Of a DNA stretch of 64,000 bases, positions 1 to 64,000 are shown piece by piece. The stretch is from Xylogone sp. PMI_703. Its lineage: Eukaryota; Ascomycota; Leotiomycetes. Location: positions 3,720,001-3,784,000 of the forward strand of contig JAJTUQ010000006.1 of NCBI GenBank assembly GCA_021399445.1, written 5' to 3'. A program made the position numbers and the translations under genes. The notes under the pieces are model-generated. The model was not told the DNA's origin. It saw only the letters and a list, made by a program, of their open reading frames with translations, and did no database searches. Position 1 is the stretch's first letter. Every line of letters begins with the position of its first letter.

Positions 1-590
1 GTGACCAGGTATTGTTCTTGATTATCACTGTCCAGGATAAGTTGGCCTTGCATATCAATCAGCGGCGTTGTGCTCATGGGAAGAGCGGCGGCTTCCTCGG
101 CGTTGAGAACCACCATGCCCACATTATACAACTTTTCCCAGAATGCATCCGTCTCGGTTCCCGGTACTCCAAGGTAAGGGTTGAAGGGGAGTGTGGGATC
201 GTTGGTGAATCCGCTTGGATCGAACTTCACGTCTTCGTACGCTATAAAGTTACGAACGTATGCTGCCATGATGATTAATTGCTGAGAAATAATCATTTGA
301 ATAGCTGAAGCGTTGTAAGGAGACTTACGTAGCTCAGACGGTAGTAAGATTGACTCCATACTAATGCTACCAGAACTATACTGATATGAAGAATGGCGGG
401 CTAGGAGGAGCCCTGCTAAAAGGAGGGTCACAAAGTGCAAGCATAGTATGTATGCCGTCGAAAGAGCGGACGCTATGGAGGTGCTGGTATTATTGCTTCG
501 AGCCCTGGTCTTGCCGGCAGTGCTGGGCAACCCGTCCACTTGTTCGTCTTGTGGCACCTGCGAATAAAATTTGCTGAACTTGCTAAACAT
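1..590 (-). CDS. DUF3328/UstYa-like oxidase, 3' part missing at window edge
   Basis: Two exons are visible, 590-329 and 262-1, joined over a 66-base GT-AG intron; the reading frame runs off the left edge. The start is the only ATG ahead of a clear membrane segment. Residues 1-40 are polar and cytosolic-looking, about 43-64 form one transmembrane helix, and the part after it would be lumenal. The segment YLGVPGTETDAFWEKL near residues 117-132 fits the conserved block of the DUF3328 family, which includes UstYa/UstYb. Known members oxidatively cyclise tyrosine-containing RiPP core peptides (ustiloxin, asperipin-2a, phomopsin) and use C-terminal HxxHC motifs; those would lie outside this window, so catalytic competence cannot be judged. 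The gene lies 445 bases downstream of the repeat-peptide gene on the same strand, which supports a joint role. The family call is strong; the substrate is inferred. Confidence 0.85.
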   Translation of the reverse strand, partial: MFSKFSKFYSQVPQDEQVDGLPSTAGKTRARSNNTSTSIASALSTAYILCLHFVTLLLAGLLLARHSSYQYSSGSISMESILLPSELRKSPYNASAIQMIISQQLIIMAAYVRNFIAYEDVKFDPSGFTNDPTLPFNPYLGVPGTETDAFWEKLYNVGMVVLNAEEAAALPMSTTPLIDMQGQLILDSDNQEQYLV

Positions 591-1035
591 ATCTAAAGGC
601 CTTGCCGTTTTTCAAAAGTGAAAGTATCTTGTAAAACTTCTTGGAATTATATCCGATAGCAAAGCCGATGTTAAGCTATCTGGGCTCGAAGGTCATTATT
701 ATAAAGTGAGTAAGAGAGCACAACACGATGTCTGCAGGAATCAAGACTGGGCTCCGGAAAGTGGTAGTTATAACTTTAATTAATACATTTTGCTTATATA
801 ATATAGTATGTACCGACACTAACTCAGTCCTGTTGATCTAATTACAACATGCCAAAATAAAGTGATTCGGCTCAGATATTCATGCATACAACCAAAACAG
901 TAATGCAGACAGTCTTTAATTGGCATTTGCTACTTAACCAGTCTTTACTATCATAAATTTTGGAGTTATCCAATATGCGATTTAAGGGTGCTAGACTATT
1001 GCCACTTTTAACCATAAGCTAATCTTAACCTCTAC
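591..1035. other. AT-rich spacer, promoter of the UstYa-like gene
   Basis: This stretch holds the 3' end region of the peptide-precursor gene and the upstream region of the UstYa-like gene. It is AT-rich, with a run around 775-810 that includes TTAATTAATA and TATATAATATAG. I see no further gene. Confidence 0.5.
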
Positions 1036-1425
1036 TTAATTCTTCTCAGAAGCCTGTTCTTCGTCTTTGCGGTACCTGCCAGGACGTGAGTAAGCCGCTA
1101 GAGAAGACGGATGTATAAAACTGACGCAACATAAGTCTGGCGCTTTTCATTCTCAGATGCATCTTTGTCCTTACGATAGCTGCTAACAATTCAGTAGGCT
1201 GCAAAAGGAGTGTGCAGGATATAATACTAACGCGACATATGTCTGACGTTTCTCATTCTGAGACGTCTCTACTCCCTCACGGTATCTGTCAAAAGATGAG
1301 TAGGCCATAAGGGAAGAAGAATACTATACTAACGCCACATATGTCTGACGTTTTTCTTGGGCAATGGGAGATGCGGCAACCATGCCAGCTAGGAGAGCGA
1401 GGATGCTGATATTGACGAACTTCAT
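1036..1425 (-). CDS. Candidate RiPP precursor with three QTYVAYR repeats
   Basis: Four exons are read: 1425-1334, 1285-1232, 1179-1126 and 1075-1036. The introns are 48, 52 and 50 bases, all GT-AG and all in phase 2. The predicted protein is 79 residues. Residues 1-19 are a signal peptide (hydrophobic, ending Val-Ala-Ala-Ser), then a short spacer and Lys-Arg at 25-26. Three repeat units follow; the first two are exactly 18 residues. Each unit starts QTYVAYR, has an acidic tail, and the first two end in Glu-Lys-Arg; the last ends at a TAA stop. Signal peptide plus Kex2-cut repeats with a tyrosine core is the layout of fungal dikaritin precursors such as UstA, and the neighbouring UstYa-like gene fits. 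The core here matches neither YAIG (ustiloxin) nor FYYTGY (asperipin-2a). The exons are too short to be found by plain ORF calling. Function is inferred from architecture and context. Confidence 0.75.
1076..1333 (-). repeat. Tandem exon-plus-intron duplication in the precursor gene
   Basis: About 104-106 bases are repeated: a 54-base coding exon plus a 48-52-base intron. The introns resemble each other, starting GTTAGTA or GTCAGTT and carrying a TACTCA/TACTGA-like branch site. The exons share the boundary QTYVA/Y. The pattern indicates duplication of whole exon-intron units. Confidence 0.7.
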
Positions 1426-3266
1426 CTTGTCGTTGATAAAAGCTATCGATTATTCGCAAAATCAAATAACTAGAGTATAGGATGCTCAATCAAGTCAAAC
1501 AATCTGGGCGTTTGAAAGTAAAAATTCAGGGCAGCTGAGCCTTTTATCCTGATACGTGCTAGGTACTACCCCTCACGGGATCTTACTCGTTGCTCTATAT
1601 CTGCGTGACCGCCTATCACTGCTTCCATTCTGATCAACTACAACACTCAGTGGTAACTACAAGTCGGCTACACTTGCAGGTGGAGCTCGGTAGGATATTC
1701 GCTGGTTTCTGGCTTGCCCGTATATCTTCATTCTGCCCCATTATCTAATGCATTGTCTGGGGTAACACTAGAGCACCCTTGGAGCGCAGCACGATTATGC
1801 ATGTCAGAAATAAGTCTATGCTTGCCAGGCATACCAGCAGCAGTCGATCTCTCTGGTGGGTATGGAGCTGTTAACTTATATTTCCGCAAACTGCGTAGTC
1901 TAAACAATCGTTACAAAACACCAGGGATTGTTGTAGAATGATATGTCATACACTATGCATTCAGCCCCCGCCTCTACCGCCCGAGCGCTCAATACTAAAT
2001 ATTCGTATGGTATTCATAGTCCAATAAATAGCCAAATCAAGACACTTATTCCCGTGAAGTTTCGGATTGTACGGCGTGCACAAAGATGGAGCTGCGTATG
2101 GATTTGTAAGGCCACACACCGCTTAAAAAGCAATGATCACGATTCAACAATACCTTTGGCCTTCTGAGGTAATTAATGAAGAAGCCAGCTCGGCCCCGGT
2201 GCCACTCATTACCTCTTCTAGTGTATGCTTGTATGCGCGCTTTGGAATACTAGGGGAGTATCCTAGCACATTAAAGTTACGTTGTATTTCGACAATTGTA
2301 ACATTAAGGATTTCAAAAGTATCTGACACTGGGACCATAATGACCTGTGAATATGTCTTCTGACTAAATTTGCAAACGTCAGAAGTCTATTGTCAAATGG
2401 GTCTTCCTCGCTCACCTCCAATTATCTCATTTTGCTGTGCCCCATGTCCGGAGATTACTCTGGTCTCTAAAAGAATCTCTATGAGGGAATACAAAGTAAT
2501 CCTGTTGATCCTAAACTTTATTTTCATGCCTCCCTTTCTACTTCCAAATCGTTGCTTCAAATCTAGAAGAGCTTTATTCTTTTGGCTTAGATGATGTGTA
2601 TTTGGTAAGGTCTTTGATACTAATTATAGCAAGAAGGACTCGAGTGCCAATGCCCATCTTGTCTCACCTCTGAAGTCACTAATGATTTTACTAGAACAGT
2701 CAACTAGATCTAATCCACTTATTGTAAGTAACGAAATTCCAATCATTTAAGTGAAAGCCTTTTCGTATGACCTTAACCTTTCAAAAATACACGAATGCAA
2801 TTGGAAATCGCCTTCTAAATTCTTAAAACAGTGATCCGGCTGCAAGCACGAGATGAAGTAAATATAATATTAGGTTCTAGAATCTAGAATGAAAAGGTCA
2901 TCATGTCGTAGATGAATAGCCGCAAGTGGATTTTGGGTGGCCAGTTGAAGACAACCGGCCGAGTCGGGGGGAGCTGAATTATGCCAAAACAAAGACAGTA
3001 ATTCTAGGGCCTTCCAGCTAACTTTGTGATTCTAAGATACCTTCAAGCCAAAATTATTGACTATTGGAGCCAAATAACGCGGAATAATACCATTCAAGCT
3101 CTTTGTAACCTGTTTCTAAGTGATTTGGCTGCCTTCAGACGTTTAAAAACCAGCCTCAAGAAAATACGCTGCCAATATCCACCTACACTTCCATAAGGCC
3201 AGAGGACGCAATATTCTCGTTCCTAATTTCTATCTTCTTATAGGATTTATATCTTCTCAGCTCATT
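1426..3266. other. Gene-poor stretch, possibly decayed coding sequence
   Basis: Only short open frames of 60-76 codons occur on both strands, for example on the minus strand at 2144-2338, and none shows a family motif I recognise. The first 200 bases would contain the promoter of the repeat-peptide gene. The stretch between about 1700 and 2600 has patchy open frames that could be a worn-out gene, but I cannot name it. Confidence 0.4.
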
Positions 3267-3893
3267 TTACTCTACAATGCGTCTGCAGACGGTCTCATCA
3301 AACTCCATTGTCTTAATCACCAAAGTGAGTCTCTTTGGGGGATCATCATATTGTTGTCCATGAGCCATCACAACTTTCTCGCACCACCCATCACGCTCGC
3401 ATTGCCTGTAGTTTTCGTGGAGTTGGCGCGGACACATAAAGCGTTTCTGCTCTGAGTAGGATCCAAAAATGTTCTGAACCTCTAATACGTCCCCTACACC
3501 TGCTATCCAACAATTCTTCATAATTTTTTCTGGCATTACCTTTACCTCAACAACGACTTTAACTGCTTCGAGATAACACTTCTCCCGTATCCAGTCGCGC
3601 AGGTCGTGGAGGAGGAAGTAATCTGCTTCCGCTTCGAGTTTATTGTAAAGCACATAGTCAAAGCTTGTCTCCTTCGTCCAAAACAAGGGAAACTTTGAGG
3701 GGCGCCGCATGAAATCTAATATATGCTGGAATACGGTAGGGTCCGCATCGACGAAGTAGGAGCCGTCCTCCTGTCTATCACTATCGTCCCATCTCTTCAA
3801 GAGGCTTTGGAAGTACGGAGAAACTTCGAGTGTGGCCTTTTGCGTTTTATATTTACGACCCGAAACGTCGAGCACGATGATGTGCGGAGGCAT
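3267..3893 (-). CDS. BTB/POZ (T1-type) domain protein
   Basis: This is a single-exon gene of 208 residues. The N-terminal 110 residues fit a BTB/POZ domain of the potassium-channel tetramerisation (T1) type: a strand starting IIVLDVSGRKY, then TLEVSPYFQSLL, then the conserved block YFVDADPTVFQHILDFMRR, then the helix LEAEADYFLLHDLRDWI. Such domains oligomerise and often act as adaptors, for example for cullin-3 ubiquitin ligases. The remaining ~100 residues (from about 110) match nothing I recognise. There is no channel or kelch region, so it is a short BTB-only type common in filamentous fungi. It is divergent from the HET-domain gene at 4394, with 500 bases between the two starts. The domain call is firm; the cellular role is unknown. 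Confidence 0.75.
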   Translation of the reverse strand: MPPHIIVLDVSGRKYKTQKATLEVSPYFQSLLKRWDDSDRQEDGSYFVDADPTVFQHILDFMRRPSKFPLFWTKETSFDYVLYNKLEAEADYFLLHDLRDWIREKCYLEAVKVVVEVKVMPEKIMKNCWIAGVGDVLEVQNIFGSYSEQKRFMCPRQLHENYRQCERDGWCEKVVMAHGQQYDDPPKRLTLVIKTMEFDETVCRRIVE

Positions 3894-4393
3894 GATGAGG
3901 TCCGATGAGGTCTGATGAAATGTGGCTCTAGCAATCTCTGAGAAGTTAGAACAGCCTGCTCTTCTCTTCTAAGAGTGAGAGCAAACGGCTGTCTTGAGTG
4001 TGGCGTTGTGGCTGGTGCACATGTGCACAGCCACAAAAAGGAAATTATTGCACTCGTAGAAAGTCGATAATTGGGTCCTAGCCTGCGGGCTCACACGAAG
4101 CCTTCGAAATTTATTAGAGCATTGGAATTCAATTAAAAATCATTCGAATGAGCAGTCGGTACAGTGATCTTCAAAATCCGCATCATTTTTGCACTTTATG
4201 ATTTTATTTTCTGTGCCTCCAATAATAATAGCTGATGAAACTCCCCAAACTAACCGACTTACATGGGATAAATGCGCCGATGTCAGCCATAACACAAACA
4301 TCTATATTCTACAGGGCTAGAACAGGCTTTGCTTTGTTAGTGCAATATCAAGAAAACAATTTTTGATAAGGTTATATATATTGCGATTCAAAC
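3894..4393. promoter_or_regulatory. Divergent promoter, BTB gene and HET gene
   Basis: The two start codons face away from each other across these 500 bases. A TATATATA stretch at about 4373-4380 lies just ahead of the HET start codon at 4394. No other gene is seen. Confidence 0.45.
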
Positions 4394-6103
4394 ATGTGGC
4401 TTATTGACTGCAAAACACTTGAAATGAGAGATATTGTCAATCCTGAGGATAATCGTTATGTAATTCTGTCACATACATGGGAAGATGAGGAAGTTGACTT
4501 TCAAGAAATGAGGTTCCAACGCAATATCGCCATGAAGAAAAAAGGCTTTAACAAGATCAATATGACGTGTGACATCGCAAAAGAAAGAGGTATCCCGTAT
4601 GCTTGGATAGACACTTGTTACATCGACAAAACGAGCGGTGCGGCCTTATCGGATACCATCAACTCGATGTTCAGGTGGTATAAAGACTCATCCATTTGCC
4701 TTGCATACCTCTCTGATGTATCCATCTATGACCTAGAACGCTACGAAAATGGGGAGATGACAGCGTTTCCGAACTCTCGATGGTTTACTAGAGGCTGGAC
4801 TTTACAAGAGTTGATTGCTCCTGAGATAGTCTATTTCTACGATATGAGTTGGAGGTTTCTCGGATCCAAACAGACTTATATAAAAAAAATTTCTGATATT
4901 ACGGGAATTGACCTCAAGATACTTGAAAGAAGCGAATTTCTATCAACTGTCCCAGTCGGGAGGCGGATGTCTTGGGCGTCAAATAGAAAGACTACTAGAG
5001 TAGAAGACATGGCGTACTGCCTCTTAGGAATATTCGACATCAACATGCCTATGATATATGGCGAGGGCACCAAAGCATTTCTCCGCTTGCAAGAGGAAAT
5101 TGCACAGAATATAGATGACCTGTCTTTATTCGCATGGACGGGGCAGGATTTGGCAAGAAACGATCGACTGCCGATGTACGTCGGTCACGAGAGTCGACCG
5201 TAGGGAATACGCGGTGTCCTTGCACGATCTCCAGCAGAGTTTGTGAGCTGTAAAACGCTTAGAAATATAAGATATACACCCATTACCAAGGAGTTTTCTA
5301 TGACTAATAGGGGCCTCAAGATAAAGACGCTTCTAAGTAGAAATTCGGATAAAGATTATATTTTGGGATTGAATTGCACTATCTCTTCGGAGGACGTAAA
5401 TCAACACGAGTTTGGCATCTGTCTCACGAAAACTCTAACGGAATATGTCCGGAGAGATATATACAAGACTATTATGGTAAACCGCGAGATTTTCAAGACG
5501 GAATCGTCATCGCCGTACACAATATATATTCAGAAAGAAGTTACCTATAGTCGGTTACTACAGCTCCTGAATGTAGGTGCTTATATATATTTCGACTTTT
5601 CACTACCATACAAATACGAAGTTCAAAATGTTACGGCTCATCCACACGAATACTGGGAACCTGATAAGAAGTTTTTTTTTGTTATACCTCGTATGCCATC
5701 TGTACGATGCCTTGAATTCTCAATCAGACCTAGAGGTTGGAAGTTTCTTGTTGTTTCCTGGGAGCAACCGGAAGATGATGAGATTTACTATCATGCGAAT
5801 ATCTGGTCTGACCATCATCGTAGCAGCAAAGCGCAAATGAATGTCATAGCCGACTTGATTAAAGCAGGTGATGAAGGTTTAAGGAAAATTCGCGCAATCG
5901 CAATAGATAATCATGCTAAAAAAGGAAAGGATTGGGGTAGTTTTTTTGCTCGACCTGGGCGGCTACCTAACGGAAAAGTAGCATTCGATTTTAATGGGAA
6001 AATGGAATATAATGTTTTGATGGAGAGGAGGGGGAAGCCTGGTCCTCCATCTAATATTTGTATAAATGTTTTCCTGAGAGAACTGCCACTCTTTAGTTTC
6101 TAG
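4394..6103 (+). pseudogene. HET-domain protein interrupted by one in-frame TAG
   Basis: One frame runs through the whole interval, 570 codons, broken only by TAG at 5201-5203. The part before it, 269 residues, is a complete HET domain of the HET-E/HET-D type: ILSHTWEDEEVDF near the N-terminus, WIDTCYIDKTSGAALSD, INSMFRWYKDSSICLAYLSDV and SRWFTRGWTLQELIAP. Immediately after the stop the same frame continues with a family-like segment (LARSPAEF, about codons 276-283) and a further ~285 residues with no NACHT or repeat domain that I can see. HET domains trigger incompatibility and cell death on non-self recognition. I looked for an intron to remove the stop: the GTACGT...TAG pair would be only 28 bases and breaks the frame. 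The gene may be a recent pseudogene, a truncated but active HET-only protein, or carry a base error. Confidence 0.75.
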
Positions 6104-6642
6104 TTGCATTAATCGAACTCAAATTTTAATTGGCATTATGTCAAATCGAAAACTAGTTATAGCTGGTTGACGTAATCTGTTGGCTAAATATTATATTTAT
6201 TACTGTCAACTGATGTCGGCCAAAATGTTAATGTTTTGTTTGCCATTGTCAGCAGGGCATCCTCCACCGGAACTTCATGAACATGTTCTTCCGTGCCGGG
6301 ACATTGTAACATCCACCGGAACATGGAACCTCTGCCTTCACATCCGATACTATGTCTTCCGTTCCCCACACTCCCAGGTTAACTATGGAGCAAAAAGAGA
6401 TATTGATATGGGGTAAAGTGCGGGGAACTCGAGTTAGATTCTATATGTAGCCATTATAGCGAGGAATCATGACGGCTATCGCCAGGTTGGCAAAAGAGAC
6501 AAGTGCCGGGGCTGCCCTGGACCTGCATATATATATATAGCCAGAGCATCATGTCTTCATGGTTGTCCGGACAGAATCATTTCCCAAAAGCCAATTGCCA
6601 AGTCAGGCGGAAACTATTATTTGGACTAGATAGGTTCCTCAT
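6104..6642. promoter_or_regulatory. Upstream region of the tannase-like gene
   Basis: A TATATATATATA stretch at 6527-6538 lies about 105 bases before the likely start. Two copies of CCACCGGAAC (about 6264 and 6313) flank the palindrome GAACATGTTC at 6279-6288. These could be regulator sites, but no function is known. No gene is seen. Confidence 0.4.
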
Positions 6643-8375
6643 ATGCTACACGGCGCTATGCCTGGCCTGTTATCGACACTGCTCCTGGTCGCGGGATCTG
6701 CCCACACCCTGGCAGACTCGGCAGCAGCGAGCAGCACAACTATTCACACACATAAATCTAGGTGCAGTGCTGGCTTCTTCAGTGGCATATTGCCCAAGGG
6801 TACGGCACTTGAGAAGGTCACCCACGTCTCTCAAGGCGACACTTTTGGAGAAGGTGCTGGAGATCTAGGGTACCCGATCCAACCAACCAATCTGCCAGCA
6901 TTATGTGCGGTCATAGTGAAAGTGACCAGTTCACCAGTGTCTTCTTATCGATTCGGACTAATGCTCCCTGATGATTGGAATCATCGGTTCCTAGTTGTTG
7001 GAAACGGCGGGTTTGCTGGAGGCATTAGCTGGCTCTCTATGGTAAGTCTCTGAGCGATCCAAATGACACAGCAAAGGGGGCGGCTCACTCATTCGTGCTT
7101 TATTAGGGGCCACGCACACATTACGGCTTTGCTACTTTATCAACTGATACTGGTCATAACTCGTCAGTTATAGACTTATCCTGGGGCCTGAACGCTCCAG
7201 AGCAGCAAATTGACTGGGGCTGGCGCAGTATACACGGCTCAACGAAATTTGGCAAGTCACTTACGGCGGCTTACTATGGCGAATCAGCCTCGTACTCATA
7301 TTACAGTGGCTGCTCAACCGGCGGGCGCCAGGGGCTCAAAGAGGTGCAGATATCTCCAGAGAGCTTTGATGGTGTTCTCGTTGGAGCGGCCGCTTGGGAT
7401 CCAGCAGCCCTCAATAATTATGTCACGCAGGTCGGGCTCTACGATATACCCGCCGGAGCACCTAACTTTGTCAATGCTACGTGGTTCCCCGTCATTGGCG
7501 AGGAAGTAATTCGGCAGTGCGATGGTGTTGATGGAGTGCTGGATGGCATTGTGAGTGCGCCTGAGCTGTGTCATTTTGACTTCAGTACGCTCCAATGTGG
7601 CACCTCCAAGAAGGGCTCTCCATGTTTGACTGAGACGCAGGTCAAGACAATCAAGAAGATCTATGCTGATTGGCATACGGAAGCGGGGGAATTTCTCTAC
7701 AAAGGCTATAGTCTCAGCTCGGAAGATATGTGGAACTCTTGGAACCTCATCGGATGGCCCGAGCCCACTTACTTTGGGGTAGGATACCAGCGCTACTGGC
7801 TGTACGATGACCCCAACTGGCCGTGGCAGGACTTCAATGACAGTTCGGTGGCCTATGCTAGAAAGAAAAATCCGGGACAGGCCACCGCGGCAGAGTACGA
7901 CGTTTCCGCTTTTAGGAATAGAGGAGGCAAGATGATAATGTATCATGGGGTTGCTGACGGGCTGGTGCCAACGAAGGGATCTGAGCTGTACTACAATCGT
8001 ACCAGACAGGCTATGGGCAAGAACATTGACAATTTCTTCCGTCTCTTCTTGATCCCCGGAATGCAGCACTGTGCCGGCACTGTCACCGACGCGCCGTGGT
8101 ATATCGCCACGGAAAACCAGCCTGATGTCCTGGCTAATGCTACCTGGTCGGTCCCAGGATTCAGAGATGCGGCTCATGATGCGTTGCTGGCTCTCATGCG
8201 GTGGACGGAGCATGGACATGCACCGGACCAGATTGTGGCTACAACATGGCAGCGCCCTTATGACCCGAGCACGGGAGTGCTGCGCCAGCGTCCACTGTGT
8301 CCATACCCGCAGTTGGCCAAATGGAACAAGCATGGAGATATTAATGCAGCATCCAGCTGGTATTGTGCGAAATAG
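6643..8375 (+). CDS. Secreted tannase/feruloyl esterase family protein
   Basis: Two exons, 6643-7041 and 7107-8375, join across a 65-base GTAAGT...TAG intron to give 555 residues, close to the usual length. An alternative start five codons later (6658) gives a cleaner signal peptide, with cleavage near residue 25. The tannase/feruloyl esterase family (PF07519) uses a CS-D-HC motif. Here it is seen as GCSTGGRQG with Cys202-Ser203, Asp417 in HGVADGLVP, and His454-Cys455 in GMQHC, numbering from 6643. A disulfide between the two cysteines links the catalytic Ser and His in known structures. Such enzymes cleave gallate or hydroxycinnamate esters of plant phenolics outside the cell. Whether tannin or feruloyl esters are preferred cannot be told from the sequence. 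Neighbours give no cluster context. A 376-codon open frame on the opposite strand is a shadow of this gene. Confidence 0.92.
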
Positions 8376-10310
8376 GCAAGTTCTGGCACTTGTGAAGTCG
8401 CCGGGTATAGGGTTGGTTGCATGTGCTGTATAGAGATTGAACATTCAGGAGGCGAGGATGGAAGTTAGGGTACAAATCAATTTTCATTTCATTTCCTAGA
8501 TATAATCTGCTACCTTGAAATCATAAATTAAATATGACGTTTCTCTTTTACCATGTGAGAAGGGTTAGCCAAAAGACGACAGTCAAATAAAAGATGCAAA
8601 ATACTGAGCACCACGCCGATCATCAATGAATTCGAGTTTTCTTAAACAAGGGAACATCTACATGAGACTTTACTCACACTACTGCATCTTTTACTGGAAC
8701 CTCTTTTCGAAAGCGAGAGTCATAGCGCGGGGACAAAATTGATTAACCAACATCTGGCCACGAAAGTGAATCAGACGTTGACTAGGACGAGCCTAATATG
8801 GAGCCAGACAGTATATCTTGCCGTTTCGTATCCTTCTTGGGCCAGGCATAACACGGGGATAACCGGTCGAATCGAGAAGGCGAGAGAGCGGTGGGGCTTT
8901 CTCATTGAAGAAGATCTCAATTCCCAGGAGTGGAGTGCTTTCGAAAGGTTACTGAAATAGGTAGATGAATGGTGAGGAAGGTGTGTGATGCACTACTTTG
9001 TATCTCGATATGATATGGAATCATGCGACGGAGACTTGTAGCATCGGGTCTAGCAAGAACGCTTCTGAACTCAGTTCGAACATGCAGACAAGAATGTCTC
9101 GATTAGTAGATGAGCAGGCCATGAGTTGTCCTTGGTGTTTGGTCGTGGTAAAAGTGGAATGTGACGTACGTTTTCAGTGTTTATTAACCAAGGTGTCCGG
9201 TAGAGTTATTAATTACTTGGCTCCCGCACACCCCGGCCCATCTCATCCTGACATGGCAGCTAGATATTAGTCGTTGTATGCTGAAGTGATGAATAGGTAG
9301 TGATCGACTGGACGGGGAATACGAAGTTATTGTAAGTTCATAGAGTTGTTGCCATCCCAGCAGTTTAAAGCCCCACAGGGGTACATATAAGCTTACGGAT
9401 ACGTTTTTGGTGAATGCTTATTCTTCATGGTAGAGGCTTGGCGGAGATTTAAGCCCCTTTCGGAGAAGATTAACACCCGAAAAGCTCCACAAAGGTTGAG
9501 GTCTATCGACCGATCTAACATCCTTCCTGATTGAAACAAGCCCAGGTACTGTAGTTCCTAGCTAAAGATTTATTGAGATGATACGCTTCATAATCTGGAA
9601 TCATTCACCAAGACATCCATAGCGAGCGTTCTTTTGACTAATTAATAACACCATAAAGCTACCCTCCCTTTCGGTTTAAGCAGACTAGAAGCACATTACT
9701 CAAAACCATATAGCACCCATGTATAGTATCTTTACTTACACCTTAAAAATTCCTCAAAACTACAGCCAAGGCACCAGCAATGCCCCGTGTTAGTAAGGAT
9801 GAGTAATACAGTTCTCTGAGACGTTAGCGATATTGAGCTACGTTATGTACGACGTCGCAACCGTATGCAACGTTTGAATAGAGCATCGATGATTGCAACA
9901 AGAGCACAAGCACAGTAATGTTTGTCTAAAAATACGACAATTATCTACGGAAGATCAATTTTTATCAAGATATAACAAGTTAGAATGAACTATACTCTTG
10001 TAAGATCAGTCCCACCATCAAGCATTATTAGTCCAGACCGAATAAGCACTAATTGGGCCCTTCAAGTCGTATAGCATAAAGAATTTGATTGATATTCAAT
10101 AGAGATTGTGTGCAAACAGAATTTTAAAACTAAGAATATCGAATAGCTTAAAGACGGAAACACAAAAATTTGCAAAATTCAGTGGCTGACTGACTTATCG
10201 GTCTTGTAGGTTCAGAGATGAGATATGCAACTATCTTCTAAAGAGCGAACTCGACACCGGCTGACTAAAGCTTATGCCCATCATTATATTCACTAAGACT
10301 GACACTAGGT
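8376..10310. other. Long gene-poor stretch
   Basis: I see no family motif or convincing intron-exon structure. Open frames of 73 codons (8739-8960) and 90 codons (8998-9270) on the plus strand lack good starts and recognisable domains. From about 9600 the sequence is rather AT-rich. No terminal repeats or transposase remnants were recognised. Confidence 0.4.
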
Positions 10311-10733
10311 CTAATTAGTTACTTCCAACAACCGCTGTGCAAAACCTACTAGGCAACCTGCTGGATCACAGCACATCTGTAACAGAGTTAGAGTAATGTA
10401 AGGTAGTTGAAAGCTGAAATTACAATGTTTGGGCACTGCATCTACAATTAGCACTGTCAACATATGACTTAGAAAAGCATACCCCTTGCACCTCGACCTC
10501 TATAGGCGAACACCCCGTGCAGCAAGGCGTCTACTGTCAATTAGCGAGTGAAGTAGCTGAGGAACGACTTATTACATCCGTGAGCCCGACTCCAAAGAGA
10601 GAGCTTGCTGACGCGCACGAACATTGCTGTACGCGTATTAGAGAGCTGTTAAGAGACCCGGGTAACCACTTACTGCAGCGGCTGTAGTGAGGAGGGTGGC
10701 CCAGACACCCGTTAAGAAAATTTGGCTTCTCAT
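10311..10733 (-). CDS. Tentative cysteine-rich small secreted protein
   Basis: A model of five short exons (10733-10674, 10626-10576, 10530-10492, 10441-10424, 10376-10311) with introns of 45-50 bases gives about 77 residues. Residues 1-20 read as a signal peptide (MRSQIFLTGVWATLLTTAAA), the exon ends in a perfect GTAAGT, and the rest holds nine cysteines including QCSC, TPCCTGC and MCCDPAGC. All boundaries in this model are phase 0. The weak point is the third donor site (GTGCAA). Using GTATGC nearby shifts the frame and gives CSAQTL instead, a string seen in some hydrophobins, but then the chain ends early. Cysteine-rich secreted peptides of this size are often effectors, antifungal peptides or small hydrophobins. 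I cannot place it in a family; transcript data would decide whether the gene is real. Confidence 0.4.
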
Positions 10734-11553
10734 AACTTGTGAGGTTTAAATGATTCGTAGCTACGGAGTGTAAGATAACTGAAGATTATATCTTCCTAGC
10801 ACTTGGGGGAAACCTTGACTTTATATCTTAGCACAGCAGTGTTTGAAGACTTAATCAAACAATAACTTACAAAATATGGATTAACAGTAACAGTAAGCGT
10901 GAGCAGCAGTTGTGAGCACTAATCAGTACCCATATGATCTTGTATTGTAAGTTTGAACAAGGTTTAACTCAGCAACTTCCTAACACTGCTACTAATTACA
11001 TGTTTTTTTACTATACTAGCAGTCTCCTAACCAGTGAAAGCGATTACAAATTATATTGTATAACTTAGAAATCAAGTTTTCTTAATCAAGCAGTGCAAAT
11101 GATTCCACATCTATACACGTTACTAACGTAAGGCATTTTGCTCAAAAGCGAAAGTACTCCGGAACATTTGTACAATCCTTATATTTGGCTTATTCTAACT
11201 GGTTGGAGATATTTTATAACCCGTACAGTGTATCATTGCTTAGGAAGACTGCATTTCACTCACATTCCCTACTAAGAAACAATAAGTCAGGAAAATGTGG
11301 AAAGGGTACAAGGGTAGCTGGACTAATACATAGTAGATATTTGGTCATTCTGGTTGTTGCAGGCCCAGATAAGCACCTACTTGTGGATTGCTGTCGGAAC
11401 GCACCTGACTTCTCAAGTTTGAAATACTTACACTTCCCCTCTGGATACATAAAAGGGGATTGCCCAGGAGACTCTCGAAAGGCACTTTTTGACAAAGGCA
11501 CTCCACTCAGTAATACTCCGTCTTTTGTTTAGTGAGGACTACACTTGTTAACA
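10734..11553. other. AT-rich spacer
   Basis: This holds the upstream regions of the tentative cysteine-rich gene (minus) and of the secreted protein at 11554 (plus). Short open frames near 11185-11532 on both strands have no recognisable domain. A stretch ATACATAAAAGG at about 11446-11457 could be a TATA element for the gene at 11554. Confidence 0.4.
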
Positions 11554-12105
11554 ATGTTGCCAATTCTATCAGTTTTTCTCATAATCTATGTTGCCGCTGC
11601 TGCTGCTTCGAATGAGTATCACTACATGTACGGGTCTGAGCGTATACGTACGAACGTTACACGGCCAGTTACGTTTGGTGGTGTTATAATCGGAACCACC
11701 GAATTGAACAAGACAGCAACCCCGGGTACGGCTCACGCTCTTTCAGCAGGCCACCACTTTCGCCATGAGGATTGGTATCTAACAGATGCTGATGGTGGTT
11801 CTTGGGAATACTTGCCGAACTTGCGGGCGGATAGATTAAGAGGCGGCGTTCAAAAGCGTCAGGCCAGTGCAGATTTCACTTTCACGGCAATGGGCACGAC
11901 TCTCCTCCACGAAACTTTACACTCGGTCGGAACCACGGCTTTTGCTTTCGCTTCCACAGAATCTGAGATTTCATGGCAATGGGTTACCGCCGTATCGGGC
12001 GAGGCCTTAGACCTGATTGACTCTGGTTCTGTTGTCGCTTCATCTACCGCCCTCGTAGGAGACTTGGTAGATATTTTTTTCAATGCCCTTGAAATATTCC
12101 TATAA
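11554..12105 (+). CDS. Secreted protein with an internal Kex2 site, unknown
   Basis: This is a single-exon gene of 183 residues starting at ATG 11554. Residues 1-19 form a signal peptide (MLPILSVFLIIYVAAAAAS). Residues 20-100 include two possible N-glycosylation sites (NVT, NKT). Lys101-Arg102 followed by Gln (VQKRQAS) is a typical Kex2 cleavage site. The following 81 residues contain no cysteine, are rich in Ala, Ser and Thr, and end in a hydrophobic helix (LVGDLVDIFFNALEIFL). The layout is signal, pro-region, Kex2 site, mature chain, which is common to fungal secreted effectors and some killer-type proteins; I recognise no family. It may be a lineage-specific secreted protein. Coding potential is supported by the uninterrupted frame, the signal peptide and the clean stop. 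Confidence 0.6.
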   Translation: MLPILSVFLIIYVAAAAASNEYHYMYGSERIRTNVTRPVTFGGVIIGTTELNKTATPGTAHALSAGHHFRHEDWYLTDADGGSWEYLPNLRADRLRGGVQKRQASADFTFTAMGTTLLHETLHSVGTTAFAFASTESEISWQWVTAVSGEALDLIDSGSVVASSTALVGDLVDIFFNALEIFL

Positions 12106-12924
12106 ATTATCATAGCCAGTGAGCGGAGGTATGGTGAGGTCGACAATCTATATTAAAAATGGCGAGCGTCCCGTTTATGGTTTTGCCTTGATGAGGGTTT
12201 TTTCTACTTTTTCCCTCGTTGTAACGCAAATGCGAAGGCTTATTGTATGATATCAGACACCAAGAGGGCCTTATTTCTAGAAATTTCAGACTGATCTAAA
12301 GTGATATACGTATTTTGACCTGTTTTAAGGATGAGTCATTTCTAACTTATCATAGTATTTCTTGACTACATTTATACGGTATTCGTTATAACTTATAGTT
12401 ATAATACGGGCAATTAAATCAATTCTGAGCTGAAGGCTATAATATTTATACAGTTAACCAAAAGATAGTAATAACACCGTGTTATATGTCCTTTCATATA
12501 AAGGGCATGGCCAGGTCCATAATCTCTTTTAATTACTTGGCCTAGACGATGAGCAATATAAACTACAACCTATAATAAAATACGCCTCAAAATATCGAGA
12601 GGTATATCAAGTGCGGCAATTGGCTTCATCTCTGAACTAGATCACTTTTTGTGGTTAGTCGGGGTTTTCACAGTCCGCAGACTTTGGGGTAAGGCCAATC
12701 AGTTCGCGGGCTGTACGCTTGTGGTGGAGCTGAAACACCACCACTGAAGCCACTGTCAATAGTGTACTGCATACGCTGGAAATCGCAAGTCACCAGCACA
12801 CATCGCCCACAACTGAATGCCAGCCGCAATTGTCCAGAAGGATGAAATACGCACCAGGATATACCGATATGATTTCGGTTCATCGGTGTCTCAGATTCTT
12901 GAATAGATAATACTGCTCCTGAAG
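12106..12924. other. Spacer upstream of the second HET gene
   Basis: It is AT-rich between about 12230 and 12640 and more balanced near the HET start. A 71-codon minus-strand frame at 12668-12883 has no family motif. I see nothing else. Confidence 0.4.
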
Positions 12925-15192
12925 ATGCTTTGTAGTGCCTGCAGAAACATTGACTTGGAGCAGGTACTAGAAGAAGACGGCCACCAGCTCCATGACAGCT
13001 ACAATGATCTAATCGCCTCTGCCGCTCAAGGATGTTTGCTTTGCAGCTTCTTCAAGGAGAAACTACCTCTGTATAAACGAGATCTCACACTGTGTAAAGT
13101 CCAGCGCGTCGACATTGATTCTGGAGAATGGCTCGGCGGGGCCGAAGAAGTTTATGAGCCACTCTCAAATATTTTCCCAGCGAAGAAGTTTAATAAGAAG
13201 CTTTCTTCCGCGCCAGTGATACTGCGAATGCACCAGGACGATATTCAGGACTCCGATGAGACTGGAATAAGACAAGTCCAGATTGCAATTCCGGATTTCC
13301 ATAGACACGATGATATGAGATTCGATCTCTGGCAAGAAATTGAGCTTTACGCTGGCGAAGGTTAGTGCTGAACGTATAGTTTCTTCATGATGAATATATC
13401 TGAGAAAAAAATAGACAGTCCGTCTGCATCCGTCATCAGAGGAAGACCAATTGAAGCAACATGCAGATCAGATAAAACTTTCGAGCTCGTCGCTTCATGG
13501 CTGAAAACTTGTCTTGATGACCATGAAACATGTGGAAACAATTCAAAGAAACGCCTACCGACCCGAGTTCTTGACCTGAAGCCCCAGGATCACACTTCAG
13601 ATCTCTCATTATATGAAACCAAAGGAAAGTCAGGAAACTGGGTGGCCTTAAGTCACTGCTGGGGAGCTGCCCAGATGGTGAAGACGACAACCAAAACACT
13701 AAAGTCTCATATTGACAGAATCAACTTTCAAGGTTTGCCAGCAAATTTTCAAGACGCTATTACTATTACTAGAAAATTGGGCTATCGCTATCTGTGGATC
13801 GATTCCTTGTGCATCATCCAAGACTCAGTTGATGATTGGAGTTTCGAAGCTGGTCAAATGCGCAATGTGTATCAGAATGCAGTCTTGACTATCATGGCAG
13901 AGGCATCTTCAGATGGCGGAGAAGGCATATTCTACACTGGTGATTCGAAAAGGAAAGACCATACTAAAGCAATTCGGGTCCCATATATCGGAGACGACAG
14001 TGATCAGTCGGCGTGTTTCTATGTTCGGGGCTGCTTGACTCCTGGGTTAGAGTCCCTCACACCTCTCCGTACTCGTGGATGGGTTTTACAAGAAGATCTA
14101 TTGTCGCCTCGGATTGTTAAATACTCAGCTGAGCAGTTGTTTTGGACCTGTCGCAGTCTGCGCTGCTGTGAAGCGGACCCAGAGACTGATCGCAGACTGG
14201 AGGACATCTTCGACCAAAGGCGACCAATTGAGGAGATCGCGTATACAGATCTTTCCAAATATGAGGAAGCGAAAGATTACCTAAACTGGTGGTATTCTGT
14301 AGTTGTTGATAACTTCACCCACCGGAAGCTGACGTTTGCTACTGATGCTCTTCCTGCTACGGGAGGTATCGCTCGCCAAGTTCAAGATAGCACTGATTTC
14401 ACTTACCTTGCAGGTCTATGGCTGGAGGATATCCAACGCGGTCTTCTATGGATATCATGTGGCCAGGGGAAACGTAGCGATAAATATGCCGCTCCATCGT
14501 GGAGTTGGGCATCCATGATTTGGAATCTTGGAGAGAGGGAATGGATCTATGACTATATTCACGTAGTCCCTGAGTGGGAGTATAACCTCACCGTTGTCAG
14601 TAACGACATACAAGAAGACCCCAATGATTCGTTTGGTAAGCCGCAGTCCGGTGGTCTAAGAGTGCGAGGATATTGGAAAGCTGTGGATGACTTTGCCGAC
14701 TGTCCTAGTCCATTCTTCGACAACCCGGAAGACAGGCGGTTGCTTTATCAGCGATCAGAATCGCTCGAATATAGAGACCGCTCAACTGAGCTACTACCTA
14801 AACAAATAGTATGTAGCCACGACACTGTAGCAGGAATCGAAGGAGCTGGCACAGATATCTTCGAAAAAGGCATCATTTACTTGATGGTGCTTAAGTCTGA
14901 TTTTCCTTTCCAGGGTGAAGAGGGAGGAGAAGGTGGAGAGGAAAATGATGATCCTGAGGAAGAAGATGGCGATGAGGACGAGGAAGAACCCGAAGAAGAA
15001 GTAGAAGACGGAAGTGAAGCGAACAGTGAGGAGGAGGACGGAGAAAGTGAAGAACATGAGGGCACTATCTATGCACTCATACTCGAACCAACGGGCTCGC
15101 CACGAACGTATACACGTATTGGGGTAGCACAGATCCCAGAAGATGATGGGATGGCCGAAGGATGGAAATCGAGTGAGCTGAAGATTATTTAA
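12925..15192 (+). CDS. HET-domain protein with acidic C-terminal tract
   Basis: Two exons, 12925-13360 and 13415-15192, are joined over a 54-base GTTAGT...TAG intron in phase 1, giving 737 residues. The N-terminus starts with CSACRNIDLEQ and a CLLCSFF motif, a cysteine-containing leader usual in this HET subgroup. The HET domain follows, with WVALSHCWG, then YLWIDSLCIIQDS, MRNVYQNAVLTIMAEASSDG and TRGWVLQEDLLSPR. The C-terminal part has AAPSWSWASM, also typical. From about residue 660 to 710 there is an almost uninterrupted Glu/Asp run. HET proteins of this subgroup act in heterokaryon incompatibility or as general death-inducing receptors; the partner is unknown. No NACHT or WD repeats are present. 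The acidic tail is unusual and may be unstructured. Confidence 0.88.
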
Positions 15193-15848
15193 GGTTATAA
15201 GTTGTTTGTTATCAAGACATTGCGTTTGCACTTTACTAGGACTGTGAGCGATTTAGGCAATAAATATATAGATTACGTTTCTCCCTCACTGTATATTCAC
15301 ACCTTTTTATTGTTAAAGTTTGAATTTACTTGCAAGCTTAACTGCTTATCCACATTTACATATCTCGGTCGGCTTGCTTTGCTTGAGCGTAGACTCCCGT
15401 TGTCAACCATCTCCGCGTATTATTTGCAAACTTGCCTCTTACCAGGTAAGATTCCGCCGGGTAACTACTGATAGTTCCAGGACGGGCAAAAACATGACTA
15501 TTAGCTTTAGGGCTGAGCTGCATTAGCGGAGGCCAGCGGCGAATTTTCAACAATGATAACAAGACCTTATTAATCTTCAATGTCTAGACGTGTAGTTTTT
15601 CAGTCACTCTGACGGCAGAACGGTAGAAAGCAGAGAGCGGGGAAGTGGGTGGGGGCGGTTTCTCTGCCTCTATATTAAAAGGCGCCCCGGTCCACATCCA
15701 CCGCTCACAGATCTCCGGTGGAATGAAATCGCACCCTCTCCTGCATCCAGCAGCTTACCACCATGCATACAGCCCTGAAGAGTCCTTTGTTTATCGCTTC
15801 ACTAATTGCCTGATGCCATTCAGGGCGTAGGTAGAGTAGTTACATCCG
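15193..15848. promoter_or_regulatory. Upstream region of the Zn2Cys6 regulator
   Basis: A G-rich run (GGGGAAGTGGGTGGGGGCGG at about 15639-15658) is followed by TATATTAAAAGG near 15670, a plausible TATA element. No gene is seen. Confidence 0.4.
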
Positions 15849-18437
15849 ATGACTCCACCATTGGCTGCCGAGGTTGCCCACAGCCGGACAGTCTCTACAG
15901 AAACAACACCCTCGGGGCGAGTCGTCCGGGCGTGCGCCCGATGTCGAAAGCAGAAACTGAAGGTAACTAGGCCCCAGGTCAATGGGCGAGGGTACGCGAT
16001 GATGGCTACTTGCAAGGCCAAGATGAATAATCTTTAATCCAGTGCGATCCGGTTCGACCGTGTGCCCTATGCCGGCGTTCGCACATGCGCTGTGAGCCAC
16101 AAGCTGATAACGTCTTCTCGAGAAATGGCCCCAAGAAGAGAAAGCGACAAGCTGATGGATCGTCTCGAAATAATAATATCAGCCAGAATCAGCAGCATGC
16201 ACCCTCGCCATCCGAAAACCGTCCACAAGGCCCTCCCCAATCCCATTCGCCGCCAGTACCAGTAGCTCACGACGTCCAGGCGTCTCAGGCAACCGTATCG
16301 CAGGGCAGCCCAGCCGAACGACAGCGTTTCGGTGCCAACAGCTCGGCCGTTGGGTTTGCTGCCCACATCTTCGGAAACTTGGCAGCAAATCACTCGAGTG
16401 ACATCTCGAGTATCCCAGGACATGCGGGCCGGTCCGCAAGAACCATGACCGGGAGTGGCCGTCCATGGTCCCTGGCTACCATGCGTCGGCCTCCTGTGGT
16501 GGTGCTGGAAGCGCTCCTGGATGCCTTCTTCGACCGGATGCATTGGTTTATTCTCATCTTTCATGAGTCATCATTTCGGCATGCTGCCGGGCATGCTCTC
16601 TCGAATACCGCGTGGCAGCGAGAGGAGCTCGGCACAGTCATGGCTTCTCTAGCAGCATCTGTCCTGGGTTTGATGTGTGTCGCCCGCGATCCATCCTGGA
16701 CAGGCCATGCATTGCTTGCAGAAGCCTCACTCGAAGCTTGTTCCCTGATCGATGCGTTGATCCAGGAGATCCGTTTCCATCTTCTTGATCTACTGGATGA
16801 CTGTCGCATCGAGACTGTGCAGGTATGCAGCTTACTAGGAGCTTATTACATGTATCACGCCTCGCCTGCCCTGGCGTGGAGTGTTTTAGGCATGGCTGTA
16901 CGCACGGCATATGCTCTTGCACTGCATTGTGACGATGATGGCCAAGGCTATGATCCGATAACTGTTCAAGTCCGCCGTCGAACCTGGAACCATATCACGG
17001 TGTCGGACACTTTCGCCGCCATGATTTATGGACGACCAGTATCCCTAGACGCTGCCTTCTCCCTCGTGCAGCCGCTCGGTGATTTAGATGACACGAGTCT
17101 TGGACCTACATTATCTGACCACGCGCTACTAGCTTCAGTGAATGATCTTTCTCCAGACGTTACCCAACTGACCTTTCACGTCCTGAAGTTTCGTCTCTAT
17201 GAGATCATCCGACAGGCATTGAATCGTTTCCGAGTCCTTCGTCTGCAGAATCCCATCTCCCCCGAAGATCTGATCTCTCTAGTACAAGCTGTGCAATATA
17301 TTCGCTCTTTGCTGGAGGTTTGGAGGGCAGCATTGCCTCCAATATTTCATTTCGAACCCGGTTCCGGAGAGCCTGCATTGGGAGATCTTGCCAACGTAAC
17401 TGATCTACCTCCCGCAGAACAAAAGATCCATCAACACCTATTATACCAAGTCCTGACGTTGCAAGTTACTTATGATGGTGCCGTTATTTTTGTCCATCGC
17501 CCTCTATTAGAATATCGCATAGCGGCCGGCTCACGGCAAGCCTTACCAAGTGAAGCGCTCCAAGTAGCCGCAGAGTCTCTTCATTTATCCGTCAACGCGG
17601 CTCTCCGTATGTCTCGGATTTCAGTCGTGGAGCTTGAGAAGCAATTTGCCATCTCTTTTGTGTTGATGAATTTCTTCACCGCGGGAGTCATTCTTTGCAT
17701 CCCGCCCACTACCTGGCCCCTGAGCTCCATCGCACATGAAGCGAAAGCTGGCACGTTGCGCATCATTCGAGCAAATCGGAATTTGAAACACGTCAGCCAA
17801 ATTGCTAGACATACAGAGCAACTCTTGACAAGGCTGTTAAAACTTAGTCTTCAGCTGGAAGTTGATAATGGGCTCCAACAGGATGACACCAACAGTGCTG
17901 AAGGTGGTAATCTGCCTCTAGGGATTACAGGATATTCCTTGCAGAGCTCAGGAAAACCTACTTTACTCGCTGACAATGAAGCACAAGCTAGATCTGCTCT
18001 TGGTATGGTGACCTCAAAAGGGACCAGCAACAAACAGATGCGACTTGGGACTCAGTCAGAGCAGTTGGCACCAGCATCGCCAGAACCGTTACCAGCAACT
18101 TCCGATCAATCTCAATTGCCACTGCAACATGGCTCGAGTATTGATGGAGACATTCACTTTGGTCGATCTTCGATAGATCCAATTCACAATGAGGCTTCCG
18201 GTTCCGACTTCAGGTGGCCTACTATAGAGGTTGACTCCCAACTAGACGAGACCTTCGGCACTTTTGGGCAGAGTAAGTCAAAGCCCAACCATTTCTCACT
18301 CACCTTCCTATATCCTTGCATATTTTGGTGCCCAAGCATGGAAAGTAGCTAATCCTACATGTTCTATTCTAGTGCTATTCAACCTAGTTCCTAACGACCC
18401 TTATAGTGCTTGGAGCTGGGGAAGTGGTGGGTTTTAA
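15849..18437 (+). CDS. Zn(II)2Cys6 transcription factor
   Basis: Three exons, 15849-15962, 16043-18272 and 18373-18437, give 802 residues. The DNA-binding cluster at about residues 29-55 spans the first intron: CARCRKQKLK then CDPVRPCALCRRSHMRC, spacing C2C6C5C2C6C. A basic linker (GPKKRKRQ) follows. The middle (about 150-560) is a fungal-specific transcription factor domain (PF04082 type), with the segment WSVLGMAVRTAYALALHCDD and the motif RRRTWNHI. The last exon is short; the final intron (GTAAGT...CTAG, 100 bases) replaces a run-on frame and ends the protein in SWGSGGF. Such factors bind CGG triplets as dimers and control nearby or distant metabolic genes. Its neighbour downstream is a convergent DHA2 exporter, but that exporter shares a promoter with a different regulator, so the target of this one is open. 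Confidence 0.88.
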
Positions 18438-18980
18438 GGAAGAGCACATTGATTCTGAATATGATTATCAAAGACTAGAGTGTATTTGGTTCTGCCGCCT
18501 GGGTTTTCCAATAGGGTAGCAGACACATATTAGAACTGATCTTATTGATATAAATATGGTTCCTAATTAGGGAACGATCACACAATGGACACTGAGGATC
18601 CAATGAAGATTTACGGTATATTATTCAATGTATAAGTAGACAAATCATTAATAGGAGCTTTGTGTTCAACTCAATTAATATTTTTAAGTTATAAGTCTAT
18701 TACATTAATCATTGTATTCCACAAGAGTGATGCTTCTCGGGTACTGCTATTAAACAACCAGACCATGATCTTTTAAAGAACCAGCATCATATCATGCAGC
18801 AGGGATACTGCAAAGTCTGTTATACTCATATGGAGATTGATTCGTGATCGAATAAATTGAAGAATATGGAGCACCCATGTGGTTATCAAACAGAACCAAA
18901 AATCAAACCCCAACCCACATGCTCCTTCTCAACAATCCACCACAGCTCGCCCCCCTCCCCCTCTTAACCATTCGACAACA
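18438..18980. other. AT-rich convergent spacer
   Basis: This lies between the 3' ends of the regulator (plus) and the DHA2 exporter (minus). It is strongly AT-rich between about 18530 and 18720. No gene is seen. Confidence 0.45.
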
Positions 18981-20921
18981 CTAGAGCCCAGGATATGGCT
19001 GCTTTGGAAAGAGTGGTTCTTTCTTCATCAAGAACGCTGAAAGAAGACATATGCCGCCGTAAACAATATTCAGAATGTATACCGGGCGTATTGCCTCGGT
19101 AATAGCACCCACAGCTTTTCTTGTTAAGTCTGGATTGAGGCTTTCCAATAGCGAGCTCTGCAAACCAGCCACAGCTTCGCGGATCTCCGTGTCTGAGAAC
19201 CCATGTCCACTAAGAGCCCGAGACATATTCTGAGCGGCAAGACTCTGAAATATCTGACCACTAACCAATAGAGCCAGGAGACTGCTGACAATCTGCCAAA
19301 AGTTTTGCAAAGTGATGCTGCGCTGAATATCCCCGGCCGGCCAGCCTTTCGAAGCGAGCTTGATTCCAGCTATGGCATATCCCGCTTGGGAACTCAAGCC
19401 ACTGCCAATTGCCAGCAAAACGCTATAGCCATAGACTTTGGCAGGATTAGTTTTTATCTGGACTGTATACATCAACCCACCACCGACCGTCATGAATATC
19501 GCCGATATCGCATAAAGGAACAAGCTAAATTGTCTTTAGTAAATGAAATAAGTGCCACAGACTTTTAGGCGAACATACTAGTAGTTGATCTTAGGGAGCA
19601 ACGTTCCGGATAGCAGGGTTGTTGTAACAAATACCAGAATAAATGGGAGTAAGCGTACTGCTGCCTTGATAGCAGAATCCCCTTTCACAAACTGAAAGTA
19701 TAGTGGAATGAAATAGAGTGGGACAAAGATATTAGCGATCGTGACCGCTGTTTGAATGTTTAAGAGTATAAGAGTACGGTTTTGGAGGATGCGTTGAGGT
19801 GAGAAAAGGCGTGTTTCAGCTGTGGTAAATCCATGGATTTTCTGCTGAATGACAGTAGCAGCAATAAGAATGCCGAAAAAAGCCCAGACTAAGAGGGTTC
19901 GGTAATCATTCCACGGCCAAATGTTGCCTCCATTTGTTAGTGCGAGAGAAATGGAAACCAAGGCGCTTGTGCTGAGAGTCCATCCCATCCAGTCAAACGA
20001 AGTGATGGTTTTCTTGGCACCCGCTCTAGCTGAACCGGATGGTTCGATGGAGGGAAGGTAGAAGATATAAATCGGTGCGCAGGCAGCTGCGACAACACTA
20101 GTAGATGACGATGAGTTAGATTGTCAAAACGAATTGGGTAACTCGAGCTCACAGATTTATATAGAAAGCCCACCGCCAAGTTGCGGAGCTTTGGGAGAAC
20201 GCGCCTCCAATAACAGGTCCGAGTATAGCTCCCACTCCCCATACAAGCCCAATGCCTGACATGTATTTTCCTCTCTCATGTTCGGAGGTGAGAGCTGTTA
20301 AGTAGTTGAGAGTCCTTAGGAAAGTTAGCTTGAAGTTGAAGACTCGCTGGCCGTTGCCACACATAGAACATGATTCCCTACCCGAGATATATTCCTGAAC
20401 CTCCGACTCCGGCAATCACCCTCCCAATAATAAGGGCATCCATTGTCGGTGCAGCTCCGCAAATCGCCGAGCCAATTTCGAACAACAAAACAGAGCCGAT
20501 AAAAACATATTTCAAGTTAAACGCAGTATAGAAGACGGCACTTGGGTAATGTTAACACAAACAAGAGATGCTAAGGGGGTGTCGATTGAAAGAACACTTA
20601 CACGGGGAAAATAGTGCAAACGGAGCCAAGCAAGAAGCCACTTCCGACCCAGGCCAGTCGGTCAACACTATCGAACTGCACGATGATCGTAGCCTGGACA
20701 TCTGCAGCAATTGTCATGTCTAGGCCATACATGCCGCAGCTGACATAGATTGAGAGACAGACGATAGCCCATATTGGTCCACGGACATTTCGAGCCGGGG
20801 CAGCAGCAATATGTCTCTCTGTTTCGGTAGATATGAGGGTGTCTCCTGTCTCTTTTGTATCATTGAGAGCTTTTTCTGCGTCTTCAATATAGTTAGGCTC
20901 TAGCGTCATTTGAGGAGACAT
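18981..20921 (-). CDS. DHA2-family MFS multidrug/toxin exporter
   Basis: Five exons are read: 20921-20602, 20540-20382, 20314-20153, 20097-19579 and 19524-18981, with introns of 54-67 bases, giving 567 residues. The length and hydrophobic pattern fit the 14-helix DHA2 family of proton-driven exporters. Motifs seen: the first helix after an ~50-residue polar N-terminus, LDMTIAADVQATI near helix 1, IIGRVIAGVGGSGIYLG (helix 4), GLVWGVGAILGPVIGGAF (motif C, antiporter signature), and SATWRWAFYINL. Relatives export fungal secondary metabolites, such as the trichothecene, aflatoxin-type and azaphilone pumps. It is divergent from the C2HC+Zn2Cys6 regulator with only 472 bases between, and two inverted CGG repeats lie in that gap, so joint control is likely. 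The true substrate is unknown. Confidence 0.9.
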
Positions 20922-21113
20922 TTTAGTAAGTGTTCGTATTTTTAGTATGGAGGTAATAACAACGAACGTGAAGGATGCGTAAAACAGCAGATTTCAACTT
21001 TATCTAAACGAGTTTCGGGATGATGCTTCTCATATATACTTCACCTCTCGGTCTTATCCCTATTACATACATACTCGTGGCTTCGTTGGCCCAAAACGGT
21101 ACAAACTGGCTTC

Positions 21114-21130
21114 TCGGCAACAATGGCCGA
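21114..21130. promoter_or_regulatory. Inverted CGG-N9-CCG site 1
   Basis: The sequence TCGGCAACAATGGCCGA is an inverted CGG repeat with a nine-base spacer. It matches the second site 90 bases away in 13 of 17 positions. Binding by the adjacent regulator is inferred. Confidence 0.5.
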
Positions 21131-21204
21131 AGCACGTAGCGGAACTACTCAAAGTAGACGACACTCTTGGGTCTCTGCCTTGGAGTGTACTGTGGTAGAC
21201 TCCC

Positions 21205-21221
21205 TCGGCGAAAGTGTCCGA
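21205..21221. promoter_or_regulatory. Inverted CGG-N9-CCG site 2
   Basis: The sequence TCGGCGAAAGTGTCCGA has the same half-sites and the same nine-base spacing as site 1. Flanking C and G extend the palindrome to CTCGG/CCGAG. Confidence 0.5.
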
Positions 21222-21393
21222 GACTAGTTCCAAAATGGCTAGCAATCAAAAGACCCAGATTCAGAGGTTGACGGTGATAAATGTAGAGCTAGACCCTGTG
21301 TTGCTTACAAGCGCATGGAATAACAGTAAATGAATTCCCAACAAAATCAGCAAGTCAACAAATACACACTGCTGTTTCACATCCACGCCGGAG

Positions 21394-22980
21394 ATGGCGA
21401 CAGATACGAGTCCGGAACCAAGCACTTTCAGATCTGTACGATTCTGCACTATCTGCGGAAAACCATTCACGAGCTGTACACTTCCCCCAATTCAGAAGTC
21501 TTTGCCCTTGCTAATTGTTTTGCGCGCTAACAAGCTCCAACCTTGAAGAGGCATCTTTCGTATTGCCGACGCAATCGCAGTCACCTAAAGTCGCGACCAC
21601 GATCGTGCCATCAATGCGCTCAGGCAAAATTGAAGTGTAGTTTTCAGCCTCGTTGCTCTCGTTGCGTTGCCAAGGACCTGGTTTGTGTTTACGAGCATTC
21701 ACCACACCCCGGACTCGATGTGGAGGCGTTGCTTAACGGGGTGGTTGATATTGAAGCACCGATGCAGAATGAGCATCGACCCGTGGCTTCAAATGAACTA
21801 CAATCCGAAGGCATAATGCTTGATTCACAAGACGTCTGGGTCCCCGCACAGGTCCAAGCATCCGAGCTTGGGGATGCCCTGATCGCGGAGTCTGATGTTT
21901 TCGACCTAATCTATAGTCCCAGCGCAGACATATTCGACTCGCTATATGTAGCTGCGGACAATGCACGTCCGACCAGCCGATCAGAAAGGTTCACCAGAGT
22001 AATCGCGTTTCTGCAGCCCCGGCGGATGTCTGATCCCCTTGCCCAACACAGCGCGAGGTTAGTGATGCAAGCCCTCCGTGCATTCCCCACACAGATGCTG
22101 TCACGAGAAAACTTCCCTCCTTTCATTCACCCGCTGTGGACTTCTCAGAATTTGCCGGAACCCTTGGCTGCCTGCATGAGGATTTCACAAATGTTTGTGT
22201 CTCGAACCCCAGACATTGAATCTTTTCTCTGGAGGACGATTGAAAATGAACAAAGGCGGTTTCTTGAAGAAGTAATGAGCCTTCGTACTTGTTTCGATTG
22301 TGTTATTGACAGCTATTGCTATTCCAGGTACAGAGATTTTCCGAACACGATCTTCTGGCGGCAATGCAGGCTCACCTGATTTTTATCATCATATGTCTCG
22401 TTGGCGAGTGTAAGAAATCAGCAGAGTGGAACCGGAATATGCTTGTCACCTGGGAAGTGCGTGTTTTTAATCGGCTATACTTCTTTCTTCGATTCTAATT
22501 GCAGAACCTAGACACTATGTTGGCGACTAGAAGAAGTACGGCACGAACCGATTTGTACTGTCGAGAAGTCGCAACCTAGTCAGACTTGGGAGGACTGGAT
22601 TTTTGCAGAATCTCGGAGACGGTCAGTTTCTAGACAGAAGTAGTCTGTATTAGCGCTAATATGAAATGGTTAGGACCGCTTGTGTGTGGTTCCTCATGAG
22701 TCGAATAGTTGGCGTTAAGAGTGGTAATCACTACTGCGTTATTGCTGATGATTTCCACCTACTCCCGTTACCATCACCCAAAGTCCGATGGGAAGCTAGA
22801 AATCAAGAGACATGGCACCGGGTGTCGGAAGTTTCACGTTTGGATATGTCCACGGTCGGGGACTTGATTGATGTGCACAGAACTACCGGAGATTCAAGCA
22901 ATAGGGAGCGACTTGACTATTGGAACGCAAGAGCAGATAACCTGGGGTTGCTTTTAAACATCGCCGTCGTCATTGCATGA
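21394..22980 (+). CDS. C2HC plus Zn(II)2Cys6 cluster-type transcription factor
   Basis: Five exons are read: 21394-21475, 21535-22271, 22328-22456, 22512-22621 and 22674-22980, giving 454 residues. The start is the ATG that keeps the first zinc finger in frame. An N-terminal finger, CTICGKPFTSSPTLKRHLSYC, spans intron 1 (Cys2-His-Cys type). A Zn2Cys6 cluster follows directly: CHQCAQAKLKC, then CSRCVAKDLVC. This two-finger layout, with the later motifs LEEVRHEPICTVEK and SQTWEDWIFAESRRR, is typical of pathway regulators beside fungal polyketide clusters. It shares a promoter with the DHA2 exporter, and a ketosynthase relic starts about 100 bases after its stop, so it probably once controlled a polyketide pathway. 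The frame is intact, so the protein could still be made. Confidence 0.88.
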
Positions 22981-23086
22981 AAATTACGAAAACTGTGCGA
23001 CGCATTAACAGAATTGCCGCACCAATACCAAAAAATGAATTCAGCAGTTTAAGGAGTAGTAGTGGAACAGACCACATAATTCTTTA

Positions 23087-23296
23087 TTTGGCCAAACAAG
23101 TGATGACTGGCGGGAGATTAATGCGGCCCAAGACATCGACACATACTTCATTACGGGCGGAGTACGTGCCTTTGGTCCAGGAAGGATTAATAACCACTTC
23201 AGTTTCAGCGGACCAAGCTACATCATTGATACAGCTTGCTCATCAAGCATGGCCGCAATGGTCCTTGCCTGCACCTGTACATATTATTATAACTAA
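23087..23296 (+). pseudogene. Relic of a polyketide synthase ketosynthase domain
   Basis: About 68 codons in one frame read as the middle of a beta-ketoacyl synthase: [20 protein letters not shown], then [20 protein letters not shown], then [12 protein letters not shown]. The active-site cysteine in DTACSSS is kept. The wording around [16 protein letters not shown] is that of fungal non-reducing iterative type I synthases. Upstream the frame is closed by stops and downstream it ends at TAA after TyrTyrTyrAsn; no other synthase domains (SAT, AT, ACP) are visible in the window. It is a fragment, not a working gene. Position between a cluster-type regulator and an unrelated lysine gene suggests loss of most of a polyketide gene by deletion. 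Confidence 0.85.
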
Positions 23297-23363
23297 GGAT
23301 AATCTAATAAATATTCTGACAATAAGCTATTATATAAGATGTGATTCTATGTGAAAATAGAGT

Positions 23364-24528
23364 TTAATTACCAGGTAACTCCTTGATCTTATCTTGGTAA
23401 ACCTGTTTTGCTCTTATCCAGACACCCTCTTTCTCCTGGCGGTTTAAGGTGAGTAAGCTTGGCAGCAAGAGGCTAGAATACTCATCACTAGATTCGCGAG
23501 CAATCAAAGTTGGAAGATGATCAATAGCAATAACTCGTAACTCAGGTCCATCGAGCTTGCCAGATATAGGGATTGTTGGGTTATCGAATGAGCTATATGT
23601 AGAATAAACAGGAATCGGATTGTTTTCATTATTCGGATCGCAGCTTACATCGCATATTACACGTAACCGTCTTTCTGGCTTAGAAAGTGATTCCAACGTG
23701 GTAAAAGGAGGGATACGTGTGGCACCAAGGTAAACGCAATTAACGAATATATCTGAGGTAGTAATTTCTGAGAAGGGCCCGCCACGACTAGTCTCGGCAA
23801 GATCCCATTGTAAAATTTGTTCTTGAGGAATGCCAGCTGCAAGACAAAGATCTATTGTACCTTTGCCACATCGACCTAGCGCGCCAATAATAATGATCCG
23901 GGGATATTCATTATTGTTAATAGGGAGCGCCATAGCGGAAATCGATTTGATATGGTCTAGAAGTGCGGGCGCTGAGTCGAACATAGGTATTGGACTTTGA
24001 GGAGTCCCTGGATGAAGAAGCTGGTGAGCCCAAGATAAGAGGGCTATAGCAGCACCAGCGTATCCTGCCCAATAGCCAAATGCAGCTACGCGGCGCCCGT
24101 TTTCTGTCAAGAACTCAAGATCATATAATGTTCCACCTCCTCGAACGAAACGAGAAAGAGTAGCAGCCCATCCTTCCTGTTTTTTAAAACAATGTTGAAA
24201 ATGAATATACGTATGAGGTAAAGGATCATCGCTAATTGGGAGTTCTTTGAGGCCTAAGATAATATCTTGTCGTGGGGCAGTGATCCATGATCCGGCAGAG
24301 ACTAACTCTGCACCAATAGCTTCGAACTCGTCATCTTTGTAAATGCGATCAGGAGATCGTTCAACACGGACAATATACCCAGCTTGGAGGAGAGCTTTTG
24401 CTGACTCAGGCGATACTATTTACAAGGTGTTAGTTATGATAAAACGTATAATGATTGCTTTATAACATACATGGAGACCGACGCTCAAAAGGCTTTGTCT
24501 CGGCTCTGAGATGGATGACAGTAGACAT
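23364..24528 (-). CDS. LYS1: Saccharopine dehydrogenase (NAD+, L-lysine-forming)
   Basis: Two exons, 24528-24471 and 24415-23364, with a 55-base intron, give 369 residues against 373 in yeast Lys1. The enzyme makes L-lysine and 2-oxoglutarate from saccharopine, the last step of the fungal alpha-aminoadipate pathway, and is usually peroxisomal or cytosolic. Family marks: HLRAETKPFERRS at the N-terminus, LGLKELP with Lys76 and HFQHC with His94 (equivalents of yeast catalytic Lys77 and His96), GGGTLYDLEFL, GRRVAAFGYWAGYAGAA, the nucleotide-binding IIIIGALGRCGKG, and SCDPNNENNPIP. No C-terminal peroxisomal SKL/SRL is seen; the chain ends ELPGN. All key residues are present, so it looks functional. 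It is unexpected beside a decayed polyketide cluster and could be the sole housekeeping copy or a duplicate. Confidence 0.93.
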
Positions 24529-25925
24529 GATAGATTCTTAGATGTTCTCAATAGTTAATAGTGATGAAAGATTGCAACGACTTCTTAAACAAGCTGTAAT
24601 AAAAATTTTTCATGGACTTGGCGAGGTGGTGGTTCAGAGTCGGGTTCGGAAAAATTATTTTCCCCGCCATCGAAAGCGTATTGGGATAAGAGATCAGGGC
24701 GCAGATGGGGAGTCCACAATTGTGTTGGAAATAGGCTGAATAGTGTGTAGAATGTATGGTACAGTAATTACTACCATAACTGTGCGTTACATGATGAGGC
24801 TATTCCACAGTGTGGTTGCCCCATAAATACCTCTTTGTTGAGTACTCGATTTTTGACGAATCGCATCGGCAGTAGCAACAACAACAACCGAAAAAAAGAT
24901 AGTTAAGGTGAGTGGTGTAACCCGCTACACTAGCTGATGTAGAAAAGAAGATACCTACAGTGCCGTCTAGAATTGCAATCTTTGCGAACGACTTAATCGC
25001 AGTGATTTGGTCATATCAACGACCGAGGCAGGTTAACACTAGTCAAATTAATCACAAAAAAAAGTAGTAGAACTGAAAAGGATGATATAACCATTGAAGC
25101 GTTGTGAGTACTGAAAAGATTCAGTTTAAACCAAGTTAAAATATGTTAAGAACCCGCTACGGGATGGAAATGCGTTAGTAAATTGGTCCGGCTGGTTGTA
25201 TAACATGTTGGTACCAGAGCTCTCCCCATAGAGTTAGACTCCTTGAATAGATTGACTACTACTAACCTAGGGCGTATTAGACTATTACCGCAATAGTACT
25301 GGACAAACCATAAGGTAGGACGACCCTAAGTAAAAAGGTCGCACGATCTGAGATCATCAAAATGATCCAAGAGTCGGATGACCCACAGTGACTTCATCAT
25401 CACGAGAGGATGAAGAGGGTGAGAAATTAAATCAAAGCCACGTACGCCAAAATAATTGTAATATATTATTATAATCTGCTCGATATCAAGGATCCTTTTC
25501 TTTTTCCTCTTGGTTTTTGTTCAACCTTATGAACGGAGAAATCACGTACACCAGTTAACATATTTGGCAACGCAACTTTTCCTAAGCACAGACTTCAAAT
25601 AGATATTGGACTGATCCAGCCGGAAAGTCGGTGCACGTTAGCTAACTTTTTCTCTTGATCTATCTTTGACTCCTACGATTGATCAATAAGTTCCCTTCGC
25701 TGTGCCTGCTCGCACTGGTATTGCGCTACTCAAGACTCGTACCTACGATCCTTCCAATTTTAAACTACAAGACATAAAAGCAGTTGGGAGAAATTCCACT
25801 GAAGAGAGTCTAGAGCGAAATTTGAGACTCTGCAGTATTATACCATTGTACCCCCAATAACAGACAATTGATAAGCACTAGAATTTTTTGTCTGGGTGGA
25901 TTATTCGGAAGCCGTTTCCTTTACA
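24529..25925. other. AT-rich spacer without recognisable genes
   Basis: I see no gene, RNA or repeat that I can support. The phrase AACCCGCTAC occurs twice (about 24919 and 25151), which might be a trace of an old repeat. A 65-codon plus-strand frame at 24542-24739 has no motif. Confidence 0.4.
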
Positions 25926-26374
25926 ATGCCAAAACTAGATGAGACTACGGTGAAGCGTCTTCGGGAAATGGCACACCTTCACCCCGATTGGACAAACAGG
26001 GAGTGGCAGCAGTTTCATGGTAAATCATTACATATCGGGACTTTGTCTACATACATGGGAGAAGAATGGGATTATCTTGACGGTCTGGGCCGCATCATAT
26101 TATCACCAGCACGGGACAGGATAATTATTACAGATGATGTGCGGAGAGAGATTCGGAAACAGCGCATCTGCACCCTGATTGTACAAACAAACAGCTGCAA
26201 GGCTGGTCAGCTAAATTCGAGAGCGGTCCATTCCGTGAGACTGTTATTTCCTCTTCTCTAAAGGAGAGGTGGAGCTATCTCGATGGCTTGGGCAATATTA
26301 AAAGTCTGAGTCGCAGGCAAAAGCTCTTGAGCGGCATATTTCTTAGACTAGCTGTAAGGGAAGCAACAAGGTAG
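25926..26374 (+). pseudogene. Unknown gene with a duplicated motif, frameshifted
   Basis: The first frame runs from ATG 25926 and carries AHLHPDWTNREWQQFHG, then about 20 residues later EEWDYLDGLGRI. A second copy, AHLHPDCTNKQLQGW followed by KERWSYLDGLGNI, lies in another frame (from about 26162 to TAG at 26372-26374). The two copies are plainly duplicates of one ~45-residue unit, so the original protein had at least two tandem units and a frameshift now separates them. No intron with proper length and phase restores the frame. The pattern, a helix with conserved Trp and the phrase YLDGLG, is not one I can name; a small DNA-binding-like helical unit is possible but unproved. Confidence 0.45.
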
Positions 26375-26519
26375 TGAGTGATGATCAAGTAAAGATAATG
26401 TGCCTCATTCTGTGAGCAGCTAACAAATACAATCAGATGTACACTTTAACTCCCCTCACACCTTCCACCTTACAATCTCAGTTCTTATAAGTGACAATGT
26501 CACCACATATTAAAGTAGT

Positions 26520-27492
<973 letters not shown>

Positions 27493-28671
27493 TTTCAATT
27501 AACAGTTGGTAATTGATGATTTAAATTCTCAACTGATGAGTAAATATCAATGGTTCTCACTGAAGATAGATAAAATTCCTGGGGGAAAGGATCGACCTAT
27601 TTATTCATTTTTTTGGATATACTACGGACCTGGTTCGGGAATCATCATCAATTCATACAAGCATCTCCCATTAACGTAACTCCCGGCAATGAGGGAACAT
27701 CTCCTCAGACTTCTGCCAGCGGCTAATTTCTTCAAAATGCTTAATTTCCAAATAGATTAATTAATACCGGGTGTTTGAACCCCGCAAGCGAAGACCTTTT
27801 GCCGCCACGACTTGCCAAGGAAGAACCGCAATGCTTGTCTCCAAAGAACTTTTACCAACTGGCTGGTATTAACGAAAGTGAATATATGGCCAAGATTCGC
27901 GACGGCAGCAAAAGATATTTAGTACGTAGATCACCTGGTGATCATAACATTGATCGCCTGTGTTCTGTACTACCTCACCCGCAGTTGGTTCCCCAGATTA
28001 AATAATTCGGCAAATGTGGGAGGGGGCTATCTTTGAATTTTGACAGATGAATATTAACCTAAAGGTCAAGCCTCGGCTTTGTTGTTTAGCTTCGAGGAAC
28101 AGGCTAAATATTAACCACTAGTTAATTGGCGGTGGATTTGGATTCAAAACGGGGCTAAGGCAAGCAGAATGGACTAAGGGCTTAAAACTGGGGCATTCGA
28201 ATGAGATCTGCGCCGATTATAGTGAGCTGGATCAAGGGCGTGCTCATGATGCTTATGCGAAGGCTTGTTGTTTAGGCTAAAGCAGTTGTCGTTCACTTCC
28301 CGGAAGCTAAAACAAAACTGGTAGAAGGAATACTGATATAAGAAGCTGTGTGTACTCCGGCTAGACTCTAGCACATTAAATCCCAGGAAGCAACAAGAGA
28401 CTTCAACTTTTGATCTTCCTTCATCATATAATAGTAATTGCTAGTCTTTGGTCATAGAAAAATACATGGATCCTAGTAAATTAAAGATACTCTTTTAATA
28501 TTAGTTGAACTTCGGCAATATATTAAACCGAGCCGTAATACATCGAAACAAGGCTGGCATTAACTGAAAATGATGGATAAACTTATTTATATGCAAAATC
28601 TAGTATTTCAGCGTATTATAAACGAGATTTGCTCTTTAGCCTACATCTTGCTATTACCTTCTTTGTTCTAA
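27493..28671. other. Spacer, xylanase and HET gene upstream regions
   Basis: The two genes are divergent, so this contains both promoters. A 76-codon plus frame (27775-28005) lacks a known domain. A sequence TTTATTCATTTTTTTGG near 27600 and further AT-rich parts occur. I see no RNA gene. Confidence 0.4.
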
Positions 28672-30846
28672 ATGTCTCCATGCAACTGCTCACCCCTGCT
28701 CAGCCAATCCTCATCGCTTGAGGGTCAGCATTTGATTCGGGAGCAGCCAAATTGGGTATTCAAAGCCGATAACCTCTGCTCGCAGTGCCTTGATATTGAT
28801 TTCGATGCTATACTTGCGTCAAGAGAGACGGCGGATAATCTACAACTGTGGCTTAGTAGCAGTAAAGAATCTTCTTGCGGTATATGTCGCTTTATCGTCG
28901 CCGTCGCTGCCGGCACCGGGTTTGCGGATCAAACCAATGAGATCAAGTTCCGTCTCTTCGCTGAGCGTGTTTATGGAGCATACCACAATCTTTTGTATAA
29001 AGCTGGCGGCGCCACTGCTTTCCAGGACTACTACGTCCTTAAAGTCCTAGTTGAACAGGCTCCATCCAGCTATTTACAGTTTAACCTTGCGCCTCTCCCT
29101 AATGCCGCGGCGGGCGCGAAGCAACCAACGTTTGCTGCCCGACAACTGCAAGCAAGTTCAATCGATTTCGGCGTCCTAAAGGGATGGCTAGCCTATTGCG
29201 ATACTCACCACCCAGCAACGTGCCACAAGATTTCCGGCTATCCACAAGATATTCCCGGGCTCCGAGTCATTGATTGTCAAACTAAATCCGTCATCGAAGC
29301 TCCGGATAATTGTGAGTTTGCCGCCCTGAGTTATGTATGGGGCTCGACCTACTCAAAGGATATGCTTGAATCTGCAGCAAGGGGGGCTTTACCGCAGGAG
29401 GTCCCAGCGACAATTGATGATGCGATCCAGGTGGTCTGCAAGCTAGGGCTCCGGTACTTGTGGGTTGACCAGTGTTGCATCGACCAGAGTAACGTGGCTG
29501 AGGTGCGACAACAAGTATCAATCATGGATATCATATATAACCTGGCTAGCGTAACCATTGTGGCGGCATGTGGCCAGGGTTCAGACTACGGCCTCCCTGG
29601 GATTGGCTCGAGGATGAGGGTGCAGCAGCCTTCTATCTGCATCAACGATCGAATTTGGGTATCGTCTTTCGAAGACCCGGTGTCCAAGATACAAAGATCA
29701 AAGTGGTTCACAAGGGGGTGGACATACCAGGAGGGGATCTTCTCAAGACGTAGGCTGGTATTCTCTGATGAGCAGGTATATTTCGAGTGCAACAACACAC
29801 GCTGTCAGGAGACGGTGGCTTACGATCTTCATCTCCTTGATGATAAAATGGTATTTCAACCTCAAGGCTTGTTTCATGGCGGATTCAGCTTTGACTTTGG
29901 CCCGGAAGGAGGCCTCGATATGCACATCCGAAATTATACAAAAAGGAATCTAACAAATCCAGAGGATGCGATTAGTGCTTTGCTTGGAATTTTTCGGGCT
30001 TTTTCAGTCATGCCCTCCCCGATACGGCATTTTTGGGGCATCCCGCTGGACTACTACGCTGGATCACTGTGCTCTTGGCGACCCAGTACATTCTTACTGC
30101 CAAAAAACGCTCCTGGAATACTTCCTCCGTCTGCTGATACCATATTTGCCGCAGGACTCACTTGGTTCCTAGATAAACCAGCGACCCGCCGACCGGGATT
30201 CCCCTCTTGGTCCTGGGCGGGATGGATGGGACCATTATCGACATATACCGGTTGGGGACAGTTTAACGGGCTTCTGAATTCCGATATCAAGATCTGGCTA
30301 CAGAGAACTGACGGAAAATACGACAGACTGGACGAGCCCGTGATTGTCGATATTGGTCAGTCAATCTTTCCAGCGTCAGATTATCTGCCACGACTTCGTA
30401 TCGAAGCATTGGTTGTAGAAATGAGCTTTGGATACTATCCGGGTGGTTTGGGGAACATACAGTATTACGGAACTGGCAATTCATCCCCACAGTACTTCAC
30501 ATCTGTTTCGGTCACGGATGAAATATCTGGAGATCAGTGCGGGACATTGCTATGGCCCCTCATTCTCTCTGTTTCACATTCGTTCGGCGACGAGCTTCAT
30601 AATGAGCTCTTACGAGACAAGTTTGATTGCATTTTGCTCTATATGCAATCTGCCTTCTTGTTTGGACTAGTTGTCCGCAAGGAGGGGGATGTTGCACAGA
30701 GACTTGGACATATCGACTTCGTACGGTCACATTTTGAAGCCTTGAGTTCTTCCGATACTCCATCCCGTGATCAGTACAATAATTGGCAAAAGCAGAGACC
30801 ACTTGATTACCTTTCTCCAAAGAGATTGACAATAGATTTGGTATAA
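28672..30846 (+). CDS. HET-domain protein
   Basis: This is a single-exon gene of 724 residues. The start lies 16 codons before the leader QHLIREQPNWVF. A cysteine-bearing N-terminal block (CSQCLDIDFDAIL, SSCGICRFIVAV) precedes the HET domain at about 215-370: FAALSYVWGST, LGLRYLWVDQCCIDQ, IMDIIYNLASVTIVAACG and KWFTRGWTYQEGIFSRRRL. The later part includes FPSWSWAGWMG, again typical of this subgroup. Such proteins mediate heterokaryon incompatibility. No second domain is evident in the C-terminal 300 residues. It is one of three HET genes in 27 kb. The reading frame is complete and shows no sign of decay. Confidence 0.9.
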   Translation: MSPCNCSPLLSQSSSLEGQHLIREQPNWVFKADNLCSQCLDIDFDAILASRETADNLQLWLSSSKESSCGICRFIVAVAAGTGFADQTNEIKFRLFAERVYGAYHNLLYKAGGATAFQDYYVLKVLVEQAPSSYLQFNLAPLPNAAAGAKQPTFAARQLQASSIDFGVLKGWLAYCDTHHPATCHKISGYPQDIPGLRVIDCQTKSVIEAPDNCEFAALSYVWGSTYSKDMLESAARGALPQEVPATIDDAIQVVCKLGLRYLWVDQCCIDQSNVAEVRQQVSIMDIIYNLASVTIVAACGQGSDYGLPGIGSRMRVQQPSICINDRIWVSSFEDPVSKIQRSKWFTRGWTYQEGIFSRRRLVFSDEQVYFECNNTRCQETVAYDLHLLDDKMVFQPQGLFHGGFSFDFGPEGGLDMHIRNYTKRNLTNPEDAISALLGIFRAFSVMPSPIRHFWGIPLDYYAGSLCSWRPSTFLLPKNAPGILPPSADTIFAAGLTWFLDKPATRRPGFPSWSWAGWMGPLSTYTGWGQFNGLLNSDIKIWLQRTDGKYDRLDEPVIVDIGQSIFPASDYLPRLRIEALVVEMSFGYYPGGLGNIQYYGTGNSSPQYFTSVSVTDEISGDQCGTLLWPLILSVSHSFGDELHNELLRDKFDCILLYMQSAFLFGLVVRKEGDVAQRLGHIDFVRSHFEALSSSDTPSRDQYNNWQKQRPLDYLSPKRLTIDLV

Positions 30847-31317
30847 TAACAGCCGGAGAATATTAGACCTTGAATGATATCCTGCCCCTATAACTCGTAA
30901 TTGCTACCATGCTAGCATTGCATCAATATGCGCCACCACTAGGATGGACTGCTTATCCAATAGGAATGACCCTTCCCGGCCTGATGACTGTGATTGGTCG
31001 AATTCTTCTAGACACAAGTAAGCACTTCGTGGTGAGAACCTGTATCGTGGAGATCGACAATCATTGAACTCCATGAGTAGATATTCTCCTCATGCCCTAT
31101 TCATTTAGTAAGGAATATGCCAGCTTTTTTATTGTTCGAATCTGGGGTAGGACTGTGGAAAAGCGACTACAGTGCTTCTCCCCGGAAACCGTCGGGAAGC
31201 CTACATCGTATTGGCTGCTACCCCTCTTGCAGAAACCTTCCAGTACTTGTTAAATACCCTATAACGCTTCTAGGAGATATGAGTTCCAAGTCTACATGAT
31301 TATTTTCGAGTTTCAAT
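30847..31317. promoter_or_regulatory. Upstream region of the P450 gene
   Basis: This lies between the HET gene end and the P450 start. No gene is supported; a 60-codon frame at 31117 has no motif. Confidence 0.4.
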
Positions 31318-33063
31318 ATGGTTCTCTACGTATACAATCTAAAGTTTCTTCCTCTGGGGCTGGTGCTTGCCATAGCGATCAGCGTTGTGGTTCTCGGTTA
31401 TGTTGTCTACCAACGATATTTCCATCCCCTCTCCAGTTTTCCTGGACCATTCCTGGCATCCCTTACGGATCTTTGGCAAGTTTATCAATTCTGGGGTTTA
31501 AAACAACCTTATCATCTGACCGAACTCCATGAAAAATATGGACCATTCGTTCGCTATGGGCCAGATAAACTTAGCATCACCGCCGAGGAGGCCATTCCAA
31601 TCATCTACCAGAAAGGAGGGAGAATGATGCGAAAGACCGAGTTTTATGATGCTTACGGCGGTGCTCATCCGAACGTTTTTGGAATGAGGGACGAGGATGT
31701 AAGCTGTTTACCATTCTAAGTGATGCTATAACCCCCGAGGCTAATATGAAAAGTCACACTCTATCCGGAGACGGCATATGTCGCATAGCTTTTCCATTTC
31801 TTATATTAAGGGCATGGAGCAGTACCTAGACCAAAACATGCAAATTTTAAAAGACAAAATTAACGGGTATGTTGAGCGTGAGGAAGCTTTCAGCCTTAAA
31901 AAGCTATTGCACTATTATACCATTGATGTTCTGGGGGAATTGGCTTTCAGTCAATCTTTCTTGGTCCAGCTTTCTGACGACGCTTCTCGAGTACCACCAG
32001 TTGTGGAGCACAGTTTCTTAGCTGCAGTCACCGGCGCATGGCCACTCATGTTGAAGACATTGAAGAAATGGATGCCATATATTCCGCATCCGGGACTGCA
32101 GCGACTGCTCAAAGGTCGTGCAGCTTGTGCTTCACTGGCATCTCAGTGTGTTCGAAACAGAATAGTAGCGTTGAACGAAGACAGCAAGGTGGAAGAACGG
32201 AAGGATATCCTAACCAACTTAATCCTCGCGAAGCATCCCGATACAGGAGCGAAACTGACTCAAACTGACCTTGAAACGGAGGCTTTCGGATTTATGTAAG
32301 CTGTCGAGATTTGGTGTGTTGTGGATATACTGACAGCGACACAGCATTGCTGGAACCCATACAACAAGTGCAACAGCAAGTCTGTTATTCTATCATCTGC
32401 TACATAACCCTGAGATTATGGACAAATGTGTAGCAGAAATAGAGATCAACCTTCCGTCTCTTGGGCCTGGACAAGCAGCGTACTCGGTATCTGTCGTTGA
32501 AACATCTCTTCCATATCTCCGTCAATGCGTCAAGGAAAACTTCCGCATTACACCAGTGTTCACCATGCCACTTGCACGACGTGTGATGGCACCAGAAGGT
32601 GTGACAATAGCTGGACGACACCTGAAACAGGGGGTAAGTCGATATCTTATACTTTCAGGTTTCCAATTCCAGGTGTTTTACTGATTGCTAATATTCTACC
32701 TAGACTTCGGTTGCTGTATGCAATCATGCTTTCCATCATAACCCAGATGTATGGGGTTCGGATCATAACATATTCAACCCGTCTCGCTGGGAGGAGCCGA
32801 CAACTGCTGAGCGATCTAAGTTGTTAATGCACTTTGGTTTGGGGAGCCGTCAGTGTCTAGGAAAGACAGTTGCACAGACAAATATATATAAGCTAATGAG
32901 CACATTACTTCACGAGTATACATTCCAGCTGGCAGATGAGGAGGAGATTGCCCAGGTAGCGAGCGGCGCGTTTTATGGAAAGCTTCCGGGCTTAATCAGT
33001 GTTGGCATAAGTGACTTGGAAGAGTCATTGATGGTCAAAGCCAGAAGAAAAAGATCTCCATAA
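31318..33063 (+). CDS. Cytochrome P450 monooxygenase
   Basis: Four exons, 31318-31698, 31754-32295, 32345-32633 and 32704-33063, give 523 residues. An N-terminal membrane anchor (about 10-30) and the proline hinge FHPLSSFPGPF place it on the ER. The I-helix motif is AGTHTT, split just before by an intron; the K-helix ExxR is Glu-Asn-Phe-Arg in KENFRI; the heme ligand is Cys455 in FGLGSRQCLG. All parts needed for catalysis are there. The general look (LSSFPGPFLASLTDLW, YGPFVRYGPDKLSI) resembles the pisatin demethylase-like and other fungal detoxifying or secondary-metabolism P450s; I cannot give a CYP family. A Zn2Cys6 regulator follows 458 bases downstream on the same strand, a possible partner. 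Confidence 0.92.
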
Positions 33064-33520
33064 AACTGTCGACTCTGGTTGAATACGAGATTTGCTCAGA
33101 TATTCAAAGCACGCACTACTAAGGGCACTTGTTACGAAACATAAGGTAGAATTAAATCTAATAGAAATCGAAATAACGAGATCAAATATGGTTTTCTACG
33201 TGCATATTTCCTAACACTTTAAAGTGCAATGCAATAATTTACTAGTATATTTCGATTGGCTAACCTGTAATTGATCAACCCATGATATCTATCAGACATA
33301 ATAGTATGCCTGGATGGGGCTTATTGCGGAGACCCTGGACATAAGAACTTGGGGTCAAATGTGGGGCACTACTTAGCACTTCATCGCAGATTTCTTAACA
33401 ATCCTCGGCAACACTGTTACTAGTAGATTCTAGCTTACGAGCAACTTCCTATAACAATAATATGTGCTTCTTTTGTCTCATTACTCCTTTCAATCTCACC
33501 TCGAGTTAGAACTCTACGCA
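33064..33520. other. AT-rich spacer between P450 and regulator
   Basis: Strongly AT-rich, especially 33100-33260. It holds the P450 3' region and the promoter of the regulator. No gene seen. Confidence 0.45.
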
Positions 33521-36114
33521 ATGCCGGATACTCGATTACCGAAAAGGCATCGGATATCGTTGGCTTGTACATCATGTAGAAGCAGAAAGGCCCGAGTAGG
33601 TTTTTCTACATACACTATTTCTTGTGCGTAGCTGGGAATGATGCTAATACGGCAGCTTTTAACCCTTAGTGTGATGGAGCCCGTCCAACTTGCGCTCCTT
33701 GTCTTCAACACAAGTTCCAATGCGTATATGAGCAACCATCCAAAAGCTCTAATAGTAGGTATGAAATCGATCAGGAAGCTTTGTCTGAGTGGATACCTCA
33801 GTCGCTGATACCACAAAAGTTCACGTGCACAACTGGAACAAAGGCTTAAAGACCTTGAAGCACGACTAAGTTCTGCTCCTCCACCAGCAGTGTCTCGCAT
33901 AGCTGCGCAATCAGAACATCATCCCGATCCTGATCAAGAGCTCGATACCCAACATAGTCAAGTACAACCTTCTACACCTGTTGATACAATAGCAACAAGT
34001 GCATTTGATCAGGTTCCTGCAGATAACATTGGCTACTTCGGTACGATTCTCAATGTCGTACTTTCAAGGTTATTACTTATGGGATAACAAGGACCCAGTT
34101 CAAATCATTTTCTCTTCTCATCTCTATCAAATCATTTCGCTGCAAGCCTTCGTCTTCAAATCAGAAATAGCCAGCTAGCACTTCCATCGACATTGAGCCG
34201 TAATGTCACGACATCACAGCCTCCACTGCAAACAGCAGACAAACCAAAATTAAACCCTAAAGCTCAGCTTACTGACATTTGGAGTTTGCCTGATAATAAT
34301 ACTTGCATAAATCTGATCAATCTATTTTTCAGTACAATTGGTTCAGTCATCCCTTGTATTGATCCACCACAACTTCTAAGATTTTCCATAAGATCGGAAG
34401 GAAACGAGCGTCACTCACGTCCGTTGCTTGCCCTTCTGAATATTGTCTTTGCTCATGCCTCTACTGGCCAAGATGATCGGAATGCTTTTCTATTTTATTG
34501 TCGATCACTAGCACTTCTAGACGAGGAGACATTACGTGGATCAAGTCTGGAGTTAGGTTGGTTCTATGAAACCTTTCTCTGAAAACTTATTTAGCTGACT
34601 CGACGAAGTACAAGCACTGATATTTTTGGCAAGTTATCAACAGAACAATAAAAGATCTGTAGCTAGCTGGACATTCCATGCTCTTGCTGTGAAAGCCGTA
34701 TTTCAATTGGGACTCCATTCAGCAGCATCTTATCGACACCTCACTTCTCAAGAAAGTAATATAAAGAAACGGATTTGGTATGCCGTTGTAAATCAGGACC
34801 GGTAAAGAATTTCTAATACCCTCTTCTCCAGATATACTAAGACCTTTAAGGTTACTCGCTTCCTGTTTAGGCAGACCCTGCCTGATTCCTTCACAATATG
34901 TTCGTGTCAGATTGCCCCAAATTTCTGATGATGGCGCCGCTGGATCAACGGGTCTTCAATCATATCCAATTGAGAGCCTGACATATTTCAATCATCTAAT
35001 GTAGGCTCGTTCTAGCTCTGCTTTACAAGCTTCAGAACATCAACTAACTTATGTAAGCTCCCTGCGGATTATCGAATCAGCAGTTCTAGACTCCATATAC
35101 GATACTAACTTGGAGTCAGCTGAACCGCCGCTCTCTGAAGAGGTAGCCATTAAGCGTCTTCAGCTTACCTGGAAGCTTGCTCAGTGGAGAGAGTGTGCCT
35201 TGCCCTTCTGCGATATCATCCTCGAAAGGAACATAGAATCAACCCCCACATGGTTAGGTGACATGGATCGTTTCCAAATCTTGTTATCTATCCATTACCA
35301 TTGCACGGTGTTATTCATGAACGGCGCAGTTATAGATGCATTTCTGAGAGATTTGAGCAGAAATAATCAAAGTGCAGCTGCTTCCAGTCTACTACTCGAG
35401 TCACTAGTTCCGGGTCTTAAAGATGACTTATCCGCTGCAAGATCACTACAGAGTATAATCGAACAAGTCATGAACCGGGATGAATCATTTATTGTCCGCA
35501 ATGGAGTATGGTGGATATGTAATTACTCATGTAAGATATCTTGATAACTTCAAAACTGCAATCAATTATGCAATCGGCTTATGAATTTCGCATCTTTTGG
35601 TAGCATTCACAATCAGTCTCCATCTCTTCGGTATATTGATGGCCTGTAGAATCCAAGAAAGTGCACTGCAACGCTATGAAATCAATATATCAGAAGTCCG
35701 GTCACTGCTACTTAAGAGTTTAAATACTTTAGAAATCGTAGGAAAGAAAAGCTTGATGAGCTGTAAAGCTCGGCAATGCTTGATTGGGTTTCTAGAGGTT
35801 TTTGACTCTGTCGGTAAGTTATACTCTCCAGATACCAAAAATTCTTCAACATACTTGTTGAGTGTGTACTAATACGTATTTATATAGCACCCCAAGTTCA
35901 AGAACCAATTGAACATGCTGACTCAGAAATGATCGGTGAATTAGTTACATCGACAATGTCGCCAGGTCTAGCTCAAATTATTGACGCTGATTCATCAGAT
36001 AATTATTTCGCAGACTATATCACGCAATCAGCGGACGATTTCCTTTTTCTTTATAGTCAAAATGCCTATTTGGATGGAGATATTGCTGTTTTGGATAACA
36101 TCACTGATAATTGA
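33521..36114 (+). CDS. Zn(II)2Cys6 transcription factor, nine exons
   Basis: Exons read: 33521-33595, 33670-33758, 33820-34040, 34092-34556, 34609-34801, 34851-35000, 35058-35530, 35604-35813 and 35888-36114. The introns are 49-74 bases, and the product is 700 residues. The Zn2Cys6 cluster spans intron 1: ACTSCRSRKAR then CDGARPTCAPCLQHKFQC. A coiled-coil linker (LEQRLKDLEARL) follows, then a fungal-specific transcription factor domain with VQALIFLASYQQNNKRS, AVKAVFQLGLHS, SNIKKRIWYAVVNQDR and LLACSLGRPCLIP. The C-terminus is acidic (DADSSDNYFADY), a possible activation region. Intron number is high and the sequence AT-rich compared with the other regulators here, as is the P450 upstream of it. 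Regulation of that P450 is plausible but not shown. Splice sites keep frame throughout, which supports the model. Confidence 0.88.
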
Positions 36115-36513
36115 TTTGGCTCTGTATTAGAATTGAGCGGGACTGATAATGCCAGAAATACTTACACGTGTAATCAGCAAATTATCTGATCACGAGTCGA
36201 AGGATGTTTTATTTTATCTCATCCAGGATTCATCATTTAAATAGCAGACACGGGCGGAGTGGGTCTTAATCTTGGCCGGTTGAATCCGAACAGATTTGCC
36301 AGACCTTGAAACTTCTGATGTGGATTACTTGTTGCACAGTTAATTAATAAAGACTGACCGGCACTCAGTAAGATTAACTTCATGTTATATTATGTTCTTT
36401 CTAGTTAACTTATATATGCATCCAAGTAAACGGCTAAAGAAGCCTGATATTTTCTCAATAGCCACGAAGGAAACTAAGATACAACATGGCGACATGAATA
36501 ACTTGATATCAGA
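36115..36513. other. AT-rich convergent spacer
   Basis: It separates the 3' ends of the regulator (plus) and the GPI-type wall protein (minus). No gene is seen. Confidence 0.45.
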
Positions 36514-37410
36514 TCACATCAACAGGATGCCAGCTGCGAAAGATAGCAGGACTGGGATACCGGCTGCAATGTGACTTGCTGCGTTTGGATTTTCTACGGG
36601 GACCGTCGAATTGGAGGGTCCCGAAGTTGGCGTGGAAGTCGAAGTAGATGTGGATAGGGTCGAAGTAACAGCCGCACTAGCTTTTGATACCGCAGCAGTA
36701 GGAGTGCTCGATACGGAGGGTGTAGCGGAAGAGGCAGGGGCAGAGGAAGAGGAAGAATCGTCTGATGAAGGCTCATCATCAAAGGCTTCGGGGCCATACG
36801 AGTCTTCCCAGCTCGGAACGTCGATGTTAGGACAAGCGGCCATGCACTCGTAAGCCTTCTTGGTTTCGGCCTCAATTTCTTGGTCAGACATATTTGCAAA
36901 ACTCTCGAAATCAACATCTCGAACACAATCTCGGACGCAATTATAAGATGTGCACGGGATGACCGCATCGTTCCCAAATGAGGTTCCCGCGGTATTCATC
37001 AGCTCCGCGGGACTGAATGTCGCCTTGCCTCCTTCGAGCTTGAAACCGCCATCCGTGTACCTGAAATCTGAGTCTCCATCCGCAGTAAGAGCCGTGACCG
37101 CAAGGGCGTAATACTCGCCGGAGGGGCCCACGTCGGCTGGGATGGTGACGCTCAAGGTGGTGGTGTCAATGGAGGTAGAGTTCACCAGCCAGCAAACGGC
37201 ATTGGTGTCGGATGACTCCGGTCCCCCTGGTGGCGTTATTATCAGCGACACGCGGTAGGCAGTGTCATCGGAACTTGGGCTGCCGTTGATGGTGAGCGTC
37301 GTAGGTTTGCCGGCCGTCACTACGGAGGGGAACTGGATGTTGTCGATGGCGCGCACGAGGGGAAGACCAACCGCAACGACTGCGACGGCCTTGGAAATCG
37401 AGAAAGGCAT
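36514..37410 (-). CDS. GPI-anchored Ser/Thr-rich cell wall protein, Kre9/Knh1-like N-domain
   Basis: This is a single-exon gene of 298 residues. Residues 1-21 are a signal peptide ending LPLVRA. Residues 22-130 look like the beta-sandwich N-domain of Kre9/Knh1-type proteins: VVTAGKPTTLTINGSP and the strand-rich YRVSLIITPPGG. A central part holds four or more cysteines (IPCTSYNCVRDCVRDVD, CMAACPNID). Residues about 215-275 are a Ser/Thr/Pro/Ala stalk. The C-terminus is hydrophobic (AGIPVLLSFAAGILLM) after a small-residue stretch NPNAASHIAAG, which is what a GPI transamidase site looks like. It would be displayed on the cell surface or wall. The GPI-anchor reading is strong; the Kre9-like label is by general resemblance only. 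Confidence 0.75.
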   Translation of the reverse strand: MPFSISKAVAVVAVGLPLVRAIDNIQFPSVVTAGKPTTLTINGSPSSDDTAYRVSLIITPPGGPESSDTNAVCWLVNSTSIDTTTLSVTIPADVGPSGEYYALAVTALTADGDSDFRYTDGGFKLEGGKATFSPAELMNTAGTSFGNDAVIPCTSYNCVRDCVRDVDFESFANMSDQEIEAETKKAYECMAACPNIDVPSWEDSYGPEAFDDEPSSDDSSSSSAPASSATPSVSSTPTAAVSKASAAVTSTLSTSTSTSTPTSGPSNSTVPVENPNAASHIAAGIPVLLSFAAGILLM

Positions 37411-38594
37411 GGCTACGACGTGCGCAAAGTAAAAGAATGGCTCGGAAGATACAAATAATATTTAATAAGAAGACAATGTGAACAACCAAATCAGCGATCG
37501 TAGAAACGAAGGTAGTGAGCGACTGTAACGGTTTCGATACCGAAAAACAAAAAACGAGGGACTGGAGATGCTTGAGGTTTCGGGGGGCCCAGATCGAGTT
37601 TAATATTAATAAGAAATAAGAGTACCGCTACTCACGAAACCATCGGCATTAATTATTAGTTGCAGTAAATTTTTGCGATGTCTTGGCTGAAGGCTTTGCC
37701 GCTCGGAAGAAAGTCTTGGTGTCCCGTTGAGGTAATCGGGCCTTGGAAAGGGGTCAGCTTACCGCACCAGACGGGCTTGGCTTGGGAAGCTGGGAAACAA
37801 AGGGGTATAAATTCACGTACAACGATGTGAGCAAGAGAGCCAGCGACCCGCTCAATTAATTTAGCCATAGAGTTAACATAAATCTAGTACTTGCGGCTCA
37901 ATCTGCTGGGAAATCCAGCTAACGAGCAACATAGGACATTTGTCGATGAATACGGCGGCGCATCTCTCACCGTCCATCGCACGCACGGTATACATCCTGC
38001 CAGCGCCGGAATAAACTATAAGTTAAAAGCCACGATAGAGCTTAATTACTTTTAGAGATTTCCAGACGGAAGAGAGTCGAGGATGAAATTTGTGTATTTG
38101 GGCACCTGGAAGGATAATACTCCAAAAGCGGAACTCTGTAATTCTATGGACAGGCGACGATAGTGCCACTTGCGGGTTGGAGGGACCTTCAAAATTTGAT
38201 AGGAAATCTGCGTCTGGACAGATTGTGGTATCAGGAAAAGCTGAGTCTCTCATAGGAGAACACTGCGCAACCTGATATAATCGCTTGCATGAACACGGCA
38301 GCTGTACTCATGAGACTACTGTGGAATGAACCGAATGGCATTCTAAAACAATCGAAATTTCGAATTCTCGATTACCTCGAATCATATGGCTTCCCTTACA
38401 AGATGAGCATTTAATACAAGGAGGCTTATAGATGTAAACTCTTTTCGTGTCGGTATAATCTTTCATAATTCACGCTCTTTTGTAGTTCAAATTCCAGATT
38501 AATTGATATTGTGTTGTAATCATTGAGAATCAAGAATTTTAAGATCTAAAAATATAGAAGAATAGAAAGGGCATATATGTATGTACTAGACTGA
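37411..38594. other. Spacer without clear genes
   Basis: Minus-strand frames of 70 codons (37656-37868) and 76 codons (38023-38253) show no recognisable domain and no signal peptide. The first few hundred bases would be the promoter of the wall-protein gene. The rest is AT-rich. Confidence 0.4.
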
Positions 38595-40109
38595 CTACTG
38601 CTGTAAGATCTCACTTGCCGCACGTTCTCCGGAGCGAATGGCCCCGTCCATATAACCCGTCCAGTACGGAGCCGTCTCCGTCCCCGCAAAATGAATGCCA
38701 CCAACAGCCTGGCGAAGAGCTGGGCCAAACCGAGTAAGAACCGTGGGAGGTCCATATGCCACAGGACCGCCACGGGAGAACTGCTCATTATCCCATCGCT
38801 GCAGGACAAACTCTGTGAAGTTAGCAGCTTCAGGGCCAAAGTAGTTGACCAGACTTTCTATGACTGCTGCCTTTACTGCGCTCTCGGGCTGTCCATCAAA
38901 CTCACGCATCTCGTCTGCCTCAATGAATCCCATGAGTGCGCCAAAAGAGCCATCACTTGGCGAATTGTCAAATGTGGATCGTATTATTCCACTGTTGCTG
39001 AGGACCTGGCCATTCAGATCCTGACTCCGCCAGAAAGGTGTCTTGTAGACTGCGATAGCCTTCCCTATTGACCCCATTGGCATTCTTTGAGTGAGTTGAT
39101 CGCGGCTAGCTGGCAAAAGAGGATAATATTCGATCCTCGACGCGAGAGGCGGAGACATGGCTACTACAACCTGTTTGGCGCTGACCGGATAGTTTCCTCC
39201 TATATCATAGCCATTGGAGCTTTTTGAAATGCTGCGCACCTGTGCATTGAACTTGATATTCTGTGTTCCAAGTCTCTCGGCAAGTTTAATAGCTATCAGC
39301 TGAGTGCCTCCTTCCACTCTCTGCGCCTGTGCAGCATCGGCGGTACCGGTCAACCTTTCCACTGTTCCAGGGTTGGTTTCGTTCCCCGCAGATGCTATAT
39401 AGCTGATTACATATAGTAGTGAGAGTTCGTCAGACTCCGCCGAGAATACGCTGGTAGAAAAAATATCCAAGAGGAAGCGGGCAGGAGCTAGAGTTGTAAT
39501 ATTACTTAGCCATGAGCCAAATGTCATGCTATCCCACTCGAGCGCAGACGGGTGCGTCCATGGGGCAGAGACATTAATGCTGGCAGCCATCTCATCAAGT
39601 GCTCCTTGGGCGGTCTCTGCTTGTATAAGGCTAGGAATGTCAAGGGGTGGAATTGGCGAAGAACCAGCGGTCGCCTGGTACGTTTGACGGATATTGTCGT
39701 ACCATAGAGTATTGTTTCCGGTGTTGTAGGTATCGTAGGTTTTGAGTCCAAGGCTTGCGATAAGGTTTAAGACGTGGTCTTGCGTCGGACCAACAAACTC
39801 AGCACCCAATTCAGTGATGCCTCCGTTCTTCAGATGAGCATTGAGGACGCGCCCTCCAACACGATCTCGGGCTTCTAAGACGACGACAGATTTGCCCGCA
39901 TTGATAAGATTCTGAGCAGCAGTGAGTCCAGACAGGCCAGCTCCGACAACTGCAACATCATATATTTTGTTGTGTCTTGTATCAATAGAAGACGTTTCAG
40001 CTAGAGCCGACGCAGCAGCGACTTGAATGATACACGCCAATCGCAAGATTGAATTGCGATAAATTGAATGCATTGTGGTGGATGGTGAAATATGAGCTTT
40101 AACCATCAA
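38595..40109 (-). CDS. Secreted flavin amine oxidase
   Basis: This is a single-exon gene; the longest frame is 504 residues. A start at codon 13 (40073) is preferred because it puts a signal peptide (MHSIYRNSILRLACIIQVAA) at the N-terminus. FAD-binding marks are the dinucleotide motif VVGAGLSGLTAA with the following VVLEARDRVGGRV, and the C-terminal GIHFAGTETAPYWTGYMDGAIRSG, as in monoamine and L-amino acid oxidases of the PF01593 family. Mitochondrial-type covalent-FAD cysteine is not evident. The enzyme would oxidise an amine or amino acid outside the cell or in a vesicle, giving hydrogen peroxide and ammonia. Several Asn-X-Ser/Thr sites (NVSAP, NITTL, NFTEF) fit secretion. A monocarboxylate-type carrier lies upstream on the same strand; a shared catabolic role is a guess. 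Confidence 0.9.
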   Translation of the reverse strand: MMVKAHISPSTTMHSIYRNSILRLACIIQVAAASALAETSSIDTRHNKIYDVAVVGAGLSGLTAAQNLINAGKSVVVLEARDRVGGRVLNAHLKNGGITELGAEFVGPTQDHVLNLIASLGLKTYDTYNTGNNTLWYDNIRQTYQATAGSSPIPPLDIPSLIQAETAQGALDEMAASINVSAPWTHPSALEWDSMTFGSWLSNITTLAPARFLLDIFSTSVFSAESDELSLLYVISYIASAGNETNPGTVERLTGTADAAQAQRVEGGTQLIAIKLAERLGTQNIKFNAQVRSISKSSNGYDIGGNYPVSAKQVVVAMSPPLASRIEYYPLLPASRDQLTQRMPMGSIGKAIAVYKTPFWRSQDLNGQVLSNSGIIRSTFDNSPSDGSFGALMGFIEADEMREFDGQPESAVKAAVIESLVNYFGPEAANFTEFVLQRWDNEQFSRGGPVAYGPPTVLTRFGPALRQAVGGIHFAGTETAPYWTGYMDGAIRSGERAASEILQQ

Positions 40110-41316
40110 AAGGCGAGCTATTTCATAAATACAAGAAGAGCTAGAAAGATTGCTTAAAACATCAGACGACTTAGCTTAATCAAAATGAAGAGAGAGGCAC
40201 CCAATTATTTAACATATCCCATGATAGCCAAGAATCCTTTCCGCCACAAAATGCAGTGCTGACCTTGAGGCAATAACAACCCCGCTCTCTGGAAATGCCA
40301 TCTCGTTTACGGACTCATTCTCATCCTTCCGCCAAGTGACGCGGGAGAGCGGATAAACTACTACACGTAATAACCATACGTCCCCCGACTTTTCCGGGGC
40401 GTAGAAATACCGATTGTACGTAAGTGTTTATATGAAGTAGGCTATTAGCTTAACTGTCTTAATTGCTAGTAATGCTGACGGGAGCTCTAAAGGCGCTTAG
40501 ATATTTAGGCCTGTATAGCACCTCCTACAGTTCCATCTTCAACAATAATGATAACCATAATGGCGCACCGCTTCAGCGAGAAAGCGAAATTATACTACTT
40601 GCTTATAACACGTGGGTTGATATTTATTGGACCTTGAAATACCGGTGAATAATGAGGCTGAGATCTCCGGGTCCTTTTTTACATTGCCGAGTGATAGTTT
40701 TAGCATATCGCCATACGAAGTCTACAATCAATTGACTTTCTGGTGTAAATTGGCTAAATTCTTTTCGAGATCTGGATTCTGAATCTATTATCTTTAGGTT
40801 TAGCGTAAGTATACAGTTTATGTAAATCCTATATCTTATTATAATGAGAACTAGACATTTATTAATATTTTAAAGGAATATCAGTAACTTGTAAATTGGT
40901 ACAATAACGCTTCATGTTGGACCAACCCTACCAATATCCCCACAAACATATTCCAGTCCAAATCTCCATTATTAACTCCGGTTTTTAATATTCGTGTGAA
41001 TGTGGGGCCTGGAGCATGTAATGTCAGTCTAGCAACTATGAGTGGGTGTAAGGACTCTGCGTATGTAATTAAGTTTTACTAATAAATTATGTCGGGCCAT
41101 TGAGTTTACTCCAATCTAGATGGAGAAGTATGGTATTACGGAACTCCGTGCGCGGAATCCTTGGCTCGGGAAAATAATAATAAAACAAGTTGAGGCTAAA
41201 TTAAATACAATTATAATATTTTCAGGTACTTCCAAGGGTCCCAGGTAGCGCTGATGTCCGCATAACTAGACAATCCTCAAAGAGCCAAAGTACCGAGGCA
41301 ATCCTGATAGCGCACC
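40110..41316. other. AT-rich spacer
   Basis: It holds the promoter of the amine oxidase and the 3' region of the MFS carrier. Very AT-rich at 40740-40900 and 41070-41230. No gene or RNA is recognised. Confidence 0.45.
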
Positions 41317-42772
41317 TCACCCTCTCGATAATAATGGCAGGAGTCTGTTTGGATTCCATCTCCATAGAACCACCCAGCCTCCAAGAAGCGAAGAAAGTCC
41401 CGTAAAGAGGATGATGGGCCCATAAGAGGTCCCATAACCAAAGCGCTGGCTGGCCGATATGGTTCCGGCTTTCAGTAGTCCTACGCCAGTAAATCCTCCA
41501 CTTGCATACCCGATTCCTCTGACACCATTTAGCAGACCATACAGCATACCGGGATCAACGGCCTCGTTCCTCTCAGCCGACTCACGTTCCATTTGTTTGA
41601 GCATTCCTCCCCAGGTAGCGCTATAGCCACCAGAGAAGAACCCAAATGTCATGGAGAAGATTATGAGGAGGCCAATACTACCCTGTGTAGTCAAGCCCCA
41701 GAACAGGAGAGTGGCTAGGGCACAACACACTGGTGGGATAGCAGACACGGTCTGGGCTGATAGAGAGAATCGCTTGTTGTCGCTCAACCAGCCAAAAAAG
41801 GCCGAAGCAATGATGCCGGGTGCATTGAACAGAGCCAGTAGTAGGGTACCTGAGGTCTGAGATAACAATGCGATATCCCGAGCATAGGTACTCAAATAAG
41901 TTTGCGGGATACCATAGCCAGAGCTTTGAAAGATAATGGCGATGCTGTAAAAGTAGATAGACCGATGTCTGAGGAATTGCCAGGGGATTGCTCGTGCTCG
42001 AGTTTCGTGAATCGATAATTTGGAAGGGTGGGTTGGTATCAAGAAGATAGCAAGTATGCTTGTTCCACCGACGATGGCTGTCCAGGCTTGCAGCGTGGTC
42101 CGATAACCATACGCATCAATCAAAGCTCGGAGTATGAATGGGCAACTGGTCCCAACGACGTTCTTGCAAGATAGAACGATACCATATGCTAGGGCACGGT
42201 TACTGCTAGTATACCATTCACCCAGAGAGAGCGTAATCGGACTATAAATGAGAGCACACCCGAGCGCAGATGTGATGCCCTGGGATACGAGTAAGTGCCA
42301 AACGGTAGTGCTGTAAGAGGACAAGAAGAAACTGAGACATGCAATCACGGTGCCACAAACAGCAGCAAGTTGGCGCCGATGAGCCCACCGTCTGGTGAAG
42401 AGAGCGAAGAGGAAAGGCATGGATAAGTACATAAAACCATTAGCGGTTGTGCCGATGACACCGGTAATATTGCGATCTCCTTCCATCGTCCAGTTGTCAA
42501 AGTAATATTCTTGGAATACACCATAGCTCATAACAAAACCTAATGGTGCGTAAGTAGCGCTGCTACCTGGATATGAGGCTCAACATACCCCAGATTGGGA
42601 GCTGAAGGATCCCAGAGCCTATGAGAACACACAGTTTTATCCGTTTAGATTCAATCACTCTCGAATTGTTCTGCTCCGCGTTCACGACACTTTGTTCAAT
42701 GTCAGATGAGCCTTGCTCACCACGAACCGATGTTCGTGCCTCTGTGAGCGAGATTCCATCAGCTTCTCTCAT
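41317..42772 (-). CDS. MFS transporter, monocarboxylate-permease-like
   Basis: Two exons, 42772-42589 and 42539-41317, with a 49-base intron, give 468 residues. A ~45-residue polar N-terminus precedes 12 predicted helices. The wording GFVMSYGVFQEYYFDNW in the first loop and ALGCALIYSPITLSLGEWY after helix 4 is that of the fungal MCH/riboflavin-transporter-like monocarboxylate group. A later motif is FFGWLSDNKRF, the second copy of the loop-2/8 signature. The substrate may be a monocarboxylate or another small solute. The gene is divergent from the GST gene, with 531 bases between the starts. Confidence 0.88.
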
Positions 42773-43303
42773 TGTGACTGGACCGTGACCACTGGGGCGA
42801 GTCAGTCTGTTCGAGAGAGTGGATAAAGTGGCTGAGAAGCTGGCTCCTCGCGTCCCAAAGAAAATTATTATCTACGAGCCCTCAAGAATTATTATTCATC
42901 GATAATATAGCCGTTGATTGAAGCGAGCTGACAGGTGGTTAACAGAGGACTTGTGGTTTGCTGAAAACTATGAAGAAGCAAAATGAAAGAAACCGATACC
43001 GGCCATGGTGACCTTGCGGGGTTTTATTTATTAGACCCCCAATAAATCATACCTCGACTAACCTCACGTAAAGCACTGGATTGGTTTATTCCGAGCACGC
43101 CAACCGCCCCCATTAGCCACTGGGCGTTCGTCATGCTAAAGGCGTACTTCTTGGGGAGTTACTTTTAACTTTGAGAAGGGTCGTTTCTCCCATTGCTCTT
43201 TAAGAAAGGGACAACAACCGGCCAGGGATACTAGACTTTACTTGCAAGCTGAGCAAACTTCTGTTATCTCCTTTACATCTTTCTACAACACTTGGAATCT
43301 ACA
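42773..43303. promoter_or_regulatory. Divergent promoter, MFS carrier and GST
   Basis: Both genes start outward from this 531-base stretch. AT-rich and GC-rich parts alternate; a pyrimidine-rich run (CTGTTATCTCCTTTACATC) precedes the GST start. No gene is seen. Confidence 0.5.
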
Positions 43304-44180
43304 ATGGCTGTCTCCGAGCCTGTGCACTTCTTTGATCTGTACTCTGATTTTCCAGGTTCGCAAGCCCTGCCCGGATTTCCCTAACTATTAGTACTCATAA
43401 TTAATGCGATACATTCCAGGCGGCTCCAAATCATGGTCCCCAAACACGTTAAAGACTCGAGCAGTGCTCAACTTCAAGGGCATCCCCTACACCCAGAGCT
43501 GGATCTCATATCCAGACGTCAAACCCCTCGTCACCGGCTTGGGCCTGTCAGCCAATGAGCAGGGTCGCCCATACACGCTCCCAGCAATCATCCACAAGCC
43601 CTCCGTGACCACAAACCCTAACGGAGCCCTGATGGACTCACTTCCGATCGCCCTACACCTCGATAAAGTGTTCCCTTCCCCGCCGCTGTTCCCATCTGGC
43701 GATGCTAGCTACGTAGTGTTCCTTGCTGTGCGCAAGCTCGGGAGTCTTCTGGAGCCTGCATACCGACCATTCATCATCGGCCGTGTACCGGACCACTTGG
43801 ATCCTCGGGGAGAGAAGTACTTCCATGAGACGCGAAGTGCAGAGGTTGGGAAACCGCTGTCGCAGCTACGGCCGACGGATAAGGAGAGCGTGGATAAGCT
43901 GTGGAAATTGGCTGAGACTGAATCTGAGACGCTGACTACAATGTTGAAAGGGAAAGAAGGGAAGAAGGGGCCATTCTTCGAAGGCGAAAAGGCCGGATAT
44001 GCAGATTTGATATTGGCTTGCCACCTAGCATTTATCGAGCGCTTTGATAAGGAGCTCTTTGAGAAATTTCTAAATCTAGGTGATGGAGAATTCAAGACTT
44101 TGTATACGGCTTGTGCACCCTGGTTAGAGGGTCAGGGTGAAGACGAAGAGTGGCCGGCTCCCCATGCTGCCTCGTCTTAA
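43304..44180 (+). CDS. Glutathione S-transferase-like protein
   Basis: Two exons, 43304-43355 and 43420-44180, with a 64-base intron, give 270 residues. The N-terminal thioredoxin-like half carries WSPNTLKTRAVLNFKGIPYT and, later, TLPAIIHKP and MDSLPIALHLDKVFP, the pattern of fungal etherase-like (LigE-type, GST_N_3) GSTs. The C-terminal helical half includes GPFFEGEKAGYADLILACHL. A serine in WSPNT is the usual catalytic position of this group. These enzymes conjugate or reductively cleave aromatic or epoxide compounds with glutathione in the cytosol. A GST of this general sort (UstS) occurs in ustiloxin clusters, but this copy lies 42 kb from the peptide gene, so no link is claimed. It is divergent from the MFS carrier. 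Confidence 0.87.
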
Positions 44181-46050
44181 GTGTAGAATTCGAATAGACC
44201 GAGATTTTGTAGATAGATATTATAAAAGCATTTAGCACTCGGCTGACACAATTGCCAACTTAGCCTGCATCATAATCCATTGCGATGTGAAACTAGCTTA
44301 GAACAAATTCATACCAAAGGAAAAAGCCGTGGAAGAAGCCCCTTCGGTCAGTAGCGTAAGGAAGTGATGGCTCCTTTTGGATTCCTTTTTTGATTAACTC
44401 AATTGTATCTAAGCTATATGACGCACGTCACGTTAAGTAGCTATAAATTAGTGATAAAGAGATAAGAAGAGTGCTTTGTATTGGAGTAAATATATTGAAT
44501 CTCGTATAGACGGCATCATAATTGGGGCAGAGAGACACAGAAGGACGGGCCGAATGTCATCAACATACACCACTTAGACTCGTAGCTTAGAGAACTAGGT
44601 GATATTTTTTATGGGCGCTAAGTCGTACTAATGGTTTTACCCTCGGTAGCTTGTAGTTCGAAAGCTATATGACTTTCGTATCCTTTTTCTAAGAATAGTA
44701 TAAGATGATGCTTGGACTGGAACATACAATGTGCGGGGTGTAGAGTGGGTCGTTCCGGTTCGCTCCTTCTGTTACTGCAGTCAGCACTGTAATCCGACCG
44801 TAAGGAGATGGAGGCTTTTAAATATGCTATATATGTTTCTTGTTGACTAGCATGTGGCTAATGAGTTATTTTTTGAAAGGAATGGAAAATTTGCAGACAC
44901 CTTATGGTAGCCATATGCTTCCTTGCTATAGCTGCTATGAGCTGAGGTAAACTGGATAAAGGAGTTACTGAAAGATACTAGTGTGCTAGAATTGGATGTC
45001 TATCAATAAGACACTACTGTTCCATCAGAAACCATACATCCTCTAAAATCTCAAACAAGGTGATTTACTATAAGTTGGTGTGACACTACGGGGAAGAGTA
45101 CGCATTAGATGAAGACTACAACTTGCTTTTAGAGTAAGACAAGATTGCAATTTGTCTCCATGTAGAAGACTTCCATGATCAGAAATGACAGTCAATTTTA
45201 TCTAGCAGTATGCACGAGTCATATCCTATTCTTAACCTATGCGCTCTTTCTAGGATAGCATGATGTATTTTTGCCCAACATCTGGGATCATGATTTCGAG
45301 TCTCAATTTGATCCATACCTTATACATACGGAGGGAATTAAAGTTCATAATACAGTGATTGCTTACCTTGTTTCTGAGAAACCGGACGATATATGGTAAG
45401 GTCAAGCTGATACACTCTTTGTGGGAGTGTGGGTGATATAACGTACATATTGGCTGTCTTGCTTGTATTTTTGTATACGTCTGATCCAAAGATATCATGA
45501 CACGTGGAATATATCAAGAAAGAGGCGTAGTCAAATGGAAGAGAGAAGAAGTACATGGTTCGGCCCGACCAAAATGTTGGCCATTCAGCTTGGTGGCTTG
45601 AGGAGATGAAAGGTTGAACACAGAGGCACATGATATTCCTCCAGCCCCATTCGTTCAAGTTGTTTAGGAGATACTAGGCGCAGAAATATTGCCCAACCAA
45701 CCTTTCCCACCTTTCAGAAAAGACTATCCACAAATAAGGCATTATTGATAAGGGCCTTCGCCCATTCGATAAAGAGATATATGTGTACACCTTTACGCAC
45801 CCCCAAGTCCAGCTGTGGCTTTCCAATCTCCTGTCTCTATTTTCTGGTCAAAAATAAAACCCATCCACAAAGTTACTGATTAGAAAAAGAGTGGAATACA
45901 TTACTAAATAGATGCGGCATTTTGTACCATGACATCAGCCTGCCAGGATTATGGATTACTATTCCTTAAATCAGGACTTCACCTCCACTTTCTAGTATTT
46001 CGCGTTGACAAAATCCTTCCGCCATTATGCACAATTTTATATTTAGAAAT
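44181..46050. other. Long AT-rich spacer
   Basis: No gene is recognised in almost 1.9 kb. Minus-strand frames of 82 and 106 codons (45250-45498 and 45338-45658) overlap one another and have no domain or signal peptide. No tRNA or repeat was seen by eye. The last few hundred bases would be the promoter of the hydrolase. Confidence 0.4.
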
Positions 46051-46923
46051 ATGGGTTCTGATGCTCTGTCAGTCGGCGATCATAGCTTTACCGCCCAAAA
46101 CGGTATCACTTATCACTATGTGATCTCGGGCGCTGGTCCTTTAGTTGTCTTGCCTACGGTTGGATGGGGCCCATCGTACCAAGTATACAAGAAGTTGCTA
46201 GGAAAGCTAGAGGAAGATTTCACCGTACTCTACTTCGAGGTTCGTGGAATTGGTGGCTCGTCCCGGCCATCCGCAAAAGAAATGGGGACAAAGGACATGG
46301 CTTCAGATCTCAAGTACTTGCGTGAACACTTGGGCCTGGATAAGCTCACTCTTATAGGCCACTCTCATGCAGGTGATATTTGCTTGACGTATGCAAAGGA
46401 GTTCCCTGAGACTGTGGAAAAGCTGGTGTTGATTGATGCACCAATCCAAGGGCCATCTTCTGATCAGTTCAAAAAATATATCCAAGCCCGGAAGGATGAC
46501 CCGGTATATGGCGCAGCCCTGCAAGCAGCGCTATATTTGAAAGAAGCAGTTCCAGATTCGGAAGACGAGCTTACAAAAAAACTACTGGATGTCACGCCGT
46601 TTTATTTTTCCGATCCAACAAAGGCTCGCCAAGTAGGCGAAGCAATGAAAGATGCAAAAGTTTATGTATTCAATAGGGTCAACCAGAGGATATGCGACCA
46701 AGAAGCAAAATACTCGGCGGAAGAAGGAGTTGGAAAGGTCAAGGCACGTACGCTCATTCTTACGGGTGAAGAGGACCCATGGTGTTCTATGGAGTCCTCG
46801 CAGAAATTAGCACAAAGCATCAAGAATGCCCAGCTGAAAGGACTTGCGAACAGCGGGCATTTCTCATTCCTAGAGTCTCCGAATGAGTTCTACTCTACTC
46901 TCACTCCCTTTTTGAAGGCTTGA
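46027..46923 (+). CDS. Alpha/beta-hydrolase (proline iminopeptidase-like fold)
   Basis: This is a single-exon gene; the frame opens at ATG 46027, but ATG 46051 (MGSDALSVGD) is the more likely start, giving 290 residues. The fold is clear: VRGIGGSSRPS after strand 4, the nucleophile elbow LIGHSHAGD with Ser105 (from 46051), the acid in TGEEDPWCS, and the histidine in NSGHFSFLE. A cap region covers about 130-215. The general wording resembles proline iminopeptidase and epoxide-hydrolase-like members of the AB_hydrolase_1 family. There is no signal peptide, so it is cytosolic. The substrate is unknown; neighbours do not help. Confidence 0.88.
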   Translation: MHNFIFRNMGSDALSVGDHSFTAQNGITYHYVISGAGPLVVLPTVGWGPSYQVYKKLLGKLEEDFTVLYFEVRGIGGSSRPSAKEMGTKDMASDLKYLREHLGLDKLTLIGHSHAGDICLTYAKEFPETVEKLVLIDAPIQGPSSDQFKKYIQARKDDPVYGAALQAALYLKEAVPDSEDELTKKLLDVTPFYFSDPTKARQVGEAMKDAKVYVFNRVNQRICDQEAKYSAEEGVGKVKARTLILTGEEDPWCSMESSQKLAQSIKNAQLKGLANSGHFSFLESPNEFYSTLTPFLKA

Positions 46924-47258
46924 TTTAGTATTCTCCGGTTCATAGTTATATATTCTAGTTTACTGATTGAAACCGTGACGCCAGTGTTCGTTTCGGGATA
47001 GTGATTCATGAGACCGTTAAATCGTGCCTTCAAGATTAATATGTCATGTCTATAATTCAACGAGAATCGTAACTGTAATACTTTTACTATCTCCTGGTCT
47101 CTACCGTTTTGTATCTTGCAACTCGTAAGTGTAGATTTGGGTCTAAAGCACGTCTGGCAGGAACATGGGTCTTTTTATCTGTCTTCCATCAGCAATAATC
47201 TCAGCCCTGATTGAAATTGATTTGTAAGTGTTATTTATATATTGTGACGATAATTTAT
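46924..47258. other. Convergent spacer
   Basis: It lies between the 3' ends of the hydrolase (plus) and amidase (minus). No gene is seen. Confidence 0.5.
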
Positions 47259-49171
47259 CTACAGCAGAGACTTTGTCTTCTTTGCACTCTCCAGATCTGC
47301 GGCAATAATTCGAGCTGCGTCCAGCAGACTTTCGTCACGAAGGTTCCTGGAGGTCAATTGAATGGAACAAGGAGCCCCGTTCACATCTGCTGCATTGTCT
47401 GTGACAGTTAGATATATTCTGGCTTGCGTACAGGCTTTCTTACACTTTCTCTTAGCCCCGGAGGGGTATAAGTCCTCTGTGTCTATAGACTTGTCCGCCT
47501 TCAGAAATGGGATCATTACTCCAGGATACTGTTGACATGTAAGTATAGGGAACACTCAGTATGAAGGTCAATTAAGTATTGATGAAAATAGACTTACATT
47601 TAAGACATTCCATAGTCCCGTGTATGGTGCGTTGCCATAAGTATCGTGTGGAACGGCCGTCGTCTCCGCTCCGGGGCAGAGAACTACATCTAATTTGTTA
47701 TGAACAAATACATTGTTCCAACGTTCATTATATGATGCTCGAGCGACATTAAGATCATATAACTCCTCCAGAGTATATCCTTTTGGTTTAGCATCTACAA
47801 TGAATAGCGTTTTCTCCACAGATCGTATAAAAGGCTCTCCACTGGCTTTGATATGTTGGAATGGAACCTTCGTATTATCGAGTGAAAAAAGAGCACGGCA
47901 AAGTCTGTCTGACTCCTTGAGAGCTGGTGTATTCTTTAGCAATACAATAGTGTGGCCAGCGGCCTCAAGAATCTTCACTGCAGTTGTAATAGCGCGAGCA
48001 ACTGGAGGAGATACGGGATATTCTGGGTCGCCCTTGAATACACCGATAGTCAGATTCTTCTTGACCTCCACTGGACACCAGGGCATAGGAAGCGCTGAAC
48101 TATCATAATTTTGCGGAACTTTAGAGATAACGTGTCTCATGAAGAATTCGAGATCCCGGAATGTAGTCGCAAGAGGTCCTGCTGCGGCGACGATGCCAGG
48201 AGACCCAGCCCTTCCGGGCCCTTGTTGACCACCGTATGGAATGCGATTGGCGCTGGGTTTGAACCCATACGTTCCACAACATAGGGCTGGGATACGGATC
48301 GAACCTCCAATATCTGTTCCAACTCCAAGAATGGAGCCCCTCATAGCTACCAAAGCTCCTTCGCCGCCGCTGCTGCCGCCTGCGGTCAATGAGAGCTTGT
48401 GTGGATTTAGGGTCCTTCCAAAGACATTGTTATCTGAATCGGCAGTCTGAAAATTTACGGTTAGTAATTGCATCCTTCCATCGATCGGACTTGTAACCGA
48501 CCATAAGTGTTTGTGGTATGTTGGTCTTTACGTATAGCACCGCTCCCAAGTCTAGCAGGATCTTAACTAAAGGAGATGGCGTGTCCGCCATCGTCTTTCC
48601 AATAAACGAAACATAGCCTATAGTTGACTCTACTCCTGGGAACTTGAAGCTATCCTACAATCCGTCAGAATTCGAGTATTACATTGACAGCCGACAAGTT
48701 ACCTTTATACTTATCGGAAGCCCATGAAATGGCCCTATGGTTTTCCCCTCCTTCAAAAAGTACTCATCAAGATACTTAGCACGAGTTAAAGCATCCTCGA
48801 AAAATATCTCCGTCAAACAATTGGTCTATTCACGTTTCATGCTTAATTCAAGAACTGCTTTTGCACATAGGATAACTTACTAGTTGTTGTGCAATTGCCG
48901 CTCTCTTGCAAAATGCCGTTGTTACGTCTACAGCAGAAAGTGCTCCTGACTGGAGTGCTAAAGTCAAAGCCACTGCGTCGTACTTCTCCGTAATTCTCAC
49001 TTCAGCGGGTGAAAGGACACCACAATCGCTCGGTACATATAGGACTCCTTTGTCGGATTTCTTATACCTCTCAATATCGGGGGCGGAAAGTCTCCATGCT
49101 GGAGGAATTCGGGCATTCACAGCATCTCTCTTTCTTTTTGCAACCACTTCCCAGCTCTCTGTTGTAGCCAT
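47259..49171 (-). CDS. Amidase of the amidase-signature family
   Basis: Five exons are read: 49171-48881, 48825-48703, 48654-48502, 48446-47598 and 47528-47259, with introns of 48-69 bases, giving 561 residues, a normal length for fungal acetamidase-type enzymes. The Ser-Ser-Lys triad is visible: Lys138 in LPISIKDS (an intron follows this Lys), the cis-Ser214 in [13 protein letters not shown] and the nucleophile Ser238 in [12 protein letters not shown]. The spacing 76 and 24 residues agrees with the family. Enzymes of this group hydrolyse amides such as acetamide, indoleacetamide or fatty amides to acid and ammonia. A Zn2Cys6 regulator starts 803 bases away on the other strand, a likely local controller. 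Substrate cannot be told from sequence. Confidence 0.92.
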
Positions 49172-49973
49172 TGAGAATAATTAATTGATTTAGAGTCTTA
49201 TCGTAAAATAGGATTATTATTCTTAGCTTGTGGGTTAGAAGAGGGAAAAGCCAAGTTTTATATTCCTAAATTACCTCGGGACTACGAGCGGCAATTACAC
49301 GCACAGCTTCCAAGACGTCGATTTGGAAACAGTGCCGCTGCCACAGGAGCTAAGAGCTACTAATCACATGTAAGTAGAGAAACAGGGAGCGGATATGACT
49401 TTCTTTTGCGATGCTCCATTTCGGGAGCTTGCGTTATGACTTTGCAGCTGCATCCACCTATTGGCTGAAACGCAAAGATGGGGTAAACAAATAGTCAGCA
49501 ACTTCGTGTACATTCCTATTAATAATAAGTTGTCGCAGTTCTAGTTAGATGTGAGCTATTGTCTGTCCAATCAGCATCAATTGCGCGCCGGCACATTCTA
49601 CCTCCTCACTGATTATCAAGATGCCAATGTCGCTGACGGCTTATCGCCTCGGATGTTCCTTCTTCACCCTCTTGTCGCTCGCATCTCAACTTCCCTCTCA
49701 AAGATTCTCACACATGGCTAATGCTGCTTGTTGCTCAACTGCTACTGTTTAATCCTCCGTCCATGCAACGTAATATACTGACCCACCTTACTTCTGCTGT
49801 CCTGCATTCGCTGGATCTCGCTCCGCGTTAATAACACCGCCTCGTATTTCCGTTATCAAATTCCGATTGGACACAGTGGCTGTGCTCCTATCTATGAAGC
49901 TGACTTTATTGTTACCTGTTACCCACCCACTTTCCTTCCGTTGTGGAATCGTCTGCACTCCTTGTTACCAGTC
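49172..49973. promoter_or_regulatory. Divergent promoter, amidase and Zn2Cys6 regulator
   Basis: About 800 bases separate the two start codons. The half nearer the regulator is pyrimidine-rich. No gene was found in it, and no repeated CGG pair stood out by eye. Confidence 0.45.
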
Positions 49974-51670
49974 ATGCGCGAAGACCCCCTATCAGGTCCT
50001 CGTCGGGGAACATACTCTCCACCTAAGCTAAGAACCAAGACTGGTTGTCTTAAATGTACGTTGCGTATCATTTGGCAATCTGATGGCTGCAACCCTCCTT
50101 TGATTTTATCCAAAGGGTGGTCTAATAACTTTTATCTTATAGGTCGAGCTCGAAGGAAGAAGTGCGATGAGCGTAGACCAACTTGCACAGCTTGTCTACG
50201 AAATGGACATGCTTGCGTCTGGTTCAAAGGACCAGCCTCACATTATAAAGACCATGGAACTTGCACGACTACGCCATCCAATTTCAAGGAATGCCACCAA
50301 TTTCATGTTTCTGAATCCATCATGGCCAAGACTGTGCAACAAAACATCTCGCACCACTCCAATACCTCCACGGCAACATGTGCGTTATATGCCACGCATG
50401 TCTCAAGCTTCCCTCCTAGCCTAGATTCTCCCATAAATCGAAGGCTCGTTCACTATCTGACGAACAACTTCTTGCCAATGCTTGTGCGAATGCATGCTCA
50501 CCCAGACTTCCATAAGCATGCATATATGATGTCGTTGGCTCTGCATATTCCTAGTGTGTTGGACATATTACTCGCGTGCGTTGCAAGTCATCTTGCAGGT
50601 AAAACAGGAGAACAGGAGCTTCAAGACTTAGCCAGCAAATATTACTCCCTAGCTATCCAGGGTACTCGCAAAAAGCTTGACAGCGAAACCATCACCGGGG
50701 CGGAGGATTGGCTATTTATTACTATAATCTTCTTTTATTTGTATGAAGTATGGTGATTATCTCTCCCCTGTCTGGAAAGGTTTTGCTGACATCACAACAT
50801 ATATGGAGTCCCAATCAATTATTCAATGCTGCTTGCCATATTCGGGGAGCTATTCAATTGATGGCATTTAGAAATAAAGCCCTCCAGTCGGGACTATCAT
50901 CGGCGCCCCTATCGTTTTTGAGGATCACGGCTGAGTCAGTCTTGTATCACCTCACGACTTTATCATTGTTCATTGAAGACCTTGACGGCGTATCTGAGGA
51001 CCCCGTCTTTGAACATACGCAGGCATTCCTCGGTCTCAATATATTCCCCAAATCCTCTACAACGGTGAATTCTCCAGTCCTAGGATCATCAGCGGATATG
51101 TGGAGAATAATCCTATTAATCGGGCGGCTAAGTCGTAATGTACCTCTCACAAGTGATGAACTCCATACAGCTACAGCCCTAAATGTCGAGCTACGAGTAT
51201 GGCACGCACAACTTTCTAGCATTCAAAGCGATACCGGTATCCGAACGGAAGCCGAAATTACACAATTTGATGAAAGCCACCGACTGTATATCGTAGCTGT
51301 ACGAATTCTCCTGCTCATGATCTTGAATCTTAATGTTGCCATTGATATGGAGGATATCCAAGATCTAGTTTCAGAAGGAGCTGAGCTATTGCACTCCGGT
51401 CTAACTTATACACGCTGCAGCCAGTTTTTCTGCTGGCCGACACTTATTCTTGGTAGTGTGAGCATCGAACAGGACCATATCGCTACGATCTACAAAGTCC
51501 TCGCAGACATGTGGAATAGGTCATATAGCGGATATGTTATGAAAGCACGTCAGACTCTGGACGCAATTTGGTGTAGATCATCAATAGGCGGGGCGAAGAC
51601 CCCATTTCGGACTTGCGGTGATATACTAGCAGAACTTCACTGGACCAGAGATACTTCAACCCGGATTTAA
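49974..51670 (+). CDS. Zn(II)2Cys6 transcription factor
   Basis: Three exons, 49974-50055, 50143-50752 and 50809-51670, give 517 residues. The first intron (87 bases) splits the zinc cluster: TGCLKC, then RARRKKCDERRPTCTACLRNGHAC. The second intron (GTGATT...GGAG, 56 bases, with a CTGAC branch site) is weaker but restores one frame to the segment PNQLFNAACHIRGAIQLM, so I accept it. The rest is the Fungal_trans_2-type domain seen in regulators such as AcuK-less catabolic activators, including FIEDLDGVSED and a C-terminal helix bundle. It is divergent from the amidase. Regulation of amide use is plausible but unproven. If the second intron is not used, the protein would stop at 50756. Confidence 0.82.
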
Positions 51671-52553
51671 TAGTGTACACATTTTATAAATGATAGGAGC
51701 AGTCTGACTATATAGATATGCTTTTTGTGTTTTATTATGTCCAAGAATGTAGGTCTAATGCTGTTATGGTGTGTCTTCTAAGATATGAAGTTTGCACGAA
51801 TCTATCTTACAGGCGATTTGCTTACAAGCATCTCCCATGGCAACACACTCTGCAGAAAGATCACCATATAAAGCAAGAACATGAATATAGATTAGGGATG
51901 ATACTGGTACCTACACATATAACCTTCAATTTACGTGTTAACTTACCGTTCCCCGGACCCGGTGGACCAAGCTGCCTCCATACTTTACCCACTTCTGATA
52001 ACGCATTCATCCTTGAAGATATGGAATGCGGGGAAGAACGCTAGACAGGAGCCATTTGCTGACTATACTAAAGAGGCTTAAGTGGAAGCTATTACAACCA
52101 AGCAACATGGCCAATGGATAAGCTTTGCGCCGCTTGAGTACTGCCGTGGCAGAGCAGGGTCTGAGCCCCTTCTATCAACAACTTCAGTGTTTCCTTATAA
52201 ATAGTCAACTGCCGTGACAGATTCCCGAATTTGGAGCCATCAGATAGGATTTGCGCGACTTGAGAGCTCTCGTGGGTGATTACCGTATTGATAAGGTGAC
52301 GGGCAACAAACCACCCCGTGCCAGGACGTCAAACCGCCTCAAGTACTGGTAATCAACGCCTGGTACCGCACTGTTGCATTTGACTAACCGGCATCTGCGG
52401 CGAAACAGAAAGGGCCTAGATGACCGTCTATCAAATCTTGCTCCATTCATATATTCTTTCCCAGTGTCCTGATATGGTGATGGTTGGTATAAAACGTCAG
52501 CTTCCGCCCGCTCATGTTACACTACCTCTCTCCTGTGAAAGCAACGTATAAAC
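51671..52553. other. Spacer with no supported gene
   Basis: A 108-codon plus frame at 51718-52044 has no domain. The part from 52080 to 52500 may be the upstream region of the MFS gene. I see nothing else. Confidence 0.4.
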
Positions 52554-54699
52554 ATGGCGGCAGCAATAACAATGACACATGATGTGGGCTCTATCGATGA
52601 AAATGCCATTCCAGGCACTGTCCACTTGATTGACCTTGAGAACATGATACATGCAAGACATGCTGAGGGTAGCCAAGAAGAGATTGTGCTTGTACCTACT
52701 CCTTCGTCCGACCCCGACGATCCTTTGAATTGGACGCCACAGCGCAAATTGTTATCTACCTTTTGCGTGTGTGTGTAAGTATTCTATATGTATCGCATCT
52801 TCCCCGAAGCACTACTGATAAGTGAATGGCTAGATATACATTCTTTATGGGAATAGCCGGTTCAGTCGTATACTCCGTGCTTGTACCCCTCTCCAAGGAA
52901 ACCGGCCTCAGTATCAGCGACTTGAACGCCGGAACGGGTTACAACTTTCTTCTGTGTGGCTGGGGGCTGCTCTTTTGGCAGCCTTTCGCTCTTCAGTATG
53001 GAAAACGCCTAACGTATTTGATATCTGTTCTCGCAGTTCTAGTGAGTCTAATCGCCCCTAATTCTAAACTAGAGTGGAGTACTGATGACAGCGCAAGGCC
53101 TTAACTATGTGGGGGTAAATACAAACTGCAAATACAATAAAAGAAGTTGACGCTAATATCAGTATAGCCCTTATGCTTCTGGAAATGGACAATGGATCTG
53201 CAAAAACATCCTTGGAGGCTTTTTCGGGGCTCCTATCGAGGCTCTACCAGAGATATCTATTACTGATATTGTAGGCCAGATCATACTAGTCGTGCGGAAA
53301 TATTTTCTAACATCATTTGTGTTAGTATTTCACTCATCAACGTGGCACATACATGGGATTATACGTATGGTATATTGGCTATTTATAAGTGGATCAATCT
53401 CAACTAACACTATGGTAGGCATTCGTTCTTGCGGGAAGTAACTACTTTGCACCTGTCATTTGTGGATTTATTGCGGATTATCAGGGTTGGAAATGGGTCT
53501 TCTATTGGCCTTCTATATTCTTAGCATTCACATTCGTCTTCCTCTTCTTCTTTATGGAAGAGACGAACTACACCCGCAGAACAGTGGGTATCGTGGTGAA
53601 TGATGGAATTCCTACCCCAATAAGCCAGGAAAAACAGGTTGACGAAAAAGGGCTGCATGCTGGCTCTAGTGGTTCAGATCTTGAGAGTACAGCTGATACA
53701 CCCCAACCTACTAAAACGTTCATTCAGAAGCTTGCTCTTATAGACACATCGAAGCCACAGACCATGCACTATAGAATTGAGCAGGCACTTTCTTTCTTCA
53801 CTTGGCCGGTTATATTTTATGCAGGGTAGGTATCCAATCGCCAGATTTTATAATCTTCACTAATGTTCTCTAGCTTCTCGTATGGCTCGTATCTCATATG
53901 GTTCAACGTGCTCAACGCAACTGCAAGCATCATCCTCGGCGGTGCTCCTTATAATTTCAGGTAGGATAAAATACACAGGCATCTCATCACTAAGTCCAAC
54001 ATTAACGAAGTTGAAGCTCTTCCATGGTAGGTCTGAGCTATCTGGCTTGTTGTCTAGGGGTCATTATGGCGTAAGTTTTCTTGAGGCTCACCCTTCTCTA
54101 TTGATTGTCAACTTACTCTCGTGCAGATCTATCTTCACTGGACGCTTCAGTGATTGGCTAACGATCCGCCTTGCCCGCCGAAACGGAGGTATCATGGAGT
54201 CGGAGCAACGCCTCTGGCCATTCATCGCCTGCGTGATACTCGTACCTACATCTTTGATTCTCTGGGGTGTTGGTGCAGCACATGAGATCCATTGGTTTGG
54301 TCTTATTGTCGCAATGTGTCTTCTGGCTTTCACAAGCACATGTGGTGTAACTCTCAGTGTCAATTATCTAATTGACAGCTACCACGAGGTCAGCGGAAAT
54401 GCGATAATCACCTGTATCATTGTTAGGAATACCATGTCGTTTGCTATTGGATATGGGTATGTTATAATGAATTACTCTGAATAGGCTCGAGCAGAAATTA
54501 ATGGAATGGCTATAGCATTACTCCCTGGCTGGACAATCTCGGATACCAAAACTGCTTCATATCAGCTGCGTTCATTGGTCTTGCTGCATCCTCGGTATTC
54601 CTCGTAATGATTAAATATGGCAAGACGTTTAGGATCAAGAGTCAGCAGAAGTACTGGAGATTAGTACGGAAGAATCTGGAGACTGGGGTAGCTCACTAA
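52554..54699 (+). pseudogene. MFS transporter gene with an apparent frameshift
   Basis: Nine exons can be read: 52554-52774, 52834-53041, 53163-53271, 53326-53364, 53419-53825, 53874-53960, 54017-54070, 54127-54456 and 54516-54699. The product is a 12-helix MFS drug/solute carrier of the DHA1-like group seen in SIT- and trichothecene-pump neighbours: DPDDPLNWTPQRKLL before helix 1, SGNGQWICKNIL, GAPIEALPEISITDI, YFTHQRGTYMGLY, AFVLAGSNYFAPVICGFI and WKWVFYWPSIF. Between SGNGQWICKNILGG and FFGAPIEAL a run of six T (53220-53225) is one base too long and breaks the frame. The second intron is also unclear: one 121-base intron, or extra exonic sequence with in-frame stops. Either the gene is newly inactivated or the T-run is a sequencing error; all other exons keep their frame. 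Confidence 0.7.
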
Positions 54700-55043
54700 A
54701 AGGGGAAGGTTAAATGTAATCGAACTTCACAAGATTCGATACCTTAGTTAGCTTAATGTTAATTATGGTCCAAGCCATCACTCTACGTATCAGACATGTT
54801 CGCATCACAACTGAAATATGTGAGAATCACGATGATTAGACAATATTATTCAACATTAACTCGAGAAGCAGTGCCCTACACAGCCAGGGAGGTAGTTCAA
54901 CCACGTACATATTACTGAGAGTGTGGCATGCGTGACAGGTTGTCGTCACAACTCATAACGATTAAGATACATATAATGATGGCCATAATGAGATTGACCT
55001 GTTGAGTTCGTACTATTATTAGAATTACGTACTATTAGAAATT
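54700..55043. other. Convergent AT-rich spacer
   Basis: It lies between the 3' ends of the MFS gene and the next regulator. No gene is seen. Confidence 0.5.
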
Positions 55044-57523
55044 CTAAGTACCGCCATCAGTATATGAAGGCACTTCCCCGACGCCAAACGGTATTGTAAC
55101 AAATGGATCAAGAAATTGAGCACACCATGCCATAGGATCAGAGAGCTCGCCAGGCCACTCGACTCCGTTATGCCTTGTATTATAAATCAGCGCTTGTTCA
55201 AAAGAATTATTGTTCGGGCTGCCTTTAGATAGCGGAATATCAGCAGCATTATTGCAGATTAAAGTAGGGTCCCTGCTCTGAATTGGCGGGATATGTGCCC
55301 GTTTAAGACCTTCCATCATGTCTCTCGCGCGTCGAGCAGCATCTGAATTAACGCTCAGAGCATCGAATATGGTGAGGCAAGTCTCTGCATCTTCGTCAAG
55401 CGCTTGAGATCGAATCAGATAGTCAGGCTGATCAGGCTCCATACATGCACGAGCCACAAGAAGAACAGAACTAGCGCAAAGGAGACATGAGATCATTTGC
55501 CACCAAGGAAAGTCATGAACCAAACTCTTCTCGTCTGTTACGTTATGTAACAAATGGGCCGTTTGTTGAGCCTCAAAGACACATATCCTTTCTAATGCTG
55601 TAACTTGATCCCGTGCTCGTTCGACCAGAGCCATCAGAGGCGGATTATGCTTCTGCAGCCATGATAGGCATAAATATGGCCTGTGCATAAGAGTACGAAG
55701 ATGGTGGAATTTTATAGCGAGCATATTTCGCTTGGTACATCAGTTCAGTCTCTCAGTCTGGACACTCTTTGAAAGACTTACTTGTCGTTTGAATATCATG
55801 GACTTTTCAAACGTATGACCGAGATCAAAACGAAGATGCCGCGGAAGCTCAAGCTTCCACTCTGTTAGTCTCCCATCCAGAGTCGCAGTGCATAGAAGCA
55901 TCTGATCCGGATCATCAACGACTTGTGAAGGCCTATAAAGATTGCTAATAACTTGACCTAAAATCTGGGAAAATTTTATCACCGAAGTGAAATAGTGTAG
56001 TGGCGATGGTTTACCATCAAGCAAGGATCGTTCGGTTCCACCGTCAAAGAGACACATAGTCTCTAGGGTTTCGGAAGGGAGGTTAACACAATACCCTTCC
56101 TCGTGAATTGCTACAGGACGCCCTAGTTGAAGGGCAAGGAGTCTGTCAAGAACATACATAGAATACCAAGTTCGTCGTTCTGTTTCTTGTTCTCTAGGTG
56201 TTAATCCTGTCAAAGGCTGTTTAAGAGAGTCTTCTACGTGAAGGCCAATACTCTGAGCGACCCGGATTGCAAGACCAAGCGTGTTCCAACATCTATAATT
56301 CCGGTTAGTCCAGATTGGAGCTTACAATATGCGTATCTTACCTATCAGTTTGTCCCATAGCAAGAAGAAAGAAACATTGGGCAAGAAGCATTTGAATATT
56401 TTCCAAGGTGCAATCCGTCATCATCGAATGGGAAAGGTACATAGCATGCCCGAAGTAATTTAAATGCGCTCGAAGATTGGTGTTTTCGCATCGGGGAAAC
56501 GAAGTATAATATGCGCCAATGGCAAGAATCGTGTCTAAAACGGTAAGGAATCCATTAGATAAAAATATTTTGAGGGAGGAGAGCTATTACTCATTGCCAC
56601 TCACAGAAAAGAGAAAGCCACGAAGAACTCTCGGCAGTTTCTGCATCACCCGACCAGAATTTCTCGTATCTCTGCATGAATAAGGATTTGTCCACAAACG
56701 GGTAGGCAATGTGTATCGTGAAAAAGTAGATATCAATATAGGCATCCGCAAGCTCCTTAGTTGGCAGATCTGAACGATACTGGTGTGTATCCTGTGGTTC
56801 CAGATGCAGAACTCCCTGGTCATAACTCTGGATATCACTGTCCACTGGACTGCCTGAATAATCCCTATCTCCGAAAATCTTCTTTATAGTATGGAAGAAA
56901 CGAACATCGCTTGCCTCGCCGAGATACCTCTGGCTATTGGTACTGTTACCGTTTAAGAATCGAGGCGGGCCTGCAGTTGGGGAGGTGGTACTAGAAGGTG
57001 ACCGATCTGGAATGTCTATGCCGGGAACATGAGCTTGTAGCTGACGTCGAATGTGAGACAGGTTCACGTCGAGAGCAACTCGGTTGGACTCTGGCAAGTC
57101 AGCAACAATGTTGCCAATCAACTTCTCATAAGACTGAATGGCGAACTGCAATGACCCGAGTTTGGCTGGGGATGATTGAGCACCATCCAGCACAACGGCA
57201 CTGTTGTAGTTGAAACCGTTCAGTGTCTGAGAGCGACTCTTCTTGCCATTGACCCAGGTGCAGACATGGTCGTACCCTTTGCAACGACCACATATTGGAC
57301 GCTTGCCATCGCACTTTCAGAGAATTGCTTAGTCGGAAGTAATTTCAAAAGGGAGTGCAAAGAGCATAGCGATATGACTTCAAGTAAGCGTACAACTACG
57401 TACCTTGGACTTCTGTGACCTACAGTTCTGACACGCTTCAGCCACTCTGCGGCGTTTCAGAGGTGGCTCAGTCAAAGTCCGATCCGGCGAGGCTGACGAG
57501 CTCTTCGCAGCCTGGTCAGACAT
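55044..57523 (-). CDS. Zn(II)2Cys6 transcription factor with full middle-homology domain
   Basis: Five exons are read: 57523-57404, 57313-56605, 56534-56342, 56292-55782 and 55730-55044, giving 739 residues. The zinc cluster spans the first intron: CQNCRSQKSK then CDGKRPICGRCKGYDHVC. A dimerisation-type helix follows, with ESNRVALDVNLSHIRRQLQA. The fungal transcription factor domain (PF04082) covers about 180-520: YIDIYFFTIHIAYPFVDKS, GAYYTSFPRC, NIQMLLAQCFFLLAMGQTDR, CWNTLGLAIRVAQSIGLHVED and ERRTWYSMYVLDRLLALQLGRP. All exon junctions keep frame, including the split TAC codon at the second intron. Targets are unknown. A GTTCCGG triple repeat lies 145-168 bases upstream of its start, which could be a self-regulatory site. 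Confidence 0.9.
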
Positions 57524-58371
57524 GTCGCCCCGGATGCAAAGGTTCAAGTCTTTGCTAATAATTCATAACTCGGATGAGATGGAGTCCTCCACCGGATATT
57601 TTACAGTTCCCGCCGGTGGTGACGTTCGACCATCCGTGGTGTGACGCAGGAGCCCAAATCCACCATCGTTCCGGTCGTTCCGGCCGTTCCGCCACATCCG
57701 GCTCCCATGACCACGCCTAATCCAAACAACATCACAAAACACAAAAGTCGACAGTTTTGGAGTGTCATAACATAGAACACGCGAATAGAGCTGGATGTTA
57801 TGCTGGGAGTGTGCAGGGAAAGAATAATCCTAATTAGAATTGTTCGTATTGAACAGCTCTCCATAAGCTTGTATCGAGACCATGCATGCTACAACTACCG
57901 CGAACAGCCCAGGAAAACGGAATGAGCGTGATACATTTATTCTAAAAGCCAAATCAATCTTATTATATAACAATGTCGACTGAGAAACGTTTATTTGCAA
58001 ATATATATTGCCCAGTACTTTTTGTTTGAACAGTTTCATTTATATAAGAGGAATATATTTTCAGTTTTCGCGAAACCAAATTTCATACCTTCAACATGAA
58101 TTTCATGCTCAAGAATATCGAATTGAATCAGTGCCTCCAATATTAGTGCAAGTATCACTTCACGGAATCTCATACCTATGGATATATATTCGTTAAAACC
58201 ATAAAGGGACCAAAGTTCAAGTAGTTAAAAGAGAGAAAAGAATTTGAATAAGCCAAAATTTTCCTTCACAATTCCTTTCCTGGTCCACCAGCTCCATAAG
58301 AATAAGCAACCAATTGCCACTTTAATCTTCGTGATATTCCCGACAATAAACGTCAGAAGGAGCATAGAATT
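57524..58371. promoter_or_regulatory. Regulator promoter and acetate-carrier 3' region
   Basis: The half near the regulator is GC-rich and includes the GTTCCGG repeat. The half from about 57950 to 58250 is AT-rich. No gene is seen. Confidence 0.45.
57668..57691. repeat. Triple 9-base GTTCCGG repeat
   Basis: GTTCCG occurs at 57668, 57677 and 57686, an exact nine-base period (GTTCCGGTC, GTTCCGGCC, GTTCCG). It lies upstream of the regulator gene. CGG triplets of this spacing may bind a zinc-cluster protein; this is inference. Confidence 0.45.
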
Positions 58372-59213
58372 TCAAACCTCGTCCTGCGCTACTCTGGTAT
58401 GTTCGTGGTGTGGAATTCCACCAAGCGGAAAACGCACAAAAGTTGTTTCCTCAATCATTAACCCGGAACCACCAGCATAAAAAGCAATAAAGGCGCATAT
58501 AATTGTGAATGCACCACCAGCCTTGTTGACACGGATACTTGCAGTTGGATGTTCAGTCGATATGAATTGAGCGATTGATAAGAACAAGAAAGCAAGAACC
58601 AAAAAGAAAAATACTCCAATAATGGTCCAGTTAGTCCTCAAAGCAGCGACCAGGAATATAAATGTAAGAAAGCACCATAAAATAAGATAAATGCCCAGAG
58701 CAAAGGAATATGCTCGTGCATCTCCCTTGTAGGCGCCTTGGATGTCCAGAGAGGGTATCAAGAACATTGCAAAGCTAAGCCAGAACGCACCATAGCAGCA
58801 ATGAACAGTGGTTCCGAACGTGTTCCCAACACGGAACTCCATGATGCCAGCTACAAACTGTGCAAAGCCTCCCATGAAGATGGCCAGGCCAAACACAGCT
58901 TGATCTGGACCGACATCGCCCTCTGGGTTCGAGTGTGGCAGCCTGAGATACCCATTAGCATATGTATACCAGATACGTAAAGGCTAACTTACCCTGCTCC
59001 ACACTGATAGAGACCAAGCACGAAAGTTGTCAGAGCAAAGCCGATAAGGCCTAAAGGACCAGGATTTGCAAGCTTCGCAAAAGGAGGAACAGGTACTTGG
59101 GAGATAGTGGTCACCTGCTGGCGATGCTTAGGGACACGACCACTCCCGTCTGCTCCGTTGATTTGTTCGTGATCCTGCACACCAGGTGCATTGACTTCTT
59201 CCGGTGCTGCCAT
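58372..59213 (-). CDS. Acetate/succinate transporter, Gpr1/Fun34/YaaH family
   Basis: Two exons, 59213-58993 and 58942-58372, with a 50-base intron, give 263 residues. The family signature NPGPLGLIGFALTTFVLGLYQ starts at about residue 50, just before the first of six helices. Further marks are FGLAIFMGGFAQFVAGIMEF and GNTFGTTVHCCYGAFWLSFA. These proteins, such as Ato1 and AcpA, carry acetate and related short acids with protons across the plasma membrane; they are often induced by acetate and stress. The C-terminal helix segment is followed by a short cytosolic tail. Length is a little short of the usual ~280. All core motifs are present, so it is likely active. Confidence 0.93.
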
Positions 59214-60220
59214 TGCTTTGTGAGGACTCCAGTTGTATTGGATGTGGTCTTCAAAACTAGCAGATGAGTTATGGGCACATGGGGAACTCTGAGAGATGAG
59301 ATGGGGATGACGGCTCTCTAAAAAGCCGGGAGTATTCCGTACGCCCGATCAAAGAGAGAAGCATAATCTCTATGGCGGGGTATGATGTACATTACTTAAT
59401 TTAAAAAAAAGAGAGATCGCCAGTTTCGGGACATCTGGATGGGTGGAAGTGTTGTCATGGATAATCGATTTGAGCTGTGTGCGCTGGGTTTCATGGCACG
59501 AATTAATTTTCTGTCTCCGATTTGTCACACATATTGACTCACTCTCCAGTTGAGCCAGTAAGAGCTCTAACCATTGTCTGGACTGAGAATGACCGTCTGT
59601 TCTTGGATCTGATATGTTGTTTGTAGTAATAATGTAGTATCCTGCCAATATGCCCCAGTCTCGTATATATATTATCGGACTTTCATTACATATCAACACC
59701 TCCAGGGAGTCAGTGTACGCAATGATACAAAGTGCTTGATAAAATTACTTTCTTTCCAATGCTGTCTAGCATGTCTAGCAAGCCCTTATTTACTCTTCTG
59801 CCTACACCTCGAAATAGGTATATAGAGTATATGATAACAGGAGCTTGATACCTTTAAAAATAGAGTGCTTACAGAATCTGCATTCAATTAAGATAGACAT
59901 AACGCATGTTTTACATAAACCGACCCTGGACATTGTTTCATCATCGTCTTCCGCGTAAATGGGGAGAAATCTTGATTCGGCATACATTCGGGTTGAGCGG
60001 TTATGACGGGAACGCAGCGCTGCTACATGGTCCAGATGCTTGTAATCTCCAGCTAATATGCGTGTGACTTCATTTGAACAGGATGTGACTGGCTGGATGC
60101 AAACTATCGGTGTACGGTAGGGAATCGGCGGGAACGAGCTATATCACTTTGGAGAGGCTATGTGAAGCTTTTGATGCAGTTCTTCATTCGTTACAATGTA
60201 TCACGGCATAGTCTGCCAGG
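59214..60220. other. Divergent spacer, acetate carrier and arrestin-like gene
   Basis: This is about 1 kb between divergent starts. A poly-A run at 59400-59410 and TATATATATT near 59663 are seen. A 109-codon minus frame (59370-59699) has no domain. No RNA gene is recognised. Confidence 0.4.
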
Positions 60221-61649
60221 ATGGAACAGCAACCCACTCCGCCGATGAAAATTAGAATAATCCTCCCCGAAGATATTGATCCGGCAAAATCGAATCTTGA
60301 TCCCCCAGTGAGACACTGTGGGGACAAAATTGAAGGATACCTAGAAGTGACTACCTGCAGGGACCTAGAATTTGATATTGATCTTGGTTTTGAAGGCTAG
60401 TTATTACCTTTACCTTAACATACGGCCAATTAAAGCTTAATACAGGTGTGGCAAGGACCTGGATATCAGCATCGGATAATCTTCAGGATGCCTCATTTTT
60501 GCCATCTACAGCGGAAATACTAGTAAGCGGATCTATCCACGGCTCTAAGGCGCTTCTAAGCTCACAGTCTAGCAGTTTCTAGATGAGAATCAGAAGCTGT
60601 CTCCTAATGGCTCAAGGAAAACTTACGATGGTGATCTGTGTATTCATCACATACCGTTCCTATTCATAATCCCCCATGAGTTGATCTCAGGCCAATCAGA
60701 TCTTCATCCATCATTTCTCAAATTATGCCCAACAACCAAGGAAGGACTAGAGTTATGGTGGCCTTTGACACGGAAGAGATATCGACAACCGATGATCGTA
60801 TATATGATAAGAGTGAAGAGTATCAGATCAGATAAACCCATAGGGAATGTTGTAAATGTGACGGAGAAAAGAGAGATTACTGTGATGCCATTCACGGCAA
60901 CATCGCCGCCAGTCGTGATGGACTCATTTCCTGGAGAATATATATCTAGCGCAACAACGACTCTTAAACGATACAGATGGAGACAGTCACTTGGTACACT
61001 TAAGGTCTCAGCAGCAGAACCTCCACCACTGAATATTTTATCCCACAGTCCAAAGCAATCTACCACCCTCGTTTTAAGCATCATTTTCGAACCAAATGGC
61101 GTACGTGGATATGAAAGACCCGATTCCCGTTGGATATTCATTGTTACACAGCAATTACGAATTAGAACATTCTACTCTACCCGTAAGTTAGAACGAGTTC
61201 CAACGGCTTCTACGTCCAAAAGAGACCCATTTCTCAGATTTGTCGAGAGGAAGCGGCCATCGGAAACTCGAGAGTATGATAAAATTGTTTGGAGAAAAGA
61301 ATACGATTCGCCTTGGTTAGGACGGTCATATATGAACAGCACATGGTTCTCAACGAACATAACTGTTCCTATCGTTGCTTCTAAGTCATTGCTACCCACG
61401 TTTCTTAACCCATTGGCTTCCAGGAGATATGCGGTGGTAATCCAACTAAGCATCAAAGGTTTATCCAACAAAACAATGGACTTAGTCTTACCAATCCAGG
61501 TTATATATTGGCCCTTGCAAGCTATAGATCGAGGTGCTGATGAGTATGGTGCCACAGAACTCCCAGCTGACGCTTCAATGTATGTTGCCATAGCGGTATG
61601 GCCTCTCCAGATACCGCTAACCAAGTTCACAGGTCGTTCGAACCAATAA
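60221..61649 (+). CDS. Arrestin-like domain protein
   Basis: Three exons, 60221-60395, 60446-60522 and 60573-61649, give 442 residues. The N-terminal arrestin fold reads KIRIILPEDI, then GDKIEGYLEVTTCRDLEFDI and FEGVARTWIS, which in arrestins are the first beta strands; the phrase FIIPHELISGQ and later GEYISSATTTLKRYRW also fit fungal arrestin-like proteins. Such proteins, when they have PY motifs, recruit Rsp5-type ligases to permeases; no clear PPxY is seen here. The first intron has the donor GCTAGT, a GC-AG intron, to keep GFEGVARTW. An alternative canonical donor (GTTTTG, nine bases upstream) also keeps frame but drops Phe-Glu-Gly. The second intron is GTAAGC...CTAG, 50 bases. Fold assignment is fairly firm; role unknown. 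Confidence 0.72.
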
Positions 61650-61883
61650 GTGGACTACCGCCAGCATACGAGTAGTTGATACGCAGAAACATGTAAATTT
61701 TTTGGTACTACGAGTTCCTCTCTAGGAATATTGCATATTGGTGGCGTAAACGTGATTCCAGTTCTATAATGGGAAGCATCAGAGATACCATAGACTTTGT
61801 TATTATAATCTTTTATTAAAATTGATCTATAATCATCCTGAGGACCTCTATTCCTACTCTATAAAGATATATCTATAGCGCTA

Positions 61884-63500
61884 TTATGCAGAACATACAG
61901 ATGCTGAAGCTCCAACCGACCAGATCAAACTGCCAATTATTATTACCAAAATAGCCATCCCCGATACTACACTAACGCCACCATAAATATATGCATGTCT
62001 CCTCCTCAAGCTAGTTAATTCAAGTACCCAAGTACTGATAGTCGTCAAGCATCCACAGAATCCATCTTGAATCCCCTGTAAAACCTGACAGCCTACGAGC
62101 CCACCGCCAATACTCCCTCCAGCAGTATGAAGTGATGAATGCTGCAAGTCCCAGCACATGCCTAAGATGGCTGTACCTAGTATGTTGACGGTGAATGTAC
62201 CGAGGGGAAATCCCGCAATGAAACTATTCATCCAGATTGAAAGATAGAAACGCATGACGCATCCTAGTGGTGAGAATACAATAGCAAATAGCGCCTCACC
62301 ACGCCATGTCTCTCCATGATCCCCCGTTCCCCAGTTACGATCCGGTGGCCATATTACCATTAAAACAGAGCCGAGCCAGAGACCCCAGGAGAATACTGCA
62401 GCACATCTATCGAAATTCCTCCGGGTGAGGAATCTTGGCAGCGGAGGAGTGAATTTCTCAACGCCAATGGCAAGATGTGCTCCAAATTTCAATCCTGAGA
62501 GACAGATTGATACAGTCATAATAATTACTGCGACGAGTGCCATGAAACTATGTCCGCCATTTCGGGAAGGCGTACTTGAATCTGGAATATGAACCGCAGA
62601 GGGGAGATTGGCAAGCTCAAAAAAGACGTCACGAATAAAGGAAGAAAATGATGTGAATGAGCCGCAGAATCCTGTGGTTAACCCAATATATAAAGGTATG
62701 GTCTTCTTCATTGCTGTGTGCGCTTTGAGAAGCTCCACTCTATCCTTCTCAGGATCTGCGTCGTTGGATATATGGGGATGCGAGCCCTCAATACCACCAA
62801 CGGTTTCTTGGCTCCCTTCCGAATCTTCTGTGCTCTGACTATCTGTGGCATTGTTGTTCCAGACTTTCCTATGCTCATGGAAGAGTCTTCGATCCTCACT
62901 GAGAAACCCCATGATCACACTCCCGCCTACATTTGCCCAAAGTTCGCTAGTAGTGACGGGGCTTCCAGGATACGCTGTGATTGCTTGAAGACCAAGTCGT
63001 GCAAGAGTCCCACATATCGAAAAAGAGATCAAATATGATATGGTATAAAACTCTGTTTCAATCTTTGAGGCTCTTTCTACTCCTTTTTCTTGCAACACTG
63101 TCCCGGCTACATCTGCTCGAGATTCCTTGATCCCACCCTGCGCTGCTGCTTCTCGATATGCTTCTTCTGTAGAGCGTCGCTCCTCAAGGTACTCTTGTCG
63201 ATAGATATGATGTTCGTGTGGATTCTGAACAGGCGAGGTCGAAGCCAATTCATCTAATCTGATAAATTCGTCTGGAATGTTGTAGTTATCAGAAGAATCT
63301 GGTTCGTCTTGAGACGGCATTGGGTCTCTCTTGTAGTTCGATGTCTCAGTCTGAGGTTCTTGTATGTGTGAAGGATTTGACAACAGCCTCGATGAAGACT
63401 TCTTTGACCGCCCAAGCAGCCGTGGTACATTCGATGATGACTGGGTCATGTTCGCGCTCTTGTTTGGCCTGGGCTCTTGGTACGTGGCGGCTGGAATCAT
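61884..63500 (-). CDS. FEX1: Fluoride exporter, CrcB/FEX type
   Basis: This is a single-exon gene of 538 residues (a start at codon 18, 63449, is also possible). A ~140-residue polar N-terminus precedes two CrcB-like halves, as in eukaryotic FEX proteins. First half: ICGTLARLGLQAI, LWANVGGSVIMGFL and GFCGSFTSFSSF. Second half: FSPLGCVMRFYLS, FPLGTFTVNILGTAILG and GFCGCLTTISTW. These match the channel's phenylalanine and Ser/Thr-lined pore motifs. The protein exports fluoride ion across the plasma membrane and protects the cell. A highly charged loop lies between the helices of the first half (about 205-260). It is otherwise a normal, complete member. The symbol is used by family, not by proof of orthology. 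Confidence 0.9.
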   Translation of the reverse strand: MIPAATYQEPRPNKSANMTQSSSNVPRLLGRSKKSSSRLLSNPSHIQEPQTETSNYKRDPMPSQDEPDSSDNYNIPDEFIRLDELASTSPVQNPHEHHIYRQEYLEERRSTEEAYREAAAQGGIKESRADVAGTVLQEKGVERASKIETEFYTISYLISFSICGTLARLGLQAITAYPGSPVTTSELWANVGGSVIMGFLSEDRRLFHEHRKVWNNNATDSQSTEDSEGSQETVGGIEGSHPHISNDADPEKDRVELLKAHTAMKKTIPLYIGLTTGFCGSFTSFSSFIRDVFFELANLPSAVHIPDSSTPSRNGGHSFMALVAVIIMTVSICLSGLKFGAHLAIGVEKFTPPLPRFLTRRNFDRCAAVFSWGLWLGSVLMVIWPPDRNWGTGDHGETWRGEALFAIVFSPLGCVMRFYLSIWMNSFIAGFPLGTFTVNILGTAILGMCWDLQHSSLHTAGGSIGGGLVGCQVLQGIQDGFCGCLTTISTWVLELTSLRRRHAYIYGGVSVVSGMAILVIIIGSLIWSVGASASVCSA

Positions 63501-64000
63501 TTACAGGAATTGTATATACATCGAAAGTGGAAGGAATAAAAGTAAGCTAATTTGTAAGAGGTGCTCTTTTTGGGAAGTATAATTGGGGGCCTCGGTGCCT
63601 GCTGAGGGCGGAGGGTGGTAGCTGTAGAGGAAGATTAGACCAATGTCGCTTCTACCGGTTGCGACGGAACTGCACCGGATCAACATGCCCTGATCAGGAA
63701 GACGGTGAAAGGTAGACAAAAAGATTTATTGATAGGCAGTAGGTCAGACTACGCCATACCTATAGGCTACTTAAACACCAATATGTCACATCTCCGTGAA
63801 TCTATCACTAAGTTTCCCGCGCCTAGCACTGTGGAAATAATGTACACCACAAAATCTAGGTCTCTTCGCCATTGAGTCCGAGGCAGTCTCACAAGGCCTT
63901 AAATATTCAACTTTCACCTGTCCCAGACCACTATTCATCCGCAACGGGCGCTGATGACCAATCTTCAGAGTAACCAAGGTGAGAGTTGCTGTCGAAGGTA
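63501..64000. other. Right edge, promoter of the fluoride exporter
   Basis: It contains the exporter's upstream region. Short frames near 63786-63977 have no motif. No further gene is recognised up to the edge. Confidence 0.4.

What the first reader, a model, noticed from the sequence alone, without database searches (positions are those of the whole stretch)
1036..1425. New Kex2-type repeat peptide next to a UstYa-like oxidase
The minus strand encodes a signal peptide and three QTYVAYR repeats separated by Lys-Arg, beside a DUF3328/UstYa-like gene. Known dikaritin precursors (UstA, AprA, PhomA) share this layout, but the core YVAY does not match ustiloxin, asperipin-2a or phomopsin. Two tyrosines per core would allow one or two Tyr-derived ether cross-links; that is inference. 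The exons (92, 54, 54 and 40 bases) escape plain ORF calling, so it may be unannotated.
Basis: partly seen in the sequence, partly recalled or inferred. Interest (0 to 1): 0.9.

Follow-up and report, generated by a model that had tools for sequence, protein, structure and literature searches.

The report
Fungal repeat-peptide precursor beside copper oxidases
A mould carries a small gene for a secreted protein that is probably cut into three copies of one short tyrosine-containing peptide, next to enzymes of a kind that tie such peptides into rings; the layout is well known in fungi, but this peptide has no known relative and every copy of it is split by an intron.

Summary
The gene is already annotated, as 'hypothetical protein F5884DRAFT_806074' of Xylogone sp. 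PMI_703; the protein search found no other relative. No tyrosinase match lies on this contig, and no S41 peptidase or scored P450 is near. Between copies the core differs only synonymously. I read it as a Kex2-processed, UstYa-modified RiPP precursor, dikaritin-like, closest in its sparse tailoring to asperipin-2a. The kind is common: a survey counted 1,758 such pairings (PMC7329392), and 18 of this genome's 54 UstYa loci yielded three more. Unusual are the in-register intron splitting every core and the three-oxidase set without tyrosinase. The cross-link is inferred. New member of a known kind; interest 0.35, not 0.9.

The parts
1036..1425 (-). precursor gene, start codon to stop codon, 4 exons, 79 aa, three QTYVAYR cores
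1334..1425 (-). exon 1 (92 bases): hydrophobic leader, first KR, first core up to the split Ala codon
1286..1333 (-). intron 1 (48 bases), phase 2 in the Ala codon of core 1
1232..1285 (-). exon 2 (54 bases, symmetric): end of core 1, spacer EGVETSQNEKR, start of core 2
1180..1231 (-). intron 2 (52 bases), same position in core 2
1126..1179 (-). exon 3 (54 bases, symmetric): end of core 2, spacer KDKDASENEKR, start of core 3
1076..1125 (-). intron 3 (50 bases), same position in core 3
1036..1075 (-). exon 4 (40 bases): end of core 3, tail KDEEQASEKN and stop
1..590 (-). 5' part of UstYa-1 (whole frame C22:3719661-3720590, 310 aa read without splicing; the rest lies left of the window). UstYa-2 (C22:3718433-3719113, +) and the divergent UstYa-like gene (C22:3716820-3717584, -) lie wholly left of the window

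Best explanation
The gene makes a RiPP precursor. The protein enters the secretory pathway and Kex2 cuts after each Lys-Arg, freeing two 18-residue pieces and one of 17, each beginning with Gln and carrying the core QTYVAYR followed by an acidic spacer. Two UstYa-type membrane oxidases and one divergent relative, all with the paired HxxHC copper site, act on the core, most likely making one or two oxidative cross-links from its two tyrosines; peptidases encoded elsewhere trim the spacer. Shown: the gene model, the repeats, the constraint on the core, the neighbouring enzyme genes with intact motifs, and a Kex2-type P-domain in the genome. Inferred: expression, secretion, cleavage, cross-linking, the final ends of the core and its biological role.
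For: Exact gene model that equals a deposited protein; three KR-bounded cores unique in the genome; core copies differ by 3, 4 and 5 synonymous and 0 non-synonymous changes while spacers differ in protein sequence; two adjacent UstYa genes at 130.4 and 88.6 bits and a third protein with the same two HxxHC motifs whose profile aligns with UstYa over those motifs (E 2.2e-4, probability 44.7%); 29 of 38 matches to the family of the third protein lie within 10 kb of a UstYa match, 0.88 expected; one Kex2 P-domain match. Literature: the motif binds two coppers in CctR (PMC12435403, passages); KEP genes next to DUF3328 genes more often have Tyr in their repeats, 65.6% against 38.2% (PMC7329392, passages).
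Against: No transcript, no product, no second species with the precursor. No tyrosinase match on this contig, although ustiloxins and phomopsins need one. No solved structure or significant fold match for the enzymes. The third protein is below the Pfam cut-off (13.4 against 25 bits). UstYa-type enzymes also hydroxylate and halogenate (PMC12435403), so cross-linking is not assured.
Confidence: 0.65

Rival explanations
1. The repeats are released as unmodified linear peptides (a pheromone-like or other signal), and the UstYa genes next door serve something else.
For: Most Kex2-repeat genes have no DUF3328 neighbour (6,120 of 7,878; PMC7329392). No product is known here.
Against: In that survey all genes annotated as yeast alpha-factors and all but three of those annotated as fungal pheromones lack a DUF3328 neighbour; here two UstYa genes and a third relative adjoin the precursor. 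The cores lack Cys and Trp, which the pheromone motif as I recall it requires. That motif found nothing in the genome, so the true pheromone gene was not located and this rival is not closed.
Confidence: 0.13
2. The core is modified by the UstYa-type enzymes, but by hydroxylation, halogenation or another oxidation, not by a Tyr cross-link.
For: DUF3328 members do hydroxylation and halogenation as well as macrocyclisation (PMC12435403, passages). Three such proteins are present, so not all need be cyclases.
Against: Two tyrosines per core are kept in all three copies, as expected for Tyr-linked peptides.
Confidence: 0.18
3. The repeats and exons are a chance or decayed reading, not a gene.
For: Only a computed gene model supports it; no second species was found.
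Against: 0 of 100 simulated windows give such a family; change in the core is synonymous only; three introns with standard ends in register.
Confidence: 0.02

Closest known systems
Asperipin-2a pathway (AprA precursor, AprY oxidase), Aspergillus flavus (PMC6514808, passages)
   Same: Kex2-repeat precursor, UstYa-type oxidase, no tyrosinase among its four genes, short core with more than one Tyr.
   Different: Different core; one oxidase there, three UstYa-type proteins here; no counterpart of its transporter or isoflavone reductase identified beside this gene. An aldo/keto reductase (two Pfam-matched frames, C22:3710699-3711818) lies about 5 kb left of the third enzyme, beyond or beside a glutamate dehydrogenase; its link is unknown.
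Ustiloxin and phomopsin pathways (dikaritins; PMC7329392 and PMC6514808, passages)
   Same: Signal-like leader, repeated cores bounded by KR, at least two DUF3328 genes next to the precursor.
   Different: Different core; those pathways need a tyrosinase, and no tyrosinase match lies on this contig.
Epichloecyclins (GigA, Epichloe; PMC6514808 and PMC9233826, passages)
   Same: Secreted multi-core precursor with Kex2 sites and a Tyr involved in cyclisation.
   Different: Different repeat; no homology found here. Whether gigA has introns in its repeats could not be checked (paper not held).
Another Kex2-repeat gene of the same genome, C12:7721988-7722446 (L023)
   Same: Gln after KR, Val and Tyr at the same core positions (QVMVKYD against QTYVAYR), acidic spacer, UstYa and UstYa-like matches within 4 kb.
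   Different: Nine copies spaced 15-16 residues in one uninterrupted frame; similarity to this precursor is only E 0.05.

Membership tests
Kex2-processed repeat protein (KEP) | at least three similar fragments between Kex2 (Lys-Arg) sites (threshold of PMC6339444, passages) | tested here: met
   three cores after KR; none in 100 simulated windows
Kex2-processed repeat protein (KEP) | signal peptide | tested here: inconclusive
   hydropathy peak 2.01 at residues 3-21; no signal-peptide predictor at hand
Dikaritin | multi-core precursor with leader and repeated cores | tested here: met
Dikaritin | DUF3328 (UstYa) protein in the cluster, the class-defining enzyme in the newer definition (PMC12048977, passages) | tested here: met
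   two genes over the Pfam cut-off, 130.4 and 88.6 bits against 25
Dikaritin | tyrosinase in the cluster (older five-gene definition) | tested here: not met
   0 of 13 tyrosinase matches in the genome lie on contig C22
Dikaritin | methyltransferase in the cluster (older definition) | tested here: inconclusive
   none among 27 flanking frames scanned with Pfam; no genome-wide search made
Dikaritin | peptidase or transporter in the cluster (older definition) | tested here: inconclusive
   only S41 match on C22 is about 3.0 Mb away; a beta-lactamase-type hydrolase (PF00144) lies at C22:3697636-3699492; transporters not searched for, and several flanking frames have no Pfam match
Dikaritin | oxidative side-chain cyclisation of the core | not testable with these tools
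   needs LC-MS/MS
UstYa/DUF3328 (three neighbouring proteins) | paired HxxHC motifs (PMC12435403, passages) | tested here: met
   two motifs in each of the three
UstYa/DUF3328 (third protein, C22:3716820-3717584) | score over the Pfam cut-off | tested here: not met
   13.4 against 25 bits. Of five family members scanned, two (P0046 26.9, P0049 27.7) pass, two (P0038, P0043) score below, one (P0047) has no UstYa match
Fungal alpha-pheromone precursor | Cys- and Trp-containing pheromone core (motif recalled) | tested here: not met
   no Cys or Trp in the repeats

The most novel reading that the evidence does not exclude
A copper-oxidase-only RiPP pathway: three UstYa-type enzymes and no tyrosinase turn QTYVAY(R) into a new mono- or bicyclic Tyr-linked peptide. 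Its repeats multiply as whole exons: each core is split by an in-register phase-2 intron, so skipping a 54-base exon would remove exactly one core in frame, and retaining an intron would stop translation at that core. Core number and yield would then be set by splicing.
Probability: 0.3. Interest if true: 0.55.

Novelty: new member of a known kind. Interest (0 to 1): 0.35.

Why it matters
It adds one orphan core and a compact, testable gene set to a large known class. Its one-intron-per-core layout shows how mining that looks for uninterrupted repeats in open frames can miss such precursors. The divergent UstYa-like family, largely below the Pfam cut-off in the members scanned but strongly clustered with UstYa genes in this genome (29 of 38), is a practical handle for finding more such clusters.

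Tried and rejected
Considered and rejected: chance repeats; an alpha-pheromone gene (no Cys or Trp in the repeats; the pattern is a recalled motif and found nothing, so the real pheromone gene was not located); a complete ustiloxin- or phomopsin-type cluster (for P450 only 92 of 367 candidates were scored; the nearest scored one on C22, at 3571197-3572438, is nearly 150 kb from the precursor).

Led nowhere: fold searches of both predicted enzyme models in the PDB gave no match with E of 0.001 or less; sequence and profile searches of the PDB gave none or only chance-level matches; the tandem-repeat finder saw nothing, since the introns break the array. The precursor search considers only proteins of 0.55 to 1.75 times its length, and only 13 candidates came up, so a much longer or unpredicted relative in another fungus would be missed.

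Literature limits: a text search for the core and the locus prefix found 0 papers. A search for Kex2, repeat, intron, ustiloxin, core peptide and DUF3328 found 6 papers with at least five of the six terms; 'intron' occurs once in each of two of them. One passage speaks of intron-dense basidiomycete genes for amatoxins (PMC9233826), the other of amplifying intron-less KEP sequences from cDNA in Coprinopsis (PMC9769878), which implies that some KEP genes have introns but does not say where. The gigA and phomopsin papers are not held. So an intron in every repeat is not claimed to be without precedent.

Full report
Where it is. The window is C22:3720001-3784000 of a 50.1-Mb genome in 25 contigs. 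The precursor is identical to a protein deposited for Xylogone sp. PMI_703 on a contig of the same length as C22 (3,954,366 bases). Xylogone belongs to the Leotiomycetes; one paper calls this strain a mycoparasite (PMC11708051, passages).

The observation. On the minus strand, 1425 to 1036, four exons of 92, 54, 54 and 40 bases, separated by introns of 48, 52 and 50 bases, encode 79 residues: a hydrophobic start, then three times QTYVAYR after Lys-Arg, followed by EGVETSQNEKR, KDKDASENEKR and KDEEQASEKN. The KRQTYVA pattern occurs three times in the genome, all here, and never in the backward-read control. The family stands alone in the window, and 0 of 100 simulated windows give one. The gene is annotated, as a hypothetical protein.

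Selection and origin. Between copies, the 21-base core shows 3, 4 and 5 synonymous differences and none that changes the protein (pS 0.60, 0.80, 1.00; pN 0), while the spacers, compared without gaps, change in protein sequence (pN 0.28, 0.57, 0.50). This fits purifying selection on the core, on very few sites. The three introns sit at the same place, phase 2 of the Ala codon. Pairwise they are more alike than shuffled introns (3, 2 and 9 of 500 shuffles reach the observed score), which fits duplication of an exon-intron unit. Exons 2 and 3 are symmetric, so skipping one would drop one core in frame; each intron, if retained, brings an in-frame stop (frames). Whether either happens is unknown.

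The neighbours. Downstream on the same strand, 445 bases away, is UstYa-1 (C22:3719661-3720590, 310-aa frame, 130.4 bits to PF11807). Then, on the other strand, comes UstYa-2 (C22:3718433-3719113, 88.6 bits, covering profile positions 9-181 of 220, so its end probably lies in another exon), and then a third gene (C22:3716820-3717584, minus; deposited as 204-aa hypothetical F5884DRAFT_683019) with no Pfam match at 0.001 and 13.4 bits to UstYa, below the cut-off of 25. The UstYa-1 frame was read without splicing and may include an intron near residues 73-94, where the model is poor. All three proteins have two HxxHC motifs and a strongly hydrophobic stretch near the N-terminus.

The third protein. 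Of its 21 family hits, 3 carry a precomputed UstYa domain (P0046, P0048, P0049). Of five members I scanned, two pass the Pfam cut-off, two score below it and one has no UstYa match. Its profile aligns with that of UstYa-1 over the two motifs (E 2.2e-4, probability 44.7%). In both AlphaFold2 models (mean pLDDT 72.9 for UstYa-1, 86.5 for the third protein) a strand runs directly into the helix with the first motif, and the second motif lies on a following helix; the models were not superposed. In this genome 38 matches to the family were found with the 62%-identical paralogue P0043 as query; 29 of the 38 lie within 10 kb of a UstYa match, 0.88 expected from the share of the genome so covered, and 23 of 38 within 5 kb, 0.5 expected. 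Matches within one cluster are not independent. P0043 itself, at C22:3668327, is among the 9 without a UstYa match within 10 kb.

The surroundings. To the left of the third gene lies a glutamate dehydrogenase, then an aldo/keto reductase in two frames; to the right of the precursor come a BTB protein and a HET-domain frame. Of 27 flanking frames scanned with Pfam, reaching 27 kb into the window and about 25 kb beyond the third gene, none is named P450, methyltransferase, tyrosinase or peptidase; one, at C22:3697636-3699492, is a beta-lactamase-type hydrolase. Not every open frame was scanned. Genome-wide, 0 of 13 tyrosinase matches are on C22; the one S41 match of 5 on C22 is about 3.0 Mb away; the nearest scored P450 is nearly 150 kb away, though only 92 of 367 candidates were scored.

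How it most likely works. Kex2 (one P-domain match in the genome) releases three peptides that start with Gln. The UstYa-type enzymes oxidise the core, by analogy with asperipin-2a, where one such enzyme is essential for a peptide with two Tyr ether links (PMC6514808, passages). In CctR the HxxHC pair binds two coppers and the enzyme uses oxygen (PMC12435403, passages). Cross-linking here is inference.

How common it is. A survey of 1,461 strains counted 7,878 Kex2-repeat proteins, 1,758 of them with a DUF3328 gene nearby; 2,560 were stand-alone, without homologues (PMC7329392, passages). In this genome I read 18 of 54 merged UstYa loci; four hold a Kex2-repeat gene, this one included. The other three have repeats without introns. 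An orphan core next to UstYa genes is therefore expected.

Membership. It meets the repeat and Kex2-site criteria of a KEP (signal peptide only by hydropathy) and the DUF3328-based definition of dikaritins; it fails the older five-gene definition on tyrosinase (definitions from PMC12048977, passages). I file it as a KEP with UstYa-type partners that works like a dikaritin, and as a dikaritin only under the newer definition.

Against my reading. There is no transcript, no product and no second species with the precursor. The third enzyme's place in the UstYa family is weak by sequence score. Other DUF3328 reactions are possible.

Noticed in passing
L023 (C12:7721000-7730900), minus strand, C12:7721988-7722446: A second Kex2-repeat precursor: nine copies of QVMVKYD or QVMVKYE with acidic spacers in one uninterrupted frame, with a UstYa-like match at C12:7723823 and a UstYa match at C12:7725257.
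   Followed up: partly
L029 (C20:1609000-1618900), minus strand, about C20:1610580-1610833: A Kex2-repeat frame with seven copies of DEDGIRAGDF, no Tyr in the repeat, about 1.5 kb from a UstYa match.
   Followed up: partly
L031 (C20:6665000-6674900), plus strand, about 8200-8710: A Kex2-repeat frame with six copies of QSPDLG(Y/F)Y(V/T)YF between UstYa matches; some copies follow ER or AR instead of KR.
   Followed up: partly
window:1036-1425, L023, L031: Three of the four Kex2-repeat genes read in this genome have Gln right after Lys-Arg in at least some copies, which could become pyroglutamate and shield the N-terminus (inference).
   Followed up: no
G000, 38 places, e.g. C22:3716832 and C22:3668327: A divergent UstYa-like family with paired HxxHC motifs, largely unseen by Pfam in the members scanned; 29 of 38 copies lie within 10 kb of a UstYa match. 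A 62%-identical paralogue of the third enzyme lies about 48 kb left of it, without a UstYa match within 10 kb.
   Followed up: partly
C1:8095035-8109283 and C19:6465244-6470779: Two places with tyrosinase, UstYa and UstYa-like matches together, the set expected of ustiloxin- or phomopsin-type clusters; no precursor was looked for there.
   Followed up: no
window:11536-12102 and L035:2768-3421: Two frames with hydrophobic, signal-like starts look alike by eye near the N-terminus. The window frame has no Pfam match; the other was not scanned, and the two were not compared with a tool.
   Followed up: no
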